DNA of 64,000 nt from Lachnospiraceae bacterium (lineage in GTDB: Bacteria > Bacillota > Clostridia > Lachnospirales > Lachnospiraceae), in the NCBI GenBank assembly GCA_014804655.1, contig JAAUZK010000019.1, forward strand, positions 130,033-194,032. The letters are read 5' to 3'. A program made the translations under genes and the position numbers. The notes beneath the pieces were generated by a model that had not been told where the DNA came from, did no database searches, and saw only the letters and a list, made by a program, of their open reading frames with translations. Position 1 is the stretch's first letter, and each line of letters opens with the position of its first letter. Shown here piece after piece: positions 1 to 64,000 of this stretch.

Positions 1-887
1 CACAGATCATTTTCATCAATCTTATAAGGGAAGTCCAGAGAGCGATCCGTGTACACTTCGCTGCCCTTGGGGGAAATATAGGTTTCTCCGGTGCCATCCT
101 TATTGAATACGACGTAAGGGTTGTAGAATGGGTTAATGTCGATGGCACAGCCGAGTGCATGTTTTGACAGATTCGTAGTGCCGTCCACCACCCGGTAGTT
201 AAAACAGGAAGTATTATTGTCCAACATGGAGAGCGTGTCATCGCCGTCATATTCATCTATGAGACGGATTCGCTCGATCCGATAGTCGTTCTGATACAGT
301 TCATAGAATATTTCCACCATATCCTGTGCAATTGCCTTGTTGCAAATCAGTTCACCGATTTGCTCTTCGCCGTTAAAATCAATGTAGAGCAGCCCCACAT
401 AGTTTAAGTCCTCATAAGCTATGGTACAGCCGCTTTCGGGATAGGAGATTCCCGTGATCTTATCTTTGATGCTGTTACTCAGAGGTTCATAATAGAATCC
501 TGTTTGATAAGTAGTTCGCTCCGTATTAGCTGCCATATTGTCCGGCTCCTTGCGGTCTGCTGCGGAATCTGAAGTAGTGCTTTCGTTTCCGTCAGGGATC
601 GTGTCTTTAGGAGTATTGTATGCGGTAGGCTCGTCCGAAGTTTCGGCATTCGCTTGCTCTGTGTCAGCTTCGGCACTGCCAGTCTCTGGATCCTCCGTTG
701 CAGTACCGTATGCGATCTCCGGATTGGCTTTGGCGTATTCCTCCAGTGTTTCCGAGCCGATCAGAAGATGGGTAAGGAATGCGCATACCATAATCAGCAG
801 TACGATAAAAAGGAAAGGTCCGGCGGCAAGATGCAATAATTCTTTTAGATTACCGGGCGTTTTATTAGATGATGTATTTTGTGACAT
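1..887 (-). CDS. M15-type D-Ala-D-Ala carboxypeptidase-like membrane protein (3' end cut by the window)
   Basis: A minus-strand frame stays open for 295 codons and runs off the left edge. Residues about 20-43 form one membrane segment, followed by an acidic, Thr/Glu-rich linker to about residue 125. Residues 241-253 read SKHALGCAIDINP, the SxHxxGxAxD zinc-binding signature of M15 (VanY/DacY-type) peptidases, which trim D-Ala from cell-wall stem peptides. The distal zinc ligand lies beyond the edge. Two ATGs are possible: 896 is only 2 nt from GGAG, while 887 is 11 nt away and is preferred. The family call is by motif; the substrate is inferred. Confidence 0.8.
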   Translation of the reverse strand, partial: MSQNTSSNKTPGNLKELLHLAAGPFLFIVLLIMVCAFLTHLLIGSETLEEYAKANPEIAYGTATEDPETGSAEADTEQANAETSDEPTAYNTPKDTIPDGNESTTSDSAADRKEPDNMAANTERTTYQTGFYYEPLSNSIKDKITGISYPESGCTIAYEDLNYVGLLYIDFNGEEQIGELICNKAIAQDMVEIFYELYQNDYRIERIRLIDEYDGDDTLSMLDNNTSCFNYRVVDGTTNLSKHALGCAIDINPFYNPYVVFNKDGTGETYISPKGSEVYTDRSLDFPYKIDENDL

Positions 888-923
888 ATATGTCATATCT
901 CCTTTCTCAAGGTATATTTGGTG

Positions 924-952
924 ATAAATAGAAGGTTCAGTGTACTGTTCAA
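924..952 (-). promoter_or_regulatory. Possible promoter of the M15 peptidase gene
   Basis: On the minus strand TTGAAC (952-947) is 17 nt from ATTTAT (929-924), about 30 nt upstream of the GAGAAAGGAG ribosome binding site. Both hexamers are imperfect. Confidence 0.3.
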
Positions 953-1048
953 GCATAGTCAATACTTAGTTTAGTTTGTGTGGAAAGTTAAATAATTTGT
1001 GAACAGCAGCAACTATTACGCGAACCTCTAAAAGTATATCATAAAACC

Positions 1049-1077
1049 TTGTGTTTTGGGGGATTAGTTAGTATAAT
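1049..1077 (+). promoter_or_regulatory. Probable promoter of the ecfA1 operon
   Basis: TTGTGT (1049-1054), a 17-nt spacer, then a consensus TATAAT (1072-1077). It is the only good -10 upstream of ecfA1 and would give a leader of about 125 nt. Confidence 0.5.
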
Positions 1078-1209
1078 AAGCGATGAATTGAATTAGTTAT
1101 CACAGACTGAGTTGTTGCAGCATAACTGTGAAGAACAGGGCTCTGAACAGTTACGTTACAGCGTTAAAGTGTATACACATGAATTTGCAATAGGAGTTAT
1201 ATATCGTAG

Positions 1210-2085
1210 ATGGGAATCATTAAGACAGATAAACTGGTATTTGAATATATAAGGCGTGACGAAGAGGGAAACGTGGAGGGAATCACCCGCGCAGTGGACG
1301 AGGTCGATCTGGATGTGAAGCAGGGCGATTTCGTTGCGATTCTGGGGCATAACGGTTCAGGCAAGTCCACGCTGGCCAAGCATATCAACGCGATCCTGTA
1401 TCCCACCGAAGGTGCAGTGTGGGTGGACGGTATGGATACGCGGGACGAGAAGGATCTGTGGAATATCCGTCAGGAAGCGGGTATGGTTTTCCAGAATCCC
1501 GATAATCAGATCATCGGACAGGTGGTCGAAGAGGATGTGGGATTCGGACCGGAGAATATGGGCGTGCCTACGGAAGAGATCTGGGCGCGCGTGGAAGAGA
1601 GTCTGAAAGCGGTGGGGATGTACACATACCGCAAATTCTCACCGAATAAGCTATCCGGCGGACAGAAGCAGAGAGTTTCGATAGCAGGCGTTATCGCTAT
1701 GCACCCCAAATGCATTATCCTTGATGAGCCGACGGCGATGCTTGATCCCAACGGACGCAAGGAGGTAGTGCGCGCCGTCAGGGGATTAAATGATGTGGAA
1801 GGGATCACGGTGGTGCTGATCACCCATTATATGGAAGAAATTATTCACGCGGATAAAGTTTTTGTCATGGATAAGGGGAAGGTCGCAATGGAGGGAACGC
1901 CGCGTGAGATCTTTTCACAGGTGGAAAGGCTCAAGGAACTGCGTCTGGATGTGCCACAGGTGACACTGCTTGCCTATGAATTGCAGCAAAGGGGCGTAGA
2001 ACTGCCGGACGGAATCCTGACGGTGGAGGAACTGACACAGCACCTTTGTCAAAAGTACGCGATCAAATACGGGAATGAGGATTAG
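1210..2085 (+). CDS. ecfA1: Energy-coupling factor (ECF) transporter ATPase EcfA1
   Basis: One of two ATPases that power the shared ECF module for vitamin and metal uptake. The 291-aa protein has Walker [10 protein letters not shown] at 46-54, Q-loop Q95, signature LSGGQ at 148-152, Walker B ending LDEP at 171-174 and switch His206. The ATG follows AGGAG by 13 nt, a slightly long gap. ecfA2 begins 5 nt after the stop and ecfT follows, so the three are cotranscribed and form one complex. The substrate-specific S component is not in the window, as is usual for group II ECF systems. Confidence 0.95.
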
Positions 2086-2090
2086 ACAAG

Positions 2091-2936
2091 ATGTCGATTA
2101 TATTAGATCATGTAGATTATGTATACGGTGAGGATACGACGCTCGCGGTGCATGCACTGAACGATGTGAATCTGGTGATCCCCGACGGTCAGTTCATCGG
2201 ACTGATCGGGCATACAGGTTCCGGAAAGTCTACCCTTGTGCAGCATTTGAACGGGCTGATCAAACCTACCGGCGGCAGTATATATTTTAACGGCGAAGAT
2301 ATCCATGCGGAAGGGTATGATAAGAAGAAGCTACGGAGCAAAGTCGGACTGGTATTTCAGTATCCGGAGCACCAGCTGTTTGAGATCGATGTTTTTAAAG
2401 ACGTTTGTTTCGGACCGAAGAATCTGGGGCTGACTCAGAAAGAGGCGGAGCTTCGGGCCTATGCAGCGCTTAAGCAGGTCGGGCTGGAGGACGAATATTT
2501 CTACCAGTCACCTTTTGACCTGTCAGGCGGACAGAAGCGCAGAGTGGCGATTGCCGGCGTGCTTGCCATGAAACCGGATGTGCTTGTGCTGGATGAGCCG
2601 ACGGCGGGACTGGACCCGAAGGGAAGAGACGAGATTCTCGATCAGGTTGCCAAGCTGAAAGAGGAAACGGGCATCACGGTTATTCTGGTGTCCCACAGCA
2701 TGGAAGACGTGGCCAAGTATGTGGATCGTATTATCGTGATGAATCAGGGTAGCGTGCTGTATGACGATGTGCCGAAGGAAGTGTTTAAGCATTATCAGGA
2801 ATTGGAGGAAGTGGGGCTTGCGGCGCCGCAGGTGACGTATATCATGCAGGCGCTTCATAAGAGCGGGATGCCGGTTGCGACCGACGCCACGACGATAGAG
2901 GAAGCGGCGCGGGAGATACTGCAAATATTTTGTTGA
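2091..2936 (+). CDS. ecfA2: ECF transporter ATPase EcfA2
   Basis: Second ATPase of the heterodimer. It is 281 aa, with Walker A GHTGSGKST at 40-48, Q90, LSGGQ at 144-148 and LDEP at 167-170. The ribosome binding site (GAGG) lies inside the last codons of ecfA1, so the two are translationally close-coupled. It differs enough from EcfA1 to be the usual A1/A2 pair rather than a recent duplication. Confidence 0.95.
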   Translation: MSIILDHVDYVYGEDTTLAVHALNDVNLVIPDGQFIGLIGHTGSGKSTLVQHLNGLIKPTGGSIYFNGEDIHAEGYDKKKLRSKVGLVFQYPEHQLFEIDVFKDVCFGPKNLGLTQKEAELRAYAALKQVGLEDEYFYQSPFDLSGGQKRRVAIAGVLAMKPDVLVLDEPTAGLDPKGRDEILDQVAKLKEETGITVILVSHSMEDVAKYVDRIIVMNQGSVLYDDVPKEVFKHYQELEEVGLAAPQVTYIMQALHKSGMPVATDATTIEEAAREILQIFC

Positions 2937-2948
2937 AAGGAATAGATT

Positions 2949-3749
2949 ATGTTACGAGACATTACACTGGGCCAGTATTATCAGACGGACTCCGTCATAC
3001 ATAAATTGGACCCGAGAGTGAAACTGATAGCAACTATTTGTTTTATTATATCGCTTTTTGTGGTGAAGAGCTGGGTTGGGTATGTATTGGCCGCCGTTTT
3101 TCTGGCGGTGATGATCAAACTGTCCAATGTGCCTTTTCGATATATGGTTAAAGGCATGAAGGCGATTATTTTCATTTTGCTGATTACGGTCGTATTCAAT
3201 CTGTTCCTGACACCGGGAGAGGTTCTATGGTCAGTGTGGAAATTAAAAATCACCAAAGAAGGGCTGCATACGGCTGTGATGATGGCTGTACGACTGTCTT
3301 TCCTGATTATCGGTTCCTCGGTAATGACGTTGACGACTACGCCCAACAGCCTGACGGACGGCATGGAGAAGTTGATGAAGCCGCTCAAGGTGTTCCGGGT
3401 ACCGGTACATGAGGTGGCGATGATGATGTCGATCGCGCTGCGTTTTATCCCGATCCTGCTGGAAGAGACCGATAAGATCATGAAAGCGCAGATTGCCAGA
3501 GGCGCGGATTTTGAGAGCGGTAATCTGATCAAAAAAGCGAAAGCCATGGTGCCGCTGCTTGTACCGTTGTTTATCTCGGCGTTTCGCCGGGCAAATGATC
3601 TGGCGATGGCGATGGAAGCCAGATGCTATCGGGGCGGTGAGAACAGAACGAAGATGAAACCACTGAAATATGCGGGCAGAGATCGGATTGCGTATGGAGT
3701 GCTGGCGGCGTACTTTGCAATGTGTGTGGTGATACGGATTTATTTGTGA
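2949..3749 (+). CDS. ecfT: ECF transporter transmembrane scaffold EcfT
   Basis: Integral membrane protein of 266 aa that couples the two ATPases to interchangeable S components. Hydrophobic segments fill roughly residues 25-130 and the C-terminus. The coupling helices carry the two short Ala-Arg motifs known for EcfT (ARG in QIARGADFE and AR in MEARCYRGG). The ribosome binding site AAAGGA is 8 nt from the ATG. It is third in the ecfA1-ecfA2-ecfT operon, 12 nt after ecfA2. Confidence 0.93.
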   Translation: MLRDITLGQYYQTDSVIHKLDPRVKLIATICFIISLFVVKSWVGYVLAAVFLAVMIKLSNVPFRYMVKGMKAIIFILLITVVFNLFLTPGEVLWSVWKLKITKEGLHTAVMMAVRLSFLIIGSSVMTLTTTPNSLTDGMEKLMKPLKVFRVPVHEVAMMMSIALRFIPILLEETDKIMKAQIARGADFESGNLIKKAKAMVPLLVPLFISAFRRANDLAMAMEARCYRGGENRTKMKPLKYAGRDRIAYGVLAAYFAMCVVIRIYL

Positions 3750-3777
3750 CGCATTTGAGTTGAGTGAGTGGAGAGCT

Positions 3778-4596
3778 ATGAAGAGAGTTATGCTGACCGT
3801 CGCTTATGATGGGACGAACTATCGTGGGTGGCAGATACAACCGAATGGGGAGACGATCGAAGGCATCTTGAATAGGTGCCTTTCTGATCTTATGGGGGAA
3901 CGCGTAGAGGTGATCGGTGCCAGCCGTACGGATTCCGGCGTGCATGCCATGGGGAATGTCGCTGTCTTCGATACGAATAGACCGATCCCGGCGGACAAAA
4001 TATCTTATGCACTCAACAGAAGACTTCCGGAGGATATCAGAGTCCGCAGATCCGAGGAGGTGCCGTCGGACTTTCACCCGCGCCGCTGCGTCAGCCGCAA
4101 GACCTATGAATATCGAATCTATTGTGCGCCTTTTCCCATGCCGATAAAAAGGCTGTATGCCCATTTTACCTATGTGCCGCTGGATATTGACTTAATGAGA
4201 CAAGCGGGAGAATATCTGGTGGGAACGCATGATTTCAAGAGTTTTTGTACCGTGGGAGCACAAGTGGAAACTACTGTGAGACAGATAGAGTCTCTGGAAG
4301 TGTGGGCTGAATACGGTAGAGAAGACCGTACCGTGGAAGAGACGGGACAAGCAGAACGGTATGCGGATCGTGAGATCGTGATCCGTGTGACAGGATATGG
4401 TTTTCTCTATAATATGGTACGGATCATAGCGGGAACTTTGATGGAAGTCGGCAGAGGGCATATTGCGCCGCAGGACGTGCAGCGCATTCTGGAAGCAAGA
4501 GACAGGCAGGCTGCGGGACCTACCGCACCTGCCTGCGGGCTTACGCTGATCGGGATCGAGTATCCGGAGCTTGGACGGATTACAAGTGAAGAATGA
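3778..4596 (+). CDS. truA: tRNA pseudouridine(38-40) synthase TruA
   Basis: Isomerises uridines 38-40 in tRNA anticodon arms. It is 272 aa from the ATG at 3778, chosen over an upstream TTG at 3760 because GGAG sits 5 nt before it and family members begin MKR-like. The catalytic aspartate is D52 in RTDSGVHA, and the N-terminal AYDGTNYRGWQ motif is intact. It follows ecfT by 28 nt, the common Firmicutes arrangement. The next gene on this strand would usually be rplM; here a minus-strand GH43 gene intervenes. Confidence 0.95.
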   Translation: MKRVMLTVAYDGTNYRGWQIQPNGETIEGILNRCLSDLMGERVEVIGASRTDSGVHAMGNVAVFDTNRPIPADKISYALNRRLPEDIRVRRSEEVPSDFHPRRCVSRKTYEYRIYCAPFPMPIKRLYAHFTYVPLDIDLMRQAGEYLVGTHDFKSFCTVGAQVETTVRQIESLEVWAEYGREDRTVEETGQAERYADREIVIRVTGYGFLYNMVRIIAGTLMEVGRGHIAPQDVQRILEARDRQAAGPTAPACGLTLIGIEYPELGRITSEE

Positions 4597-4597
4597 T

Positions 4598-6127
4598 TTA
4601 AGCCGGATTGTGGTATTCGCAGCTAAAGTCATCGAATACGGCAGTGCACTCACCGACAGCATAGAGCCCGATTACGACTCCGGTGAAACCGCCGGCTACC
4701 TCGCTGGACAAATATTTCGTGTATGCGGAGCCAAGCTTGATCTTCTGTGGATTTTCCGCTCCGGATACCAGATAGAAATGATATTCCAGAGAATCGGATT
4801 CAATGACCAGCCGAGTCGTTCTGTTTTCCAGCGGCACGATGGTCTGCATATGTTTAATGTTGCCGATGTTTAGCTTTAATACCGCTTCATAACCGGAGTC
4901 GGAATTTGTGACATATATGTCATAGTGCTGCAATTCATCCATATACAGAGTCAATCCGGCTTCACCTTGTGTCATAGTGGCACTGCTGTCGGATATGACA
5001 GAGGGTTTGTATTCGACATTGACTGAAACAGTCATATCAAAATCCCGTTGTCGGATACCGAGGAATGTGGGTGAATCCGCAACATCTAAAGTAATGTCGG
5101 AGCCGCGCAGCGTCAGCCGGTTGTTTTCCAACGTGTAGTTGTTCATATGAGGATGGCGCAGGTAGATCCAGTCTAAATCCCAAGAAGTATTTTCGAAGGT
5201 ATAAAGGTTTTTGTAAAGCTGTGGAAAATCCCCGTCAATTTCATAGGAGTGTTCCGTGGTTCCGTCTGCACCCGCGTGAAACCAGCCGTCCTTGTCAAAG
5301 AAGACAGGTGTAAGGAACACTTCCCTTCCCAGATGATGATAAGGCTGCCACTTATGGATCTGACGGAATCCCAGCGTGAGCAGGAACCAGGCGCCGTCCG
5401 CGGTACGGATCAGATCGCCGTGCCCGATGCCCTGTATGATTCCGGGCGCTTTGTTACGGTTGGTCAGTACGGGATTGTGAGGATAATTGCGGAAAGGTCC
5501 CCAGGCATTGTCGGATACGGCATAGGTGACCATATGACCGTACTCCGTGCCGCCTTTGGCGGCTACCAGATAGTACGTGTCTCCTATGTGGTACATATGC
5601 GGGCTTTCCAGATAACGGCCGCCGGAACCCTGCCAGATCGGCTTACTGGGTGTCAGTTTACGCCCGGTACGGATGTCGATCTCGCATTGAATGACGCTGC
5701 CCACGCCGTGTTCATCCGCGCCGTTGCTGATAAAATATACATGACCGTCGTCGAATAGCAGGGAGGGGTCGATACCGCCCTGATCTACGGTGATCGGGCC
5801 GGACCATTCACCGTGGATGTCGTCCGTATATACATAGAAGTTTTCCTGTGTCGTATTATTATTGGTTACCATATAGAAGCGTCCTTCGTGAAACCGGAGC
5901 GTAGGTGCAAAGACGCCGCCGGAGCTGTTGACCTTGTCCAGCATAACCTGACTTTTTCGGGTCAGGGCGTGGCCGATCTGTGTCCAGTTGACCAGATCGG
6001 TGCTTTGAAACAACGGTACGCCCGGGAAATATTGAAAAGAGCTGCAGGCCAGATAGAATATGCCGTCTGCCTCACAGACACTCGGATCGGGGTAGAAGCC
6101 TTTAACAATGGGATTAGTATAGCGCAT
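4598..6127 (-). CDS. Glycoside hydrolase family 43 beta-xylosidase/arabinofuranosidase-like
   Basis: Predicted to release xylose or arabinose from xylo-oligosaccharides. There is no signal peptide, so it probably acts in the cytoplasm on imported oligomers. Residues 1-310 match the five-bladed propeller of GH43: D14 (YPDPS, general base), D120 (GGIDPS) and E174 (YLESPH, general acid). Residues about 330-509 form the C-terminal beta-sandwich common in XynB-type enzymes. GGAGG lies 8 nt before the ATG. It ends 1 nt after truA on the opposite strand and has its own promoter. No sugar transporter or regulator is adjacent. Confidence 0.9.
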   Translation of the reverse strand: MRYTNPIVKGFYPDPSVCEADGIFYLACSSFQYFPGVPLFQSTDLVNWTQIGHALTRKSQVMLDKVNSSGGVFAPTLRFHEGRFYMVTNNNTTQENFYVYTDDIHGEWSGPITVDQGGIDPSLLFDDGHVYFISNGADEHGVGSVIQCEIDIRTGRKLTPSKPIWQGSGGRYLESPHMYHIGDTYYLVAAKGGTEYGHMVTYAVSDNAWGPFRNYPHNPVLTNRNKAPGIIQGIGHGDLIRTADGAWFLLTLGFRQIHKWQPYHHLGREVFLTPVFFDKDGWFHAGADGTTEHSYEIDGDFPQLYKNLYTFENTSWDLDWIYLRHPHMNNYTLENNRLTLRGSDITLDVADSPTFLGIRQRDFDMTVSVNVEYKPSVISDSSATMTQGEAGLTLYMDELQHYDIYVTNSDSGYEAVLKLNIGNIKHMQTIVPLENRTTRLVIESDSLEYHFYLVSGAENPQKIKLGSAYTKYLSSEVAGGFTGVVIGLYAVGECTAVFDDFSCEYHNPA

Positions 6128-6166
6128 GATATTTTCCTCCGTGTGGTATGTATTGATCTGTAAATA

Positions 6167-6195
6167 ATTATAGTGAGGCAGCTACGGAAACTCAA
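6167..6195 (-). promoter_or_regulatory. Promoter of the GH43 gene
   Basis: Minus strand: TTGAGT (6195-6190), 17-nt spacer, TATAAT (6172-6167), about 30 nt upstream of the GH43 ribosome binding site. Confidence 0.7.
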
Positions 6196-6207
6196 TACAA
6201 AAAAATA

Positions 6208-6236
6208 TTGACACACGCGGAAGCGTATAATATAAT
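6208..6236 (+). promoter_or_regulatory. Consensus promoter of rplM-rpsI
   Basis: TTGACA (6208-6213), 17 nt, TATAAT (6231-6236), a perfect sigma-A promoter as expected for ribosomal protein genes. A second TATAAT overlaps at 6226-6231 but its spacer would be only 12 nt. Confidence 0.85.
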
Positions 6237-6242
6237 AGGCAA

Positions 6243-6452
6243 GTGTGACAGTGTTTAGAAATGTCGAGCCAAAGCCCCGGCGAAGACATTTTAAATAAAG
6301 AAATAGATTATGATCCGGTTAGTGGATTAATCTATGCAATGAAGAATAAACCGTTGTTACGAGGGTTGCCGAGTGTGGCCGGACATCCGCACGAGGAATC
6401 GGAAGAACAACACAGACAGTCGAAAGACAATCGCTAGTATGGAGGTAATACA
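6243..6452 (+). promoter_or_regulatory. Long 5' leader of rplM (possible L13 autoregulatory leader)
   Basis: About 210 nt of untranslated RNA precede rplM. It opens with a hairpin, AAATGTC at 6259-6265 pairing with GACATTT at 6285-6291, with an inner GCC/GGC helix (6268-6270 and 6279-6281). L13 leaders that bind the ribosomal protein are known in Firmicutes. The position and size fit, but I cannot confirm the consensus fold by eye. Confidence 0.45.
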
Positions 6453-6881
6453 ATGAAGACTTTTATGGCAAGTCCGGCTACGATCGAAAGAAAATGGTAT
6501 GTAGTTGATGCGACAGATATGACACTCGGACGTTTGGCATCTGAGGTTGCTAAGGTGCTTAGAGGAAAGAATAAGCCGATCTTTACACCGCACATTGACA
6601 CGGGAGACTATGTGATTGTAGTCAATGCCGAGAAGGTAAAGGTGACCGGTAAGAAGTTAGACCAGAAGATCTATTATCATCACTCTGATTATGTAGGCGG
6701 CATGAAAGAGACCACCCTGAAAGAGATGATGCAGAAACATCCGGAGAGAGTTGTAGAGCACGCAGTAAAAGGCATGCTTCCAAAAGGACCTTTGGGAAGA
6801 CAAATGTACACGAAGCTTCATGTATATGCGGGACCTGATCATCAGCAGGCAGCGCAGAAGCCGGAAGTATTAACATTTTAA
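6453..6881 (+). CDS. rplM: 50S ribosomal protein L13
   Basis: Full-length at 142 aa, with the typical N-terminal block ([21 protein letters not shown]) and the [11 protein letters not shown] motif. GGAGG sits 8-9 nt before the ATG. rpsI follows 29 nt later with its own ribosome binding site, the near-universal rplM-rpsI pair. It is driven by the consensus promoter at 6208. Confidence 0.97.
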
Positions 6882-6910
6882 TTCACAAGGACTGAAAGGA
6901 GAAAATAATA

Positions 6911-7318
6911 ATGGCTAAGTCAGCGAAAGCAGCAGCAAAATATTATGGCACCGGCAGAAGAAAGAAATCTATTGCCAGAGTATATTTAGTGCCGGGCAAA
7001 GGTGATGTTACGATCAATAAGAGAAGTATTGATGATTATTTCGGATTAGAGACACTGAAGGTTATCGTTCGTCAGCCTCTCGTGGCTACGGACACCGTTG
7101 ATAAGTTTGATGTGATCGTTACCGTAAAAGGCGGCGGTTATACGGGTCAGGCAGGCGCTGTCAGACATGGTATTGCAAGAGCTTTACTTCAGGCGGATGC
7201 AGATTACAGACCGACTTTAAAGAAAGCCGGCTACTTAACAAGAGACCCTCGTATGAAAGAGAGAAAGAAATACGGTCTCAAAGCCGCAAGACGCGCACCT
7301 CAGTTTTCAAAACGATAA
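6911..7318 (+). CDS. rpsI: 30S ribosomal protein S9
   Basis: 135 aa, ending with the conserved basic tail that finishes FSKR and contacts P-site tRNA. The core [14 protein letters not shown] and [19 protein letters not shown] blocks are intact. A short Ala/Lys extension precedes the core. AAGGAG is about 9 nt from the ATG. The operon ends at the terminator at 7349. Confidence 0.97.
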
Positions 7319-7348
7319 GCAGTTATCTGCGAACAAAGCCGCATATAC

Positions 7349-7383
7349 AAAGCCCCGAATGCTTGCATTTAAGGGGCTTTTTT
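7349..7383 (+). terminator. Rho-independent terminator of rplM-rpsI
   Basis: AAAGCCCC (7349-7356) pairs with GGGGCTTT (7373-7380), with an inner AATGC/GCATT helix (7358-7362, 7365-7369), followed by a T run. Confidence 0.9.
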
Positions 7384-7442
7384 ATATGCACCCGCAGATA
7401 CCATCTAGCATCCATTTCCTAGTGCATTTCCCCCAAATAATA

Positions 7443-7470
7443 TTGATAATTTGTATTGTAATGATATAAT
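7443..7470 (+). promoter_or_regulatory. Promoter of the methyltransferase gene
   Basis: TTGATA (7443-7448), 16-nt spacer, TATAAT (7465-7470), 58 nt upstream of the GTG start. Confidence 0.65.
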
Positions 7471-7528
7471 TAAGGAGAAAAGTGTCCAATAACGGAAGAA
7501 AAATGTTGCATAAGACGGGGAAGGTAAA

Positions 7529-9658
7529 GTGAACTATTCGGCGACGCAGATGGCAAAAAGAATAGGTATTTCGAGATCCTATTTATATTATTTGAAAGAT
7601 CATGGCGTAGTCGAGCCGGAGATTGACGCAAACGGAAAGCCTGTTTGGTCTGATGACATCTACTATAAATTGAAGGATTATATTAAGAAAAACAGGACTA
7701 CAGAAAAAACAGAGCCAGATGAGCCGCCGTATAAGACGATCAGGATTAACAACAGGCGTTATTTAGGAAATAAATATAAGCTTTTATCTTTTATCACGAG
7801 AATTGCGGAAGAAGAATGCAGCAATATCAATACCGTGGCGGATATATTTGCGGGAACGGGAGCCGTTGCGTCCGCGTTTACCGATAATAAATTAATCACT
7901 AATGATATTATGTACAGCAATTACATCTGCCATGTGGCGTGGTTCGGCAGTGAAAGCTATTCCGAGGAGAAGATCATTGATCTGATTGCGGAATATAACG
8001 CGGTGTGTGTAGAGCAGGATAATTACATGAGTGACAATTTTGCCGACACTTATTTTTCGCGGGAAGACTGTAGGAAGATCGGATTTATCCGGCAGGATAT
8101 AGAAGACAGATATCATGCCGGAGAAGTGAACGGCAGAGAACGGGCACTGGTGATCACCTCTCTTCTGTATGCGATGGACAAGATTGCCAATACCTGCGGC
8201 CATTACGATGCATACAGGCAGGGCGTAGAGTTTGAGCGGCATCTTGAACTGGCGGTTCCGCAGCCCGAGGTAGATCTGAATGAAAATAACATATGCTATA
8301 ATATGGATACAAATGAACTGGCGGCGAGAATCGAGGCTGATTTGGTCTATATTGACCCGCCGTACAATTCCAGACAGTACTGCGACGCATATCATTTGTT
8401 GGAGAATGTAGCAAGGTGGGACAGACCTGAAGTGTTCGGTGTTGCCAGAAAGATGGAGAGAACAGCCCTCAAGAGCGATTACTGCACTAAGAAAGCGGCG
8501 GCAGCATTCGAAAGTCTGATTGATTCCATACATGCAAAATATATAGTTCTTTCCTATAATAATATGGCGGAGAAAGGAAACGACCGCTCGAATGCCAAGA
8601 TCAGTGATAACGATATCATGCGCATCCTGCAGAAAAAGGGAGCGGTAAAGGTTTTTTCGGAGGATTATAAAGCTTTTTCCACCGGCAAATCCGATATTAA
8701 GGAAAATCAGGAAAGACTTTTTCTGTGCACTTGTTACGGGGAAGCAAAAGAGATTATACCGTCTGCACTGAATTATACGGGAGGGAAATATAAGCTTCTG
8801 CCCCAGATATTACCTCTTTTTCCGCAGGATGCAGATCAGGCGGTGGATTTGTTCTGCGGTGGCTGTAACGTGGGCATTAATTTAAATTGCAGTAAGGTCT
8901 GGTTTAATGATGCCGATGAGCATTTGATCGGGCTTCTCAATACATTGAAGAAATTATCACGTGAAGTCGTGTTCTCATGGCTGTTTGAGACGATCGACCG
9001 GTATGGTCTGTCTCTCGTAAGCAAGAATGGCTATGGATATTATGGCTGCGAAAGCTCTAAGGGCTTAGCCGATTACAATGCCAAAGGCTACTATAAGCTG
9101 AGGGAAGATTTCAACGGCAGGACAAAGCAGGATGATGAATATTATCTCATGCTGTATCTGTTGATTGTTTATTCTTTTAATAATCAGCTTCGATTTAACA
9201 GAAAAGGCGAGTTTAATCTGCCGGTGGGCAAGCGGGATTTTAACATCAGAATGCAGGAGAAGCTGGCCGGTTTTTTGGATCGGTTGAAGAGCGGAGACTA
9301 TCGGTTTACCTGCGGCGATTTTCGAGATGTGAAATCGGAGCAGTTTACGGACCGAAGCTTTTTCTATGTCGATCCGCCCTATCTGATTACCTGCGCGACA
9401 TACAACGAGCAGGGCGGATGGACGAGAGCGGATGAGAAGGATCTGTTAGATTATTTGGAGAAGCTGGATCGGCGTGGGATTCGTTTTGCCCTATCCAATG
9501 TACTGGAAAGCAAGGGCAAGAGAAACGATATTCTGGCGGACTGGATCGAGAGGAACCCGCAGTTCAAGGCGATACAGCTGACGTATGATTATTCTAATTC
9601 CAATTATCAGACGCAAAAAAGTGGTGTCACAAGGGAAGTGCTGGTGATCAATTATTAG
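7529..9658 (+). CDS. Two-domain DNA adenine-N6 methyltransferase (D12 class, M.FokI-like) with N-terminal HTH
   Basis: Three parts are visible in 709 aa. Residues 1-55 are a MerR/excisionase-like helix-turn-helix. Residues 70-400 are a first D12-class MTase, with RYLGNKYK at 77-84, AdoMet motif FAGTGAVA at 107-114 and catalytic DPPY at 276-279. Residues 412-709 are a second, with NYTGGKYK at 415-422, DLFCGG at 440-445 and DPPY at 615-618. Paired domains of this kind (as in M.FokI) usually each methylate one strand of an asymmetric site. The start is GTG behind GGGGAAGG. No restriction endonuclease gene lies beside it, so it is an orphan in this window. Both active sites look intact. Confidence 0.85.
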   Translation: MNYSATQMAKRIGISRSYLYYLKDHGVVEPEIDANGKPVWSDDIYYKLKDYIKKNRTTEKTEPDEPPYKTIRINNRRYLGNKYKLLSFITRIAEEECSNINTVADIFAGTGAVASAFTDNKLITNDIMYSNYICHVAWFGSESYSEEKIIDLIAEYNAVCVEQDNYMSDNFADTYFSREDCRKIGFIRQDIEDRYHAGEVNGRERALVITSLLYAMDKIANTCGHYDAYRQGVEFERHLELAVPQPEVDLNENNICYNMDTNELAARIEADLVYIDPPYNSRQYCDAYHLLENVARWDRPEVFGVARKMERTALKSDYCTKKAAAAFESLIDSIHAKYIVLSYNNMAEKGNDRSNAKISDNDIMRILQKKGAVKVFSEDYKAFSTGKSDIKENQERLFLCTCYGEAKEIIPSALNYTGGKYKLLPQILPLFPQDADQAVDLFCGGCNVGINLNCSKVWFNDADEHLIGLLNTLKKLSREVVFSWLFETIDRYGLSLVSKNGYGYYGCESSKGLADYNAKGYYKLREDFNGRTKQDDEYYLMLYLLIVYSFNNQLRFNRKGEFNLPVGKRDFNIRMQEKLAGFLDRLKSGDYRFTCGDFRDVKSEQFTDRSFFYVDPPYLITCATYNEQGGWTRADEKDLLDYLEKLDRRGIRFALSNVLESKGKRNDILADWIERNPQFKAIQLTYDYSNSNYQTQKSGVTREVLVINY

Positions 9659-9697
9659 ACGCGAGGCGGCATGGCGGTAGCCGAGAATCCAATTGAT

Positions 9698-10438
9698 TTA
9701 TGTCCAGCCGCCGTCCAGGGTAACGACCTGACCGGTCAAGTATGCCGGCGCATGAAGCAGAGAAACTACCATTTGAGCCACTTCTTCCGGCTGACCGATT
9801 CGGTCGGCCGGTATTTCATTTTTCAAGACAGTCATATCTTCTTCGGTAAAGCACCGATTCATGTCCGTATCAATCACTCCGCAGGCAATTGCGTTCACCT
9901 GAATGCCGCTGGGAGCCAGTTCCTTGGCGAGAGCCTTCGTGAAACTGTTGACGCCGCCTTTGGAAGCGGAGTATGCGGTTTCCATAGAAGCACCCACGCT
10001 GCCCCACACGGAGGAGATGTTGATGATCCTGCCGCTGTGTCTGCGCAGCATGATCGGCACAGCCAGACGGCTCGTGTAGAAGAGGGAATCTAGATTAGTC
10101 TGCATAACCTGCTGCCAGTCATTGACAGACATCTCATGCAGCAATCCCACATAGGAGATTCCGGCGTTGTTGATCAGTACGTCCAATGTGTTGACCTGAG
10201 CAAAAAGTTTCTCCACATCATCAGAGTTTCCCACATCCGCCGTAAACGGTGTGCAGCAGATACCGTACTGTGTTGAGAGCTGTTCGGCTAATGCAGTCAG
10301 CTTGTCTGTGGATTGCTTACAGACGAGATAAAGATTGTAACCTTCCTGTGCCAGATACTCTGCGATGGCGCGGCCGATTCCGCGGGAGGCGCCGGTGATC
10401 AGAGCATATTTTGGGGGAGAGATGAGTTCTTTTTGCAT
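9698..10438 (-). CDS. SDR-family NAD(P)-dependent oxidoreductase (FabG-like)
   Basis: A classical short-chain dehydrogenase of 246 aa: cofactor loop TGASRGIG at 15-22, NNAG at 90-93, Asn114, Ser142/143, and catalytic YSASK with Tyr156 and Lys160. The basic cofactor loop favours NADP(H). It is closest in style to 3-oxoacyl-ACP reductase, but without fab neighbours the substrate is unknown. It converges on the methyltransferase gene with 39 bp between stops. The upstream AAAGGA is rather far (about 14 nt) from the ATG. Confidence 0.85.
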   Translation of the reverse strand: MQKELISPPKYALITGASRGIGRAIAEYLAQEGYNLYLVCKQSTDKLTALAEQLSTQYGICCTPFTADVGNSDDVEKLFAQVNTLDVLINNAGISYVGLLHEMSVNDWQQVMQTNLDSLFYTSRLAVPIMLRRHSGRIINISSVWGSVGASMETAYSASKGGVNSFTKALAKELAPSGIQVNAIACGVIDTDMNRCFTEEDMTVLKNEIPADRIGQPEEVAQMVVSLLHAPAYLTGQVVTLDGGWT

Positions 10439-10669
10439 AGAGTCGGGTTGATTCCTTTCTTTATTATAGGAAAGAGTTCCGTATTTTCCGCGCTGCTTGG
10501 TTTTATAAAAACGTGCATTTCGTGTTATAATGTTCTATTATATAGAAAAAAAGATAGAATGCAAAGACAGTTTGCGATTTTGCAGGGTATGTAAGCGCCG
10601 GAATGCATCGTTACTGTATAAGCGGGGCAGTGAAGCTATATGAAACAGAAGAATGGAGGCAAGGAAGAA

Positions 10670-11593
10670 ATGGTATATGATCTGATCATAATCGGTTCTG
10701 GACCGGCAGGGCTGTCGGCGGCGGTCTACGGCAGGCGTGCGGGACTGGATCTGTTAGTAATAGAAGAAAAGCCCATGAGCGGAGGACAGGTACTGAACAC
10801 TTATGAGGTGGATAATTATCTCGGCATGCCCGGTATCAACGGTTTCGATATGGGAGTAAAGTTCAAGGAACATGCGGATGCCATGGGTGCACAGTATAAG
10901 TCGGCATCTGTCACGGCGATTGCCGACCGGCGAGAGGTCAAAGTGGTTACCACTGCCGATGGGACGGAATATGAAGCGAAAGCACTGATCCTTGCTACGG
11001 GGGCGACACATAAGACGCTGGGGGCAGAAGGAGAGACGCAGTATGTGGGAAAGGGCGTATCTTATTGTGCCACATGCGACGGTGCTTTTTTTAAGGGAAG
11101 AGATGTGGCGGTAGTCGGAGGCGGCGACGTGGCTGTGGAAGATGCGATCTATCTGGCGCGGATGTGCAGGAAGGTGTATCTGATCCACAGGCGGGACAGT
11201 CTGCGTGCCGCCGGGAGCCTTCAGGATAAGCTGTTTAGCTCTGATCGAGTGGAAGTGTTATGGAACAGGACGGTGTCGGCCATCTGCGGTTCTGATCTGG
11301 TGGAGAGCGTGAAGCTGCGGCATGTAACGGAGCAGACGGAGGAAGTATTACCGGTGGAAGGCGTATTTATCGCAGTGGGCATGCAGCCTAACACGGTGGC
11401 ATTCCGGGATCAGGTTCCCTGCGACGATGGGGGATATGTGATCGCGGGGGAGGACTGTGCTACACAGGTGCCCGGTATTCTGGCAGCGGGGGATATCCGC
11501 ACGAAGCAGGTGCGACAGATCGTTACCGCGGTGGCGGACGGGGCCTGCGCGGTTGCGGCGGCGGAGCGGTATTTGAATGGTATGCGCAGATGA
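10670..11593 (+). CDS. trxB: Thioredoxin-disulfide reductase
   Basis: Flavoenzyme that uses NADPH to reduce thioredoxin. From the ATG at 10670 it is 307 aa, a normal length. FAD motif GSGPAG is at 9-14, redox pair CATC at 133-136 and NADPH motif GGGDVA at 150-155. The upstream in-frame ATG at 10640 lacks a good ribosome binding site, whereas GGAGG lies 10 nt before 10670. A TATAAT at 10526-10531 may be its -10 element. A weak hairpin (TTTGC/GCAAA, 11601-11613) follows the stop. Confidence 0.93.
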   Translation: MVYDLIIIGSGPAGLSAAVYGRRAGLDLLVIEEKPMSGGQVLNTYEVDNYLGMPGINGFDMGVKFKEHADAMGAQYKSASVTAIADRREVKVVTTADGTEYEAKALILATGATHKTLGAEGETQYVGKGVSYCATCDGAFFKGRDVAVVGGGDVAVEDAIYLARMCRKVYLIHRRDSLRAAGSLQDKLFSSDRVEVLWNRTVSAICGSDLVESVKLRHVTEQTEEVLPVEGVFIAVGMQPNTVAFRDQVPCDDGGYVIAGEDCATQVPGILAAGDIRTKQVRQIVTAVADGACAVAAAERYLNGMRR

Positions 11594-11707
11594 TTCCGAG
11601 TTTGCGTAGCAAATTTACTTTTGTTACATTGTGTGAAATTTTTGGGTTTTTGTAGAAATAGCACAAGAAGTTGCGTAAATACGCGATTTTAGTGGTATAT
11701 GCTGTAG

Positions 11708-11736
11708 TTGACAAAATAAATTTTCAATGCTATATT
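11708..11736 (+). promoter_or_regulatory. Promoter of the NlpC/P60 hydrolase gene
   Basis: TTGACA (11708-11713), 17 nt, TATATT (11731-11736); transcription would start near 11743. Confidence 0.8.
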
Positions 11737-11746
11737 ATACCCAAGA

Positions 11747-11763
11747 TGTAACAATTTTGTAAC
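11747..11763 (+). promoter_or_regulatory. WalR-like (YycF) operator box
   Basis: TGTAAC, 5 nt, TGTAAC at 11747-11752 and 11758-11763. This matches the WalR consensus TGTWAH-N5-TGTWAH known from Bacillus and Staphylococcus wall-hydrolase genes. It lies just downstream of the predicted transcription start, a position that would favour repression. Confidence 0.6.
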
Positions 11764-11777
11764 AAATGAGGTAAGCT

Positions 11778-13085
11778 ATGAAGAAAAAACACGTAAAAAT
11801 GGCAGCATGTACAATGGCCGCGGTGCTTTCTTTTTCGGGCTTGGGACTTGAAGCAAACGCTTCGGGTAATGTGGGTTCCGTCCTGCCGTCATCGGGTATT
11901 GACTTTTCGCTGCAGAATGAAGATAAGTCCACTTCTCTTTCTTCCCTGCAGGAAGATTCCGAGAAGGAGGCGGCAAAGAATGAGGAAGTAAGCGGAATCA
12001 GTGTAGGAAGTGTTCAGGTCGGTGCATTTGCGGATATGGCGAGTACCGAAGACAAGGTCAGCACTGTTTCCAAGAAGATCGAAGATACGGTTGTTGTCAG
12101 CAAAGGATATACGGAAGACTTGAAGGAGGCAGCGAATATCGGGCTGTCGGAAGAGGAAGAGAGTTTTAAGAATCTGGTAATCGCGAAGGTTAATGACTAT
12201 GTGAATGTCAGAGATCTTCCCAGTGAAGAAGGAAATATTGTAGGTAAGTTATATGATAAATCCGTCGGTAACTATATTGAAGAGGTAGACGGATGGTATA
12301 AGATCAGTTCCGGTTCCGTGGAAGGTTACGTGAAAGGCGAGTTCTGCGTAACAGGAGATGACGCGGTTGATTATGCGAAGGAAGTCGGTATCCGTATCGC
12401 TACGGTTACGACGGAAACGCTGTTTGTACGTGAGCAGCCGGGCTTAGAGGAATCCGTACTCGGTATGGTTCCGCTTGAAGCCGAGTTGATCGTTACGGAA
12501 GAGCTGGACGGCTGGGTGAAGGTAAACATCGAGGAAGGTGACGGTTATGTGTCTACCGATTATGTGACCCTTTCCACCGAGTTCGTGAAGGCAGAGTCCA
12601 TTGAGGAAGAGAAAGCAAGACTTGCCAAGGAAGCGGCAGCCACTAAAGCGGCACGAGAAGCGGCAAGCAAGAAGATGGCTGAGAATTCTTCTTCGGGAAG
12701 CAAGACTGATAGCGGTAAGACTTATCAAAGTCCTACAGGCAGTACGGGAGCTGACGTAGTAAAATTTGCAAAGCAGTTTGTCGGTAACCCTTATGTGTAT
12801 GGCGGAACAAGTTTGACGAACGGTGCTGACTGCTCCGGATTCGTTATGAGCGTATACAGTAATTTCGGTGTAAGCCTGCCGCACTCTTCGGCAGCAGACA
12901 GAAATGTAGGTGCAGCCGTAAACGGTATAGAGAATGCACAGCCGGGTGATATCATCTGTTATTCCGGACATGTGGGAATCTATGCAGGAGACGGACAGAT
13001 CGTACACGCTTCCACGTCGAAGACCGGTATCATCGTTTCCAGTGCAACCTATCGTTCCATTCTTTCGATCAGAAGAATCTTCTAA
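11778..13085 (+). CDS. Secreted NlpC/P60 peptidoglycan endopeptidase with two SH3 domains
   Basis: Cleaves D-Glu/diamino-acid bonds in wall peptides. Residues 1-28 are a signal peptide ending ANA. Two bacterial SH3 domains lie at about 135-195 and 210-268 (NVRDLPSEEG and FVREQPGLEE are their RT-loop signatures). A charged Ala/Lys helix follows at 270-305, then a Ser/Gly linker. The NlpC/P60 domain fills about 325-435 with Cys352 (DCSGF), His398 (GHVGIY) and His410 (VHAS). It is monocistronic, with the promoter at 11708, a WalR-like box and the terminator at 13112. The role in wall turnover is inferred from the family. Confidence 0.93.
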   Translation: MKKKHVKMAACTMAAVLSFSGLGLEANASGNVGSVLPSSGIDFSLQNEDKSTSLSSLQEDSEKEAAKNEEVSGISVGSVQVGAFADMASTEDKVSTVSKKIEDTVVVSKGYTEDLKEAANIGLSEEEESFKNLVIAKVNDYVNVRDLPSEEGNIVGKLYDKSVGNYIEEVDGWYKISSGSVEGYVKGEFCVTGDDAVDYAKEVGIRIATVTTETLFVREQPGLEESVLGMVPLEAELIVTEELDGWVKVNIEEGDGYVSTDYVTLSTEFVKAESIEEEKARLAKEAAATKAAREAASKKMAENSSSGSKTDSGKTYQSPTGSTGADVVKFAKQFVGNPYVYGGTSLTNGADCSGFVMSVYSNFGVSLPHSSAADRNVGAAVNGIENAQPGDIICYSGHVGIYAGDGQIVHASTSKTGIIVSSATYRSILSIRRIF

Positions 13086-13111
13086 AACTATATATGATAG
13101 AGATCATAGAG

Positions 13112-13140
13112 GCGGCTGAGAAATCAGCCGCTTTATTATT
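13112..13140 (+). terminator. Terminator of the NlpC/P60 gene
   Basis: GCGGCTGA (13112-13119), loop GAAA, TCAGCCGC (13124-13131), then TTTATTATT. Confidence 0.85.
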
Positions 13141-13150
13141 GGCAAACTTC

Positions 13151-13195
13151 GAGTTCGCGAAACGAATCTCGCAACCCCGCGAAGCTCATTTTTTT
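13151..13195 (+). terminator. Second hairpin with T run downstream of the hydrolase gene
   Basis: GAGTTCGCG (13151-13159) can pair with CGCGAAGCTC (13178-13187) with one bulge, followed by seven T. Possibly a back-up terminator. Confidence 0.4.
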
Positions 13196-13292
13196 ATGCA
13201 ATAGGAAACTCATACTTGCACTTCCAATGTTTTGTGTATCTTGTACAAAAAGAAGGGTACACATTTTTTTCTATACCACGTGAAGAAATAGT

Positions 13293-13364
13293 TTATCCAC
13301 ATTGCAAAAGGGCATATTTCAGCGCGAAATGGATTTATACACGGGATTATCCACCTTATCCACA
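13293..13364 (+). promoter_or_regulatory. Cluster of four DnaA boxes
   Basis: Four same-orientation 9-mers lie within 72 bp: TTATCCACA (13293-13301), TTATACACG (13335-13343), TTATCCACC (13347-13355) and TTATCCACA (13356-13364). Two are perfect DnaA consensus and the last two abut. The surrounding 480-bp gap (13,100-13,580) has no gene and is AT-rich. dnaA itself is not nearby. Confidence 0.7.
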
Positions 13365-13516
13365 GCTTTTTGACCCGATTGGTACTCTGTATTTATGGTA
13401 ACCGAAAGAACGAACGTTTTGTGAAGTTGTCATGAAAAAACATTTTTTGGCAATATAACAACGAAAACTCTTGACTTTTGAGGTGTCAAAAAAGAAGAAA
13501 CATGACTTATGAATTG

Positions 13517-13546
13517 TTGCAACAAGTAGGACAAATATGCTATAAT
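13517..13546 (+). promoter_or_regulatory. Promoter of hpf
   Basis: TTGCAA (13517-13522), 18 nt, TATAAT (13541-13546), about 35 nt before the start codon. Confidence 0.6.
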
Positions 13547-13581
13547 GACTATACAATACTCCAATGGAAGGGATGAGTGAT

Positions 13582-14109
13582 ATGAAATTTATAATTATTG
13601 GGAAAAATATTGATGTAACAGACGGCTTACGGGCGGCAGTGGAGGACAAGATCGGTAAACTGGAGAAGTACTTTACCGAGGATACGGAAGTACATGTTAC
13701 TTTAAGCGTCGAGAAGGACAGACAGAAGATAGAAGTAACGATTCCGATGAAAGGCAATATCATTCGTTCTGAGCAGGTCAGCAGCGATATGTATGTGTCC
13801 ATTGATCTGGTGGAAGAGATTATCGAGAGACAGCTTAAGAAATATAAGAACAAACTGATCGACAAGAAGCAGGCAGGTTCTTTCTTTAAACAGGAGTTTA
13901 TGGAGAAGGACTTCATGGAAGATGAGGATGTACAGATTATCCGCAGTAAGAAGTTTGATATCAAGCCCATGTATCCGGAGGATGCATGCGTGCAGATGGA
14001 ACTGCTCGGACACAGCTTCTTCGTGTTCTGTAACGCGGAGACAGATCAGGTCAACGTAGTTTATAAGAGAAAAGGTAATACCTACGGATTGATTGAGCCG
14101 GAAGAATAA
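13582..14109 (+). CDS. hpf: Long-form ribosome hibernation promoting factor
   Basis: Binds the small subunit and dimerises idle ribosomes into 100S particles. It is 175 aa: an N-terminal S30AE fold (1-100) beginning MKFIIIGKNIDVTDGLR and the C-terminal dimerisation domain (about 118-175) ending in the NTYGLIEP block typical of long HPF. Start 13582 is taken because GGAAGGG is about 10 nt upstream and homologues begin MKF; in-frame ATGs at 13564 and 13573 are alternatives. It is monocistronic, with the terminator at 14121. Confidence 0.94.
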   Translation: MKFIIIGKNIDVTDGLRAAVEDKIGKLEKYFTEDTEVHVTLSVEKDRQKIEVTIPMKGNIIRSEQVSSDMYVSIDLVEEIIERQLKKYKNKLIDKKQAGSFFKQEFMEKDFMEDEDVQIIRSKKFDIKPMYPEDACVQMELLGHSFFVFCNAETDQVNVVYKRKGNTYGLIEPEE

Positions 14110-14120
14110 GGAGTTAACCG

Positions 14121-14146
14121 TCACCCTGTCAGCAATGACAGGGTGA
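14121..14146 (+). terminator. Strong hairpin after hpf
   Basis: TCACCCTGTCA (14121-14131), loop GCAA, TGACAGGGTGA (14136-14146): an 11-bp perfect stem. The tail is only moderately T-rich, so termination efficiency is uncertain. Confidence 0.6.
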
Positions 14147-14293
14147 TGTTATATGTGGATATTATTGTTCAGTCCGTGCCATGCACTTGCTGCGTGATGT
14201 TGGAGTCAGCGAAAGAAGCAGATGCAATACTGCTTCTGAGTATGTATAATAAGCAGAGAAATATAAATTGTGAAATACGGGGTTTAGAATGCA

Positions 14294-16801
14294 ATGATAT
14301 ATTTGGCGATACTACACATAGCTGCTGTTTCGGTTTGTATATTTTTTCTGGCATATCGTTTTCGGGTCAGTTCGGTGGAAATCATGCCGGTCTTTACCTG
14401 TGGACGTGTATTGGTGCTCTATGTGCTGGCGATGGCAGGGCGGCTGTCGTGGATCGACTGGATTGCGGTATTGGCGGTAGTGTCGTTTGGCATTTGGCTG
14501 GTGAGCAGGCAGCGGGAACAGCGAAAAGAGTTTGTCAGGGTATGCCTGAATAATATGACAGAAGCGTCATTTCTTACTGCCGAGTTCCTACTGATCGTGG
14601 CAATGCTGTGTACATCGGATAAAGTCGTAACATGGTGGGATGATATCAACTTCTGGGCGACAGACGTGAAAGCGTTGTATTTCTTAGACGGCTTCGCGAA
14701 GAAATCTGCTAATGTGGCGCCTGAATTCGGAGATTATCCGCCGGCAGCACAATTGATTAAGTGGTGGTTTCTGCATTTGAGTCCCCACGAATTTCGAGAA
14801 GGATTGGCGTTTGCCGGTTATTATGTGATGAATCTGGTGTTTCTGCTGCCGCTGCTTAGAGGACTAAAAGGCAGGAATGTGCTTGTGATGTTTTTCATGG
14901 CGGCAGCGTTGTGGTTTATGCCGAGTATAGCGGAGGTGTACGGCTACGACGGTTTCTGTGCCGATCTGACTATGGCGTGTATCTATGGCAGTTTTCTGTA
15001 CGCGGTGACCGACATACCGCAGGGGGAATGTAACCGGAGTTCGAGCTCGCGGGGTAAATATCGTAAAGTTAATTCCGAAGAAATTTACTATTACGGCAGG
15101 CTGGGGCTCTATTTGGGTGTTCTGGTATTAGTCAAATCCATTGGTTTTGTCTGGGCGTTATTCGGCTTGATATTTATGATGCTGTACCAGCGCAGTGAAA
15201 CCGTGGCAACAGATGAGCATAAATCGCGCGGCCTGTCATCCGTGGCAGCGGATCACCATAAATTTCGGGGATTGTTATCCGTGGCGGCGGTGGCGTCAGT
15301 ACCCGTGCTTACGGGCGGCAGTTGGATGGTCTTCTGCCTGATTATGCGGCGTGTAACGAAGACGACGGCTACGGCGGTGAAGTATATGACCACCGATGAG
15401 TACGGTATTTCCGGTTACACGAGAGAATTTGCAAGGGCTTTTCTGAAGGCATTCGTGAGCTCGCCCCTTCATAAGGAGAAGAGTGTCGTGATTGATCTGA
15501 CGCCGCTTGGTCTGTATCTGTGTATCTGTGTGATTGTGATTCTTATGCGTCCGCTGCTATCCGGATGGCAGAGACGGATCATATTATGGTTTACCGTGGT
15601 CAGCGGCGCACTTTTCTATGGAATCATTTTTGTGGCGCATATCACGATCTTTGCTACAGAGACGCAGTATCTGGAAGCGGCGGGGATGATCTCGTCCATC
15701 GAGCGCTACGGGGCGCCCTTTACCATTGGCACGCTTCTGTTTCTGGCAGGCATATGGCTGAATCGGGGAGATGTGATATTTCAGAGCGAAAAGATGCCGG
15801 CCTTCCTACGAAAATACGGTGTATACTTGTGCTTTATCCTTTTTGTGGCATTGACAGCGGGCTATCGGGTTGGGTATCATGGTCTGGTCGGCTACCGGCA
15901 GGAGACAGAGGCAAGACTTGCCGAACGTGCTAAGATGATCGGTGCAGATGAGGCGAAATTTTTGGAAACGATACGGATTCTCAAAACGGACACGGGGGCG
16001 AGGGTGTGCTATATCCGCAGAGGCGATACGCCCCGCTGGGTGAATAACAGTTATACGGCTTATGAGGCTTCTCCGATATCAGTAGTGTACAGGAGCGTCA
16101 ACTTGGATGATGCGCCCACGGAATGGATGGTGCAGGAGACGGGAATCCGTCACGTGATTGTGGTCGACGACGGCAGCGGGGAGCGGTATGAGAAGCTTTT
16201 TGCACAGGCAGAGGCGGTGGATAATTGTACGGTGCTGCATCATGCCGTGAATCTGGGGAAGGGCCGGGCGCTTAAGACGGCGTTCAATCATTGTCTGTGG
16301 TTATACGGCGACGTTGCGGGCTGTGTGACGGCGGACTCCGACGGACAGCATACGCCGGAGGATATTCTATCATGCATGCGTAAGCTGTGGGAGAATCCGA
16401 CGGCACTGATATTGGGATGCAGGGATTTCGATGCACCGTCCGTTCCGGCAAGGTCATCTTTTGGTAACAAGTGTACGAGGAAAGTATTCCGATATCTTTT
16501 GGGATTATCCGTCTCGGATACCCAGACCGGACTGCGGGCGATTCCGGCTTTTTTCATGAAAGAATTGATGCAGGTAAAAGGGGAGTGGTTCGAGTATGAG
16601 ACCAATATGCTGATCGAGACGAAGAATTTGAACATTCCGATTACAGAAGTGTCGGTGGAGACGGTTTACATCGAGGAAAACAGGACAAGCCATTTCAATC
16701 CGATCAAGGATTCCGTGCGGATCTATATGGTGTTCGGGAAGTTCCTGTTCTCGTCGATCTCATCAAGCGTGCTGGATCTGTTGCTTTTTCACATGTTTTG
16801 A
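14294..16801 (+). CDS. Chimeric membrane protein fused to an N-terminally truncated GT2 (DPM1-like) glycosyltransferase
   Basis: The 835-aa frame joins two unlike parts. Residues 1 to about 600 are a polytopic membrane protein (around ten hydrophobic segments, large loops), resembling GT-C-type or unnamed Clostridial wall-polymer proteins. From residue 620 (HVIVVDDGSGERYEK) it becomes a dolichol-phosphate-mannose-synthase-like GT2 domain, with the DD pair and DSDGQH motif, then a first GtrA-type membrane helix. The first 35 or so residues expected of a GT2 domain (strand 1 and its IPAYNP-like loop) are missing, so an in-frame deletion has probably fused two neighbouring genes. A TGA then cuts the GtrA domain. 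The ribosome binding site is weak. Likely a decaying locus. Confidence 0.65.
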   Translation: MIYLAILHIAAVSVCIFFLAYRFRVSSVEIMPVFTCGRVLVLYVLAMAGRLSWIDWIAVLAVVSFGIWLVSRQREQRKEFVRVCLNNMTEASFLTAEFLLIVAMLCTSDKVVTWWDDINFWATDVKALYFLDGFAKKSANVAPEFGDYPPAAQLIKWWFLHLSPHEFREGLAFAGYYVMNLVFLLPLLRGLKGRNVLVMFFMAAALWFMPSIAEVYGYDGFCADLTMACIYGSFLYAVTDIPQGECNRSSSSRGKYRKVNSEEIYYYGRLGLYLGVLVLVKSIGFVWALFGLIFMMLYQRSETVATDEHKSRGLSSVAADHHKFRGLLSVAAVASVPVLTGGSWMVFCLIMRRVTKTTATAVKYMTTDEYGISGYTREFARAFLKAFVSSPLHKEKSVVIDLTPLGLYLCICVIVILMRPLLSGWQRRIILWFTVVSGALFYGIIFVAHITIFATETQYLEAAGMISSIERYGAPFTIGTLLFLAGIWLNRGDVIFQSEKMPAFLRKYGVYLCFILFVALTAGYRVGYHGLVGYRQETEARLAERAKMIGADEAKFLETIRILKTDTGARVCYIRRGDTPRWVNNSYTAYEASPISVVYRSVNLDDAPTEWMVQETGIRHVIVVDDGSGERYEKLFAQAEAVDNCTVLHHAVNLGKGRALKTAFNHCLWLYGDVAGCVTADSDGQHTPEDILSCMRKLWENPTALILGCRDFDAPSVPARSSFGNKCTRKVFRYLLGLSVSDTQTGLRAIPAFFMKELMQVKGEWFEYETNMLIETKNLNIPITEVSVETVYIEENRTSHFNPIKDSVRIYMVFGKFLFSSISSSVLDLLLFHMF

Positions 16802-17125
16802 ATGATGTTTGAACCGCTTGGAAAGGCGGTGCGCGGCATTCCGTATATCGTGGCGGCGACCGTGTGCGCACGGGTGATTTCCGCCGTATATAATTTCCTG
16901 ATCAATTACCGGGTGGTATTTAAGAGTAAGGGAAATCTTGCGGTCACCGCGGGCAAGTACTGTCTGCTGGCTCTCTGCCAGATGTTGTGCAGTGCTTTTC
17001 TTGTAAATGCGCTGCATGGCCTGATCGGCGGAACAGAAGTGCTAATCAAGATGCCGGTGGACATCATTCTGTTCTTCTTAAGCTTTGTGATTCAGAGGGA
17101 ATTTGTATACCGTTTCAAGAGTTAA
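16802..17125 (+). pseudogene. GtrA-like domain separated from the GT2 domain by an in-frame TGA
   Basis: 107 codons continue in exactly the same frame as the preceding ORF, directly after its TGA (16799-16801), beginning ATG ATG. The sequence is a GtrA-family flippase-like domain with about three more membrane helices and the ARVISAVYNFLINYRVVF block. In GT2-GtrA fusion proteins this region is continuous with the helix that ends the upstream ORF, so the TGA looks like a nonsense mutation. Re-initiation at the ATG could still make a shortened GtrA. TGA is a normal stop elsewhere in this window. Confidence 0.7.
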
Positions 17126-17174
17126 TGTGTCTTCTTTTCCGACAGAATGAGAAGAAAGATACGTTCAAACGTAC

Positions 17175-17212
17175 AAATCCCCGCGGACTGTCATAACCCG
17201 CGGGGATTTTTC
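17175..17212 (+). terminator. Terminator after the GT2/GtrA locus
   Basis: AAATCCCCGCGG (17175-17186) pairs perfectly with CCGCGGGGATTT (17198-17209), followed by TTT. Confidence 0.9.
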
Positions 17213-18033
17213 ATATACATAACCATAAATTTGCCCGCATTGGCACAAGGGCGGTTGAAACAGGAATGCTTCAATGGCGCTCACGACGCGAGCGGACAGC
17301 GGTGACATATGGAGTGTATATGGGGATCGGGAGAGGCAGTAGAAAAGTCAGGAAAATCAAAGATTACAGCGGCGGCAGAGGCAGAAACATGTACGGAAGT
17401 GCCGGGAAGACAGGCAGCAGGATCGGATATGCCATACGGATCGAACTGCTCTTACTGATCGCGCTGGGCTGTGTGGCGATCACCAAAGAACTGACAGGCA
17501 GATGGCAGGATTCGGAGAGCGTGCGGGAGGAAGCATGGCGGACATCGGATGTCGGTGAGGCAATCGAGGTGACGGCGGATGGCAATTTCATAAAATGGGT
17601 GGAGTATAACGTGACTTGCGAGGCGATGGTGGCAGCCTACGATCTCGACGTGGAATCTTATGAAAAGGATGTGCACATTAACTGGATCGAGCTTCTCGCC
17701 TATGTGGGTGCAAGGACGGGAGGACAATTCGATAAGAACAGCGTCAAGAAAATTAACGAGACGGCAAGGCAGCTGACCGAAGGTGAGACAACCATGGAAG
17801 AGCTGACGAAGGATATGGAGTATTACGACTATTATCTGGAGGCGTACACGGCGGTGCTCGGCGGGATGGTGGGCGAATTTTCCTTGCGTGAGGAGAATCA
17901 GTGGAACCGCTATTACGGACTGAAGGCCTTTTCACCGATTGCAAAAGGCTTTGACTACAGCCATTATGACGATTTCGGAGCTTCCAGAAGCTATGGTTAT
18001 TCCAGACCGCATCTGGGACATGACATGATGGGT

Positions 18034-18052
18034 CAGATTGGCACGCCGATCA
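18034..18052 (+). other. attL of the prophage
   Basis: CAGATTGGCACGCCGATCA. The 8-bp core GGCACGCC (18040-18047) is shared with attR at 53,136-53,143, with the likely crossover dinucleotide AC at 18043-18044. The left arm is host (GATTGGC) and the right arm is phage (GCCGATC). Confidence 0.85.
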
Positions 18053-18060
18053 GAATAAAA

Positions 18061-18095
18061 AATAGAGCCTGCACATCAAAAAACGATGTGCAGGC
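18061..18095 (-). terminator. Terminator of the integrase gene, formed partly by its last codons
   Basis: GCCTGCACATC (18095-18085 on the minus strand) pairs with GATGTGCAGGC (18077-18067), 11 bp, followed by TCTATTTTTT. The 5' arm encodes the last residues of the integrase (GLHIVF-stop). Confidence 0.85.
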
Positions 18096-19635
18096 CATTT
18101 TCATCTAATATACACTTCTTGATGATCTTGCGGATCAATTCATTTTTAGCAGAATATTCTATTGTATCGAAATTATCCAGCAAATAGCAGATGTCATTAT
18201 AGATCGCTTGCTCGGTTTCCTGCAGGGACTTGCCCGCCTGTTCTTGCAATGTTGCCTGACGCAGATTAGTTTCAAGAGCTCTTTTCTGCTTATCCAGTTC
18301 CTCAATCTTGGCGACAATATAGGATGACGCTGTGGAGTCCATGGCATTCATGAGCGTGGTGGTCAGATTATCAATGGCTGTCTGCGTCTGTTTTATTTCC
18401 GCCTTGATTGAGGTTACACTTTGCATGGTATCTGTTACAGCGTCGCGATGGAGCTTAAAGCCTTCCGGGTTAAAACGTATTTTGCGAAGCTCTCTCAAAA
18501 ATGCATCTTCGACATCACTGATCCGGACATAGCTGGTATTGCATTTTGCTTTTCCCTGGCGCGCCATATCTTTGCAGTAGTAGTATGAGAATCGTATATC
18601 ATTCTTATAATATGTCCTTACATCCATGCGTGCACCGCATTTGCAGCGTATAACACCTTTTAGAATTCCACAGTCATATTTAGGTGTGCGCATCATTTTA
18701 TTGATGCCAAGACGTTCCTGCGCGGCGATCCAGTCGGCAGCAGGTATGACATAGTCGTGTATGCCGATCGCGATCGACCATGAAGTTTTATCCTGTTTCC
18801 TCTGGGCATCCCTGCCGGATTTTGTTTTACCATATCCGAGAAGGCCCTTAGTACCATCGAAGAGGGAAGGATCGGGAAGTGTGCACCCTAAATCCTTGAA
18901 ATAGTAATATGCCTCGATAGAGTTCTGGCAGTAGACGGGATTGGTGATAATATTATAAATTTGTGATGTACTGAGGAATTTGCCGGACTGGCTTTTAATT
19001 CCGTGATCTCTGCAATAGCGCTCTATTTTAGTAATGGCATACCCTTGCGTAATAAGCCCGTAGAGCAATTTTACAAGCCAGATAGTATCTTTGTCCACTA
19101 CAAGGTAAGAATGCTCCTTGTCGCCGACCTGACGGCGCACAGAGGTCATTCCCGTGGGCAGTTTACCACCGGTCCATTTACCGGCTGCGCCGAGGGCACG
19201 CATATTGTCCGTAACACGCTCGGATGTATTCTCACGTTCAAGCTGTGCAAAAGCGGCCAGAATGTACATGACAGTGCGGCCCATCGGAGTGGTAGTGTCA
19301 AAGGATTCCTTGACGGATACAAAGGAGACGTTATGCTGCTGGAAAATATCGTACATGGCGGAAAATTCCTGTACGTTACGGCTGATACGATCCAGCTTGT
19401 AGACCATAACGACATCCAGGACATCATTCCGCACATCTTCCATCAGCTCTTGAAAGCTGGGACGGTTCATATTTTTACCGGAGAAACCCTCATCTTTATC
19501 GTAGATTTTAAAGTCGATCTCCTGATCTTTGAAGATTATAGCGGCATAATCCTTGCACAGCTGTACTTGGACATGAACCGAGTCGCTGTTGTCGCGGTAT
19601 ACAGATTTACGTGGGTAGATTCCGATTGTGAGCAT
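18076..19635 (-). CDS. int: Large serine recombinase (phage integrase)
   Basis: Catalyses attP x attB integration. It is 519 aa from ATG 19635 (AAGGAGG 8 nt upstream). The resolvase domain spans 1-150 with nucleophile Ser11 in YPRKS and the MGRTVMYILAAFAQLERE helix. The recombinase domain (about 170-300) is followed by a zinc ribbon (CKCGARM ... YYYCKD ... KCN, about 350-395) and a coiled coil (about 425-490) typical of large serine integrases. It lies next to attL and is read toward it. A longer frame to 19713 runs through one copy of the 16-bp palindrome and is unlikely to be translated. Excision would need a directionality factor, which I could not identify. Confidence 0.95.
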   Translation of the reverse strand: MLTIGIYPRKSVYRDNSDSVHVQVQLCKDYAAIIFKDQEIDFKIYDKDEGFSGKNMNRPSFQELMEDVRNDVLDVVMVYKLDRISRNVQEFSAMYDIFQQHNVSFVSVKESFDTTTPMGRTVMYILAAFAQLERENTSERVTDNMRALGAAGKWTGGKLPTGMTSVRRQVGDKEHSYLVVDKDTIWLVKLLYGLITQGYAITKIERYCRDHGIKSQSGKFLSTSQIYNIITNPVYCQNSIEAYYYFKDLGCTLPDPSLFDGTKGLLGYGKTKSGRDAQRKQDKTSWSIAIGIHDYVIPAADWIAAQERLGINKMMRTPKYDCGILKGVIRCKCGARMDVRTYYKNDIRFSYYYCKDMARQGKAKCNTSYVRISDVEDAFLRELRKIRFNPEGFKLHRDAVTDTMQSVTSIKAEIKQTQTAIDNLTTTLMNAMDSTASSYIVAKIEELDKQKRALETNLRQATLQEQAGKSLQETEQAIYNDICYLLDNFDTIEYSAKNELIRKIIKKCILDENGLHIVF

Positions 19636-19658
19636 GACAGATTCCTCCTTGGACATGC

Positions 19659-19676
19659 GGTTGCACCGGTGCAACC
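19659..19676. repeat. Palindromic repeat copy 1 (GTTGCACCGGTGCAAC)
   Basis: Here extended to 18 bp, GGTTGCACCGGTGCAACC. It lies about 24 nt upstream of the integrase start codon and just before its ribosome binding site. Confidence 0.9.
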
Positions 19677-19740
19677 ATGTACTACATGAAATGTGGATGT
19701 TAGAGCAATACATTTGAGCTCCGGCAAATAACCGGAGTTT

Positions 19741-19908
19741 CTATGCGTTATTTAATAAGTTCTGAATCCTTGTTATTTCTGGAAGCACATCCCTCAACAC
19801 TTTTAGATCATCAGGCGGGATATCTTCCAACATGCGATTCAAAGTCTGGATCTGTTCTGATTCCGGAAGGGATTCAAATTCTTCAACGGATATGTATTTC
19901 TTATTCAT
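19741..19908 (-). CDS. Small acidic protein upstream of the integrase
   Basis: 55 aa from ATG 19908 (AAGAGGTG a few nt upstream), which begins MNKKYISVEEFESLP; acidic and helical, no Cys, no membrane segment. It precedes the integrase on the same strand by about 105 bp. The position suits a recombination directionality factor or regulator, but the sequence matches no family I recognise. Confidence 0.55.
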   Translation of the reverse strand: MNKKYISVEEFESLPESEQIQTLNRMLEDIPPDDLKVLRDVLPEITRIQNLLNNA

Positions 19909-20022
19909 GGCACCTCTTGGCACGAAGCCTTATATTTGAAGATAGAACGATTATTACTAGATATTATTCCATACATGAAGCTGATTTGTAAAGCAACTAA
20001 TCGATATTCCTATTTTTCCCGT

Positions 20023-20060
20023 AAAAAAATAGAGAGAATGCTTTTCGAGGCATCCTCTCT
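20023..20060 (-). terminator. Terminator of the lipoprotein gene
   Basis: Minus strand: AGAGAGGATGC (20060-20050) pairs with GCATTCTCTCT (20041-20031) with one wobble, followed by ATTTTTTT. Confidence 0.88.
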
Positions 20061-20093
20061 GAATCGAAATCTGATAACATGTCTTAGGGATGA

Positions 20094-21017
20094 TTAAAAA
20101 CATCTCTTGCATGTGTCATACCCCTGTGCCTTCAGTTCATCAATGGATTGGTTTGATGTTGCATAGTTATGAGGGGCAATTTTAGCAACGGAAGAACAGG
20201 AAGGATGATGAATTTTCATGGTATTTGTATTTAGCACATACGTAGCGGTTGTCTCCTGTTGTTCTGGGTTATCATAAGTGTTAAAGTTATCGCCATTGCC
20301 TTCTCCGGAAGTGGACTGAGGTGCTGCGGGTGTTGCATCAGCCGATTGTGTGCCGGTATCAGTATTAGTATTGTCAGAAGCTGCGGTATCTGACGCGGGC
20401 TCATCAACCGGATTAGGCTGTGAAGCGGACTCATCGGGAGTTTCTGCAACAGTTTCGGAATCGGGCTGTATTTCTTCGGAATCAGCCTGAGATTCAGCAT
20501 AAGTAATAGAGTCACCATTATTTAAAATATCTCCGATGCTGACATCAATTCTTCCGGAGTCATCGAGCTGGCCATACGTAACAATTATAGAAGAACAGCC
20601 TGTAAATACTAAGCCGGTTCCATCATCACAGACTACGGTAAACCAGTTATTATCTAAACTTTCAACGTAAGTGCATAGCTCAGAATATTCTTCCTCACTC
20701 ATTTTTTTCAACTCATTTTTGGAAATCTCCACATAAGCACGCTCGCCAATTGTATCAGTTCCGAAGCCGTTTGTTACATCTGTAAAATGGACAGGATAGC
20801 CGAGAATACTATTCAGATCAGCGGAATCATTCTCAGTTGATTCGGGCTTTTCTGTAGATTCTGTGGTTTCTGGAATTTCAGCCAGAGGCTCTGTTTCATC
20901 ATCAATGACCGTGGCTGTCTCAGTTTCAGATAATGCCGGAGTGGTATCATCTGATGTCCCGCAGGCGGTTAAGATTAAAGCACAGGACAATAGTGTAAAG
21001 ATTAGTTTTTTCATCAT
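20094..21017 (-). CDS. Prophage-encoded lipoprotein with C-terminal Cys/His motif
   Basis: 307 aa. Residues 1-18 are a lipoprotein signal with lipobox LTAC (Cys19), so it should be anchored outside the membrane. A Thr/Glu-rich linker (20-70) precedes a compact domain (70-170, GYPVHFTDVTNGFGTDTIGERAY), then a second Asp/Ser/Thr linker. The last 48 residues carry IHHPSCSSV ... YDTCKRCF, a short cysteine/histidine motif related to Ada-type zinc-binding tails found at the ends of Clostridial secreted proteins. GGAG is 8 nt from the ATG. Having its own promoter and terminator beside the integrase, it is probably expressed in the lysogen (a moron). Function unknown. Confidence 0.8.
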   Translation of the reverse strand: MMKKLIFTLLSCALILTACGTSDDTTPALSETETATVIDDETEPLAEIPETTESTEKPESTENDSADLNSILGYPVHFTDVTNGFGTDTIGERAYVEISKNELKKMSEEEYSELCTYVESLDNNWFTVVCDDGTGLVFTGCSSIIVTYGQLDDSGRIDVSIGDILNNGDSITYAESQADSEEIQPDSETVAETPDESASQPNPVDEPASDTAASDNTNTDTGTQSADATPAAPQSTSGEGNGDNFNTYDNPEQQETTATYVLNTNTMKIHHPSCSSVAKIAPHNYATSNQSIDELKAQGYDTCKRCF

Positions 21018-21318
21018 GAATAATTCTCCTTTGTGATATTAATTTACCTTGAAAATAAATATTCGCCAAAAATAATATAGTATAAAAGTAGTCAAACTAC
21101 AACATAATTCAACTATATTTACCTAAAAATAACAATAAAGGAAATAATTTCCAAAATTTACCAGTTAGAAATGCATGTTTGTAGTTTAAAATCATTATAA
21201 GAAGTCGGTTGACAAAGAGTTATAAACAGGGATTATAAACGTGGTAGAATAACAATTCCAGAGGACGTGCGGAATAGGGAAACATCCAAACCACAAAAGA
21301 AAAAAGAGAGGTATATGT
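21018..21318. other. Intergenic region between the lipoprotein gene and a small plus-strand gene
   Basis: A 300-bp AT-rich stretch. Besides the elements upstream of the lipoprotein, a TTGACA at 21209-21214 followed by TATAAA at 21234-21239 (19-nt spacer) may drive the small gene at 21319. No other coding signal. Confidence 0.4.
21074..21102 (-). promoter_or_regulatory. Possible promoter/operator of the lipoprotein gene
   Basis: Minus strand: TTGTAG (21102-21097), 17 nt, TATATT (21079-21074). The spacer contains a 13-bp inverted repeat, GTAGT-CAA-ACTAC (21088-21100), which could be an operator. Confidence 0.4.
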
Positions 21319-21462
21319 ATGGAATACAAAAGATTGATAATAGCAATGATTACAGAAATCAAGGAAGATGATGTTATATTCCTCCAGTATATATATACAT
21401 TAGTGAGGAGACATATGGAAAAGATGGGTGGTGATAGTGACAACCAGAAAGGTTCAGAATAA
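21319..21462 (+). CDS. Small protein of 47 aa, MEYKRLIIAMI-type
   Basis: Starts MEYKRLIIAMITEI behind AGAGAGG. The N-terminus resembles a group of very small Clostridial proteins often found next to phage or conjugative-element XRE regulators (IYTLVRRHMEK follows). No known function. It faces the minus-strand repressor gene, with 37 bp between stops. Confidence 0.55.
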   Translation: MEYKRLIIAMITEIKEDDVIFLQYIYTLVRRHMEKMGGDSDNQKGSE

Positions 21463-21499
21463 TATCCGTTGAAACTACAGTATTAAAAAGAGAGAAGAA

Positions 21500-21901
21500 T
21501 CAAGGTTCGTCTCTCTTTTCTATATAGCCTTTTATTACATCATCGGCAAATCCTTCAATGACTTTCTTAGATCTGGGATCCAGACGCTCATATTTCACAA
21601 GCAATTCTTTTACCAGCGTATAAATAGAATCTTTGCAGCCGATATCCTCCAATACGTTGGAAATGGCAGCAGCCGTCTCATCCTCTGGAGGAAATTCTTG
21701 GAACATGTCGCCTTTGCCGGTACGAAGCCATGCCTCATTTACTTTAAACTCTCGGAGGATATCCGAGATTGTTCGTTCGGACGGATTTTTAGTTCCAGTT
21801 TCTATTTGTGCTATAAAGTTTCTTGATAATCCTATCTTTGATGAGAATTCATCTTGTGTTAAATTCAACATTTTTCTTAATAATTTTATTCGTTCATTCA
21901 T
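21500..21901 (-). CDS. XRE-family (cI-like) phage repressor
   Basis: 133 aa from ATG 21901 (GGAGG 8 nt upstream). The N-terminal HTH (about 5-60, with TQDEFSSKIGLSRNFIAQIETG as the recognition helices) is followed by a short helical C-terminal region, probably for dimerisation. There is no peptidase (LexA-type) domain, so induction must work by another route. It is divergent from the early operon and shares a 120-bp control region with it, the usual genetic-switch layout. Confidence 0.88.
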   Translation of the reverse strand: MNERIKLLRKMLNLTQDEFSSKIGLSRNFIAQIETGTKNPSERTISDILREFKVNEAWLRTGKGDMFQEFPPEDETAAAISNVLEDIGCKDSIYTLVKELLVKYERLDPRSKKVIEGFADDVIKGYIEKRDEP

Positions 21902-21922
21902 ATTTGTTACCTCCACAAAAAC

Positions 21923-21951
21923 ATCATAACAAAAAAATGTCCCTTAGTCAA
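21923..21951 (-). promoter_or_regulatory. Repressor promoter
   Basis: Minus strand: TTGACT (21951-21946), 17 nt, TATGAT (21928-21923). Confidence 0.75.
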
Positions 21952-21984
21952 CAAAATGTTATTGACAAAATGTTTCTAAGGGAC
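21939..21984. promoter_or_regulatory. Divergent operator: 9-bp inverted repeat in both promoter spacers
   Basis: GTCCCTTAG (21939-21947) and CTAAGGGAC (21976-21984). The left arm lies in the repressor promoter and the right arm in the early promoter spacer, so a repressor bound to both could shut or loop both promoters. A smaller repeat, GTCAA/TTGAC, lies between them. Confidence 0.6.
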
Positions 21985-21990
21985 TAAAAT
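21962..21990 (+). promoter_or_regulatory. Early lytic promoter
   Basis: TTGACA (21962-21967), 17 nt, TAAAAT (21985-21990), 53 nt upstream of the first early gene. Confidence 0.75.
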
Positions 21991-22043
21991 GTGTTTACAA
22001 GTAAACAAGCAGTGTATCAAGAAAGCGACACGGAGGTGACAAA

Positions 22044-22205
22044 ATGTTAGCAATCAAAGAGGCAGAAGTAAAGAGTCTTGCAGAGAAGGCAGTGAAGATG
22101 GAGCCGCAGAGTATCCGTACTTTGATATTTGCGGCAGATGTCCTGTTGGCGCGGGATCAGATGGAGCATAGAGAACCCACAGATGATGCCGTGGTCGGGA
22201 TCTAG
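22044..22205 (+). CDS. First early gene, small helical protein (53 aa)
   Basis: Opens MLAIKEAEVKSLAEKAVKM behind CGGAGGTGAC. Predicted mostly helical, slightly acidic, no Cys. It occupies the cro/antirepressor position directly downstream of the early promoter, but lacks a clear HTH. Function unknown. Confidence 0.6.
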   Translation: MLAIKEAEVKSLAEKAVKMEPQSIRTLIFAADVLLARDQMEHREPTDDAVVGI

Positions 22206-22245
22206 TGCGGGATCATGTGCGGGAATGCGAGGGGAGGTGAGAAGG

Positions 22246-22389
22246 ATGGAGAAAGTAGATCAGTTGATTAATGACTTGGCAGATCACATCATCAACATTT
22301 TAAAGAGTGAAGAGAAACTTCAACATGAGGTCGCAGAAAAGAGTACGGCTCTCGCTAATTTGATATCAGCAAGAGCCGCAATAAACTAA
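22246..22389 (+). CDS. Small helical early protein (47 aa)
   Basis: ATG 22246 follows GGGGAGGTGAGAAGG. The whole protein (MEKVDQLINDLADHIINILK ...) looks like one long amphipathic helix or coiled coil. Its stop overlaps the stop of the minus-strand gene at 22386 by 4 bp. Unknown function. Confidence 0.6.
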   Translation: MEKVDQLINDLADHIINILKSEEKLQHEVAEKSTALANLISARAAIN

Positions 22390-22547
22390 TGTTCTTTCTT
22401 GGCAAATTCAGACAATTTGTCATAGATTGGCTGCATGAAGGCGGCAACATCCTTTCCACCTGCTTCACTGATGGTGAGATTAGTATTCGACATTCGTGCG
22501 ACAGTAATTTCGACTGTTTTTTCAATTAAATAAGCGGTGTCACTCAT
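22386..22547 (-). CDS. Small minus-strand protein in the early region (53 aa)
   Basis: ATG 22547 is preceded by AAAGGAG at 8 nt, a clear ribosome binding site. The product (MSDTAYLIEKTVEITVARM ...) is a small helical protein of unknown family, antisense-oriented inside the plus-strand early operon. A longer frame to 22607 is less likely. It could oppose early transcription. Confidence 0.55.
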   Translation of the reverse strand: MSDTAYLIEKTVEITVARMSNTNLTISEAGGKDVAAFMQPIYDKLSEFAKKEH

Positions 22548-22685
22548 ATGGAATCTCCTTTCTTTCATACTCGGCTCTGGCGGGAGCCTGTAGGGAGATT
22601 GTACCACATTAATAGGACATAGTGAAGATTAGCAAGCAAGTTGTACAACCAGTAACACATAAGATTAGCAGGGGGTGTGATTATC

Positions 22686-22853
22686 ATGGCAGGAAAAAAG
22701 AAAGAACGTCAACCGATCGAATGCACCGTAGAGTTTACGGAGGGTGCGATCCAGAGAATCACGGATGCCTTTGTTGATCTGCGTTACCAGATTAAGCAGG
22801 GGATCTACAAAGGTCCAGAGCTTCCGGGAGAAAAGGAAGAGGAAACCGCCTAG
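22686..22853 (+). CDS. Small basic-then-acidic early protein (55 aa)
   Basis: Begins MAGKKKERQPIECTVEFTEG behind GGGGGTGTG. Lys/Arg-rich N-terminus and Glu-rich C-terminus. Its last codons and stop form the 16-bp palindrome AACCGCCTAGGCGGTT. No family recognised. Confidence 0.6.
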   Translation: MAGKKKERQPIECTVEFTEGAIQRITDAFVDLRYQIKQGIYKGPELPGEKEEETA

Positions 22854-22876
22854 GCGGTTCCGGAGAGGACAAGCCC

Positions 22877-23089
22877 ATGGCATACATATCATTTATTGCG
22901 ATCCTGTTTGGGATAGCAGGCGTTGTCGGAGGAATTGAGACGGAAAACATGGCGGGGACTGTAGACGCAGCGGTAATCCATATCGGCGGCATTATAGCTA
23001 TGGTAGTGGCAAAGCGGAAAGAAAAGGCAGAAGAAGGCACAGATCTGTGCGGCGATACTGTGGACAAGCATCCGGGAGAGGAGGAATAG
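22877..23089 (+). CDS. Small membrane protein (70 aa)
   Basis: Hydrophobic from residue 2 to about 45 (AYISFIAILFGIAGVVGGIE ... IHIGGIIAMVVA), probably two membrane segments, then a charged tail. GGAGAGG lies 9-10 nt before the ATG. An early phage membrane protein of unknown role. Confidence 0.6.
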   Translation: MAYISFIAILFGIAGVVGGIETENMAGTVDAAVIHIGGIIAMVVAKRKEKAEEGTDLCGDTVDKHPGEEE

Positions 23090-23092
23090 ACC

Positions 23093-23488
23093 ATGCTGAC
23101 AGCGGAGCAGATCAGGGAAAAGATATTCGCAAGGGCGGAAGATTTTAAGCGGTACTTCCGGGAAAAGAAATGGCCGCAGGCAAAATATGCATACGACAGT
23201 GCCAGCCATATGGCGGTGTTTATGGAGCTTCCGGAATCTGACATGGCGGTGCTTTTTGGCAACAGGCCATACAAAAACGATGACGAGCCCATAGAGAGGG
23301 GACTGTTTGATGAAGAGCTTGTGATCCATGCCTACGGTGAGTGTATCCGGGCGAACCAGTCATTTGAAGTACAACCATATCCTGGGAACCCGAACACCAC
23401 GCAGGATTATGATTCCGATGTCTGGACAAGACAGGACAGGTCGGGCGCGGCACATTCGCCGTATGAGATTTACGGTAATAGAGCGTAG
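23093..23488 (+). CDS. Phage early protein, unknown (131 aa)
   Basis: Starts 3 nt after the previous stop, behind GGAGAGGAGG. Mixed alpha/beta composition with aromatic-rich helices (FKRYFREKKWPQAKYAYDS). It resembles uncharacterised proteins of Lachnospiraceae phages. The stop overlaps the first base of palindromic repeat copy 2. Confidence 0.7.
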   Translation: MLTAEQIREKIFARAEDFKRYFREKKWPQAKYAYDSASHMAVFMELPESDMAVLFGNRPYKNDDEPIERGLFDEELVIHAYGECIRANQSFEVQPYPGNPNTTQDYDSDVWTRQDRSGAAHSPYEIYGNRA

Positions 23489-23503
23489 TTGCACCGGTGC
23501 AAC
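23488..23503. repeat. Palindromic repeat copy 2 (GTTGCACCGGTGCAAC)
   Basis: Perfect 16-bp copy. It overlaps the stop of the upstream gene and ends 16 nt before the ATG at 23520, immediately 5' of that gene's ribosome binding site GGAAAGGAGG. Confidence 0.9.
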
Positions 23504-23519
23504 GGAAAGGAGGAGCACG

Positions 23520-23645
23520 ATGGGAAATTGTTGCGACTGTGTAACCTGCAGATGGCGTTACATACATTTTCCAAACATGGATGATTACGAAATCTCCATG
23601 CAGGAGTGTCTGTGTGACGGCGAGGACTACGAAGAGGAGCTGTAG
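23520..23645 (+). CDS. Cysteine-rich small protein (41 aa)
   Basis: MGNCCDCVTCRWRYIHFPN ... ECLCDGEDYEEEL: six cysteines in 41 residues, arranged like a small zinc-binding knuckle, with an acidic tail. Strong GGAGG. Unknown function; the size and Cys spacing suggest a protein-binding or nucleic-acid-binding regulator. Confidence 0.6.
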   Translation: MGNCCDCVTCRWRYIHFPNMDDYEISMQECLCDGEDYEEEL

Positions 23646-23662
23646 AGGGGAAGGAGGAGCTT

Positions 23663-23944
23663 ATGACAGTGAAAGATCTGCAGGGCGTACTATGCGGGAT
23701 AGTTACGCTGTACGAGGAGGTCCCGGGTAGAGACATAGGCTGTATGCCGCTTCCCGGGGAATGGTACAGAGACCTGTATACCGGGATGAGCCAGGAGATT
23801 CCGGAAGAGTTCATCCGGCGCGGGGTGCTGCTTGCGAGCCCCAGGGCGGACGAACGGTCAGGAAGGATCGAAATACAGCTGAAACCGGACTCAGGAAATG
23901 CCGGCCGCAGGATAAAAAAAGAGCATGAAAAAAGCCCTGCATAG
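23663..23944 (+). CDS. Phage early protein, unknown (93 aa)
   Basis: GGAAGGAGG precedes the ATG. It contains MPLPGEWYRDLYTGMSQEIPEEFIRRGV and a basic C-terminus. No recognised family. It is the last gene of the first early block; a structured leader follows. Confidence 0.6.
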   Translation: MTVKDLQGVLCGIVTLYEEVPGRDIGCMPLPGEWYRDLYTGMSQEIPEEFIRRGVLLASPRADERSGRIEIQLKPDSGNAGRRIKKEHEKSPA

Positions 23945-23955
23945 CAGAGCGATTT

Positions 23956-24102
23956 CCGGTCCCAGATGGAACATATTCACCTAAAAATATGATACCATCC
24001 GGGACCGCAGAAGTCAAGAAAAAACCGTGATTTTCTGCGGTTTTCAGTGGCATTAAGATATTAAAGTTAGCCATAATATTACAAATATAAGGGGATGGTA
24101 TC
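23956..24102 (+). promoter_or_regulatory. Structured leader with mutually exclusive hairpins before the replication gene
   Basis: CGGTCCC (23957-23963) pairs with GGGACCG (24001-24007). CCGCAGAA (24005-24012) pairs with TTCTGCGG (24033-24040). AAAACCG (24021-24027) pairs with CGGTTTT (24038-24044). Each helix shares bases with the next. GATACCATCC (23991-24000) can also pair with GGATGGTATC (24093-24102), which includes the start codon of the next gene. Confidence 0.5.
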
Positions 24103-24865
24103 AATCTATAGACAGAAAACATATGACATGGGTGTCATACGCATAATAGAGAAATGCATTCCGGGTAACTATGGAGCACCGGGGCAGCAGAGGAACAAAA
24201 AGCAGAAGAGGACACCGGAGGATATCAAAAAGCAGAACCACAGGAACCGATGCCGGAAGGTGCAGCTCCTGATCCTCGGCAACTTCCATCCGGGTGACTG
24301 GCATCTGATCCTGAAGCATGCAAAGGACAGCCAGCCAGAGACCTACAAAGAGGCAGTGAAGCAGCGGGCGCGGTTTCTAGCCCAGATGCGGGAGGCATAT
24401 AAAAAGGCAGGGCTCACTTTTAAATGGATCGCCGTTACCGAGCGTGGAAAGAAAAAACAGGTCCTGCACCACCATCTGATCATCGAGGACATAGACCGTA
24501 ACGGGATCAGGACCACGGAGCTGGTGAAAAAGCTGTGGACCCACGGAGGACATTTCTTTTCTTCGCTGTATGAGGATGGAGAGTATGAAGATCTGGCGGA
24601 ATACATAGTCAAGGCGGAGACAAAGGATGAATGCGGATGGTGCACCTATTCGAGAAGCCGGGGCAATCTGGTCATGCCGAAGCCAAAAGTGGAGATCAAA
24701 CGTCACAGGCGGTGGCGCAATCCTCCGGTGGCGCCAAAGGGCTGGTACGTGGTCAAGGACAGTATCTGGAACGGCGAGAACCCTGTGACCGGACAGCCCG
24801 TACAGCACTACACCCTGAAAAAGCTGATAACTACCGGGAAAGGCGGGAAAGGAGACAGCGGATGA
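24095..24865 (+). CDS. HUH-type replication initiator-like protein (Rep ORF2/G2P family style)
   Basis: 256 aa. The HUH metal motif is HHHL at 125-128, in a VLHHHLIIED strand. The likely nicking-tyrosine motif is AEYIVK with Y170 and K173. Upstream residues 56-62 (VQLLILG) fit motif 1. Such proteins nick an origin to start rolling-circle replication of plasmids and filamentous phages; in a tailed prophage it probably initiates phage DNA replication. The start codon is buried in a 10-bp inverted repeat with the leader. It overlaps the next gene by 4 bp (ATGA). Confidence 0.7.
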   Translation: MVSIYRQKTYDMGVIRIIEKCIPGNYGAPGQQRNKKQKRTPEDIKKQNHRNRCRKVQLLILGNFHPGDWHLILKHAKDSQPETYKEAVKQRARFLAQMREAYKKAGLTFKWIAVTERGKKKQVLHHHLIIEDIDRNGIRTTELVKKLWTHGGHFFSSLYEDGEYEDLAEYIVKAETKDECGWCTYSRSRGNLVMPKPKVEIKRHRRWRNPPVAPKGWYVVKDSIWNGENPVTGQPVQHYTLKKLITTGKGGKGDSG

Positions 24866-25380
24866 ATGTAAATATCTACATAGAGACATCTTTTAAAGGA
24901 CCCGCCACCAGACGCGCAGCGGGCGCGTGGATCGTGGAATATATCATATCCACCGGTAAACCCGTCACGAGGGGCGGCATCATTTATTCGGACCGCACCA
25001 CCGAGAACGACCTGGCGCTCTGCCTGATCGAAAAGGCTTTTTCCATCCTGACGAAAACATGCTGCGCCGTAGTATTTACTGAATGCGGGCACGTTCTGCG
25101 GACTATGCAGAACCACTGGCTTGCACAGTGGCAGAAGAACGGATGGACCAACGCAAAGGGGAATCCGATCAGGAACGCCGAAGCGTGGAACCGGTGCGCC
25201 CTGCTTCTGGAACACCACATGGAGGAGTGGACGGACAGGCCGCACGAATACCGGCAGTGCATGCAGGACAGGATCAGGAAAGAACTGGAGAGGAAACACG
25301 GGATGCCGTCAGCAGGCTATGTAGAGATAGAAACACCGGAATGGAACACACAGACACGAAATGCAGAAAGGAGATCATGA
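24862..25380 (+). CDS. RNase H-like fold protein with altered active site
   Basis: 172 aa from the ATG overlapping the upstream stop. The order of motifs follows RNase HI: IYIETS (E8 where RNase HI has its first Asp), TTENDLAL (E49), VFTECGHV (E74 at the third catalytic Asp), then WLAQWQKNGWTNAKGNPIRNAEAW, which closely follows the handle region of RNase HI. Two Asp-to-Glu changes and no clear fourth carboxylate suggest weakened or changed catalysis. Coupled to the HUH gene, it probably acts in replication, for example on primers. Confidence 0.6.
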   Translation: MNVNIYIETSFKGPATRRAAGAWIVEYIISTGKPVTRGGIIYSDRTTENDLALCLIEKAFSILTKTCCAVVFTECGHVLRTMQNHWLAQWQKNGWTNAKGNPIRNAEAWNRCALLLEHHMEEWTDRPHEYRQCMQDRIRKELERKHGMPSAGYVEIETPEWNTQTRNAERRS

Positions 25381-25381
25381 T

Positions 25382-25873
25382 ATGTTTGAAAGATTTGGAG
25401 AATTTGACTCAGCAGATGAAATAAATGCAACGGCGGAAGGACTGCTCAAAGAGGGCGACACGGAATCACTTTATATACTGGCAGAAGAAAACGGGCTCGA
25501 CAGGGAAGAGGCCGAGGATTATATCAACGGCGATGTAACGGAGTTGACGAATGCGCTGATGGCCGCCTACGGTAAGCTGGACATAGAAAATGCGGAGCTG
25601 AAACTGAAGGAGATCATGGAAGACTGGCTGACATACATCAGGGTGGAGTGTTCTGAGAATCCGAAGATGGCAGCAGCAGTCAGACGGAAAGGAAAGAGCC
25701 TGAAAGGGTGCATCGGGGCAATGATGGCGTGGAGTTTTAAACATCAGATCCCGATCGAGAAAGAAATTATTAAAGAAGCGGGTGTTAATGCCGGAAGGGT
25801 GACTATGGGCATTCCGGGGAACGGTACCGCAAAGAAGATCATTCAGGAATATTATCTGGGGAAACAGGGGTGA
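25382..25873 (+). CDS. AcrIIA9-like protein (candidate anti-CRISPR Cas9 inhibitor)
   Basis: 163 aa from ATG 25382 (AAAGGAG 7-8 nt upstream). The N-terminus FGEFDSADEINATAEGLLKE, the motif AEENGLDREEAEDYINGDV and the C-terminus GIPGNGTAKKIIQEYYLG fit my recollection of the family annotated as Cas9 inhibitor AcrIIA9 in Clostridial phages and plasmids. Members bind Cas9 and block target cleavage. It sits in the replication operon, not beside an anti-CRISPR-associated (aca) regulator. Family call from memory; activity is inferred. Confidence 0.6.
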   Translation: MFERFGEFDSADEINATAEGLLKEGDTESLYILAEENGLDREEAEDYINGDVTELTNALMAAYGKLDIENAELKLKEIMEDWLTYIRVECSENPKMAAAVRRKGKSLKGCIGAMMAWSFKHQIPIEKEIIKEAGVNAGRVTMGIPGNGTAKKIIQEYYLGKQG

Positions 25874-25879
25874 TGCGGC

Positions 25880-28006
25880 ATGAAGAAAAAGCAGATCGAA
25901 AAGATCCCTTACATCACCATTGCGAAGCCCATACGGAAGAGGGGCGTAAAATATATCGCAGTCACGGCATGGAAGAATATCAGCCATGAGCGGCACATTA
26001 TTCTTGAAGTATACAGGAATAAAAAAGGGAATCTGCAGATTCCTGTAGTCAGATATGCGGCCACGGGAAGAGACTGGGGAGTATTTTTTCCGGAAACAGG
26101 CGAGTGGAGCAGGCAGAAGATAGTAGGACAAAACGCATATGGCAGGTGCTGTTGGCAGCAGCCGGGCGAAGAAAGGCAGGAACAGGGAAGCGTCCTGCAG
26201 ACACCAGAGGATCTGGACAGGATCAGTAATTTCTTTAAAGAGATAAAAGTCTGGGATAAAGAGCAGTGGTGGGATTATTTTTCAAAGAATGAAACCGAAA
26301 TCAGGAATTCAGAGGTAGAAAGGAAAAATAAACGGAGAAGGGATCAGTTACAGGAAAGAATAAAGGACACCCCGCAACTCAAAGAACAGGAGCTGCTGGA
26401 ATGGGCATCAAAGAAGCTGATCATGGCAGGGCATTACCTGTATTACAAGAAAAGAGGACGCAGGGCAGATATATGCTGCTCAGCCTGCGGATGCGTGACA
26501 TCCACGGCATGGAAACCGGGAGAATCCTACGAGAGTCAGGCAGAGGAAATGGTCATAGAACCAAGGGACGGTTGCATCGGCTATTGCCCGTCATGCGGAA
26601 TACCCGGGACATATAAGCCACAGGGAAAAGCCAAGACGAGATATGAAATAAAAACCCATGCATTCACAGCAGACAGATACCATGGCAATGGGGTTGTGCT
26701 TAGGTATGTAGAGTTATACAAGACATACACGCTGGAGACGTTTCCTGACGAGAAGGGACAGCAGAAGATGCTGACAGCGCATGAAGAGATGGAGGGTATA
26801 GAGATCGCAAGGACATATTATGTTCCGGGCAGAAAAGTCCAGACGGATTTCTGTAAGCATAATCCATATACAGGCAGGGATTTTTGGGACGACTGTAACC
26901 TATATGGGTTAAGCAACATCACGATAGGAAAGGCGATGATACATCCGGACACGTGGGAGGCACTTAAAGGGACATTCCTGCAATACAGTGCCATGGAGGA
27001 ATATGCTGAGGAGACCGGGCTGATCAATGCCAGAGACTATCTGTCAAGATATGTGGAGTGGCCGCAGATAGAGATGCTGGTCAAGATGAAGTTGTTCGGG
27101 ATCGTAGAAAGCATGGTTAAAGGTTTATGCGGAATCATTGCAGGAGAGTATTCAAAACGCCCGGAAGATTTTCTGGGCATCCGAAAAGACAGGATGAAAC
27201 TTCTGGTGGAAACGCGGGGGAATCTGGAGATACTGCACGTGCTGCAGGCCGAAAGACGGATGGGCGGGTGCTGGACATGCGAACAGGTCAGGAAATTGGC
27301 CGAGATACATGCGAGCTGTAATCAGATCAGCAGGGCGCTTGAGGTGATGACCGTGCAGAAACTGCTTAATAATATATCCGGATATGCAGGATGTGAATAC
27401 GGGACGGGATGCACCAACGCAACGGGGCGGTTACGGAATACAGCGACTACATATTTTGATTATCTGCATATGCGTGTAACGCTGGGATATGACATGACGA
27501 ACACGGTCTACCAGAAGCCAAGGAATCTGAGCGATGCGCATCAGAGAATGGTCATGGAGATCAATAAAAAAGAACAGGAGAACAGGTTAAAGGATACGGA
27601 GCAGAGATATCCTGATATCCGGAAACAGTATAGGAAACTGAGAAACAGGTATTATTATGCGGATGAAAATTACCTGATCAGGCCGGCAAGGTCAGCGGCA
27701 GAGATTGTTATGGAAGGCAGGGTGCTGCACCACTGTGTAGGCGGGGACAATTATCTGAGCAGTCATAATAATGGGACAAGCATAATCCTTATGCTGCGCC
27801 ACCGGTCTGAGACGGAGACCCCGTACATTACGGTAGAGATTCAGGGAGAGCAGATCATCCAGTGGTACGGGGCACATGATAAAAAGCCGGACGAGGAGAA
27901 CATGCAGAAATGGCTGGACAGATATACCACAATGCTGGAATGCCGGCGAATGGGTACAACGCCGCCGGCAGAGCAGGAAACAGCACAATTATTAGCATAC
28001 GCATAA
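25880..28006 (+). CDS. PcfJ-like protein
   Basis: 708 aa. Two CxxC pairs near 197-240 (CCSACGC and CPSCG) form a zinc ribbon. The C-terminal region from about 603 (SAAEIVMEGRVLHHCVGGD, LHHCVGG at 616-622) is the signature of PcfJ-like proteins, first named on the conjugative plasmid pCF10 and common in Firmicutes phages and elements. Biochemical function is not established; association with replication or DNA processing is inferred from the context after the HUH and RNase H-like genes. GGGGTGATG precedes the start. Confidence 0.75.
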   Translation: MKKKQIEKIPYITIAKPIRKRGVKYIAVTAWKNISHERHIILEVYRNKKGNLQIPVVRYAATGRDWGVFFPETGEWSRQKIVGQNAYGRCCWQQPGEERQEQGSVLQTPEDLDRISNFFKEIKVWDKEQWWDYFSKNETEIRNSEVERKNKRRRDQLQERIKDTPQLKEQELLEWASKKLIMAGHYLYYKKRGRRADICCSACGCVTSTAWKPGESYESQAEEMVIEPRDGCIGYCPSCGIPGTYKPQGKAKTRYEIKTHAFTADRYHGNGVVLRYVELYKTYTLETFPDEKGQQKMLTAHEEMEGIEIARTYYVPGRKVQTDFCKHNPYTGRDFWDDCNLYGLSNITIGKAMIHPDTWEALKGTFLQYSAMEEYAEETGLINARDYLSRYVEWPQIEMLVKMKLFGIVESMVKGLCGIIAGEYSKRPEDFLGIRKDRMKLLVETRGNLEILHVLQAERRMGGCWTCEQVRKLAEIHASCNQISRALEVMTVQKLLNNISGYAGCEYGTGCTNATGRLRNTATTYFDYLHMRVTLGYDMTNTVYQKPRNLSDAHQRMVMEINKKEQENRLKDTEQRYPDIRKQYRKLRNRYYYADENYLIRPARSAAEIVMEGRVLHHCVGGDNYLSSHNNGTSIILMLRHRSETETPYITVEIQGEQIIQWYGAHDKKPDEENMQKWLDRYTTMLECRRMGTTPPAEQETAQLLAYA

Positions 28007-28019
28007 GAAAGGAGAACAT

Positions 28020-29552
28020 ATGGAACCATTAACGGGAGAAGTATTAAATATCAACAATGAATACGGTAGTTATCAGGAGTATAAGGCAGCAGTAGACACG
28101 GAGCTGCAGAAATCCGCGGAGAGCTTCGTCCGGATCGGGTATCTGCTCAAGGTCGCAAGGGATACGGATATATTAAAAGAATCCGGCTACGGGAGCGTCA
28201 ACGAGTTTGCGGAAGCAGAGTACAGTCTGGACAAGTCACAGGTATCGAGATTCATCCGGATCAATGACGAATACTCCGAGGGCGGGTATTCCGACAGCCT
28301 GCAGGAAAAATACAGGAATTTCGGATATGCGAAACTGGCGATCATGCTGACCCTGCCGGCAGCAGTAGGTGAGGAGCTGACTGTGGATTACAGTAAGTCA
28401 GAGATACAGACGATCAGGGCAGAGATCGATGAAGAGAATAAACGGACAGACATAGAAGTCATGCTGGAAAGGAAAGATGAGCGGCAGCAGGCATACACGA
28501 TGTTCGGGAAAGTCCTCTACCAGATCGGACGCGACCGCCCGGAGCTGTACCTGCAGCTGTACGGTGCCGTCGCAGAAGCTGTACATAACGGTCCGAATGT
28601 ACCCGTGGTAAATAAACTGGTGGATTCTCTTGCACCCGCCGGTGAAGGGATGGTCAGCGTGAGGATTCCGGGAGAAGGGAAAATGCTGCTGAGCATTAAA
28701 GGCTCCGGCGCTGATCCGGCGGTAGTCAATGTAAGGTCGGGAGAAAAAGAAACCTGCACATGGGATGAATTTATCGCTGACATGGAGTTGTTATGTGAAG
28801 GGAATGATGCGAAAGAAAGCTGGAAAATACTATACGGAGAGGAATTTCCGGAGGAAAAGAAGGAAGTTGCACCGGTGCAACCGGACCGGGAAGCAAAACA
28901 GGCACCGAAAAAGCCCGGCCGCGTGACCGTCTCAAAGCCGCAAACGCCCGAAAAGACCGTTGAAGACAACAGTCTTACAAAGGTCAACGATAATGTGCAG
29001 GCACAGGAAACCACAGCGCAGAAGGAAGAGGAGCAGAGCCGTGATGAAAATATGGAAGTTGCACCGGTGCAACCGGAAAATAATACAGAAAACCCGCAGA
29101 ACGGTACGTCTGGCATGGGAAGTAATACTGATGAAGCTGACGCCGGCAGCAGGATTCCGGAAGAAACGGACGACCCGGACCGCGTACCGCCTTACATCGA
29201 CGGCAATGATCCTGAATCTGCAGACGCTGCACCTGGAGCCGGAAGCGGAAACGCAGAGGCAGTTATGGGAAGCACTGCGGGTACTACAACCGAGCCGTCG
29301 GCAGCAGTCCTCACGCAAGACGTTGATGGACAGATAAGCATTGGAGATATGCCGCAGTGTATGCCAGATAACACGGCGGTAGAACAAAAATGGAATATTC
29401 GTGGCAGCTACCTCACCGCTCTGAAGGATAATCTGGACAAGGTCTACATTCTGACGGAGCGGGGTGATTATCAGGACGCGGAGCAGTGGCTGCAGGCTGT
29501 CAGAGGCACAATCTGGAAGATCAGGGATATATCGGAGGTGCAGGATGGCTAA
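28020..29552 (+). CDS. DUF3102/ParB-like DNA-binding protein carrying two copies of the palindrome
   Basis: 510 aa. Residues 15-110 contain a helical DNA-binding region of DUF3102/ParB type (SGYGSVNEFAEAEYSLDKSQ followed by VSRFIRIND, reading as an HTH). A conserved middle domain (about 145-275) follows, then a long low-complexity, acidic Pro/Glu/Thr-rich region and a short helical C-terminus (about 445-510). Palindromic repeats encode VAPVQP at residues 283-288 and 347-352. A ParB-like protein whose own gene carries candidate sites suggests autoregulation or a partition-like role; both are inference. Confidence 0.6.
   Translation: MEPLTGEVLNINNEYGSYQEYKAAVDTELQKSAESFVRIGYLLKVARDTDILKESGYGSVNEFAEAEYSLDKSQVSRFIRINDEYSEGGYSDSLQEKYRNFGYAKLAIMLTLPAAVGEELTVDYSKSEIQTIRAEIDEENKRTDIEVMLERKDERQQAYTMFGKVLYQIGRDRPELYLQLYGAVAEAVHNGPNVPVVNKLVDSLAPAGEGMVSVRIPGEGKMLLSIKGSGADPAVVNVRSGEKETCTWDEFIADMELLCEGNDAKESWKILYGEEFPEEKKEVAPVQPDREAKQAPKKPGRVTVSKPQTPEKTVEDNSLTKVNDNVQAQETTAQKEEEQSRDENMEVAPVQPENNTENPQNGTSGMGSNTDEADAGSRIPEETDDPDRVPPYIDGNDPESADAAPGAGSGNAEAVMGSTAGTTTEPSAAVLTQDVDGQISIGDMPQCMPDNTAVEQKWNIRGSYLTALKDNLDKVYILTERGDYQDAEQWLQAVRGTIWKIRDISEVQDG
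28866..28881. repeat. Palindromic repeat copy 3 (GTTGCACCGGTGCAAC)
   Basis: Inside the DUF3102/ParB-like gene, read in frame as VAPVQ(P). Confidence 0.9.
29058..29073. repeat. Palindromic repeat copy 4 (GTTGCACCGGTGCAAC)
   Basis: In the same gene, 192 bp after copy 3 and in the same frame, again read as VAPVQ(P). Confidence 0.9.
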
Positions 29553-29895
29553 ATCACATAAAGCTACCAGAAAGCTCCAATTTGACCAGAAGACCCGAAA
29601 GCGTATCCGTGAAAGGGATCACGGCGAATGCATCTACTGCGCCATGGGCTACCACATGGAATACATATCAGGCATGATTCCGGAAAAGGATATCATGCAT
29701 TTCATCCCCAGATCACAGATGGGTCTGGGGATCGAACAGAACGGCGCACTGGGATGCCGGGAGCATCACGATCTTCTGGATAACGGGAATAAAGGGCTGA
29801 GGCAGGAGATGCTGGCAAAGTTTGAGACATACCTGCGGGCACATTATCCGGAATGGGACAGGGAGACGCTGGTGTATAGGAAGTATGATTTTTAG
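29545..29895 (+). CDS. HNH-type nuclease-like protein
   Basis: 116 aa, overlapping the upstream gene by 8 bp, behind GGAGG. The pattern CIYCAMGYH ... DIMHFIPRSQMGLG ... NGALGCREHHDLLDNG gives the two CxxC-like zinc pairs and the His-Asn-His catalytic order of HNH endonucleases. Likely a phage nuclease acting in replication or recombination; the target is unknown. Confidence 0.7.
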   Translation: MAKSHKATRKLQFDQKTRKRIRERDHGECIYCAMGYHMEYISGMIPEKDIMHFIPRSQMGLGIEQNGALGCREHHDLLDNGNKGLRQEMLAKFETYLRAHYPEWDRETLVYRKYDF

Positions 29896-29952
29896 GTGGA
29901 AGCCCAGAGAAAGGGAAACGGAAGAAATGAAACTTTAGAGGAGTCAGCAAGG

Positions 29953-30303
29953 ATGATTGATGAACAGAAATTGATCGAACGCATAAAGGAAATGCCAAAC
30001 ACTTGCAATTTGTTTAGATGGCGAAGCTCTAAGAAAATTAAAGCTGGGTTAGTTTCTTTAATTGCAAGGGAACCCAAAATCAGCGAGTGGATTCCGTGCA
30101 ATGAGCGGTTGCCGGAATCTGAACAGAGGTGTTTAGTGTCGGTTGTCTGGGAGGATGAGGGAGCAAAAACATATTCTGTCTATGATGCGGTTTATGGAAG
30201 TGATGCAAAATGGCATTCCCACAACTATGAAGGCATGATTTGTTGCATGATTTATTGCAAGGTTGTTGCGTGGCAGCCATTGCCAGAACCATACAAGGAA
30301 TAA
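29953..30303 (+). CDS. DUF551-containing phage protein
   Basis: 116 aa from ATG 29953. The C-terminal half has the DUF551 pattern WIPCNERLPE ... VVAWQPLPEPYKE, found in many phages with no known role. The N-terminus, MIDEQKLIERIKEMP, is a frequent start for this family, supporting this ATG over the GTG at 29896. Confidence 0.75.
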   Translation: MIDEQKLIERIKEMPNTCNLFRWRSSKKIKAGLVSLIAREPKISEWIPCNERLPESEQRCLVSVVWEDEGAKTYSVYDAVYGSDAKWHSHNYEGMICCMIYCKVVAWQPLPEPYKE

Positions 30304-30320
30304 GACAGCAAATCTGAAAA

Positions 30321-30394
30321 TGGAAGCAATGGGGCTCGAACCCATGACCTCTCGCGTGTGAGGCGAACGCTCATCCCAGCTGAGCTATGCTTCC
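30321..30394 (-). tRNA. tRNA-Val, anticodon CAC
   Basis: A 74-nt cloverleaf on the minus strand. Acceptor GGAAGCA/TGCTTCC, D-arm GCTC/GAGC, anticodon stem TTCGC/GCGAG with loop CTCACAC (anticodon CAC, reads GUG), T-arm ATGGG-TTCGAGC-CCCAT, discriminator A, no encoded CCA. It lies antisense inside the plus-strand early operon with its own promoter. Confidence 0.9.
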
Positions 30395-30403
30395 ATAGCT
30401 ATT

Positions 30404-30431
30404 ATTATAGCATTACGAACAGGAAAAGCAA
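30404..30431 (-). promoter_or_regulatory. Promoter of the tRNA-Val gene
   Basis: Minus strand: TTGCTT (30431-30426), 16 nt, TATAAT (30409-30404), placing the start 2-4 nt before the mature tRNA 5' end. Confidence 0.7.
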
Positions 30432-30477
30432 TAAACATTAAAAACAATGATCTTTAGACTGGAAGGGAGAATATAGA

Positions 30478-30846
30478 ATGCTGATACGGAAGGATAAACA
30501 GGGAAACTGGGGAGTGAGCGGCCTGCCCTGGGAAGAACTGAGCATAGGACAGACCATTACAGATAAGATATGGGAAAAACTGTACGGCTGTCTGTTCAGG
30601 CTTATGCAATATGAGGATACAGGCATGGAACCGGAGCAGGTATACGATCTGGCCAAGCAGAACACAAAGTACTGCGTACCCAAATATCTCGGTGAAAATA
30701 CGGCAATCGGATGTAGAGACGGGGAATGTAAATGCGGAAACATAGTGCGCAGTTATCAGAAATTCTGCGATGAATGCGGCACAAAACTTGAATGGGGAAT
30801 GTCAGAAGAGAGGGGTGAAAACAATGGAGAAACTGACAGATTGTGA
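30478..30846 (+). CDS. Phage protein with C-terminal zinc ribbon (122 aa)
   Basis: The N-terminal 65 residues are a small domain also common in Clostridial phages (GLPWEELSIGQTITDKIWEKL ... YEDTGMEPEQV). The C-terminus has CKCGNIVRSYQKFCDECGTKL, a two-CxxC zinc ribbon. GAAGGGAG precedes the ATG. It overlaps the next gene by 23 bp. Unknown role. Confidence 0.7.
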   Translation: MLIRKDKQGNWGVSGLPWEELSIGQTITDKIWEKLYGCLFRLMQYEDTGMEPEQVYDLAKQNTKYCVPKYLGENTAIGCRDGECKCGNIVRSYQKFCDECGTKLEWGMSEERGENNGETDRL

Positions 30847-31258
30847 AGAGCTGGTTATGAAAACCGTATGGGACGCAGGAGAAGAGCTCAGCCTTATGGA
30901 GATTATGCAGAAAGTTAATGATAAGTACCATAAGGAATGGAAGCCGCAGACAGTATCTACATTCTTGGCACGTCTCGTAAGAAAAGGGTATTTAAGGCAT
31001 TATCGCCAGGGACGTGTATTCTTCTATCAGATCTTGATTCCGCTGGAAGATTATAAGAGCCGGTTGACGGAAGATTTTATCAATTTTTGGCACAAAGAAT
31101 CTATAGGAAGCATGATCAGTGAACAGATAACAACATTAAGAGAAATCGGAGAAGATCCAGAAGGTTGCTGCTATCCACAAGAGTATTTGCAGGAGGTAAT
31201 CAACGAAGCTGCCAACACCATTGAATTCCTCTGCGTCAAACTGCAAGTTAAATTCTAG
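30824..31258 (+). CDS. BlaI/MecI/CopY-family transcriptional repressor
   Basis: 144 aa from ATG 30824. Residues 1-75 are a winged helix (LTDCEELVMKTVWDAGEELS ... QTVSTFLARLVRKGYL) typical of the penicillinase-repressor family. The C-terminal half is for dimerisation. Family members pair with a BlaR1-type membrane sensor-protease, and none is present. An inverted repeat TAGTAT/ATACTA lies just downstream, before the AbrB-like gene. Confidence 0.8.
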   Translation: MEKLTDCEELVMKTVWDAGEELSLMEIMQKVNDKYHKEWKPQTVSTFLARLVRKGYLRHYRQGRVFFYQILIPLEDYKSRLTEDFINFWHKESIGSMISEQITTLREIGEDPEGCCYPQEYLQEVINEAANTIEFLCVKLQVKF

Positions 31259-31336
31259 TATTTATACGGACGTCAATGCAGATACTATACAAAATACTTA
31301 AAGATTTATGAATTAAGAAAGAGGTATAAAGGCTAC

Positions 31337-31651
31337 ATGAAAACCACAGGTATATCCCGCAGGATTGACGAAGTCGGAAGAATTGTTATTCCGAGGGAGA
31401 TCAGAAAAACGTTCGGAATAAAAGGAGGAGATCAGATCGAAATCTTCACCCATAACAATGAAATAGTATTGAGAAAATATAATGTTTCTACCGGGCTGGG
31501 TGAGCTTGTAGGAAGACTAAACAGCGAGTTTTCTGCAGTTAGAAAAGATCTGGACAGAGAAACGGCTGATAAAATTTACGGGCATATCAATGCTTTACAG
31601 GATCTCTTTGAAAGTATAGAGACGGGAGAAGGAAGGAGTGGAACAAATTGA
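31337..31651 (+). CDS. AbrB/SpoVT-type transition-state regulator
   Basis: 104 aa. Residues 1-48 are a swapped-hairpin AbrB fold, GISRRIDEVGRIVIPREIRKTFGI ... IEIFTHNNEIVLRKY. The rest is helical. It directly follows the BlaI-like gene and overlaps the next by 4 bp. Phage-encoded AbrB proteins may adjust host transition-state genes or phage timing; not determinable here. Confidence 0.8.
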   Translation: MKTTGISRRIDEVGRIVIPREIRKTFGIKGGDQIEIFTHNNEIVLRKYNVSTGLGELVGRLNSEFSAVRKDLDRETADKIYGHINALQDLFESIETGEGRSGTN

Positions 31652-32256
31652 GCAGAGTATTACCAATATTATTTAACACCGATATGGTGCAGGCGATGCT
31701 GGATGAGCGGAAGACAGCGACCAGACGTATTGCAAAAGGAATAGTACCTTATAGCGAATACGGGGATTTTTCGACAATGATAAACGGCGAATGGACAGGA
31801 CCGATATCCATGGAGAATCTCGTGAAACTTAAAGCGAAGTATCAGCGAGGCGATATCCTGTATGTCAGGGAGACATGGTGCAAGAATGCTAATTTTGAAG
31901 AATACTATTATGCGGCAAACAGGGAGAATGGTACAAGAGCTCCATACGGGTTAAAATGGAGACCCTCCATACATATGCCAAAGGAAGCAGCACGTATCTG
32001 GGTAGAGGTTACAGATGTAAGAGTAGAGCAACTGAATGAAATGACACTCGAAGATTTCTTGAAAGAAGGTGTCGTGATCAGACCGGAAGCATTCAACGAT
32101 CCGGAGAACGCATATCAGCAGGCAAAGAATATCTTTATAGATATCTGGGATCCCACAATTAAGAAATCCGATCGTGATCGCTATGGGTGGGAAGCAAACC
32201 CATGGACATGGGTTACAGAGTTTGAACGGTGCGATAAACCAAGAGAGGAGAGGTAA
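31648..32256 (+). CDS. ASCH/PUA-like phage protein
   Basis: 202 aa, TTG start at 31648 behind GGAAGGAG. MLDERKTATRR, GDILYVRETWC and IHMPKEAARIWVEVTDVRVE are characteristic of phage ASCH-like proteins, an RNA/nucleoside-binding fold with few characterised members. Overlaps the next gene by 1 bp. Confidence 0.7.
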   Translation: MSRVLPILFNTDMVQAMLDERKTATRRIAKGIVPYSEYGDFSTMINGEWTGPISMENLVKLKAKYQRGDILYVRETWCKNANFEEYYYAANRENGTRAPYGLKWRPSIHMPKEAARIWVEVTDVRVEQLNEMTLEDFLKEGVVIRPEAFNDPENAYQQAKNIFIDIWDPTIKKSDRDRYGWEANPWTWVTEFERCDKPREER

Positions 32257-32630
32257 TGACAAGGAGAAAACTAAGTAAATCGGAGCGGATGCAGGTACAT
32301 AGCAAGTGCAACGGCCATTGCGCATACTGCGGCAAAGAAATCGAATATAAAGATATGCAGGTAGACCATGCAAAGCCACTGCGTAAGGGTGGGGCAGATG
32401 AATTGAACAATATGCTTCCCGCTTGCCGGAGTTGCAATCATTACAAAGCTACTCTGGATGTAGAAGGATTCCGCAGATATCTCGCAGGAATAGCCCACCG
32501 GCTCATGAGGGACAACGTACCTTTTCAGGTGGCAACAAGATTCGGTATTGTCCGGCACATGGGAGATGACGTAATCTTTTACTTCGAGCGACTGGGAGTG
32601 GAATATGACGGGAAGGAAGTAAAAATATGA
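32256..32630 (+). CDS. HNH endonuclease
   Basis: 124 aa with a compact HNH core: CNGHCAYCGKEI ... MQVDHAKPLRKGGADELNNM then LPACRSCNHYKA. Two CxxC pairs bind structural zinc and the DH...N...H residues form the catalytic site. In many siphophages an HNH next to the terminase genes is needed for packaging; this one is about 1.8 kb upstream of terS. It overlaps the neighbours on both sides. Confidence 0.8.
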   Translation: MTRRKLSKSERMQVHSKCNGHCAYCGKEIEYKDMQVDHAKPLRKGGADELNNMLPACRSCNHYKATLDVEGFRRYLAGIAHRLMRDNVPFQVATRFGIVRHMGDDVIFYFERLGVEYDGKEVKI

Positions 32631-32839
32631 TGGGACGAAAGAAAGTAGATAATACCATAGATACATTTAACCGTAAAGCCATACAAGAGGGTGATACATA
32701 TGCGAAAGCGCAGATCAGGGAGACACAGAGGCAGATCGGAAGGATCAGAGCACCGAGATCAGAAGACGCCGATCCTGTCTACATGACGGTGGCGGCGCGG
32801 AACGCTTTGAAGAATCTGGGAACAGGGAGTAAAGGATAA
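32627..32839 (+). CDS. Small phage protein (70 aa)
   Basis: Overlaps the HNH gene by 4 bp. Begins MMGRKKVDNTIDTFNRKAI; helical, basic, ending in a Gly/Lys tail. No recognised family. Confidence 0.55.
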   Translation: MMGRKKVDNTIDTFNRKAIQEGDTYAKAQIRETQRQIGRIRAPRSEDADPVYMTVAARNALKNLGTGSKG

Positions 32840-32929
32840 GGTAATTAGTATATCACAATAACCATAGACACGGCAGCAGGCGTGGACTGTATCAAGGCAG
32901 CAGTCCTCGCCGGAAAGGAGAAAAACAGT

Positions 32930-33217
32930 ATGAAAGCAGAGTTCAGAAAGACAAGGTATGCGGACGGACTGCCGATGACATTCGGGAAAATGTACGATGT
33001 TATAGATATCGTGGCAGGAAGCAGGATGGGGCAGGTTAAGAAAATCAAAATCAAGAACGATCTGGGGGAAGAATGCTGGTACCCGGCAAACAAGTTCAAA
33101 TTGTTTATGGAAGCCGCCACATATCTGAAAGAGCCCACGGCAGCAGGCATAGGACAGGACGCAGCACAGAGCGCAACACCGGACGGCACACAGGCATTGC
33201 TTCATTACGGAGCATAA
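32930..33217 (+). CDS. Small phage protein, SH3-like beta fold (95 aa)
   Basis: ATG 32930 follows AAAGGAG by 8 nt. The first 55 residues (MKAEFRKTRYADGLPMTFGK ... ECWYPANKFKLF) look like a small beta-barrel seen in many phage hypothetical proteins. The tail is Ala/Gly-rich. Unknown function. Confidence 0.6.
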   Translation: MKAEFRKTRYADGLPMTFGKMYDVIDIVAGSRMGQVKKIKIKNDLGEECWYPANKFKLFMEAATYLKEPTAAGIGQDAAQSATPDGTQALLHYGA

Positions 33218-33233
33218 AAGAAAGGAGCGGGAC

Positions 33234-33374
33234 ATGATAGAAAATGAGTACAGACATAACCGAAGATTCCGGGAATATGTAGATCAATATTGTGCAGATC
33301 ATGATATGACAGTAGAGCAGGCGTTTAAACAGGACTCTGTGCGGAAGGAATTTCTGATGCACACGGATGTGTAA
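33234..33374 (+). CDS. Small phage protein (46 aa)
   Basis: MIENEYRHNRRFREYVDQYC ... HTDV behind AAAGGAG. Charged, helical, no known family, but the ribosome binding site and tight spacing in the operon support expression. Confidence 0.6.
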   Translation: MIENEYRHNRRFREYVDQYCADHDMTVEQAFKQDSVRKEFLMHTDV

Positions 33375-33387
33375 ATAGAGTCACTTA

Positions 33388-33432
33388 AAATATTCCAAAA
33401 TAGAATATCAATATTCTGTACGGAATATTTTT
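33388..33432 (+). terminator. Nested AT-rich hairpin with T run
   Basis: AATATTCC (33389-33396) pairs with GGAATATT (33422-33429) around an inner GAATAT-CA-ATATTC hairpin (33403-33416), followed by TTT. It could terminate early transcription or act as an operator for the next gene. Confidence 0.5.
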
Positions 33433-33458
33433 GAGCAATATAAACGGGAGGTATGGCA

Positions 33459-33875
33459 GTGATTGAAAAAGAATCATGGAAAATAATAGAACTTGTCATC
33501 CGCAGATATCCGGATAAGAAGAGAGAATATGAGCGGTACATATCTGAGATCATGGCTGCCTCGCCGGCAGCAGGCATAAGAGCAACTGAATCAGATGATT
33601 ATAGCAGACCCCAGTCTGTGACTGAGGCTAAAGCTCTTAAGATGAACTCCGCATATGCTGATAAATTAAAAAAGGAAATTGAGGCAGTAGAACTCGTATA
33701 TAACAACTTACGACCGGAAGAAAAGAAGGTTATGGAAATGCGATTCTGGTCGGAACGTGACCGTAATATTCCCTTTAACAAGATAGAAGGAGTGGCTTAT
33801 TCAGAGCGACAGATGAGACGGATTACTAAGAAAATAATTATGAAAGTAGGAAAATATATTGGTGAGATAGCATAA
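33459..33875 (+). CDS. RinA/ArpU-like late transcription regulator
   Basis: 138 aa. GTG 33459 is preferred because GGAGG lies 7 nt before it; the in-frame ATG at 33453 is too close. The C-terminal half (YNNLRPEEKKVMEMRFW then a helix-turn-helix ending GKYIGEIA) resembles sigma-70 region 4 and the RinA/ArpU activators that switch on packaging and structural genes. It is last before the late operon, as expected for such a regulator. Confidence 0.75.
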   Translation: MIEKESWKIIELVIRRYPDKKREYERYISEIMAASPAAGIRATESDDYSRPQSVTEAKALKMNSAYADKLKKEIEAVELVYNNLRPEEKKVMEMRFWSERDRNIPFNKIEGVAYSERQMRRITKKIIMKVGKYIGEIA

Positions 33876-33957
33876 ATCGGAAAAGATGGACGGATTTTTA
33901 ATTATAAATGTGATATTATAGTAGCATGATATAATAAATCAACAGCAAACAAGACAG

Positions 33958-33986
33958 AAGCATCAGAGAAATCTGGTGCTTTTGTT
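33958..33986 (+). terminator. Terminator between regulatory and late regions
   Basis: AAGCATCAGA (33958-33967), loop GAAA, TCTGGTGCTT (33972-33981, one G-T pair), then TTGTT. The upstream TATAAT at 33930-33935 has no good -35 and may belong to an activator-dependent late promoter. Confidence 0.7.
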
Positions 33987-34029
33987 ATGTCATAATTTAT
34001 AAAATTCCGTAGACAAGGAAGGTGGTGAC

Positions 34030-34467
34030 GTGGCGGGCTATGAAAACATAAAAGATAAAGGTTTTGATAAACGAACCACGGACGAACTACGGGAAATTTC
34101 AAAAAAGGGCGGGGTGGCTTCCGGAAAGGCAAGACGTAAAAACGCAAATTTTAGGCGTACATTGAATATTCTTCTGACAACACCGATCGAAAGTGATGAG
34201 TGGACTCCTGTTCTAGAAGCGCTAGGGATTGAAAGTACATTGGAGTCAGCCGTAAATATGGCTATGATCAAGAAAGCTTTAGAAGGTAATGTAAAGGCGT
34301 ATGAGGCAATAGCCAGATATTCAGGTCAGTCAGATCAGACAGAGTTATTTGAACAAGAACAACAAGCTCGAACAGAGCATATTCGCGCCAGCACAGATAA
34401 AGTGAAAAAAGACACTTCAACGAATCGAGAATTTGATGATGGAGTTGAAATTATAAATGACGTGTAG
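34030..34467 (+). CDS. terS: Terminase small subunit-like protein
   Basis: 145 aa, GTG start behind GGAAGGTGG. Position directly before terL, a basic Gly/Lys-rich N-terminus (SKKGGVASGKARRKN) and a helical middle with LEALGIESTLESAVNMAMI fit the small subunits that recognise pac/cos sites in Clostridial siphophages. It overlaps terL by 11 bp. The call rests mostly on context. Confidence 0.7.
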   Translation: MAGYENIKDKGFDKRTTDELREISKKGGVASGKARRKNANFRRTLNILLTTPIESDEWTPVLEALGIESTLESAVNMAMIKKALEGNVKAYEAIARYSGQSDQTELFEQEQQARTEHIRASTDKVKKDTSTNREFDDGVEIINDV

Positions 34468-35821
34468 CAGACAGGTGAAAATATCAGAGATCTTAATACC
34501 GAAGTATTATAAGATATTTAATGATAAAAGAATTAAGCATATTATTCTGACATCTGGAAGGGCAGGGACGAAATCAAGTTTTGCGGCGATCAGGGCGGAC
34601 TACCAAATCATAAGTGATCAGCATGGATCGGTCGTAGTGCTGCGTAAGCACCATAATAAACTGAGAAAAACAGTATATAAAGAAATGCTCAGAGGTATCA
34701 ACAGACTTTGTATACCAAAATCAAAGTTTAACATTACCAGATCACCGATGGAAATTACATATAAGAAATATAATACTACAATCTACTTCTCTGGCTCGGA
34801 TGGTATTGATGATACAAAGGGTATCATTGATGAAGATAAACCGATAAAACTTGTCATAATTGATGAGCTGACAGAATTCTTTGATGACGGGGAAGGGGAG
34901 GACGAGCTGGCCAATATAGAAGCTACGTTCGTCAGAGGTAACAGTGGCGGGTTCCAGATAATCTACATGTATAATCCGCCAAAAAATCCGAATGCGCCTG
35001 TAAATAAATGGTGCAGGAAGATGGAAAAGCGTAAGGACTGTATTCATATACATACAGACTATAGGGATGCGCCTGAAAAGTGGATAGGTACTGATCTGAT
35101 AGAATCAGCAAAGGCAATGGAGATTTCAGATCCAAAGATGTATAGGTGGATATGGCTGGGAATGTCGGTCGGCATCGATGAACTGATCTATTATATGTTC
35201 TCGCCAAAACATGTGGCATATCCTCCGAAAGAAAGAATGTATCAGACGGTATATATCGGAGGAGATTACGGGCAGCAGAACGCTACTACTTTTCAGGCAT
35301 TTGGGATGGATACCTATAATCAGATACTTCAAGGGCTTGGAGAATACTATCATTCCGGCCGGAAGACGGGGAAACAGAAAAGCCCGTCGCAATATGCCAA
35401 AGAGCTGATTGATATGTTGGATGAGATACATGATGTATATAAAGCCCAGGTCATGTATATATATCTTGATCCATCGGCAGCAGGATTGCAGGAGGAGATC
35501 AAGAGGAATATCAGAGAGCTTCCGTATACCGTGTTGATCAGAAATGCAGAGAATGACGTGGCACTTGGAATCAGCAGGGTCCAGAAACTATTGATATTCA
35601 ACCTGATAAGATTTTCTCCCCAGCAGGAAAATGCAATCGAAGAATTTGGACTGTATGGATATGATAAGAAGTCAATAGATAAAGGCAGAGAAGTGCCTGT
35701 AAAGGAAAACGATCACTGCATGGACAGCATAAGGTATATGGCCATGGGAGCATGGAGTAAAGTAAAGAGATGGCTTCCGAAAGGAATTGAAGAGGAGGAT
35801 TCAGAGGATGAATATAATTAA
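34457..35821 (+). CDS. terL: Terminase large subunit (PBSX-type ATPase/nuclease)
   Basis: Motor that packages phage DNA into the prohead. It is 454 aa: Walker A-like LTSGRAGTKSS near 31-41, Walker B KLVIIDELTEF near 132-142, and C-terminal RNase H-like nuclease with YIGGDYGQQNATTF and the YIYLDPSAAG and DHCMDSIRYM acidic clusters. Full length. It overlaps the portal gene by 14 bp. Confidence 0.93.
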   Translation: MTCSRQVKISEILIPKYYKIFNDKRIKHIILTSGRAGTKSSFAAIRADYQIISDQHGSVVVLRKHHNKLRKTVYKEMLRGINRLCIPKSKFNITRSPMEITYKKYNTTIYFSGSDGIDDTKGIIDEDKPIKLVIIDELTEFFDDGEGEDELANIEATFVRGNSGGFQIIYMYNPPKNPNAPVNKWCRKMEKRKDCIHIHTDYRDAPEKWIGTDLIESAKAMEISDPKMYRWIWLGMSVGIDELIYYMFSPKHVAYPPKERMYQTVYIGGDYGQQNATTFQAFGMDTYNQILQGLGEYYHSGRKTGKQKSPSQYAKELIDMLDEIHDVYKAQVMYIYLDPSAAGLQEEIKRNIRELPYTVLIRNAENDVALGISRVQKLLIFNLIRFSPQQENAIEEFGLYGYDKKSIDKGREVPVKENDHCMDSIRYMAMGAWSKVKRWLPKGIEEEDSEDEYN

Positions 35822-37223
35822 GTTCCTCAGCAGCAAAGGAATAGATACGATAGATTCAGCATTTTATAAAAAAATAGAAGAATGGAACAGCTGGTATATA
35901 TCAAATGTCCGAAGCTTTTCCTCCTATCGTGTGTATTCCGGTCGGGGAACATATACAAAGCGCAGAAGAAAGTCGCTTGGAATGGCAAAGAAAGTATGCG
36001 AAGATATAGCGGATTTACTTTTGAATGAGAAGGTAAAGATTACTCTTTCGGATGAAAAAACAGCCAGCTATGTTAATCAGGTATTGCGGGACAATAACTT
36101 TAAGACGAAGGGTAATGAGTGCCAGGAACGGAAGGCAGCTACGGGAACAGTAGCGTATGTTCCGTATTTGTATGATATGAACGTGGATCAGAACGGTACA
36201 GTACTGTCCGGAAAAATCAAAATCAATTATGTAAGTGCCAAGGACATTTATCCGGTTAGTTGGGATAATGGGACGGTGTACGAGGCTATTTTTGCACTGC
36301 GAAAGACTGTTAAAAGAAAAAAATATGTTAATTTTCAGTATCATCATATAGAGAATGGACAGTATGTAATTGAAAATATGGTAGTAGTGGCCGATCAGTC
36401 TAGTGAAGGGCATGAGCTGACAGAGCAGGAATGGAGACAGCTAAAGCCATTTCGCAATATGGCAGCAAAGATCGAGACAGGCTCTCTGGAACCACAATTT
36501 GTTATTGATAAGTTGAATAAAGTGAATAACACCGATGAAGATGAGAGCAACCCTATGGGAGTTGCCTTGTTTTCGAACTCAATAGATATACTTAAGTCGT
36601 TGGATATCAAATACGATTCTTACTGTAATGAGTTTGAGTTGGGGAAAAAGAGGTTATTTGTAGCACCAGAGATGATAAAAAACGTAGACGGATCGCCAGC
36701 GTTTGATCCGGACGATAGTGTGTTTTATCAATTGCCGGAAGATTATGACAAAGAGGGGACGGGGTTGATCAAAGAAGTGGACATGGAACTTCGTACCGAG
36801 GATCACAGCAAAGCAATAAATGATGATCTGAATTATCTTTCAATGAAGTGTGGATTTGGCACTGAGAGATACCGGTTTGAAAAGGGACAGGTAAAAACAG
36901 CGACAGAGGTTATTTCGGTTAATTCAGATATGTTCCGTTCGCTTAAGAAGCATGAAAATGTGCTGGATGATGCGATCAAAGAACTTGTACGGATCATTAT
37001 AAGGCTCGGTATTGTGCTTGGCGAACCTCTCAATATGGATTCAGAGACAACGATCGATTTTGATGATTCTATTATAGAGGATAAGACTGCAGAGCGGGAA
37101 TCAGACCGGAAAGATGTTGCAATGGGCGCCATGACATTAGAGGAATACCGTGGTAAATGGTACGGCGAAACAGAAGAGCAGGCTAAGAAGAACATTCAGG
37201 AACCGGCAGGGGTGATCGAATGA
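35808..37223 (+). CDS. Phage portal protein (SPP1-like)
   Basis: Forms the dodecameric DNA gate of the capsid. It is 471 aa from ATG 35808 (GAGGAGG upstream). The sequence MAKKVCEDIADLLLNEKVKI, the central SNSIDILKSLDIKYDSYCNE block and the FGTERYRFEKGQVKTATEVISVNSD motif are typical of SPP1/phi-type portals. Preceded by terL and followed by the minor capsid gene, both overlapping. Confidence 0.9.
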   Translation: MNIIKFLSSKGIDTIDSAFYKKIEEWNSWYISNVRSFSSYRVYSGRGTYTKRRRKSLGMAKKVCEDIADLLLNEKVKITLSDEKTASYVNQVLRDNNFKTKGNECQERKAATGTVAYVPYLYDMNVDQNGTVLSGKIKINYVSAKDIYPVSWDNGTVYEAIFALRKTVKRKKYVNFQYHHIENGQYVIENMVVVADQSSEGHELTEQEWRQLKPFRNMAAKIETGSLEPQFVIDKLNKVNNTDEDESNPMGVALFSNSIDILKSLDIKYDSYCNEFELGKKRLFVAPEMIKNVDGSPAFDPDDSVFYQLPEDYDKEGTGLIKEVDMELRTEDHSKAINDDLNYLSMKCGFGTERYRFEKGQVKTATEVISVNSDMFRSLKKHENVLDDAIKELVRIIIRLGIVLGEPLNMDSETTIDFDDSIIEDKTAERESDRKDVAMGAMTLEEYRGKWYGETEEQAKKNIQEPAGVIE

Positions 37224-38419
37224 CACAGGGAGAACTGGAAAAACTGTCTATAAGGATATGTGAGATACAGTCCGACATGGAGAAGCGTATCATGGAAGAT
37301 CTTGTCCGGAGGATAAAGATTAACGGTTTTTCTACTGCTTCCGCTGATTGGCAGGTCGAGAGGCTGAAACAGCTTGGTAAATCTGAGCATGATATCAAAA
37401 TGTGGGTAAGGGAGGCTTTGCAGACCACCGATGAAGAGATAGAGAAGATATTCGGGGATGAAGTGTATGAGCAATATATGGGGCAGCAGAAAGCCTATAA
37501 GATGACAGGGCAGAAACAAATTCCATTCGAAGAAAACAGGGAGCTGCAATCTGTCATAGAGGCTGTGAAAGAACAGACAAGAGGTACATTTAAGAATTTG
37601 ACGGGATCGATGGGATTTGCAGTCAGGAATCCTGCCACGGGGGAGATATTCTATACTCCATTGGGAGAGTATTACCAACAGGTGCTGGATTCCGCTATGC
37701 TTGATATCAGATCCGGCGCGTTTACATATAATCAGGTGCTTGAGCGTGTAATCAATGAGATGACCAATTCAGGGATCAGATGGGTAGATTATAGTTCCGG
37801 CGTACATAACAGGGTTGATGTGGCGGCGAGAAGAGCGATTATGACCGGATTCAGGCAGATACAGGGAAAACTCAATGAGCAGACGGCAAGAGCATTACAG
37901 ACAGACACTTATGAGGTAACATATCATGTAGGGGCAAGACCTTCTCATCAGGAATGGCAGGGGAGGGTATGGACCATGAAGCAGCTTCAGGAAGTGTGCG
38001 GACTCGGTTCGGTTTCCGGGTTGCATGGGGCAAACTGTTATCACGATTACAACCCGTTTATTACGGGTGTCTCGATAAGAACATATAGCGACAAACAGCT
38101 TGCGCAGATGGTGCAGGAAGAAAATACACCGAAAACATATAATGGCAGGGAATATACAACCTACCAAGCATTACAGCAACAAAGACATATGGAAACAAAT
38201 ATGCGTAAGACCAGACAGGAGATTAATCTGTTAAAGAAAGGGGAAGCCGATGAAGAGACGATTACGCTGAAGCAGGCAAAGTACCAGATACAGATGAACA
38301 GATACGCAGACTTTTCGGACAAAATGAAATTACCGCGTCAGTTGGACAGGGTATATCAGGATGGGCTGAAAGGGATAACAGCCAAATCTGGTATTGATAA
38401 CACCACCCGTCAGAAGTGA
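37220..38419 (+). CDS. Minor capsid/head morphogenesis protein (Phage_min_cap2 type)
   Basis: 399 aa, overlapping the portal stop by 4 bp. A long helical N-terminus is followed by ARRAIMTGFRQIQGKLNEQTA and the cysteine-containing block HVGARPSHQEWQGRVW ... GLHGANCYHDYNPF, the hallmark of minor capsid 2 proteins, which are needed to assemble the portal vertex. The C-terminal helix (RKTRQEINLLKKGE) is typical. Confidence 0.85.
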   Translation: MTQGELEKLSIRICEIQSDMEKRIMEDLVRRIKINGFSTASADWQVERLKQLGKSEHDIKMWVREALQTTDEEIEKIFGDEVYEQYMGQQKAYKMTGQKQIPFEENRELQSVIEAVKEQTRGTFKNLTGSMGFAVRNPATGEIFYTPLGEYYQQVLDSAMLDIRSGAFTYNQVLERVINEMTNSGIRWVDYSSGVHNRVDVAARRAIMTGFRQIQGKLNEQTARALQTDTYEVTYHVGARPSHQEWQGRVWTMKQLQEVCGLGSVSGLHGANCYHDYNPFITGVSIRTYSDKQLAQMVQEENTPKTYNGREYTTYQALQQQRHMETNMRKTRQEINLLKKGEADEETITLKQAKYQIQMNRYADFSDKMKLPRQLDRVYQDGLKGITAKSGIDNTTRQK

Positions 38420-38432
38420 TAGGTGGTATTTT
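38402..38432 (+). terminator. Hairpin with T run spanning the minor capsid stop
   Basis: ACCACC (38402-38407) pairs with GGTGGT (38422-38427), then ATTTTTAT. Probably partial termination inside the late operon. Confidence 0.55.
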
Positions 38433-38449
38433 TATACACATTTTTAGAA

Positions 38450-38465
38450 GTTGCACCGGTGCAAC
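38450..38465. repeat. Palindromic repeat copy 5 (GTTGCACCGGTGCAAC)
   Basis: Perfect copy in the minor capsid-prp intergenic gap, 14 nt before the GTG start of the prp-like gene, immediately 5' of its ribosome binding site GGGGAGGTGAG. Confidence 0.9.
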
Positions 38466-38479
38466 GGGGAGGTGAGAAG

Positions 38480-38767
38480 GTGATCACTGTCTGTATCACT
38501 GATAAGAGTATCATTGTGAAGGGGCATGCAACTGAATATCACAGTAAAAATGGCAATCTGGTATGCGCAGCGGTTTCTGCCCTGACATGGAATCTGATGA
38601 ATTGTCTGAACATATTATCCGAGGATAATACTGTGTCAAACATTGAGAGCGGCCATATAGAGGTCAGATGGGAAAAACTGTCTGATAAAGGCAAGCTGCT
38701 GGTGGATTCATGGTATCAGGGCATTCTTGCAGTAAATCAAGAATATGATTGTATTCAAATAGGTTAA
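38480..38767 (+). CDS. prp: Prp-like cysteine protease (probable prohead protease)
   Basis: 95 aa from GTG 38480, with GGAGGTG 6-7 nt upstream. It has the Prp catalytic pair: His16 in VKGHATEYHS and Cys29 in GNLVCAAVSALT. Host Prp removes the N-terminal extension of ribosomal protein L27 in Firmicutes, and staphylococcal phage 80alpha uses host Prp to mature its scaffold and capsid proteins. Placement directly before the scaffold and capsid genes, both of which start with a matching peptide, points to a phage-encoded maturation protease. Confidence 0.85.
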   Translation: MITVCITDKSIIVKGHATEYHSKNGNLVCAAVSALTWNLMNCLNILSEDNTVSNIESGHIEVRWEKLSDKGKLLVDSWYQGILAVNQEYDCIQIG

Positions 38768-38769
38768 TG

Positions 38770-38795
38770 AAGTCTCTGGAAAGAGGCTTTTTTAT
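38770..38795 (+). terminator. Terminator-like hairpin between prp and scaffold
   Basis: AAGTCTCT (38770-38777), loop GGAA, AGAGGCTT (38782-38789, one G-U), then TTTTTTATA. It may lower or decouple expression of prp relative to scaffold and capsid. Confidence 0.7.
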
Positions 38796-38860
38796 ATGTC
38801 CAAAATGTTATGACATTAAAAGATCAGGAGCCCTAATGGGTAAAACGGAGGTAAAAATCA

Positions 38861-39457
38861 ATGAAAAGAAGAATGATGGACTTACGGGTCTTTGATGAAG
38901 ATCCGGGAGCAGGTGAGCTGGGAGATAATGGACAGCACGGAGATCACAAGGACGGTAAGGGTGGCAACGGCGGCCGAACAAACGCCGGGTATTCATTCGA
39001 GCAGGCAGAGGAGATTGCAAATGCACGGGCAAATAAAGCAGAGAGGGCAGCATTGGCAAGTTTCTTCCGGCAGCAGGGGCTTAAGGAAGACGAGGTCACT
39101 GAGGCAATTAAAGACTATAAGCAGAAGAAAGCCGGGAGTCAGCCTGACGTGCAGGCGATTACTCAGGAAAGAGACGATGCATTGAAAGAACTGGAAAATA
39201 TGAAACACGAGAAATTGTTGACAGGCAAGGGCGTGAAAGCAGATGATTTAGATTACGTTTTGTTTAAAGTCGGCAAGCTGGTAGATGAAAAAACAGATTT
39301 TGCTAAAGCAACAGAACAGTTTTTACGTGAAAATCCAAGATACGCCGGTGGGTCAGCGTACAGAGTGTCTTCCGGAACGAGCAATGACAATCAGGGCTCT
39401 GGTGGCAGCAGTAACAGTACAATCAATGACGCAATCAGAAATATTGCGAGAAAGTAG
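38861..39457 (+). CDS. Capsid scaffolding protein
   Basis: 198 aa, directly before the major capsid gene. Gly/Asp-rich N-terminus, long central coiled coil (ANARANKAERAALASFFRQQ ... ITQERDDALKELENMKHEK), Gly/Ser-rich tail ending NDAIRNIARK, the usual scaffold C-terminus that touches the capsid. Its first 13 residues (MKRRMMDLRVFDE) match the start of the capsid protein (MKRREIMNLTTFD), a likely protease site. CGGAGG precedes the ATG. Confidence 0.85.
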   Translation: MKRRMMDLRVFDEDPGAGELGDNGQHGDHKDGKGGNGGRTNAGYSFEQAEEIANARANKAERAALASFFRQQGLKEDEVTEAIKDYKQKKAGSQPDVQAITQERDDALKELENMKHEKLLTGKGVKADDLDYVLFKVGKLVDEKTDFAKATEQFLRENPRYAGGSAYRVSSGTSNDNQGSGGSSNSTINDAIRNIARK

Positions 39458-39462
39458 GGAAC

Positions 39463-40551
39463 ATGAAAAGAAGAGAGATAATGAACTTAACAACCTTTGA
39501 TGTAGAAATTATTGACAGAAGCGGTGCGGAAGCATTGATTCCTGTGGAGGAGGCAAAGGAGATCATTCAGGGAGTAGTCACATCGTCTGCAGTATTAGCA
39601 AGGGGACGCAAACTGGCGAACATGACATCCAAACAGTACAAGATGCCGGTTCTGGAATCCCTGCCGGTTGCGTATTTCGTAAATGGAGATACAGGAACAA
39701 AGCAGACCACAAAGCAGATGTGGGATAAAAAGGTGATTACAGCGGAAGAAATTGCCGTGATCGTACCTATTCCAGAATCTGTGCTGGACGATGCTGATTA
39801 TGATATCTGGGCGGAGGTAAAACCGAGAATCGTCGAGGCTTTTGGACAAAAGATCGACGGTGCGATCCTGTTTGGTATTGATAAGCCGTCCACATGGAGA
39901 GACGATGTTGTTAAAACTGTGACCAGTGCCAAGGCTGTAGTAGATTATACAGGCAATCTGTATGATGATATCATGGGTGAAAACGGCGTGATCGCCAAAG
40001 TTGAAAGCAGCGGATACGTGCCGAACGGGCATATGGCGGATATTTCCCTGCGGGCGAAACTGAGAGGAATCAAGGACAGCACGGGTCAGCCTATTTTTAA
40101 ACAGGATATGCAGGCGAGTACGAACTATGCGTTAGATGGTTCTCCGATAAACTTTCCGATTAACGGGGCCTTTGATAAATCTAAGGCTCTTATGATTTCA
40201 GGAGACTTTAACCAGCTGGTTTATTCAATCAGACAGGATATTACCTTCAAGCTGTTTACTGAAGGCGTAATTCAGGATCCGTCGACAAAGGAGATCGTTT
40301 ACAATCTGATGCAGAATGATATGGTAGCTTTGCGGGCGGTAATGAGACTCGGCTGGGAACTTCCGAATCCTATCAATGCGTTACAGAGGGATAAATCTAA
40401 GAGATGTCCGTTTGCGATCTTGAAGAATGGCAGCAGTATGGCAGGACAGCCCGGCAGTGGCGGCTCGGCAAACAGCAGTGGTGTGGCAGACGGCAGTGGT
40501 GTGGCAGACAGCAGTGGCGGCGTAGCGAATCCGGATGAGGTGACAGGCTAA
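39463..40551 (+). CDS. Major capsid protein (HK97 fold)
   Basis: 362 aa. The order N-arm, E-loop (LESLPVAYFVNGDTGTKQTT), P-domain (EEIAVIVPIPESVLDDADYD; RIVEAFGQKIDGAILFG) and A-domain (ALMISGDFNQLVYSIRQDI) fits HK97-type capsid proteins. The last 35 residues contain a short tandem repeat (SSGVAD, GSGVAD, SSGGVAN), unusual for this family and possibly surface-exposed. N-terminal MKRREIMNLTTFD resembles the scaffold N-terminus. The stop overlaps the next ATG by one base. Confidence 0.92.
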   Translation: MKRREIMNLTTFDVEIIDRSGAEALIPVEEAKEIIQGVVTSSAVLARGRKLANMTSKQYKMPVLESLPVAYFVNGDTGTKQTTKQMWDKKVITAEEIAVIVPIPESVLDDADYDIWAEVKPRIVEAFGQKIDGAILFGIDKPSTWRDDVVKTVTSAKAVVDYTGNLYDDIMGENGVIAKVESSGYVPNGHMADISLRAKLRGIKDSTGQPIFKQDMQASTNYALDGSPINFPINGAFDKSKALMISGDFNQLVYSIRQDITFKLFTEGVIQDPSTKEIVYNLMQNDMVALRAVMRLGWELPNPINALQRDKSKRCPFAILKNGSSMAGQPGSGGSANSSGVADGSGVADSSGGVANPDEVTG

Positions 40552-40937
40552 TGTTTGCAACTTATAAGTTTTATATTTCCGAGTATCTGATGGGGCGAAC
40601 CCCATCAGTGCCGGAAACAGAATATGCTTTCTGGGAATCAGAAGCGGAATGCGAACTAAATAGAAGAACATTCGGGAGGCTGCAGAACAATAAGAAGTTG
40701 GTAACAGAGTCGGTCAAGAAGTGCACATGTGCAATTACGGAGCTGCTGTATAAGGCCGATGAAGTAGCTCAGCAGAATGGAGGGACAGGTCCTTTGGCGT
40801 CGTATTCTAACGATGGCGAGAGTGGTTCTTTTGACCTGTCAGAGTCCATCTATACAGAAAGTGGAAAAAAGGCAAAGATTGCAGACATCTGTAACAAATA
40901 CCTTGGAAGGTCAGGACTTTTGTATCCGGGAGTGTAA
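40551..40937 (+). CDS. Head-tail connector protein (gp6-like)
   Basis: 128 aa, next to the capsid gene. The motif SEYLMGRTPSVPETEYAFWE and the helical SVKKCTCAITELLYKADE are common in connector adaptors of Clostridial siphophages that bind below the portal. The call combines position with sequence style. Confidence 0.7.
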   Translation: MFATYKFYISEYLMGRTPSVPETEYAFWESEAECELNRRTFGRLQNNKKLVTESVKKCTCAITELLYKADEVAQQNGGTGPLASYSNDGESGSFDLSESIYTESGKKAKIADICNKYLGRSGLLYPGV

Positions 40938-40939
40938 AA

Positions 40940-41350
40940 ATGAATCCAAATTACATATACACGATTACGCTGTATAACTGTATAAAAGCAAAGGACAATG
41001 CAGAAAAGAAGGATATATGGCGGAAGACGGTACTTCATAACTGCTTCTATAAGGCCAAGGAAGATATTGTTCAAAACGGGACAATATTATCTAAGGCATG
41101 TACATATACAGTGAGAATACCTGCGAACAATGCTTACAGGCGGTATCCGGAATATTGTAGAGATCCGGAGGGGCATTTTACCGCGTCCAACGGAGATATT
41201 GTAGTGCTCGGTGAGTGTGCAGATGAAATAGGAGCAGATATGCCAGCGGTAAACCTTTTGCGTGAATATAAGCCAGAAGCGTTTATGATATCTACCGTTT
41301 CTGACAATACAGGTTATTTCGCCGGCAAGCATTACAGACTGGGAGGCTGA
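40940..41350 (+). CDS. Head closure/stopper protein
   Basis: 136 aa, second connector gene. Predicted beta-rich (CTYTVRIPANNAYRRYPEYC ... NGDIVVLGECADEI) as in SPP1 gp16-type stoppers and proteins seen at this position in Lachnospiraceae phages. Start ATG 40940, three nt after the previous stop. Confidence 0.65.
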   Translation: MNPNYIYTITLYNCIKAKDNAEKKDIWRKTVLHNCFYKAKEDIVQNGTILSKACTYTVRIPANNAYRRYPEYCRDPEGHFTASNGDIVVLGECADEIGADMPAVNLLREYKPEAFMISTVSDNTGYFAGKHYRLGG

Positions 41351-41351
41351 T

Positions 41352-41780
41352 ATGAAACTGAATGTACAGGGGTTAAAATGGAACAATCCTGTAAAGAAAG
41401 TCATTGAGCGGATTACGGGAGGCGAAAAAGGGCTGCTGTTTCTTGCGAATGAGAGAAAGCGGCTTATGGACCCGTATGTCCCGGCGGATAAATTGATGTT
41501 GGCGCAGCATACGCAGGTATACGTTGAAGATCATAGCGGGATTGTTGAGTACATGTCACCATATGCACATTATCAGTATGAAGGAATCTTATATGTATCC
41601 GGTAAAACGGGGAGCGCATGGAGCAGAGGTGAATATAAGGTGCCGACAGATCGCAACATTGAGCATGATAAATTCAGACATCCGTTAGCAACGTCAGAGT
41701 GGGATAAAGCTATGTGGACCGCAAGGGGAGATGACTTGATCCAAGCATATCAGAATTATATTACGAGAGGTGCACAATGA
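41352..41780 (+). CDS. Minor capsid/tail completion protein
   Basis: 142 aa. AQHTQVYVEDHSGIVEYMSPYAHYQYEGILYVS and the HPLATSEWDKAMWTARGDDL end are typical of the Clostridial minor capsid (gp10-like) family that joins tail to head. Overlaps the next gene by 4 bp. Confidence 0.7.
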   Translation: MKLNVQGLKWNNPVKKVIERITGGEKGLLFLANERKRLMDPYVPADKLMLAQHTQVYVEDHSGIVEYMSPYAHYQYEGILYVSGKTGSAWSRGEYKVPTDRNIEHDKFRHPLATSEWDKAMWTARGDDLIQAYQNYITRGAQ

Positions 41781-42205
41781 ACAAACACGAAGCCATGAAA
41801 GAGTTTTTCAAGCCTAAAGTGATGGAGCTATGCGGAAGCGTACTTGGATTTAATTTTTCGAATGAGGAGGCTGAATCGGTAGCGTTTGTCACAGAATATG
41901 CAGACAAGTTGATCAAGAAATATAAGGTGGGCGCTGAGAAAGCATATGGTTTTTCCGTTATTATTACGAAACCTTATTCGATCGGAAGCGATGATGTCAA
42001 TCTGGAAGCAATGAATTTTGCACAAGCATTTATGGATTGGCTTGAAGAACAGAATAGAAAGAGACAGTATCCGGATTTCCCAGATGGGTGTCAAATAAAG
42101 AAAATGGAAAATCTTCAGAATATGCCGAATTTAGCGGCGGTAAATGTAAAAGAAGGGCTTGCAAGGTACATGATACAATGCAGGCTTATTTATTTTGAAA
42201 AATAG
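41777..42205 (+). CDS. Tail terminator-like protein
   Basis: 142 aa, immediately upstream of the tail-tube gene where the tail terminator lies in siphophages. Mixed alpha/beta; contains FMDWLEEQNRKRQYPDFPDG and the IKKMENLQNMPNLAAVN strand pattern common in this family. Function from position. Confidence 0.65.
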   Translation: MNKHEAMKEFFKPKVMELCGSVLGFNFSNEEAESVAFVTEYADKLIKKYKVGAEKAYGFSVIITKPYSIGSDDVNLEAMNFAQAFMDWLEEQNRKRQYPDFPDGCQIKKMENLQNMPNLAAVNVKEGLARYMIQCRLIYFEK

Positions 42206-42219
42206 AGGAGGCAAAGAGT

Positions 42220-42819
42220 ATGAAAGTAAAGGAATTAATGCAGGATTTCCACCCCAATGCTGACTTTGAGGGATGGGTTACAAATGATGACTATGTATTA
42301 GCGATTAATACGAGCAAAGAGCAGTGTGACGTCGGGGATTATGATGTTGTACAGATGGGCGTCGAAGGATTGGATGCCCAGATGAATCCGGTCACTACGG
42401 ACAAACAGTATATCAGAGCCGGCCAGTCTACGCAGAAAACGGGAACGCAGCGGACATTTACTGTATCAGGCGACAGATATATCGGAGATCCGGCGCAGGA
42501 CTATATGCTTAACCATGCAATCAAATATGGCACGGGAAATTCAGTGGTGGTTCCCTACGTGTATTTCAATGTATTAAATGGCGAGGGTGAAAAAGGTCAG
42601 GTATCAATTCTGGTCAATTCCGACGGAGGCGGAAACGCCGGTGAATCTTCCGGTATCGATATTGAACTTAAGAAGATCGGCAGTCTTCCGACAGCATTTA
42701 ACTATCTGGATTATATTGTAGGCGTGGCGGGTACTCCGGCAGCAGAGGAATCTGCTCAGCCGGGAAATGGGCAAACAGAAGAAAACGTGGAATTTGACGT
42801 AGAAGAAACGGAGGAATAA
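42220..42819 (+). CDS. Major tail tube protein
   Basis: 199 aa. GAGGAGG precedes the ATG. A beta-rich core (DGWV-type start FEGWVTNDDYVLAINTSKEQ, ... RTFTVSGDRYIGDPAQDYML ... FNVLNGEGEKGQVSILVNSD) and an acidic Glu-rich C-terminal tail. Position between the connectors and tail chaperones supports the assignment. Confidence 0.85.
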   Translation: MKVKELMQDFHPNADFEGWVTNDDYVLAINTSKEQCDVGDYDVVQMGVEGLDAQMNPVTTDKQYIRAGQSTQKTGTQRTFTVSGDRYIGDPAQDYMLNHAIKYGTGNSVVVPYVYFNVLNGEGEKGQVSILVNSDGGGNAGESSGIDIELKKIGSLPTAFNYLDYIVGVAGTPAAEESAQPGNGQTEENVEFDVEETEE

Positions 42820-42822
42820 GAC

Positions 42823-43134
42823 GTGAAGGTATATGGACAGGACATTGACTTTAGAATAACGCGGATCGATGACGCACAGCGCTATAAAGCTGCATTAGAT
42901 AAGATGCAGAAAGACGAGCAAAAGCTGCAGAAGTTGAAGAACAGTGATTTAGCAGTATTTTTGAAAAGCTATATAGAGATGTTCCAACGATTCTTTATCA
43001 ATGCGACAGGCGTGGATATACTGGCAGAATGCAGTGATGCCCAGGAGGCTCATGACGCATACATGAGCTTCCTGCGGGAGATTAAGCTGGCAAAGACTAA
43101 CATTACGAATTTTACACTTGAGGATGTTGAATAA
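42823..43134 (+). CDS. Tail assembly chaperone (G-like)
   Basis: 103 aa, GTG start behind GGAGG. Small helical protein between tail tube and tape measure. The following gene overlaps by 1 nt in another frame. Many siphophages make the second chaperone by ribosomal frameshifting; I see no slippery heptamer here, and the second gene has its own ATG, so separate translation is likelier. Confidence 0.7.
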   Translation: MKVYGQDIDFRITRIDDAQRYKAALDKMQKDEQKLQKLKNSDLAVFLKSYIEMFQRFFINATGVDILAECSDAQEAHDAYMSFLREIKLAKTNITNFTLEDVE

Positions 43135-43763
43135 TGTGGTATTCATGTTTGTCAAAGCGGTTGCCGGAAGATGTAGAGATAGATGGAAGAAAGTACGGTA
43201 TTCGGTTCGGGTACCGTACTATGATTGCGATTGAAATACTCATGTACAGCCATGTAAGTGATGAAAACAAAATGTTGCAGTCGCTCAATTTGTTTTATGG
43301 GAATGACATTCCGGAGAACATAGACGAGGCAATCAATAAACTGCTATGGTTTCATTCCTGCGGTGAAGAAAACGGGCAGGAAAAAGAAGGAGAAAACAAA
43401 CCGAAGCGGCAGCAGAAACGTGCGTATGATTTCAAACAGGATGCTACAATGATCTACGCAGCATTTATACAGCAGTATGGAATCAATCTGCACAGTATTT
43501 CGAGTAATGAGCTTCACTGGTGGGAATTTTCAGCACTATTCGGAAATCTATCAGATGATACGAAGATGGCGAAGGTAATGTACTGGCGCACATGCGATTT
43601 GAGCGGAATGTCCAAAGCGGAGCAGAGGTATATCAGGAAGATGAGGAATATCTTTGCCATTAAAGAAGATGTTAGTATGGATACTCAGGCGAAGCTGATA
43701 CAGCGCAACGCGGACATGGTTGGGTATATAAGGAGACGGTATAGGGAATGTGCAATAGAGTAA
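43134..43763 (+). CDS. Gp15-type tail assembly chaperone
   Basis: 209 aa. The pattern LPEDVEIDGRKYGIRFGYRTMIAIE ... WFHSCGEENGQ ... KRAYDFKQDATMIYAAFIQQYGINL and ELHWWEFSALFGNLSDDTKM is the bacteriophage Gp15 family, the second tail chaperone in Firmicutes phages. The ATG shares one base with the upstream TAA. Confidence 0.88.
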   Translation: MWYSCLSKRLPEDVEIDGRKYGIRFGYRTMIAIEILMYSHVSDENKMLQSLNLFYGNDIPENIDEAINKLLWFHSCGEENGQEKEGENKPKRQQKRAYDFKQDATMIYAAFIQQYGINLHSISSNELHWWEFSALFGNLSDDTKMAKVMYWRTCDLSGMSKAEQRYIRKMRNIFAIKEDVSMDTQAKLIQRNADMVGYIRRRYRECAIE

Positions 43764-43903
43764 TTTGTCCGTTTTGCAAGTATATCATGCCAATACGGAT
43801 AATGCCAAAAGCAGAAAGCAAAGGACTGACAGTAAAATGTAAAAACAAAAAATGTAAAAAGGAATTTGAAATAGAAGTCAAAGAGGGAATGCAAAGCAGA
43901 TAG
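43748..43903 (+). CDS. Small zinc-ribbon protein (Com-like)
   Basis: 51 aa, overlapping the Gp15 gene's end by 16 bp. CPFCKY ... VKCKNKKCKKEFEIEV gives a two-pair cysteine knuckle like phage Mu Com and the small cysteine-rich proteins often found just before tape measure genes in Clostridial phages. GGAG lies about 12 nt upstream. Role unknown. Confidence 0.6.
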   Translation: MCNRVICPFCKYIMPIRIMPKAESKGLTVKCKNKKCKKEFEIEVKEGMQSR

Positions 43904-43945
43904 TGCCATCATGAGCCAGTTGCTTACAGGATAGAGGTGTAAGGA

Positions 43946-46405
43946 TTGGCGAACGATGGACATGTTAAGATCGGAACTGAATTAGATGAATCAGGATTAA
44001 AAAAGGGGCTTTCTGGGTTAGGAGGTTTTGCAAAAAAAGGATTCTCCGCAGTTGGGGGATTAGCAGTATCTGCATCCAAAATGGCAATAGGGGCGATTTC
44101 AGGCATAGGGACCGCCATGGGTGGGATCGCCACAGCGTCAATAGCGGCAGGCGCGGAGTTTGAGACATCAATGACAAAGGCAAGCACTTTGTTTGGTGAT
44201 GTTGCGGTAGATACAGATAAGCTAAATGCAAAAATCCTTGACATATCAAGCAATACGGGTGTAGCCGCATCAGAGATGGGTGAGGCGCTTTATAGCGCTT
44301 TGTCAGCTGGGTTACCTGTTACAGAGGATATGGCGGAAACTACTGCGGTACTTGAAAAGTCTGCTAAACTTGCCAAGGCTGGATTTACGGACGTAGATAC
44401 TGCCTTAGCGGCTACGGCTAAAACCTTAAATGCTTATGGACTTGGGGTAGATGCAGTAGATGATATTCAGAAGGTTCTGATTCAGACACAGAATCTCGGC
44501 ATTACTACAGTTGATGAGTTGGGGGCTTCCCTGGCACAGGTAACACCGACGGCAGCAGCATTCGGTGTGTCTTTTGATCAGGTAGGTGCAGCACTTGCAG
44601 GTATGACCGCGGCTGGTACACCAACAGCGCAGGCCACAACACAGCTTAACAGTCTGATCGCAGAACTAGGCAAGAGTGGAACGGTAGCGGCTAATAATCT
44701 CCAGGAAGCGGCCAAAGGCACAGAATATGCAGGCATGTCATTCAATGAAATGATGGAGAATGGCGCTAATCTGCAGGACGTTCTGGATATGCTGGGAGAT
44801 TCGGCAGAGAAGAACGGTGTGTCGCTGGTTGATATGTTTTCTTCGATCGAGGCTGGTAAAGCAGCGCTTGCGATTGATGGAAGCGATTTTGTAGGCAATC
44901 TGGCTCAGATGTCTACAGAGGTGGACGTAGTAGGCGAGGCGTATGAGAAAATGAGCAATACGCTGCAGGCCAATACGGAGCGAATCAAAACCTCAATCAC
45001 GAATCTTGGCATATCAATGTATGAGCAGGTCGATGGACCGTTAGCGGACATTTCTAAAGCCGCAGCAGATGCTGTGGGAGAATTGCAGACAGCATTTAAT
45101 GAGGGCGGCTTTGATGGTCTGATGGAAGCTGGTGCAGATATCATAGGCAGAGTGATATCTGGCGCTGTTCAACATTTGCCGGACATTGTTGGACTGGCTA
45201 CACAGTTCCTTGACAATTTAACAGATGCTTTTTTTAGCGTAAGTGCGGAAGTATCGCCTCTTGGTGGAGATATCATATCATCTGTAGTCTCTGGAATGTG
45301 TGATGCCGTAGTGGATATATCGACCATTGGAATCAGATTAATGTCTGATCTGGCATATGCAATAGCCGAAAGTGCTCCACAGGTACTTGAGAGTATAGGG
45401 AACTGCATTTACGATATCATCAATAATTTTTATGAATATTTTCCGGATTTTATTGATGCTGGAATGCAGCTACTGACAAGTCTGATAACTGGTTTACGGG
45501 CTGGGATGGAGAATGATATTCCTAACATTATAGCGATGGGAGCAGAGATGCTCGCAGAGCTTGTGAATGGGATAACGGAATCACTTCCTATGATACTGGA
45601 TGCCGCCGTAGATATTGTAATTGGGTTCGCAGAATCACTTACTGAGCCGGGGATGCTTATAAATTTGCTCAATGCTGGAATAAGTCTTTTGGAAGGACTT
45701 ATAAACGGACTTGCAAATGCACTTCCTAAATTAATTGCAGCAGCACCGAAGATCATAGCGAATCTGGCTACAGCGATAATCGCAAGTATACCGAAACTCT
45801 TAACCGCAGCTACGAATATCATGTCGAGCCTCGGAAAGTTTCTGATCCAGAGCATAGGGAATCTGCTCAAAGCGATACCGGATATCTTTAGGCAGATGGT
45901 CGCCAAGTTTAAAACTCTTGATTGGGCATCGATCGGACAAAATCTGATAGATGGGATCAAAGAGGGAATCTTAAGCAAAGCCTCTGATATGGTAGATTCT
46001 GTCATAGAATCTGCGAAAAAGGCAATTGACGGGGTTAAAAATTTTCTGGGGATTCACTCGCCCAGCCGTCTTGCTAGGGATGTTATAGGAAAAAATCTCA
46101 TCGCGGGTGTAGGAGTCGGTATAGAAGAACAAACGCCTGTATTGCTTGCACAGTCGCAGAAATCAATGGATAGGCTGATTGCAGGAATGAAAGCGAAATC
46201 TTATGATATCCGCCCGGAATACAGACAGGAGCGAGGTACATCAAATACGCAAGATGACAAGATCGGTGGTCGGAATGGCGAAAATAGTACCACTGTTGTT
46301 AAAGTGTTATTAGAAGGGGATGCAAAAGGGTTGTTTAAAGTGGTTGCAGTTGAAGAGGAGAAATTTTATAAATCTACCGGAAAGGGGAAGTTTGATCATA
46401 CATGA
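43946..46405 (+). CDS. Tape measure protein (TP901 family)
   Basis: 819 aa, TTG start at 43946 behind GAGGTGTAAGGA. The N-terminus holds the TP901 core (FETSMTKASTLFGDVAVDTD ... MGEALYSALSAGLPVTEDMA). The centre has long hydrophobic helices. The C-terminus carries NFLGIHSPSRLARDVIGKNL, the usual tail-tip attachment motif. At roughly 0.15 nm per residue (a known rule of thumb) the tail would be about 120 nm. Overlaps the next gene by 4 bp. Confidence 0.93.
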   Translation: MANDGHVKIGTELDESGLKKGLSGLGGFAKKGFSAVGGLAVSASKMAIGAISGIGTAMGGIATASIAAGAEFETSMTKASTLFGDVAVDTDKLNAKILDISSNTGVAASEMGEALYSALSAGLPVTEDMAETTAVLEKSAKLAKAGFTDVDTALAATAKTLNAYGLGVDAVDDIQKVLIQTQNLGITTVDELGASLAQVTPTAAAFGVSFDQVGAALAGMTAAGTPTAQATTQLNSLIAELGKSGTVAANNLQEAAKGTEYAGMSFNEMMENGANLQDVLDMLGDSAEKNGVSLVDMFSSIEAGKAALAIDGSDFVGNLAQMSTEVDVVGEAYEKMSNTLQANTERIKTSITNLGISMYEQVDGPLADISKAAADAVGELQTAFNEGGFDGLMEAGADIIGRVISGAVQHLPDIVGLATQFLDNLTDAFFSVSAEVSPLGGDIISSVVSGMCDAVVDISTIGIRLMSDLAYAIAESAPQVLESIGNCIYDIINNFYEYFPDFIDAGMQLLTSLITGLRAGMENDIPNIIAMGAEMLAELVNGITESLPMILDAAVDIVIGFAESLTEPGMLINLLNAGISLLEGLINGLANALPKLIAAAPKIIANLATAIIASIPKLLTAATNIMSSLGKFLIQSIGNLLKAIPDIFRQMVAKFKTLDWASIGQNLIDGIKEGILSKASDMVDSVIESAKKAIDGVKNFLGIHSPSRLARDVIGKNLIAGVGVGIEEQTPVLLAQSQKSMDRLIAGMKAKSYDIRPEYRQERGTSNTQDDKIGGRNGENSTTVVKVLLEGDAKGLFKVVAVEEEKFYKSTGKGKFDHT

Positions 46406-46797
46406 TAGATTGCCTGGTTAAGTTAGGAAATGTAGCGTTGGATGATGATATTTATATCAAACCGGGAACATACCAATGCTACATAAATGAAAAAAACTCT
46501 GAATGGGAAGATGCCGCAGGTGGAAACCATGATGACGTGTATGCACACAAAGCAGTGGGGTCTTTCACCATTAATTCACCGTCACAACCTGAACTTGATT
46601 TTTTCATGGATGCATATAGAAAAGCAAAAATAAGCCCGAAAGCAATGGATAAAAGAATTCAAATGCAGGTGTTTGTTCCGGCAGAAAATGAAATAAGGAG
46701 TATTGTAGCGAATGCAACGATGCCGCATCCTGTAGTGGATTTCATTGGTGAAGAAATATATTACATGGATATAGAATTTGAATTTAAGGAGTGTTGA
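46402..46797 (+). CDS. Tail protein, probable distal tail component
   Basis: 131 aa between tape measure and the large tail protein. Beta-rich (GTYQCYINEKNSEWEDAAGG ... AVGSFTINSPSQPELDFFMD). Proteins of this form in Clostridial phages are annotated only as tail or DUF proteins. Position suggests a tail-tip structural role. Confidence 0.6.
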   Translation: MIDCLVKLGNVALDDDIYIKPGTYQCYINEKNSEWEDAAGGNHDDVYAHKAVGSFTINSPSQPELDFFMDAYRKAKISPKAMDKRIQMQVFVPAENEIRSIVANATMPHPVVDFIGEEIYYMDIEFEFKEC

Positions 46798-46798
46798 G

Positions 46799-48772
46799 AT
46801 GCTGGACGTTTCTGAAAAAGTGAAGCGGTTATTTAGGGATGAGTTTAACAAAAAGGATGTCCGGATTCATTTTCCAAATAATGAGAGAGAGGATATTGTC
46901 ACGAAAGACATCTACGGAAACGGTACATCATTTGTTTTTACAGAGTCATTGTGCAGTCAGAGCAATTTAAAGTTTGGATTGAGTGAGGCATCCATGTTGG
47001 AATTCGACACTGTAGACGTAGAGAACATTAAGGACTGCAAAATTGAGGCAAGCTGCGAGATCACCGATCCGGATACCGGGGAAACAATTTCGATACCCTA
47101 CGGTAAATTCGAGGTGGATTCCTGCCAGAAGCAGAGTGACATGCGCCGACGGAAAGTTGTGGCCTATAGCGGCACCCGTCTGGAGATCAGCCCGCTCACG
47201 ATGGCCAAGCTGTCCCTGCCGTCACTCAATACATATCCGTACCGGATGGATATCGAGGAACTGACAGGCACGGGAGACCGACAGCGGGAAAGATTCACGT
47301 CTTCCGGCCAGATCAGGCAGTCTGAGTTTACGTGCAGTACGCAGGGGAAGGACTTTGACATCATGACGATGAGCGTGTCCTGTACCGGAAGCGACGGTCT
47401 AACGTATATTATATACTGCGACATAACATACGCATATAAGACGGTGGATATGATTGCTGCAATCTGGCGTCTGGAACCACTCGGGGAGAAATGGTATGAC
47501 ATCCGGTCAGAGATCACGGACAATGATAAAGCGCGGAAATGGGATGACGGGATCGCGGAGATAAACACCTATCTGGATATGCTGAGAAACATAGTCATAT
47601 ATCAGACAGAAGGCACAAGAAACGCTCTGGACAGCTTACTGCAGAAATGCGATGCATATATGACAGGCTGTACAGTACGGATGGACGTGCGGCAGACATA
47701 TAACAGGAAGAAACTGAGCACCCGGAAAGAGGTAAAGATCACAATGGATGACATGGGGAACGGGGTCAGGCGAAGCAGGTATGTATCCAGTATCCTGCTG
47801 GATGTCCTGAACGCGCGGGGCGGACAGGTCGGGAATGTTATTACCAATGATACGGTAGCGGAAGGAACCCTTACGTTTATGTGCCCGCAGAGTGTCGAGG
47901 TCAGGATCGAGACGCAGTTGGATGATCAGCCGTCGGAAACAGTGTTTGACAAGTTTATCGTATCCGGAAGAAAGGAGACGCTGGTCGGGTATGGCAGGAT
48001 GGATATAATATGCATCCCGCCCGTGGAGTCCGCGGAGGATGGTGTAAATCATCCGGCAGAATATACAACGCCGCTGCCATACGTCATGTTTGAAAGGAAA
48101 GAGGGAGATGACGGCTATTTCCGGTGTGCAGACGTGGAGAAGAACGTACAGAGTGCAGTCGGTGCCATGGCGGAGATTCAGGCAAAATTCGTACATATGG
48201 ACCGGTACGGAGTGCTCCGTTTCGTAGGCATATCTGATCATTTCGGTCTGTATCCGGAGGAGACACTTTACCCGTCAGAGGATCTGTACCCGGAAGAAAG
48301 TAACGGCGGCCTGCTGGCAACATGCGAATACAGCACCCTCTGGTATGAGGATTATGAAGTACAGCAGTTCGGGACCGTGATCGTGAGCTATAAAAACATG
48401 AGCGGCAATGATGAAGTGCTGGTATACCGGTTCAACCGGGCGAACAGAAACGTATACCAGATGAAGGATAATTTTGTCTTTAAAACCGGAGGATGGAAGC
48501 CGGCAGAGATCAGAGACATACTGGATACATGGTTTATTCCGAATCTGAAAGGAATCCGGTATATTCCTGCGGAGCTGGAAATGGTCGGGCTGCCTTACAT
48601 GGAGGCGGGCGATGTGCTGTCCGTGCTGACCAGAACGGGCGGTATCGAGGTGTTTGTGTTCAGGAGGACGCTGAAAGGGATTAACTTTATGACAGACAGT
48701 GTCGAGGCCAGAGGCGACGAAGTGAACAAAACGGATATGGACGATTCCGTCACGGTTGTAGAGGAGGGATAA
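46799..48772 (+). CDS. Large tail-tip/baseplate hub protein
   Basis: 657 aa from ATG 46799 (AAGGAG 7 nt upstream). The N-terminus resembles distal tail/hub proteins (FVFTESLCSQSNLKFGLSEAS, DTGETISIPYGKFEVDS). It contains a short tandem run YPEETLYPSEDLYPEES near 500 that is often seen in these proteins. It probably forms the tail-tip ring and links to the fibres. Confidence 0.75.
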   Translation: MLDVSEKVKRLFRDEFNKKDVRIHFPNNEREDIVTKDIYGNGTSFVFTESLCSQSNLKFGLSEASMLEFDTVDVENIKDCKIEASCEITDPDTGETISIPYGKFEVDSCQKQSDMRRRKVVAYSGTRLEISPLTMAKLSLPSLNTYPYRMDIEELTGTGDRQRERFTSSGQIRQSEFTCSTQGKDFDIMTMSVSCTGSDGLTYIIYCDITYAYKTVDMIAAIWRLEPLGEKWYDIRSEITDNDKARKWDDGIAEINTYLDMLRNIVIYQTEGTRNALDSLLQKCDAYMTGCTVRMDVRQTYNRKKLSTRKEVKITMDDMGNGVRRSRYVSSILLDVLNARGGQVGNVITNDTVAEGTLTFMCPQSVEVRIETQLDDQPSETVFDKFIVSGRKETLVGYGRMDIICIPPVESAEDGVNHPAEYTTPLPYVMFERKEGDDGYFRCADVEKNVQSAVGAMAEIQAKFVHMDRYGVLRFVGISDHFGLYPEETLYPSEDLYPEESNGGLLATCEYSTLWYEDYEVQQFGTVIVSYKNMSGNDEVLVYRFNRANRNVYQMKDNFVFKTGGWKPAEIRDILDTWFIPNLKGIRYIPAELEMVGLPYMEAGDVLSVLTRTGGIEVFVFRRTLKGINFMTDSVEARGDEVNKTDMDDSVTVVEEG

Positions 48773-48774
48773 CA

Positions 48775-49515
48775 TTGATAAGGGAAGTATTTACGAAGAT
48801 TTACAATAGGATCAACTGGCGGAACAGATCGGAAGCCATGACAACGGCGCTTGGAAAAACGCTGCTCAACAGGATGGATTACACGCTGGATGAACTGGAC
48901 AGCAGGAGTACTGTGCTGAGCAGCTGTATTATTGAGCTGGACAACTCAAAATTGGAAGAGAGCGAAGCAAATGAACTTGTAAAGGACTGGCGGATGGATC
49001 TGTCAACGTACATTGTCACCGTAACAAAAAAGAACGGCACGAAGACCACGTTCGATCTTGGCAGTACATACATTGCAGAGATCAGGAAACAGGTACAAGC
49101 GGCGGCTTCCAGCGCAGGCACGGCAGGGCAGTACAAAAACGCTGCGCAGGCGTCAGCAGAGGCGGCGGCCAAATCCGAGACATCAGCAGGACAAGCCAGG
49201 AATGCTGCCGAGGGGTACGCGGTCAATGCACGATCGTGGTCGGACGGCGATACCGGAACACGGGAAGGGGAAGCAACAGACTGTGCGAAATATTATAGTG
49301 AACGGTCAAAGAACAGTAGTGATATATCCAAATTGTATCTGGACAAGGTTGAACAGGCGGGGAATGAAGCAGTAGACAGAGTGAATGAAGCGGTACGGAT
49401 GAACCTTCCTGCATTCAGTATGGATTTTGAAACAGGACACCTGATGTACAGCGGAGGGCGGTTTATCTTTAAAATGGATGACGCAGGTCATATGAGATGG
49501 AGGACAGCAGTATGA
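48775..49515 (+). CDS. Tail fibre/upper baseplate protein with Ala-rich coiled shaft
   Basis: 246 aa, TTG start behind GAGGAGGGAT. N-terminal globular part, then a heptad-like Ala/Ser shaft (AAASSAGTAGQYKNAAQASA ...), a YAVNARSWSDGDTGTREGEA module common in phage fibres, and a small C-terminal beta domain. Its stop overlaps the ATG of the variable fibre gene, suggesting the two products assemble together. Confidence 0.7.
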   Translation: MIREVFTKIYNRINWRNRSEAMTTALGKTLLNRMDYTLDELDSRSTVLSSCIIELDNSKLEESEANELVKDWRMDLSTYIVTVTKKNGTKTTFDLGSTYIAEIRKQVQAAASSAGTAGQYKNAAQASAEAAAKSETSAGQARNAAEGYAVNARSWSDGDTGTREGEATDCAKYYSERSKNSSDISKLYLDKVEQAGNEAVDRVNEAVRMNLPAFSMDFETGHLMYSGGRFIFKMDDAGHMRWRTAV

Positions 49516-50255
49516 GTGATACGGAAATGATTATGGGCGATGCAGGAAAAGCAATGCTGGTACCGCGTGGGCAATACAGCGATACGGAGACCTATGAGTA
49601 TCTTGATTTTGTATACAGCGGTGACGCGTCATACGTCGCGAAAAAGCTGACAACAGGAAATCCACCGGCAGAAGATAATGAGTACTGGCAGTTACTGGCC
49701 AGAGGTGGCACTTTGACAGAAAACAGCGACGTGTCGAACACGACGGTGACGTTTAAAGAGGCAGAGCAAAGGATAAATATATTCAGCAAAGACAGCCTTT
49801 CCGTTATCGCAGGTAAAATAAAAAAGTGGTTTGCAGATCTTAAAACAGTAGCATTCTCGGGAAAGTATTCCGATCTGGAAGGCCGGCTGACCGTGACAAA
49901 CAATGACCTTGCAAATATGCCGGGGACAGCGTGGGATGCCGTCAGAGGAGCCGCGATCAGGAAGGATGTTGATAAGATAAACAGCGATTTAGATGGAATT
50001 AATCCGTCGAAGGCAAATTATGTAACATATGAAAATATAAATAAGATTTCGGATATCAATTTTGTGCGACAACATCCAGTAATATTTACTGGTGGTGTTC
50101 CTTATATGCCTAACATCGGAACATTTTATAACATCTTAACAATGATTTCAAAATCTTATGATGCCGCCAGTCAAATAGCGATCGGAGAGCTTGGCATCGC
50201 AATCAGATACCATAGCCATGATACAAACAAGTGGAGTGCCTGGACAAAATTATAA
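49512..50255 (+). CDS. Tail fibre/receptor-binding protein with switchable C-terminal tip
   Basis: 247 aa. Residues 25-75 resemble a chitin-binding-type (CBM5/12-like) module (YEYLDFVYSGDASYVAKKLT ... DNEYWQLL). A helical linker leads to residues INSDL (156-160), encoded by the left 14-bp inverted repeat. The last 87 residues are the tip (ANYVTYENINKISDINFVRQ ... KWSAWTKL), encoded inside the apparently invertible segment. The alternative tip lies tail-to-tail on the other strand, 1 bp away. It probably decides which surface glycan the phage recognises. Confidence 0.8.
   Translation: MSDTEMIMGDAGKAMLVPRGQYSDTETYEYLDFVYSGDASYVAKKLTTGNPPAEDNEYWQLLARGGTLTENSDVSNTTVTFKEAEQRINIFSKDSLSVIAGKIKKWFADLKTVAFSGKYSDLEGRLTVTNNDLANMPGTAWDAVRGAAIRKDVDKINSDLDGINPSKANYVTYENINKISDINFVRQHPVIFTGGVPYMPNIGTFYNILTMISKSYDAASQIAIGELGIAIRYHSHDTNKWSAWTKL
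49978..49991 (+). repeat. Left inverted repeat of the invertible fibre segment
   Basis: TAAACAGCGATTTA, exact inverse of 50,542-50,555. It encodes the NSDL codons of the fibre in the same codon phase as the opposite copy. Confidence 0.85.
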
Positions 50256-50256
50256 A

Positions 50257-50555
50257 TTATTGATATGTGTCAAACAAAAAAGCTATTGCTTGCACGCTAT
50301 TGGTAGACTCATATTCTACATATAATTTTGTTCCCCGCGGAAACCAGTATGTTCTGACATTGCCAGCAGTACATGTAAATCCTACAGTAAATTCACCAGA
50401 TGAACTGCATAGATTCATTTTTATATTTTCCGCACCCCACGTATTCAGGTATATCATTCCGTCATATGGCATTGTGTAAATATTATTTAGGGAATTATAC
50501 AATAGGAGATCGACATTAAATTTAATTGTTCTCTTGGATTTTAAATCGCTGTTTA
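50257..50555 (-). pseudogene. Silent alternative tail-fibre tip cassette
   Basis: Reads NSDLKSKRTIKFNVDLLLYN then a beta-rich tip (YTMPYDGMIYLNTWGAENIK ... VEYESTNSVQAIAFLFDTYQ). It has no ribosome binding site or convincing start of its own; the minus frame extends beyond 50,555 only by running through the terminator region. It becomes the fibre C-terminus if the segment inverts. Aromatic and Gly-rich composition fits a receptor-binding tip. Confidence 0.75.
50542..50555 (-). repeat. Right inverted repeat of the invertible fibre segment
   Basis: Plus strand TAAATCGCTGTTTA, the exact reverse complement of 49,978-49,991. Confidence 0.85.
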
Positions 50556-50589
50556 GTGAACTTATAATCTTATACTTTAAATCTGAAAT

Positions 50590-50615
50590 AAGACCCGCAA
50601 AGGTCTTTATTTTTA
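50590..50615 (+). terminator. Terminator after the fibre gene
   Basis: AAGACC (50590-50595), loop CGCAAA, GGTCTT (50602-50607), then TATTTTTAT. It lies outside the invertible segment, so it serves either orientation. Confidence 0.75.
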
Positions 50616-50638
50616 TACAAAGAAAGGAGGTCATTATC

Positions 50639-51070
50639 ATGAGTAATGACAGAATCGTGCTGCTTGACGGCACTAATATTACATTGGAATCATCACAGGG
50701 AATGAATGCCCTGAATGTACGCGCAGGGAGCATATCTGCAGCCTGTGCGCTCTGGGAAAAGTTTACGCCTGAGAAACTAAAGCAGGTAAACGTCATGAAT
50801 CAGGATGATGTTACAGTCGGAAAATATACCGACATGGTCTTGGATCATATCGAAGGCCGGGATAATGAGGACGGATCTGTACAGATCACATTTAGCCTGC
50901 GCAGTAAGACTGCAGAAGAACTCTTGACAGAGCGGATCATTGCGCTGGAAACAGGGCAGCAGGCACAGGACACGATGATCGAGGGGATGTCAGAAGAATT
51001 GACAAGTGCCCAGATGGCGCTGACAGAGAACTATGAGATGCTGGAAGAGCTGTCAGGTACTAAAGCATGA
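50639..51070 (+). CDS. Late phage protein downstream of the fibre gene (143 aa)
   Basis: ATG 50639 behind AAAGGAGG. MSNDRIVLLDGTNITLESSQ ... ALWEKFTPEKLKQVNVMNQD ... then a C-terminal coiled coil (IALETGQQAQDTMIEGMSEE). Proteins like this sit before the 40-aa CD1375-type gene in many Clostridial phages. Probably a tail accessory protein; function unknown. Confidence 0.65.
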   Translation: MSNDRIVLLDGTNITLESSQGMNALNVRAGSISAACALWEKFTPEKLKQVNVMNQDDVTVGKYTDMVLDHIEGRDNEDGSVQITFSLRSKTAEELLTERIIALETGQQAQDTMIEGMSEELTSAQMALTENYEMLEELSGTKA

Positions 51071-51115
51071 TACTGATTAAGATATTGCTCTATTTTAGGA
51101 GAGGGGGTAAAGGAT

Positions 51116-51244
51116 ATGGCGGTTGTATATGCGATGCTTATCATCAAAGATAAGAAAACTTTCAGTTCTGTACCGAGCAAGCTGAAAGATCAGGTCAAAG
51201 AGATTCTGACAGACATGGACGTTCCGGAGCTGGCTACAGAGTAA
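51116..51244 (+). CDS. CD1375-like small phage protein (42 aa)
   Basis: MAVVYAMLIIKDKKTFSSVP ... VPELATE. This short sequence pattern (a strand, then FxxVPxxLKxQVKEIL and a VPEL end) is common at the tail-lysis boundary of Clostridioides and Lachnospiraceae phages, where it is named after C. difficile CD1375. GGGGGTAAAGG precedes the ATG. Confidence 0.75.
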   Translation: MAVVYAMLIIKDKKTFSSVPSKLKDQVKEILTDMDVPELATE

Positions 51245-51319
51245 AGGACAATAATACCAGCTGTATGTAAGTGTGCAGCCGGTATTATTACGAATATAGT
51301 GCAGAAAGGAATGAAGACA

Positions 51320-51661
51320 ATGATACTAGCTTATTTGCAGGCACACTGGGTAGAGTGGCTGTTTGCTGCTGCAATAGCTCTGTTAGGGTATATACAGAAC
51401 CGGGCGGCAAAGCAGCTGAAGGAAGAAAAGAGAAAAAACGACGCTGTAATGCTTGGCGTACAGAGCCTTTTGCGGGAAAGCATTGTAGCAAATTATAACA
51501 AGTACCAGGATCGGGAATATTGCCCGATCTACGCAAAGGAATCTGTAAAGAAGGTATATGAGGCATACCACAATCTAGGTGGAAATGATGTGGCAACAAA
51601 GCTGTATCATACACTGCTGGACATGCCGGAAGAGCCGAGAGAGGAGGGAGACAGAAAATGA
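51320..51661 (+). CDS. Membrane-anchored lysis-region protein (113 aa)
   Basis: ATG 51320 is 9 nt from AAAGGA; upstream starts at 51299/51311 are too close to it. One N-terminal membrane helix (WVEWLFAAAIALLGYI), then a charged coiled region (LGVQSLLRESIVANYNKYQD) and YCPIYAKESV. Common next to holins; possibly a holin or spanin-like accessory. Confidence 0.65.
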   Translation: MILAYLQAHWVEWLFAAAIALLGYIQNRAAKQLKEEKRKNDAVMLGVQSLLRESIVANYNKYQDREYCPIYAKESVKKVYEAYHNLGGNDVATKLYHTLLDMPEEPREEGDRK

Positions 51662-51774
51662 AGATGGCAATGGTTGTTGTCGGAACATTGTTGCTGATAG
51701 CTTGTGTTGTGGGTGGGGTAGCAACTGTCACGGTACTTAATGAGCTGGAGGGAATCGGGCATGGAGCAGGATAA
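51658..51774 (+). CDS. Single-pass membrane peptide (38 aa)
   Basis: MKMAMVVVGTLLLIACVVGG VATVTVLNELEGIGHGAG (read continuously): almost all one membrane helix. It overlaps both neighbours in the lysis cassette. Likely a small holin-type or antiholin-type peptide; too short to classify. Confidence 0.5.
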   Translation: MKMAMVVVGTLLLIACVVGGVATVTVLNELEGIGHGAG

Positions 51775-52093
51775 ACAAAGACCGCGCCGGTATCATACAT
51801 ACACGAAAAAGATGATGACCCGGATCATCAATGTGGCGCTGGTTGATATGCAGTTTCCGTTTCTGCTCGCGCTTCTGGGCCGGGAACAGATCGCAGAGAC
51901 TCTTGGCGGTCTAATCGTGACGGAAATCATAGGCGTATTTCTGGTCTATTGCGTGAAATCCTTTACCGAGACAAGGGAAGAGCAGCGGGTGAGGTTAAAA
52001 GAGCAGTACATGTATAACAACGAAACAGAAAATGGAGAGGTTGCACCGGTGCAACCGGAATATGAAGAGAACGGAGGAATTTATCGTGAATGA
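51761..52093 (+). CDS. Lysis-region membrane protein carrying VAPVQP (110 aa)
   Basis: ATG 51761 overlaps the upstream gene by 14 bp. A basic N-terminus, then two hydrophobic segments (about 28-42 and 48-66, GLIVTEIIGVFLVYCV), then a charged tail in which palindromic repeat copy 6 encodes VAPVQP at 94-99. Holin-like by size and place; no named family recognised. Confidence 0.6.
   Translation: MEQDKQRPRRYHTYTKKMMTRIINVALVDMQFPFLLALLGREQIAETLGGLIVTEIIGVFLVYCVKSFTETREEQRVRLKEQYMYNNETENGEVAPVQPEYEENGGIYRE
52039..52056. repeat. Palindromic repeat copy 6 (GTTGCACCGGTGCAAC)
   Basis: 18-bp form GGTTGCACCGGTGCAACC, in frame as VAPVQP in the membrane protein and about 30 nt upstream of the holin GTG start. 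Confidence 0.9.
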
Positions 52094-52463
52094 AGTTTTA
52101 TTTGAAATCTTAAAGGCAGCAGTTGTGCTGGTGGTAGTTATATTAGTAAGATATGCGGCACCGTACCTGCGCATGAAAGTAGAGGAAACGCAGTGCGCAT
52201 GGATCATCAAGTGGGCGGAAATAGCAGTGAAATCTGCAGAGCAGACCATTACGGGAGACGGTTCCAACAAGGAGAAGAAAGCGATTGTCACAAAATTGCT
52301 TAAGAGCATGCTGATCAAGAAGAATATCAGTATATCGGACGAACAGCTTGACAGCCTTATCGAAGCGGCAGTGTTTGAAATGAAACAGGGTAAATACCTT
52401 GAGCTGCCTTCGGCCATAGCGGTAGGTAGCCTGAGTAGTGCGGAAGGAGAGATATTAGTATGA
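52086..52463 (+). CDS. Phage holin, LLH family
   Basis: 125 aa from GTG 52086 (GGAGG 8 nt upstream). One N-terminal membrane helix (ILKAAVVLVVVILVRYAAPYL) followed by a helical cytoplasmic domain (VEETQCAWIIKWAEIAVKSA ... GDGSNKEKKAIVTKLL) typical of LLH holins, which open the membrane for the lysozyme encoded next. Overlaps the endolysin gene by 4 bp. Confidence 0.82.
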   Translation: MNEVLFEILKAAVVLVVVILVRYAAPYLRMKVEETQCAWIIKWAEIAVKSAEQTITGDGSNKEKKAIVTKLLKSMLIKKNISISDEQLDSLIEAAVFEMKQGKYLELPSAIAVGSLSSAEGEILV

Positions 52464-53101
52464 AGGCAGGGCAGGCAGGCATAGAACTGATCAAAAGATA
52501 TGAAGGCTGCCGGCTGGATGCATATAAATGCCCAGCCGGAGTCTGGACCATCGGTTACGGACATACGGGAGATGTGAAGTCCGGACAAAAGATCACACAG
52601 GCACAGGCGGAAGCGATCCTGATCGCAGATCTGGAAAAGTTTGAAAAGAAGGTAAACATCTTTTATAATAAGTACAGATGGACCCAGAATGAGTTCGATG
52701 CGCTTGTATCTTTTGCATTTAACCTCGGGAGCATCGACCAGCTCACAGCCGGCGGCACAAGAAGCAGGGAAGTCATTGCGGAGAAGATGCTACTATATAA
52801 TAAAGCGGGAGGCAAGGTCCTTTCAGGGCTGACACGGCGACGGCAGGAAGAGCGTGCATTATTCCTGTCGATCTCCGGCAGCAGTATTACAAACAAAAAA
52901 CGCCATGTCCTGAAAGAAGGAGATAAAGGGTCAGATGTCAAAGAACTGCAGCAACTGTTAAATAAGAAAGGTTACCACCTTGTTTGTGATGGAATCTTCG
53001 GAAAGAAGACACTGGAGACAGTAAAAGCATTCCAGAGGGCAAACGGTTTGTCCGTTGATGGCGTTGCCGGCGATAAGACATGGGCGGCATTACAGCAATG
53101 A
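52460..53101 (+). CDS. Endolysin: GH24 lysozyme with peptidoglycan-binding domain
   Basis: 213 aa. Residues 1-140 are a T4/GH24-type lysozyme: catalytic Glu15 in IKRYEGCRLDAY, then GVWTIGYGHT and the RRQEERALFL helix. Residues 150-213 are a PG_binding_1 domain (LKEGDKGSDVKELQQLLNKK ... GDKTWAAL). It cleaves the glycan strands to release phage. No signal peptide, so export depends on the holin. Last phage gene; a 7-bp hairpin (53,103-53,126) and attR follow. Confidence 0.93.
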   Translation: MKAGQAGIELIKRYEGCRLDAYKCPAGVWTIGYGHTGDVKSGQKITQAQAEAILIADLEKFEKKVNIFYNKYRWTQNEFDALVSFAFNLGSIDQLTAGGTRSREVIAEKMLLYNKAGGKVLSGLTRRRQEERALFLSISGSSITNKKRHVLKEGDKGSDVKELQQLLNKKGYHLVCDGIFGKKTLETVKAFQRANGLSVDGVAGDKTWAALQQ

Positions 53102-53129
53102 AACAGTATATTACTTTCAATACTGTATT

Positions 53130-53148
53130 CAGATCGGCACGCCAATCA
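53130..53148 (+). other. attR of the prophage
   Basis: CAGATCGGCACGCCAATCA. Phage arm GATCGGC (53132-53138), central AC (53139-53140), host arm GCCAATC (53141-53147). Combined with attL it gives attP arms GATCGGC/GCCGATC and attB arms GATTGGC/GCCAATC, both perfect inverted repeats. Confidence 0.85.
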
Positions 53149-53600
53149 TATGCATCGAGTCCGGCGTCGTGGAGGCGCTCGGATGGAACCAGTACGGCGG
53201 CTGGCGCATCGGCATCCGCAGCTTCGACGGCAGCAGATACTATTATTATGCCCATCTGCGCCAGAATTACCCGTACGTGGAAGGGCTTGAGGAAGGCAGC
53301 GTAGTCACGGCGGGGGACGTGATCGGCTATATGGGGCACACCGGTTACAGCACGAAAGAAAATGTCAATAATATCGAGACAGTACATCTCCACTGGGGGC
53401 TTCAACTTATTTTCGATGAATCCCAGAAAGAAGGAAATAACGAGATCTGGGTGGACTGCTATGAGCTGACCAAATTCCTCTACCGCAATCGCAGTGAGGT
53501 GGCAAAAATCGAGGGCACAAAAGAGTGGAAACGTACCCGTGAAATGGCAGATCCCGAGGTAGAAAACCATTGCAAAAAGGATACCTCTATGCTACAATAG
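53139..53600 (+). pseudogene. M23 metallopeptidase gene, 3' half, beyond attR
   Basis: About 153 codons continue the host M23 protein: ICIESGVVEALGWNQYGGWR, YYYYAHLRQNYPYVEG, GDVIGYMGHTGYST and zinc motif HLHWG. No start codon or ribosome binding site of its own belongs to the host frame; an upstream in-frame ATG at 53,055 lies inside the endolysin gene. The fragment lacks the first zinc ligands. Excision of the prophage would restore the full gene. The promoter of the butyrate operon overlaps its last codons. Confidence 0.85.
53570..53598 (+). promoter_or_regulatory. Probable promoter of the butyrate operon
   Basis: TTGCAA (53570-53575), 17 nt, TACAAT (53593-53598), inside the end of the M23 gene and about 95 nt before thlA. 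The leader contains a hairpin GACAATGA/TCGTTGTC (53,613-53,638 region). Confidence 0.6.
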
Positions 53601-53693
53601 GAGAAGCGGACAATGACAAAAAAATAACAATCGTTGTCACTCTGGAAAATCAAAGATCTATCTAACAATCATACCACAATGGAGGGAAAGAAG

Positions 53694-54881
53694 ATGGCAA
53701 AAAAAGTTGTTTTGGCAGGTGCTTGCCGTACGGCTATCGGTACTATGGGCGGAGGCTTAAGCACGACTCCGGCAGCAGAGCTTGGAGCAATCGTAATTAA
53801 GGAAGCGTTGAACAGAGCAGGAGTAGCGCCCGATCAGGTTGACCATGTTTACATGGGGTGCGTTATTCAGGCAGGACAGGGTCAGAACGTGGCTCGTCAG
53901 GCATCCATCAAAGCAGGACTTCCCAATGAGGTTCCGGCAGTTACCATCAACGTAGTGTGCGGTTCCGGTCTGAATTGTGTCAACATGGCAGCACAGATGA
54001 TTCAGGCAGGCGATGCCGATATCGTTGTAGCGGGCGGTATGGAGAACATGTCCATGGCTCCTTACGCTATGATGCAGGGACGTTACGGTTACAGAATGAA
54101 TAACGGTACTCTGGTAGATACCATGGTAAACGATGCATTGTGGGATGCTTTTAATAACTATCATATGATCAAGACCGCAGACAATATCTGTGAAGAGTGG
54201 GGACTTACCCGTGAGGAACTCGATGAGTTCGCATTAAAGAGTCAGGCAAAGGCTGAGGCAGCTCAGAAGAGCGGCGCTTTTGACAAAGAGATCGTTCCTG
54301 TTATGGTTAAGAAGAAAAAAGAGATGGTTGAGTTCAAGGTTGATGAGGGACCGAGACCGGGTTCTACGATCGAAGGACTTCAGAAACTTCGTCCGATCAA
54401 TCCCAACGGATTTGTTACGGCAGGTAACGCTTCCGGTATCAACGACGGTGCGGCAGCAATCGTTGTGATGAGTGAAGAGAAGGCAAAAGAATTAGGCGTT
54501 AAGCCGATGGCTACTTTCGTAGCAGGCGCTCTTGCAGGATGCAGACCTGAGGTTATGGGTATCGGTCCTGTTCCGGCTACTAAGAAAGTTATGGAGAAGG
54601 CTGGCTACAAGATCGAAGACTTCGATATCATCGAGGCAAACGAGGCATTTGCAGCGCAGTCCGTAGCAGTAGGCAAAGAACTCGGTATCGATGTAGACAA
54701 GCAGCTTAACCCGAACGGCGGCGCAATCGCACTAGGCCATCCGGTAGGAGCTTCCGGATGCCGTATCCTTGTAACTCTGCTTCATGAGATGGAAGCTAAG
54801 GACGCTAAGAAGGGTCTTGCGACACTGTGTATCGGCGGCGGTATGGGATGTGCTACTATCGTTGAGAAATACGAAGAGTAA
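53694..54881 (+). CDS. thlA: Acetyl-CoA C-acetyltransferase (thiolase)
   Basis: Condenses two acetyl-CoA to acetoacetyl-CoA, the first step of butyrate synthesis. It is 395 aa from ATG 53694 (GGAGGGAAAGAAG upstream). Acyl-accepting Cys in [11 protein letters not shown], catalytic His in [14 protein letters not shown] and the second Cys in [10 protein letters not shown] are present. First gene of the operon; crt follows after a 120-bp gap with two hairpins. Confidence 0.96.
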
Positions 54882-54958
54882 TTCTAAGACAGTAAAATAC
54901 ACTGTCTAAGAATTACTATAGCTTCGTATAGGAGAATGCCAAAATACGGGCATTCTCC
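54880..54958 (+). other. Two consecutive hairpins between thlA and crt
   Basis: First stem AATTCTAAGACAGT (54880-54893) with ACTGTCTAAGAATT (54901-54914), one internal mismatch. Second stem GGAGAATGCC (54931-54940) with GGCATTCTCC (54949-54958), perfect. Both loops begin AAAATAC. No T run follows, so these look like mRNA-stability or processing elements rather than full terminators. Confidence 0.65.
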
Positions 54959-55001
54959 GCAAGATATAGATTTAAAACATATTTAGAAGGAGACATATAC
55001 A

Positions 55002-55787
55002 ATGGAATTTGTATTATATGAGGTAAAAGGACAGGTCGGTATTATTACGATCAACCGTGAGAAGGCTTTAAACGCTTTGAATTCTACCGTGCTGGACGAG
55101 CTGAATGAGACTCTGGACGGCGTGAATCTGGATGAAGTAAGATGCCTGATCTTAACAGGCGCAGGTCAGAAATCCTTCGTGGCAGGTGCGGACATCGGCG
55201 AGATGAGTACACTGACCAAGGCAGAGGGCGAGGCCTTCGGTAAGAAGGGTAACGACGTGTTCCGTAAGTTAGAGACATTCCCGATTCCTGTCATTGCGGC
55301 AGTAAACGGCTTTGCATTGGGCGGCGGCTGCGAGATCTCCATGAGCTGTGATATCAGAATCTGTTCCGATAACGCGGTATTCGGTCAGCCTGAGGTTGGT
55401 CTCGGTATTACACCGGGATTCGGCGGCACACAGAGACTTGCAAGAATCGTTGGACCGGGCATGGCGAAGCAGATGATTTACACGGCAAGAAATATCAAGG
55501 CTGATGAGGCGCTTAGAATCGGTCTTGTAAACGCTGTATATCCGCAGGAAGAGTTGATGGCGGCTGCTGAAAAGATGGCAGCAGGCATTGCTAAGAATGC
55601 ACCGATCGCTGTCCGCAACTGCAAGAAGGCAATCAATGACGGCTTAGAGGTTGGCATGGACGAGGCAATCGTGATCGAAGAGAAGCTGTTCGGTGACTGC
55701 TTCGAGACGGAAGACCAGAAGTACGGTATGGCATTTTTCCTTGACAAGAATAAGGAGAAGGTGAAAGAGCCTTTTAAAAACAAATAA
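55002..55787 (+). CDS. crt: 3-hydroxybutyryl-CoA dehydratase (crotonase)
   Basis: Removes water from 3-hydroxybutyryl-CoA to give crotonyl-CoA. It is 261 aa, enoyl-CoA hydratase fold: oxyanion-hole block SFVAGADIGEMS, NGFALGGGCEISMSCDIRI with the first catalytic Glu nearby, and PEVGLGITPGFGGTQRL carrying the second. AAGGAG precedes the ATG. Confidence 0.96.
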   Translation: MEFVLYEVKGQVGIITINREKALNALNSTVLDELNETLDGVNLDEVRCLILTGAGQKSFVAGADIGEMSTLTKAEGEAFGKKGNDVFRKLETFPIPVIAAVNGFALGGGCEISMSCDIRICSDNAVFGQPEVGLGITPGFGGTQRLARIVGPGMAKQMIYTARNIKADEALRIGLVNAVYPQEELMAAAEKMAAGIAKNAPIAVRNCKKAINDGLEVGMDEAIVIEEKLFGDCFETEDQKYGMAFFLDKNKEKVKEPFKNK

Positions 55788-55813
55788 TATTAAATAAATA
55801 AGGAGGACTTACA

Positions 55814-56653
55814 ATGAAAGTAGGTATTATCGGTGCAGGAACAATGGGTTCCGGTATTGCACAGGCATTCGCTATGACAGACGGATATGAAGTTTGCCTT
55901 TGCGATATCAAAGAAGAGTACGCAGAGGGCGGCAAGGCGAAGATTCAGAAGAACATGAATTTCCTTGTCGGCAAAGAGAAGATCACACAGGAAAAAGCTG
56001 ACGAGATCATGGGTAAGATCACAACCGGCTTAAACGGCATCTGTACAGAATGCGACCTGATCATAGAGGTTGCTCTTGAGAAAATGGAAATCAAGCAGTC
56101 TATCTTTAAAGAGCTGATGGGTATCGTTAAGAAAGACTGTATGTTTGCTTCCAACACATCATCTCTTTCCATCACCAAGATCGGAGAAGGTTTAGACAGA
56201 CCGATGATCGGTATGCACTTCTTCAATCCTGCTGACAGAATGAAACTGGTAGAGGTTATCAGAGGCGAGAATACTCCTCAGGAGATGGTAGACAAGATCA
56301 CGGCTATCGCTACAGAGATCGGTAAGACTCCCGTACAGGTTAAGGAAGCTCCCGGTTTCGTTGTAAACAGAATTCTGATCCCGATGATCAACGAGGCGAT
56401 CGGTGTACTGGATGCGGGCACGGCTTCCGCAGAAGACATCGATGTTGCTATGCAGCTCGGTGCTTCTCATCCGATGGGACCGCTTCACTTGGGCGATCTG
56501 ATCGGTCTGGATATCTGCCTTGCGATCATGGAAGTTCTCTACAATGAGACTAAGGATGAGAAATATGCTCCGCAGCCGCTTCTCAAGAAGATGGTTGAAG
56601 AGAAGAAACTCGGCAGAAAGACCGGCGTAGGATTTTTTGACTATTCTAAATAA
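55814..56653 (+). CDS. hbd: 3-hydroxybutyryl-CoA dehydrogenase
   Basis: Reduces acetoacetyl-CoA to 3-hydroxybutyryl-CoA with NAD(P)H. It is 279 aa: dinucleotide motif GAGTMGSGIA at 7-16, SNTSSLSIT and the catalytic His in GMHFFNPADRMKLVEVI, and C-terminal dimerisation domain ending GRKTGVGFFDY. 26 nt after crt. Confidence 0.96.
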   Translation: MKVGIIGAGTMGSGIAQAFAMTDGYEVCLCDIKEEYAEGGKAKIQKNMNFLVGKEKITQEKADEIMGKITTGLNGICTECDLIIEVALEKMEIKQSIFKELMGIVKKDCMFASNTSSLSITKIGEGLDRPMIGMHFFNPADRMKLVEVIRGENTPQEMVDKITAIATEIGKTPVQVKEAPGFVVNRILIPMINEAIGVLDAGTASAEDIDVAMQLGASHPMGPLHLGDLIGLDICLAIMEVLYNETKDEKYAPQPLLKKMVEEKKLGRKTGVGFFDYSK

Positions 56654-56680
56654 TAAATAAACATGGAGGAATAAAAAATC

Positions 56681-57832
56681 ATGGATTTTACTTTAAGCAA
56701 AGAACATGAAATGGCGAGAGCGCTCTTTAAAGAGTTCGCTGAAAAAGAAGTAAAACCTCTCGCTCAAGAGGTAGACGAGACAGAAGTTTTCCCGAGAGAG
56801 ACCGTTGAAAAAATGGCTAAGTTAGGTTTCTTGGGAATCCCTGTTCCGAAGGAGTACGGCGGACAGGGCTGTGATCCTCTGACATATGCTATGTGTGTAG
56901 AGGAGCTCTCCAAAGTATGCGGAACAACAGGCGTTATTGTATCCGCACATACATCTCTGTGCTGTGATCCGATCATGACATACGGTACAGAAGAGCAGAA
57001 ACAGAAATATCTGATTCCCCTTGCAAAAGGTGAGAAGTTAGGAGCTTTCGGTCTGACAGAGCCCGGCGCAGGTACAGACGCACAGGGACAGCAGACTAAG
57101 GCTGTACTTGACGGAGACGAGTGGGTACTTAACGGCTCCAAGTGCTTTATCACAAACGGTAAGGAAGCTGACGTATATGTTATCTTCGCAATCACCGGAA
57201 CAGTTGAGAAGCGCGGCAGAATGACCAAAGAAATCTCCGCATTTATCGTAGAAAAAGGAACACCCGGATTCACTTTCGGTACGAAAGAGAAGAAGATGGG
57301 TATCCGCGGTTCTTCTACATACGAGCTGATCTTCACGGACTGCCGTATCCCGAAGGACAACTTACTCGGACAGCAGGGCAAAGGTTTCGGTATCGCTATG
57401 CACACACTTGACGGCGGACGTATCGGTATCGCTTCCCAGGCACTGGGTCTTGCTGAGGGCGCTTTGGAGACAACCATCCAGTATGTAAAAGAAAGAAAGC
57501 AGTTCGGCAGAACAATCGGCGCTTTCCAGAATACACAGTTCCAGCTGGCAGACATGGCTACCAAGGTACAGGCTGCACAGATGCTCGTATACAAGGCTGC
57601 TATGGCTAAGGCTACCCAGAAGGTATATTCCGTAGAGGCTGCTATGGCTAAGTTATACGCTGCAGAGGTTGCTATGGAAGTAACTACCAAGGCTGTTCAG
57701 TTACACGGCGGTTACGGCTACATCAGAGAGTACGATGTAGAGCGTATGATGCGTGACGCTAAGATCACGGAGATCTACGAAGGAACAAGCGAAGTTCAGA
57801 GAATGGTCATCTCCGGTGCATTGCTCAAATAA
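56681..57832 (+). CDS. bcd: Butyryl-CoA dehydrogenase
   Basis: FAD enzyme that reduces crotonyl-CoA to butyryl-CoA in complex with EtfAB, bifurcating electrons to ferredoxin. It is 383 aa, acyl-CoA dehydrogenase fold: FGLTEPGAGTDAQGQQT (FAD and substrate contacts), QLHGGYGYIREYDVERMMRD, and catalytic Glu in ITEIYEGTSEVQRM. 27 nt after hbd. Confidence 0.96.
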   Translation: MDFTLSKEHEMARALFKEFAEKEVKPLAQEVDETEVFPRETVEKMAKLGFLGIPVPKEYGGQGCDPLTYAMCVEELSKVCGTTGVIVSAHTSLCCDPIMTYGTEEQKQKYLIPLAKGEKLGAFGLTEPGAGTDAQGQQTKAVLDGDEWVLNGSKCFITNGKEADVYVIFAITGTVEKRGRMTKEISAFIVEKGTPGFTFGTKEKKMGIRGSSTYELIFTDCRIPKDNLLGQQGKGFGIAMHTLDGGRIGIASQALGLAEGALETTIQYVKERKQFGRTIGAFQNTQFQLADMATKVQAAQMLVYKAAMAKATQKVYSVEAAMAKLYAAEVAMEVTTKAVQLHGGYGYIREYDVERMMRDAKITEIYEGTSEVQRMVISGALLK

Positions 57833-57872
57833 GAAAAAATAAACGAATAAATAATATAAGGAGAGAAATACA

Positions 57873-58655
57873 ATGAAAATTGTTGTTTGTATTAAACAGG
57901 TTCCTGATACAAAGGGCGGCGTTAAGTTTAATCCTGACGGAACACTTGACAGAGGCGCTATGCTTACGATCATGAACCCGGATGATAAAGCAGGTCTGGA
58001 AGCAGCACTCAGATTAAAAGATCAGTACGGTGCGGAAGTAACTGTTGTAACGATGGGTCTTCCCAAGGCAGAAGAAGTTCTGCGTGAAGCGATGGCTATG
58101 GGCGCAGACAAGGGCGTTCTCGTAACTGACAGAGTACTCGGCGGTGCGGATACATGGGCAACCTCCACAACACTTGCAGGTGCGATCAGAAATCTCGAGT
58201 ATGATCTCATCATCACAGGCCGTCAGGCGATCGATGGTGATACGGCTCAGGTAGGTCCTCAGATCTCCGAGCATCTTGATATCCCTGTAATCTCTTATGC
58301 GCAGAATATCAAGATCGAAGGCGACAGCGTGATCGTTGAGCGTCAGTACGAAGACAGATATCATGTTGTAAAGGCGAAAATGCCTTGCCTGATCACGGCA
58401 CTTTCCGAGTTAAACGAGCCTCGTTATATGACACCCGGCGGAATCTTCGATGCATATAAGCAGGAGATCACCGTATGGGGCAGAGCAGACTTAAAGGATG
58501 TAGACGATGCAAACTTAGGTCTGAAAGGTTCACCGACGAAGATCGCTAAGGCTTCCGATAAGGTAAGAAAAGGTGCCGGCGAGAAGGTTACTCTTGATCC
58601 CGACGAGTCAGTAAGCTACATTGTTGACAAGTTAAAAGTGAAACATGTGATCTAA
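57873..58655 (+). CDS. etfB: Electron transfer flavoprotein beta subunit
   Basis: 260 aa. Begins MKIVVCIKQVPDTKGGVKFN; has the ETF-beta signature around VERQYEDRYHVVKAKMPCLI and DLIITGRQAIDGDTAQVGPQ. Partners EtfA to carry electrons from NADH to Bcd and ferredoxin. Unlike the rest of the operon, a 260-bp gap separates it from etfA. Confidence 0.96.
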   Translation: MKIVVCIKQVPDTKGGVKFNPDGTLDRGAMLTIMNPDDKAGLEAALRLKDQYGAEVTVVTMGLPKAEEVLREAMAMGADKGVLVTDRVLGGADTWATSTTLAGAIRNLEYDLIITGRQAIDGDTAQVGPQISEHLDIPVISYAQNIKIEGDSVIVERQYEDRYHVVKAKMPCLITALSELNEPRYMTPGGIFDAYKQEITVWGRADLKDVDDANLGLKGSPTKIAKASDKVRKGAGEKVTLDPDESVSYIVDKLKVKHVI

Positions 58656-58915
58656 CAGTTCAGCCAGACCGAATCTGTCAGGCAAATTGTGCTTGCACAG
58701 ATTTGACGGACGGATGATGGTCTGAGGGAACGCCTGTTCATAAGCAAAAGGAGCTGCGAAGCAGCGGAAAGCGTCGAAGACGCGGTTTTGCGCATGGCGT
58801 GGGCTGAACAAAGTAGAATACTCGCAACAAAAAGCGCGACAGCGCGAGTTTGCGAGTCTAGATGTTTTCAACGAAAATAAGACTATATCCAGGTATAGAG
58901 AAAGGAATATAAAAA
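58656..58915. repeat. Hairpin-rich element between etfB and etfA
   Basis: A gap in an otherwise tight operon, rich in short palindromes: GCTGC-GAA-GCAGC (58,751-58,765 area), GCGTC-GAA-GACGC (about 58,771-58,783) and CTCGCA with TGCGAG enclosing GCGC-GACA-GCGC (about 58,822-58,857). It looks like an inserted REP/MITE-like intergenic repeat. A minus-strand frame through it has no ribosome binding site and is not called. Confidence 0.5.
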
Positions 58916-59962
58916 ATGAATTTAGAAGAATACAAGGGTGTATATGTCTTTGCGCAGCAGGTAGACAATGAGATCAGCAGTATTGCATTCGAGTTACTTG
59001 GCAAAGCAAAAGACCTCGCTAAAGACTTAAGTACAGACGTGACGGCTGTGTTGATCGGCTCCGGAATCAAAGGGCTTGCAGACCAGCTTGCTGAATACGG
59101 TGCAGACAAGGTGATCGTAGTGGACGATCCTGAGTTAAAGGATTACAGAACAGAGCCCTACGCACATGCACTTGCTTCCGTAATCAATCAGTATAAACCC
59201 GAGATCATGCTGGTCGGCGCTACAGCGATCGGTAGAGATTTGGGACCGAGAGTATCCGCAAGAGTTGCTACAGGTCTGACAGCAGACTGTACCGTTCTGG
59301 AGATCGGTGATTTCCCGCTGCAGGCAGTTCCGGGACAGGAGCAGTTACATAATCAGCTCCTCATGACACGTCCGGCATTCGGTGGTAACACCATCGCAAC
59401 CATCGCTTGTCCTTACAACCGTCCTCAGATGGCTACGGTTCGTGCAGGCGTTATGCAGAAGATCGACCCTATCAAGGGCGCTAAGGCAGTCGTAGAAGAG
59501 TACAATCCCGGCTTTACACCGGATAACAAATACGTAGAGATTCTTGATATCGTGAAGGCTGTTACTGAGACAGTAGATATCATGGATGCTAAGATCCTCG
59601 TATCCGGCGGACGTGGTGTAGGAAGCCCGGAGAATTTCAAGATTCTGGAAGAGCTTGCAGAAGTGCTCGGCGGTACGGTTAGCTGTTCTCGTGCAGTTGT
59701 TGATTCCGGCTGGAAGCCGAAGGATCTTCAGGTTGGTCAGACAGGTAAGACTGTTCGTCCTAACGTATATTTCGCAATCGGCATCTCCGGTGCGATCCAG
59801 CACGTGGCAGGTATGGAAGAGTCCGATATCATCGTAGCGATCAATAAGGATGCAGACGCTCCGATCTTCGATGTAGCTGACTACGGCGTAGTAGGCGATC
59901 TGAATAAGATTGTTCCGAAGCTGACAGCAGCTCTGAAGGCTGAGATTGAAGCAGCAAAATAA
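58916..59962 (+). CDS. etfA: Electron transfer flavoprotein alpha subunit
   Basis: 348 aa. The N-terminal domain is followed by the C-terminal FAD domain: [40 protein letters not shown] and [20 protein letters not shown]. Completes the Bcd-Etf complex. AAAGGA lies 9-10 nt before the ATG. Terminator at 59,993. Confidence 0.96.
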
Positions 59963-59992
59963 AAAATTGAACAAGTTCGATTGAGTATAAAG

Positions 59993-60022
59993 AAACGCCC
60001 GGTTTTGACCGGGCGTTTTGTT
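59993..60022 (+). terminator. Terminator of the butyrate operon
   Basis: AAACGCCCGGT (59993-60003), loop TTTG, ACCGGGCGTTT (60008-60018), then TGTTAT. Confidence 0.92.
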
Positions 60023-60149
60023 ATAGAAGCTCATTATAAATGATAATGCAACATGTAAAACAATTATATTATCATACATTTATTGGTAACAGAAGAACAT
60101 ATTATTTATATCAAGGAAAATCAATGAGAGTTACAGAACGTAAATAGAG

Positions 60150-60404
60150 TTATTTTACATTTTGTCTCTTTTTATTTTCATGTTCTATAATTTTTTTTAG
60201 TTCCTCAATCATCTCTTCTGTAAGTACATCTTCAAACCGAAAACAATACACATGAAATTTACATTTTCTATTAAAGCATTTTTTAAATTTCTTAGCTTTG
60301 AAGCATTTTATAAAGCACCATAACACAGCTAAATACAAGAATATCTTAAATGTCAAAACAATGAACAATGCGATATAACCGAACCATTCAAATATCGTCC
60401 CCAT
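60150..60404 (-). CDS. Small membrane protein, unknown (84 aa)
   Basis: One or two membrane helices (IFEWFGYIALFIVLTFKIFLYLAVLWCFI), then a Lys/Cys-rich stretch (KAKKFKKCFNRKCKF) and an acidic helix. AGAGAAAG precedes the ATG. AT-rich compared with the butyrate operon and next to the toxin-antitoxin locus, so possibly acquired. No family recognised. Confidence 0.5.
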   Translation of the reverse strand: MGTIFEWFGYIALFIVLTFKIFLYLAVLWCFIKCFKAKKFKKCFNRKCKFHVYCFRFEDVLTEEMIEELKKIIEHENKKRQNVK

Positions 60405-60469
60405 TATTCTTTCTCTTTTCCGGTTTTGTGGATTTTGAGTTTAAATGTACTTGTATTTAAGCAAAAGCA

Positions 60470-60497
60470 TTGACTATTTTCATGAATATGGTATTAT
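60470..60497 (+). promoter_or_regulatory. Promoter of the type III antitoxin/toxin locus
   Basis: TTGACT (60470-60475), 16 nt, TATTAT (60492-60497); TATACT at 60495-60500 is an alternative -10. Confidence 0.6.
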
Positions 60498-60502
60498 ACT
60501 AT

Positions 60503-60601
60503 TAATGGTGAGTCCTACCGCAAAGTGGACTGCTAAAAGCGTTAGCAACTCTAATGGAGTTACTACACAAATGGCTATGTGGAAACGCATAGCCATTTTT
60601 A
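60503..60601 (+). ncRNA. Putative ToxI/CptI-type RNA antitoxin with terminator
   Basis: Between promoter and toxin gene lie three small hairpins in a row: AGTCC/GGACT (60511-60531), GCTAA/TTAGC (60532-60546) and AACTC/GAGTT (60547-60561). A 9-bp terminator stem follows, ATGGCTATG (60571-60579) with CATAGCCAT (60588-60596), and then TTTTT. This promoter-RNA-terminator-toxin order is that of type III systems, where the RNA is cut by and then inhibits the toxin and the leaky terminator sets their ratio. Clear tandem 35-45-nt repeats are not obvious, so the exact antitoxin unit is uncertain. Confidence 0.65.
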
Positions 60602-60613
60602 ACGAGGAGATAT

Positions 60614-61150
60614 ATGCAGACGGATTTTAAATTATACAAGGTGGATATGAAATATATCCGTAATCTACATAATATAGATGATAAAGTGCTTTCTGTTTCA
60701 CCACAGGCGGGAAAAAATAACAGGGTTTTCGTTGGTATTGTTATTATTTGTGGTGCTCATAAATATTGTATACCACTTTCATCGCCAAAAGAAAAACATA
60801 AAAAAATGAAGAACTCTATGGATTTTTCAAAGATTGAGATAAATGGAAAGCTAATAGGCGTCCTGAATTTCAACTTGATGATACCTATTGAAGAAGAACA
60901 ACTACAGCTTGTTGATACAACCATTTTTAAGAGAGATAGGGAAAACATCAAATATTATAAGCGATTGTGCGTTCAGGAATTAGAATGGTGTAGGAACAAT
61001 AGTGAAGTAATCTGTAATAAAGCAAATGTTTTGTATAAGAAATACATCTCCAATGAGCCATTTATAGGCAGAAAGCGTTGTCTGAATTTTCCTAAATTAG
61101 AATCAGAATGTAAGAAATATAATTCAAAAATGAAGAGAGGCATAGACTGA
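60614..61150 (+). CDS. Type III toxin-antitoxin endoribonuclease, ToxN/AbiQ family
   Basis: 178 aa; GAGGAG before the ATG. The N-terminus DFKLYKVDMKYIRNLHNIDD, the block NNRVFVGIVIICGAHKYCIPL followed by SSPKEKHKKMKNS (with the active-site Ser-Ser-Pro-Lys region) and GVLNFNLMIPI are ToxN/AbiQ hallmarks. These enzymes cleave mRNAs and abort phage infection when the RNA antitoxin is lost. The antitoxin RNA candidate lies directly upstream. It is AT-rich relative to its neighbours, suggesting transfer. Confidence 0.85.
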   Translation: MQTDFKLYKVDMKYIRNLHNIDDKVLSVSPQAGKNNRVFVGIVIICGAHKYCIPLSSPKEKHKKMKNSMDFSKIEINGKLIGVLNFNLMIPIEEEQLQLVDTTIFKRDRENIKYYKRLCVQELEWCRNNSEVICNKANVLYKKYISNEPFIGRKRCLNFPKLESECKKYNSKMKRGID

Positions 61151-61179
61151 ACCTCTCTTTACAAGGGGCGAGCAGGGTA

Positions 61180-61347
61180 TTACCATAATTCTAAAGAAGC
61201 TTCTACATCCACCCCAATCCGCATATTACCCTCAAGGTGAAGGCAGACATCTTGTGCCCTTATTTCTGTCCTTATGAGAGTTTGTAAAAGGTATCGAATG
61301 TTGAAATCATTGGAACTAGAGCAGTGAAGTGCCAAGAAATTAACCTG
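61180..61347 (-). pseudogene. Unidentified gene remnant
   Basis: A 55-codon minus-strand open stretch (LALHCSSSND ... LIRTEIRAQDVCLHLEGNMR IGVDVEASLELW-stop) with no start codon and an in-frame TAA just upstream. It reads like the C-terminus of a real protein, but I do not recognise the family. Probably left over from insertion of the neighbouring cluster. Confidence 0.35.
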
Positions 61348-61382
61348 TAGCAGACAAGGTTATTCAAGAATGGCACGGGTCT

Positions 61383-61601
61383 TTAACCAAACGTCCGCTT
61401 GAGTTCGTCCCGTTCCCTCTCTGTTTCAACCCAATTTTCCACATAGCCGCAATCGCAGCAGACATAACGGGCAACGGGAATCCTCTTGACCCATGCAATG
61501 TTAGTGATATTGATGCTGTTTGCCAGATAGCGATGTGCATCATCGGGAACACGGACAATATTTTGTGAGCCGCATTTAGGACAGCATTTCGTATTCTTCA
61601 T
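61383..61601 (-). CDS. Small double zinc-knuckle protein (72 aa)
   Basis: MKNTKCCPKCGSQNIVRVPD ... VARYVCCDCGYVENWVE: two CxxC pairs making one zinc ribbon. ATG 61601 with GGAGG 10 nt upstream; the site lies within the end of the preceding permease gene, so it is the last gene of the exporter operon. Unknown role. Confidence 0.7.
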   Translation of the reverse strand: MKNTKCCPKCGSQNIVRVPDDAHRYLANSINITNIAWVKRIPVARYVCCDCGYVENWVETERERDELKRTFG

Positions 61602-61605
61602 GGTA

Positions 61606-62823
61606 TTATATCCTCCTTGCAATTAGTGACAAGCTGAAAACTTCAGCGATAACAATGCAGAGCAAAATCCATATTTTCACAGGCCACATACCGATAAGCT
61701 CTGCAATTAACAACATTATGAGCGGTACAATATACTTTCGTGGGTGGTGCCATAGATCACTTGCAACCTTCCGGTTGCGGATCGGGTAAAACCACTCCAA
61801 CAGGACGGACAAGACAGCGCTTTGCCATGCAATTAACAGCGCAGTAATGATTTCTCTGCCGCCTACACGGCCATACCATATTTGCCAGCTGACTAGATAT
61901 ACGCTGTTCACGGCAATATTGACAGAGAAGATAAAGAGACAATAGCGCGTGCATAAGCGTTCTGCCTGCCCGGGCAGCGTCCGCACGGCTTGCTCTAAAT
62001 CGGGGTCACAGGAAAGCAATATGCAGATCGGCGTGTTCAGGCAAAGAATGGCAAATCCCAGAGGCATAACATGCAATCCCTCGAACTGCCCCAGCATTAG
62101 CGGCATAACACCGGCAATAACACACAAGCCGGCAGTATTTATAAGATAGTTTTTATTTGTGAGCAGATAGCGCAGCAGATATAGCAGTATACTCCCGGTT
62201 CCTTTCGTGTGCCTGATCAGAATTTTTGAAGATAACGGGCGATAGAACACATAAGCGTCCACCATCAACAATCTCAAACAGGAAAGAAACATACTTGTAA
62301 GCACAATTAAGGAAAAAGTAATAATCTCTCGCACAGAGAAAATGGAAAAGAGTATCATTCCACACCAGAAAGCCGCAAGGGTCAGCAGTTTCTTTTGTGA
62401 CGTTACGGTGTACCATGCCGCAGCCATCAAACAGCCATTACAGGCACAGAGCAGAGACGCAGCTATTTGCAATGTGCTCCACTCATATACGGCAAAGAAC
62501 AAAGTCAGTATAAGGAATGTTCTTGTAATCAGCGTATAGCCGGTATATACCAGTACAAGAGAAAAAGTCATTTTCCGGCTCTGAAACGGCAGCATAAACA
62601 GCCCGGTCATATGGTCTGTGTTCCCGGAAGAATTAAGAGTCTGCCACATGATAACGGTCGAAGAAACCGTAGCTGTCAGAAAGAGAACAGAGGGCGCGAT
62701 CTTTATTTCAATGCCTGCGGTGTGAACGGCAAGAAAGAGAATGATGCAAGTAATAAAACTTTTGACGACACGCTCATACTTTGCACCGAAAAATTGCTTT
62801 GAGAGAGCCTGCAAAATATTCAT
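61606..62823 (-). CDS. ABC-2-type exporter permease
   Basis: 405 aa with around ten to twelve hydrophobic segments spread over the whole length and no soluble domain. It overlaps the ATPase gene by 4 bp, so the two form one transporter. Not similar enough to a named family for substrate prediction; the arrangement with a LytTR-type site suggests export of, or resistance to, an antimicrobial peptide. Confidence 0.75.
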   Translation of the reverse strand: MNILQALSKQFFGAKYERVVKSFITCIILFLAVHTAGIEIKIAPSVLFLTATVSSTVIMWQTLNSSGNTDHMTGLFMLPFQSRKMTFSLVLVYTGYTLITRTFLILTLFFAVYEWSTLQIAASLLCACNGCLMAAAWYTVTSQKKLLTLAAFWCGMILFSIFSVREIITFSLIVLTSMFLSCLRLLMVDAYVFYRPLSSKILIRHTKGTGSILLYLLRYLLTNKNYLINTAGLCVIAGVMPLMLGQFEGLHVMPLGFAILCLNTPICILLSCDPDLEQAVRTLPGQAERLCTRYCLFIFSVNIAVNSVYLVSWQIWYGRVGGREIITALLIAWQSAVLSVLLEWFYPIRNRKVASDLWHHPRKYIVPLIMLLIAELIGMWPVKIWILLCIVIAEVFSLSLIARRI

Positions 62824-63515
62824 TTCTTCAACACCTCCCGGATTTTGTCCGCTTCAATCTCCTGTCGGGTAAAACATCTTTTTATCTGTCCTTGTACCAA
62901 TACCACTACCCGGTCGGACGTAAGGCAGATACTTTCGAGAATATGGGACGAAAAGAGGACCGTTCCGTACTGCCGATAGCTGCTGATCTGTCGGTACAGG
63001 TATTCAGTACTTTGAAAATCAAGTCCGTTCACCGGCTCGTCCAGTATGAGCAGTTTTGGCTTCAGGGCAAAAGCCGTAATCAGGTAAGCCTTTTTCAGAT
63101 TTCCTGTGGACAGTTCTTTCAGCAAAATATCGGTGTATTCCTTAAATTGAAAGCCATGAACCAATTCATCAATATCAGATAATTTCTTTCCGTAAGACGC
63201 CGCCACATAGGAAGCATACTCACGAAATGTAAAAAATTGAAAGGAATGATCTTCGGCAAACACGGTATACCGTTCTTTTTTAAATCTTCGGTTACGGAAT
63301 ATAAGCGATTTACCCTGCCACCACGCGGTTTCCACTTGAAAACTGTCAAGCAGTCCGGAAAGCGTTTTGATAAAAGTGGTTTTGCCGGCGCCGTTTAATC
63401 CGATCAGTCCCACCACTTCATGCTCTGCCAGTTCGAGAGAAACATTTGCCAGCACTTTTCTGTCCTCGGAATACCAGACGCTTAAATTTCGGATTGTCAG
63501 GAGAGAATTGTTCAT
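62820..63515 (-). CDS. ABC transporter ATP-binding protein
   Basis: 231 aa from ATG 63515 (AAAGGAG 9 nt upstream). Walker A GLNGAGKTT at 39-47, degenerate signature LSTGNLKKA, Walker B LLILDEPVNGLD and switch His in LFSSHILE. Powers the permease encoded next. A longer frame to 63596 lacks a ribosome binding site. The signature LSTGN in place of LSGGQ is unusual but seen in peptide exporters. Confidence 0.9.
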   Translation of the reverse strand: MNNSLLTIRNLSVWYSEDRKVLANVSLELAEHEVVGLIGLNGAGKTTFIKTLSGLLDSFQVETAWWQGKSLIFRNRRFKKERYTVFAEDHSFQFFTFREYASYVAASYGKKLSDIDELVHGFQFKEYTDILLKELSTGNLKKAYLITAFALKPKLLILDEPVNGLDFQSTEYLYRQISSYRQYGTVLFSSHILESICLTSDRVVVLVQGQIKRCFTRQEIEADKIREVLKK

Positions 63516-63516
63516 G

Positions 63517-63693
63517 TTACCGTTCTCCTTTGCCGTCTTGTTCCTTATGGTGTGCCCTATAAGCGGAATACAGGAATATACCGCATATGATGACATAGAG
63601 CATTGCCATCTCGAAGCGGCCGGATATGCCGCTTGCGACAGCGGCGGCCAGCCATATCAAAGCCAGAATCCCGCGAATATATACATGACGCAT
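63517..63693 (-). CDS. Small membrane protein at the head of the exporter operon (58 aa)
   Basis: MRHVYIRGILALIWLAAAVA SGISGRFEMAMLYVIICGIF then a basic tail (read continuously): two membrane helices. ATG 63693 is 8 nt from GGAGG. Its stop is 1 nt from the ATPase start. Probably a transporter accessory subunit. Confidence 0.65.
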   Translation of the reverse strand: MRHVYIRGILALIWLAAAVASGISGRFEMAMLYVIICGIFLYSAYRAHHKEQDGKGER

Positions 63694-63735
63694 AATCATT
63701 ACCTCCTTGTGTACATTTTGCATTGTTTGTTGTGT

Positions 63736-63801
63736 CGTAACTGTTTATAAGCTGCTTCGTAACTGTGAAGATTAGTTACGTTGTGTCTTAATCATAACTG
63801 T
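63736..63801 (-). promoter_or_regulatory. LytTR/AgrA-type direct repeats upstream of the exporter operon
   Basis: Minus strand: ACAGTTACG at 63766-63758 and 63744-63736, separated by 13 nt, and ACAGTTATG at 63801-63793. The 9-bp repeat with a 12-13-nt gap matches the binding pattern of AgrA-like LytTR response regulators. Confidence 0.6.
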
Positions 63802-63855
63802 AAAAGGAGGTCTGTGCGCAAGTGTCCGCGAACGGCGGGTTTTTGACCGCGAAAA

Positions 63856-63897
63856 AAGCTGTAAAGCATTTTGGTGTATTTACATGCTTTACAGCTT
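63856..63897 (-). terminator. Terminator of the sensor kinase gene
   Basis: AAGCTGTAAAGCAT (63856-63869) and ATGCTTTACAGCTT (63884-63897) form a perfect 14-bp stem. On the minus strand it is followed by TTTT, 4 nt downstream of the kinase stop. Confidence 0.85.
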
Positions 63898-63900
63898 ATA

Positions 63901-64000
63901 TCAGGTATCGTCGGTCGATATGCACTGATAGGACAGGATGGCAACTGCCCGGAATATGTTGTTGTCGTAAGAGGTCTGTATCGTGCCGTCATATTTCTCG
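63901..64000 (-). CDS. C-terminal end of a GHKL-type sensor histidine kinase (5' part beyond the window)
   Basis: The last 32 codons read EKYDGTIQTSYDNNIFRAVA ILSYQCISTDDT-stop. The KYDGTIQT...NNIFRAVAIL pattern is the final strand pair of GHKL ATPase domains in AgrC-like kinases. Only the end is visible, so the call is tentative, but the LytTR-type repeats next to it agree with an AgrC/AgrA-like pair. Confidence 0.5.
   Translation of the reverse strand, partial: EKYDGTIQTSYDNNIFRAVAILSYQCISTDDT

Follow-up and report, generated by a model that had tools for sequence, protein, structure and literature searches.

Inversion of tail-fibre ends is best known as the serine-invertase mechanism of phages Mu and P1, in which reversal of the Mu G or P1 C segment swaps the ends of the tail fibre and the invertase gene adjoins the segment. 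Switches of the Gin, Cin and Hin type use crossover sites of about 26 bp together with an enhancer. Tail switches that rely on tyrosine recombinases have also been described, both in bifidophages (PMC6109161) and in Eggerthella prophages (PMC8778435), and we draw here on excerpts of those two papers. The Rin shufflon of Bifidobacterium prophages combines a constant N-terminus with alternative C-termini of 95-100 residues; a short asymmetric site, the 11-bp rix site (TTCCCTAACCC), lies inside the gene, rin is found at the locus, and an XerD-like armless tyrosine recombinase is the predicted invertase (PMC6109161, in excerpts that also name Gin and Cin). A second bifidophage locus is described in the same excerpts: a segment of about 500 bp has opposite orientations in two phages, with a short repeat as the point of inversion. 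No recombinase adjoins it, and the authors proposed that the enzyme is supplied in trans (PMC6109161). The Rin-like shufflon of Eggerthella lenta prophages, as excerpted, includes a tyrosine recombinase, short crossover repeats and genes of the host-range type (PMC8778435). According to excerpts of PMC5386303, C. difficile RecV turns the short inverted repeats of a flagellar switch, the repeat being AAGTT(A/G)CTAT(A/T)TTACAAAAAA. Faecalibacterium phages carry diversity-generating retroelements, and the word "inversion" was not matched in the passages of that paper that were searched (PMC5883640); PMC5903667, likewise in part, served as general background. A search by title and opening of the abstract, with subscription journals and preprints outside its scope, returned no paper on the site described here or on the loci that bear it.

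We analyzed a tail-fibre locus in a prophage of a Lachnospiraceae bacterium (genome G000), within a stretch of 64 kb that we call the window. The locus resembles the Mu G and P1 C segments in that tail-fibre ends would be exchanged by inversion, but no serine invertase was found for it and the enzyme associated with its sites is a tyrosine recombinase; the locus is not a Gin/Cin system. Like Rin, it has a constant fibre body, alternative C-termini and short repeated sites in frame. Its site (TAAACAGCGATTTA, 14 bp) differs from the 11-bp rix, however, it has two tips only, and its prophage has no such recombinase. A recombinase at the locus, as in Rin, is present in five relatives (L114, L133, L154, L187 and L201) and absent from the window, and because of the different site and the missing recombinase we do not assign the locus to Rin. 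Nearest in layout, as far as the excerpts of PMC6109161 describe it, is the second, enzyme-less bifidophage locus, which differs in its 8-bp repeat CAGGGTTA, its genes of unknown function and its actinobacterial host. The E. lenta shufflon differs, in the excerpts of PMC8778435, by its 8-bp ttccgtat repeat, several tandem cassettes and a recombinase at the locus. The RecV switch shares with our locus short inverted repeats of partly similar sequence, but as excerpted it is a 154-bp element ahead of a host flagellar operon, with imperfect repeats of 21 bp and no tail fibre.

Anatomy of the fibre locus and its prophage

The tail-fibre gene in its expressed orientation occupies 49512..50255 on the plus strand. 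Its best match is phrog_21765, a family of unknown function (E 4e-13); it also matches the tail-fibre families phrog_5073 (E 5e-8) and phrog_9851 (E 3e-3), and it carries a GKIKKWFADLK module common to related phages. A GGAGG 8 nt upstream of the ATG, read from the sequence, agrees with a start at 49512, and a second in-frame ATG lies at 49497. The upstream gene (48775..49515, plus strand) is tail-fibre-like: its best match is phrog_17196, labelled "kinase" (E 1.5e-6), and the tail-fibre families phrog_13980 (E 6e-5) and phrog_3279 (E 9e-4) rank below it. The neighbouring gene at 46778..48772 (plus strand, phrog_18190) is of unknown function.

Within the fibre gene the left site, at 49978-49991 on the plus strand, reads NSDL; the right site, at 50542-50555 on the minus strand, is its exact reverse complement and also reads NSDL. 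The perfect match between the two arms is 14 bp, and the sequence occurs once per strand in the whole 4.55-Mb genome. Both arms depart from the consensus TAAATAGCAATTTA at two positions, identically. Past the left site the gene continues for 87 residues as tip A (49992..50255, plus strand), the present C-terminus of the fibre. Past the right site lies tip B (50257..50541, minus strand), a silent alternative C-terminus of 94 residues. The stops of the plus fibre and the minus frame, at 50255 and 50257, leave one base between them. Neither tip matched Pfam, with tip A searched at E values up to 0.1. Counted from the arms in a single phase, 91 codons are open on the plus strand and 98 on the minus strand, against 0-10 in the other two phases; the phase shared by the arms is partly forced, since the site holds a stop codon in another phase. 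By happenstance, the minus frame stays open for 82 codons past the right arm. A terminator-like hairpin, recognized by consensus match only, lies outside the repeats at 50590-50607 on the plus strand. These results confirm what a preliminary description of this DNA had observed: the exact 14-bp inverted repeats, the convergent ends, arms that both encode NSDL in one phase, the terminator beyond the repeats, no ribosome-binding site ahead of the minus cassette (none was seen by eye), and no invertase of the Hin/Gin type nearby. On the last point, a search of the whole genome with PF00239 found within the prophage only the large serine integrase and no small serine invertase.

That integrase, a large serine recombinase encoded at 18076..19713 on the minus strand, has Resolvase, Recombinase and zinc-ribbon domains and matches the integrase family phrog_95 (E 4e-104). 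A Phage_integrase search gave no match in the prophage and 12 matches in G000, all of them outside the prophage, and the profile of the recombinase family described below found no full-length member in G000; its best match was the host XerD, confirmed by NCBIfam above the cut-off. Genes with Resolvase domains are clustered in G000, three on contig C25 and three on C49, and three of the Phage_integrase matches lie close together on contig C1. A 14-bp direct repeat (GGAAAATCAAAGAT) at 17351 and 53644, near both prophage ends, is a candidate attachment core, and a tRNA-Val gene (cac) is found inside the prophage at 30320-30395 on the minus strand. The plus-strand early-region gene at 31648..32256 (phrog_874) resembles, by eye, the start of L267:14103-14786, and neither of the two matches Pfam. 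It is followed by an HNH endonuclease gene (32256..32630, plus strand) upstream of the terminase genes, of which the large subunit is encoded at 34457..35821 on the plus strand. In genome record G102 a gene with a start like that of 31648..32256 stands shortly before a tyrosine recombinase; the window has no recombinase at that place.

A site family in related fibre loci

A scan with the GKIKKWFADLK fibre module identified 7 genome loci and 44 viral loci, and the fibre frame could be located by motif in 38 of these 51, on which the analysis then drew. The named loci with a related module belong to bins of Lachnospiraceae and other Clostridia. Seven of the 38 (L036, L038, L042, L047, L051, L061 and L063) have a repeat on either side of the end of the fibre whose core is TAAATAGCAATTT. 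A 15-base site query of viral contigs matched at least 120 loci, of which 120 were examined. Exact inverted partners within 4 kb were present in 6 of the 120, compared with 0 of 120 for exact control partners; among these six, L106 repeats L051, L200 repeats L047, and L187 is a shufflon. Partners with up to one mismatch added four more loci (L087, L114, L177 and L189), a number equalled by the reversed-core control (4/120).

Ten loci besides the window combine a site pair with two convergent cassettes, each open for 80-126 codons: L051, L036, L038, L047, L061, L105, L109, L112, L219 and L189. Their sources are viral contigs and genome bins of Lachnospiraceae. L061 and L063 are one phage and were counted once, L036 and L219 are separate contigs of one genome, and L189 belongs to the class with up to one mismatch, its inclusion resting on its two open cassettes. 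The stops of the convergent cassettes are separated by -4 to +18 bases. In nine of the ten, a frame that has been open for 70-590 codons continues into one arm; for L105 the available piece ends too early to show such a frame, and the fibre body is not visible. The arms are identical within eight loci and differ by two mismatches in L219 and one in L189, while their sequence varies from locus to locus (TAAACAGCGATTTA in the window, AACTAAATAGCAATTTGAACG in L061, GTCAGATAAATAGCAATTTA in L047). Arms that are alike within a locus and unlike between loci are the pattern expected if the arms recombine. We define the TAAATAGCAATTTA inverton family by an inverted 14-bp site pair, two convergent cassettes of at least 80 codons, and one arm inside a fibre frame, all of which the window possesses.

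Some loci have a site pair without a proper second tip: L264 (4 codons), L042 (16 codons) and L087. L040, with the similar repeat AAATAGCTATTT, has a minus frame of only 15 codons and was not counted. Among 392 genomes of the order, 81 matched TAAAYAGCRATTTA, and inverted pairs of it less than 3 kb apart, picked by eye, occur only in G000 and G269, the G269 pair being one-tipped. In G269 (L264:8090-8375) the fibre tip is bounded by the inverted pair TAAACAGCAATTTA and the second tip is the one of 4 codons, a one-tip version of the arrangement. Tip B of the window aligns from residue 1 with the end of the fibre that L042 expresses, and over 90 aa the two are 39% identical (E 4e-14). The silent frame is thus a predicted fibre tip, its match to L042 beginning at the site.

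Tip exchange and inversion in relatives

Two viral contigs, L305 and L306, have a common block of 711 bp without a mismatch, which opens with the first base of the left site and closes with the last base of the right one; their 300-bp flanks are only 25% and 30% identical. BLAST delimits the block at 715 bp with one mismatch (L305:2995-3709 and L306:1216-1930) and gives no other match in the stretches compared (6.3 and 4.6 kb). The fibre bodies of the two differ, and both tips are the same. An identical block between unrelated flanks marks the repeats as exchange points. Judging by the contig names, which share the genome number 2886817950, L305 and L306 presumably come from one genome. The pair suggests that tips may pass between phages at the sites, although the block could be an assembly artefact.

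In a second pair, L296 and L297, the recombinase and fibre region is collinear (89-92%), and the cassette that ends the fibre in L296 (4097-4426) recurs in L297 at 99.4%, inverted and on the far side of the recombinase (7606-7935). In these loci the sites read TAAATAGCAG, which is related to, and not identical with, the site of the window family. By this alignment, inversion has evidently taken place in nature among phages with this recombinase family, at a related site. The near-identical phage pairs L061/L063 and L288/L289 each have the same orientation, and cassette searches found no opposite orientation in the L061 and L109 lineages. For the L038 and L061 cassettes no relative was found, and for L109 the 20 records listed out of 45 contained only short partial matches of a wider stretch.

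Searches for relatives of the window phage itself gave no DNA match in the "phages" collection and, with the fibre-module protein, one record at 39% in the same collection, which is no close relative. Tip B had no match in viral contigs. The window DNA matched, in 61 related genomes, only its own locus and one stretch of 35 bases. The fibre protein was matched in 3 of 77 genomes of the same genus, including the window's own, and the other two loci do not contain an exact TAAAYAGCRATTTA. With no close relative of the phage found, the window copy was not seen inverted.

In G101, tip pairs between such sites occur without a fibre gene, at L220:5751-6532 and L218:4731-5316. The L220 block is flanked on one side by an endolysin-like gene of the glycosyl-hydrolase-25 type and on the other by a response-regulator gene, and the L218 block adjoins pstS on one side; both are at what look like prophage ends. 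Outward from the right site L218 and L220 are 90% identical, and their cassettes are unrelated.

An associated family of tyrosine recombinases

Members of one tyrosine recombinase family are encoded in 5 of the 120 site-fetched loci, between the sites in L114, L133, L187 and L201 and beside them, at the end of the locus, in L154. In these multi-cassette loci up to two mismatches were allowed in the sites, most of which open frames of 48-146 codons, with some short ones (18, 25 and 5 codons). An alignment of the family, A2, retains the R, K, HxxR, H and Y residues; the proteins have an XerA-like core with about 65 extra N-terminal residues and are of the armless type. A search of viral contigs with the alignment of the five shufflon recombinases identified 15 loci, some of them without sites of this core.

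Family members also lie near terminase or integrase genes in other records with site pairs (G101, G110, G112 and G102). G101 has two copies, with an N-terminus cut by the contig end; on its contig C23 the tyrosine recombinase precedes an HNH gene, from which a single frame separates it. Used as a query, the G101 recombinase had no match in viral contigs. In G102 a distance of 23 kb separates the recombinase from the cassettes; to judge from the neighbouring genes it lies in the early part of that prophage, and a Phage_integrase-type gene adjoins it. An HNH label considered for a gene of G112 is not borne out by Pfam and was dropped. Overall, the family profile matched 4 of 13 genomes or records with a site pair and 0 of 12 without one, a weak association, given that three of the latter have distant partial matches, one has a fibre running off its contig, and many records are fragments. 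The link between site and recombinase rests on the individual loci of this section and on L296/L297.

Proposed mechanism and alternatives

With a probability of roughly three in four, we regard the locus as a two-tip inverton whose sites recombine by an enzyme of the XerA-like tyrosine recombinase class, the enzyme being supplied in trans or the element being dormant. If the two 14-bp sites recombine with each other, the 550-bp interior would be turned around, and reversal would join the constant fibre body in frame to either tip A or tip B, with the hairpin outside the segment serving both orientations. The likeliest enzyme would be a tyrosine recombinase of the associated family acting in trans. 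Since the window prophage has no member of that family, switching would need an enzyme of another prophage or of the host, or else the element is dormant. On these comparisons the locus is best read as an orphan within a tyrosine-recombinase system that switches tail tips, and as one that depends on an enzyme in trans. We infer that the window copy flips, and its position and the known parallels point to tips that may set receptor choice.

Of the ideas put forward in the preliminary description, the invertible tail-tip cassette is strongly supported by the ten loci, the L305/L306 exchange and the inversion in a related shufflon, with the window copy itself not seen inverted. Its proposed comparison with related prophages yielded no close relative, and an inverted cassette only in the related pair L296/L297. 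The parallel with Mu and P1 survives in its logic and fails in its enzyme, a tyrosine recombinase family being what accompanies the sites. The enzymes it had left open (the integrase, a host enzyme or some other) can be narrowed, as the sites accompany an armless tyrosine recombinase family and the integrase is of the serine type; thus the enzyme for the window copy would be supplied in trans, or would be another tyrosine recombinase, or is lacking.

The main rival to switching in trans is a frozen element. Its ancestor would have been invertible and the enzyme later lost, leaving tip A fixed and tip B a silent fossil. The prophage without a family recombinase, the genome without a full-length one and a site that departs from the consensus at two positions are all compatible with such a history. 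On the other hand, the same two changes stand in both arms and both tips are intact, a state that decay would not preserve for long, unless the variant was acquired in its present form. We consider a frozen remnant possible, though not probable.

Next is inversion of the segment by a tyrosine recombinase that the host chromosome encodes, be it XerD or a different one, in a role like that of RecV. Candidates exist, as the Phage_integrase matches outside the prophage number 12 and include XerD. The reverse complement of the family core and the C. difficile flagellar-switch repeat, as given in excerpts of PMC5386303, both contain TTGCTATTT, but this likeness is short and AT-rich, came from a directed comparison, and serves as a lead only. 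Against a host enzyme, the recombinase family that accompanies the sites is phage-encoded in relatives, and we find this explanation doubtful. The prophage's own large serine integrase, the sole recombinase that the Resolvase and Phage_integrase searches found in the prophage, might instead invert the segment at the 14-bp repeats. This is very unlikely: G102 has the site family and a Phage_integrase-type gene next to its family recombinase, the site-bearing record G107 has one Phage_integrase match (a 386-aa frame) and no Resolvase match, and in the five multi-cassette loci such sites occur together with a tyrosine recombinase dedicated to them.

When the 1154-bp region was subjected to 2000 dinucleotide shuffles, 2 of them contained at least one perfect inverted pair of 14 bp whose arms were separated by 200-1500 bp; for a stretch of 8 kb the figure was 7 of 300. 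The pair described here is the only one of such spacing in the 64-kb window. By these frequencies the repeat by itself is only moderately improbable and does not settle the matter. A chance repeat across two unrelated convergent frames is nevertheless hardly credible, given the same core at the same place in ten further loci, the excess of exact inverted partners over control partners (6/120 versus 0/120), and the homology of tip B to an expressed tip.

Conclusions

Sequence comparison gives good support to the window locus as an inverton with two tips and as a further form of tail switching by tyrosine recombinases; its own activity is putative. Phages of Lachnospiraceae bins and viral contigs have its site in common, which is translated as NS[ND]L and bounds modular tips. 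The recombinase that accompanies it may be at the locus, far off, or absent. We tentatively suggest, at somewhat less than even odds, that one phage tyrosine recombinase family both flips tip pairs and moves tip blocks in trans between unrelated co-resident prophages, and that such prophages could keep an orphan inverton and share a pool of tips, including silent blocks at prophage ends without a fibre gene. The most surprising result, subject to a check for assembly artefact, is that an entire block of tips has passed between viral contigs. As a sequence tag the site offers a simple way to find such switches, and it makes trans-supplied switching testable.
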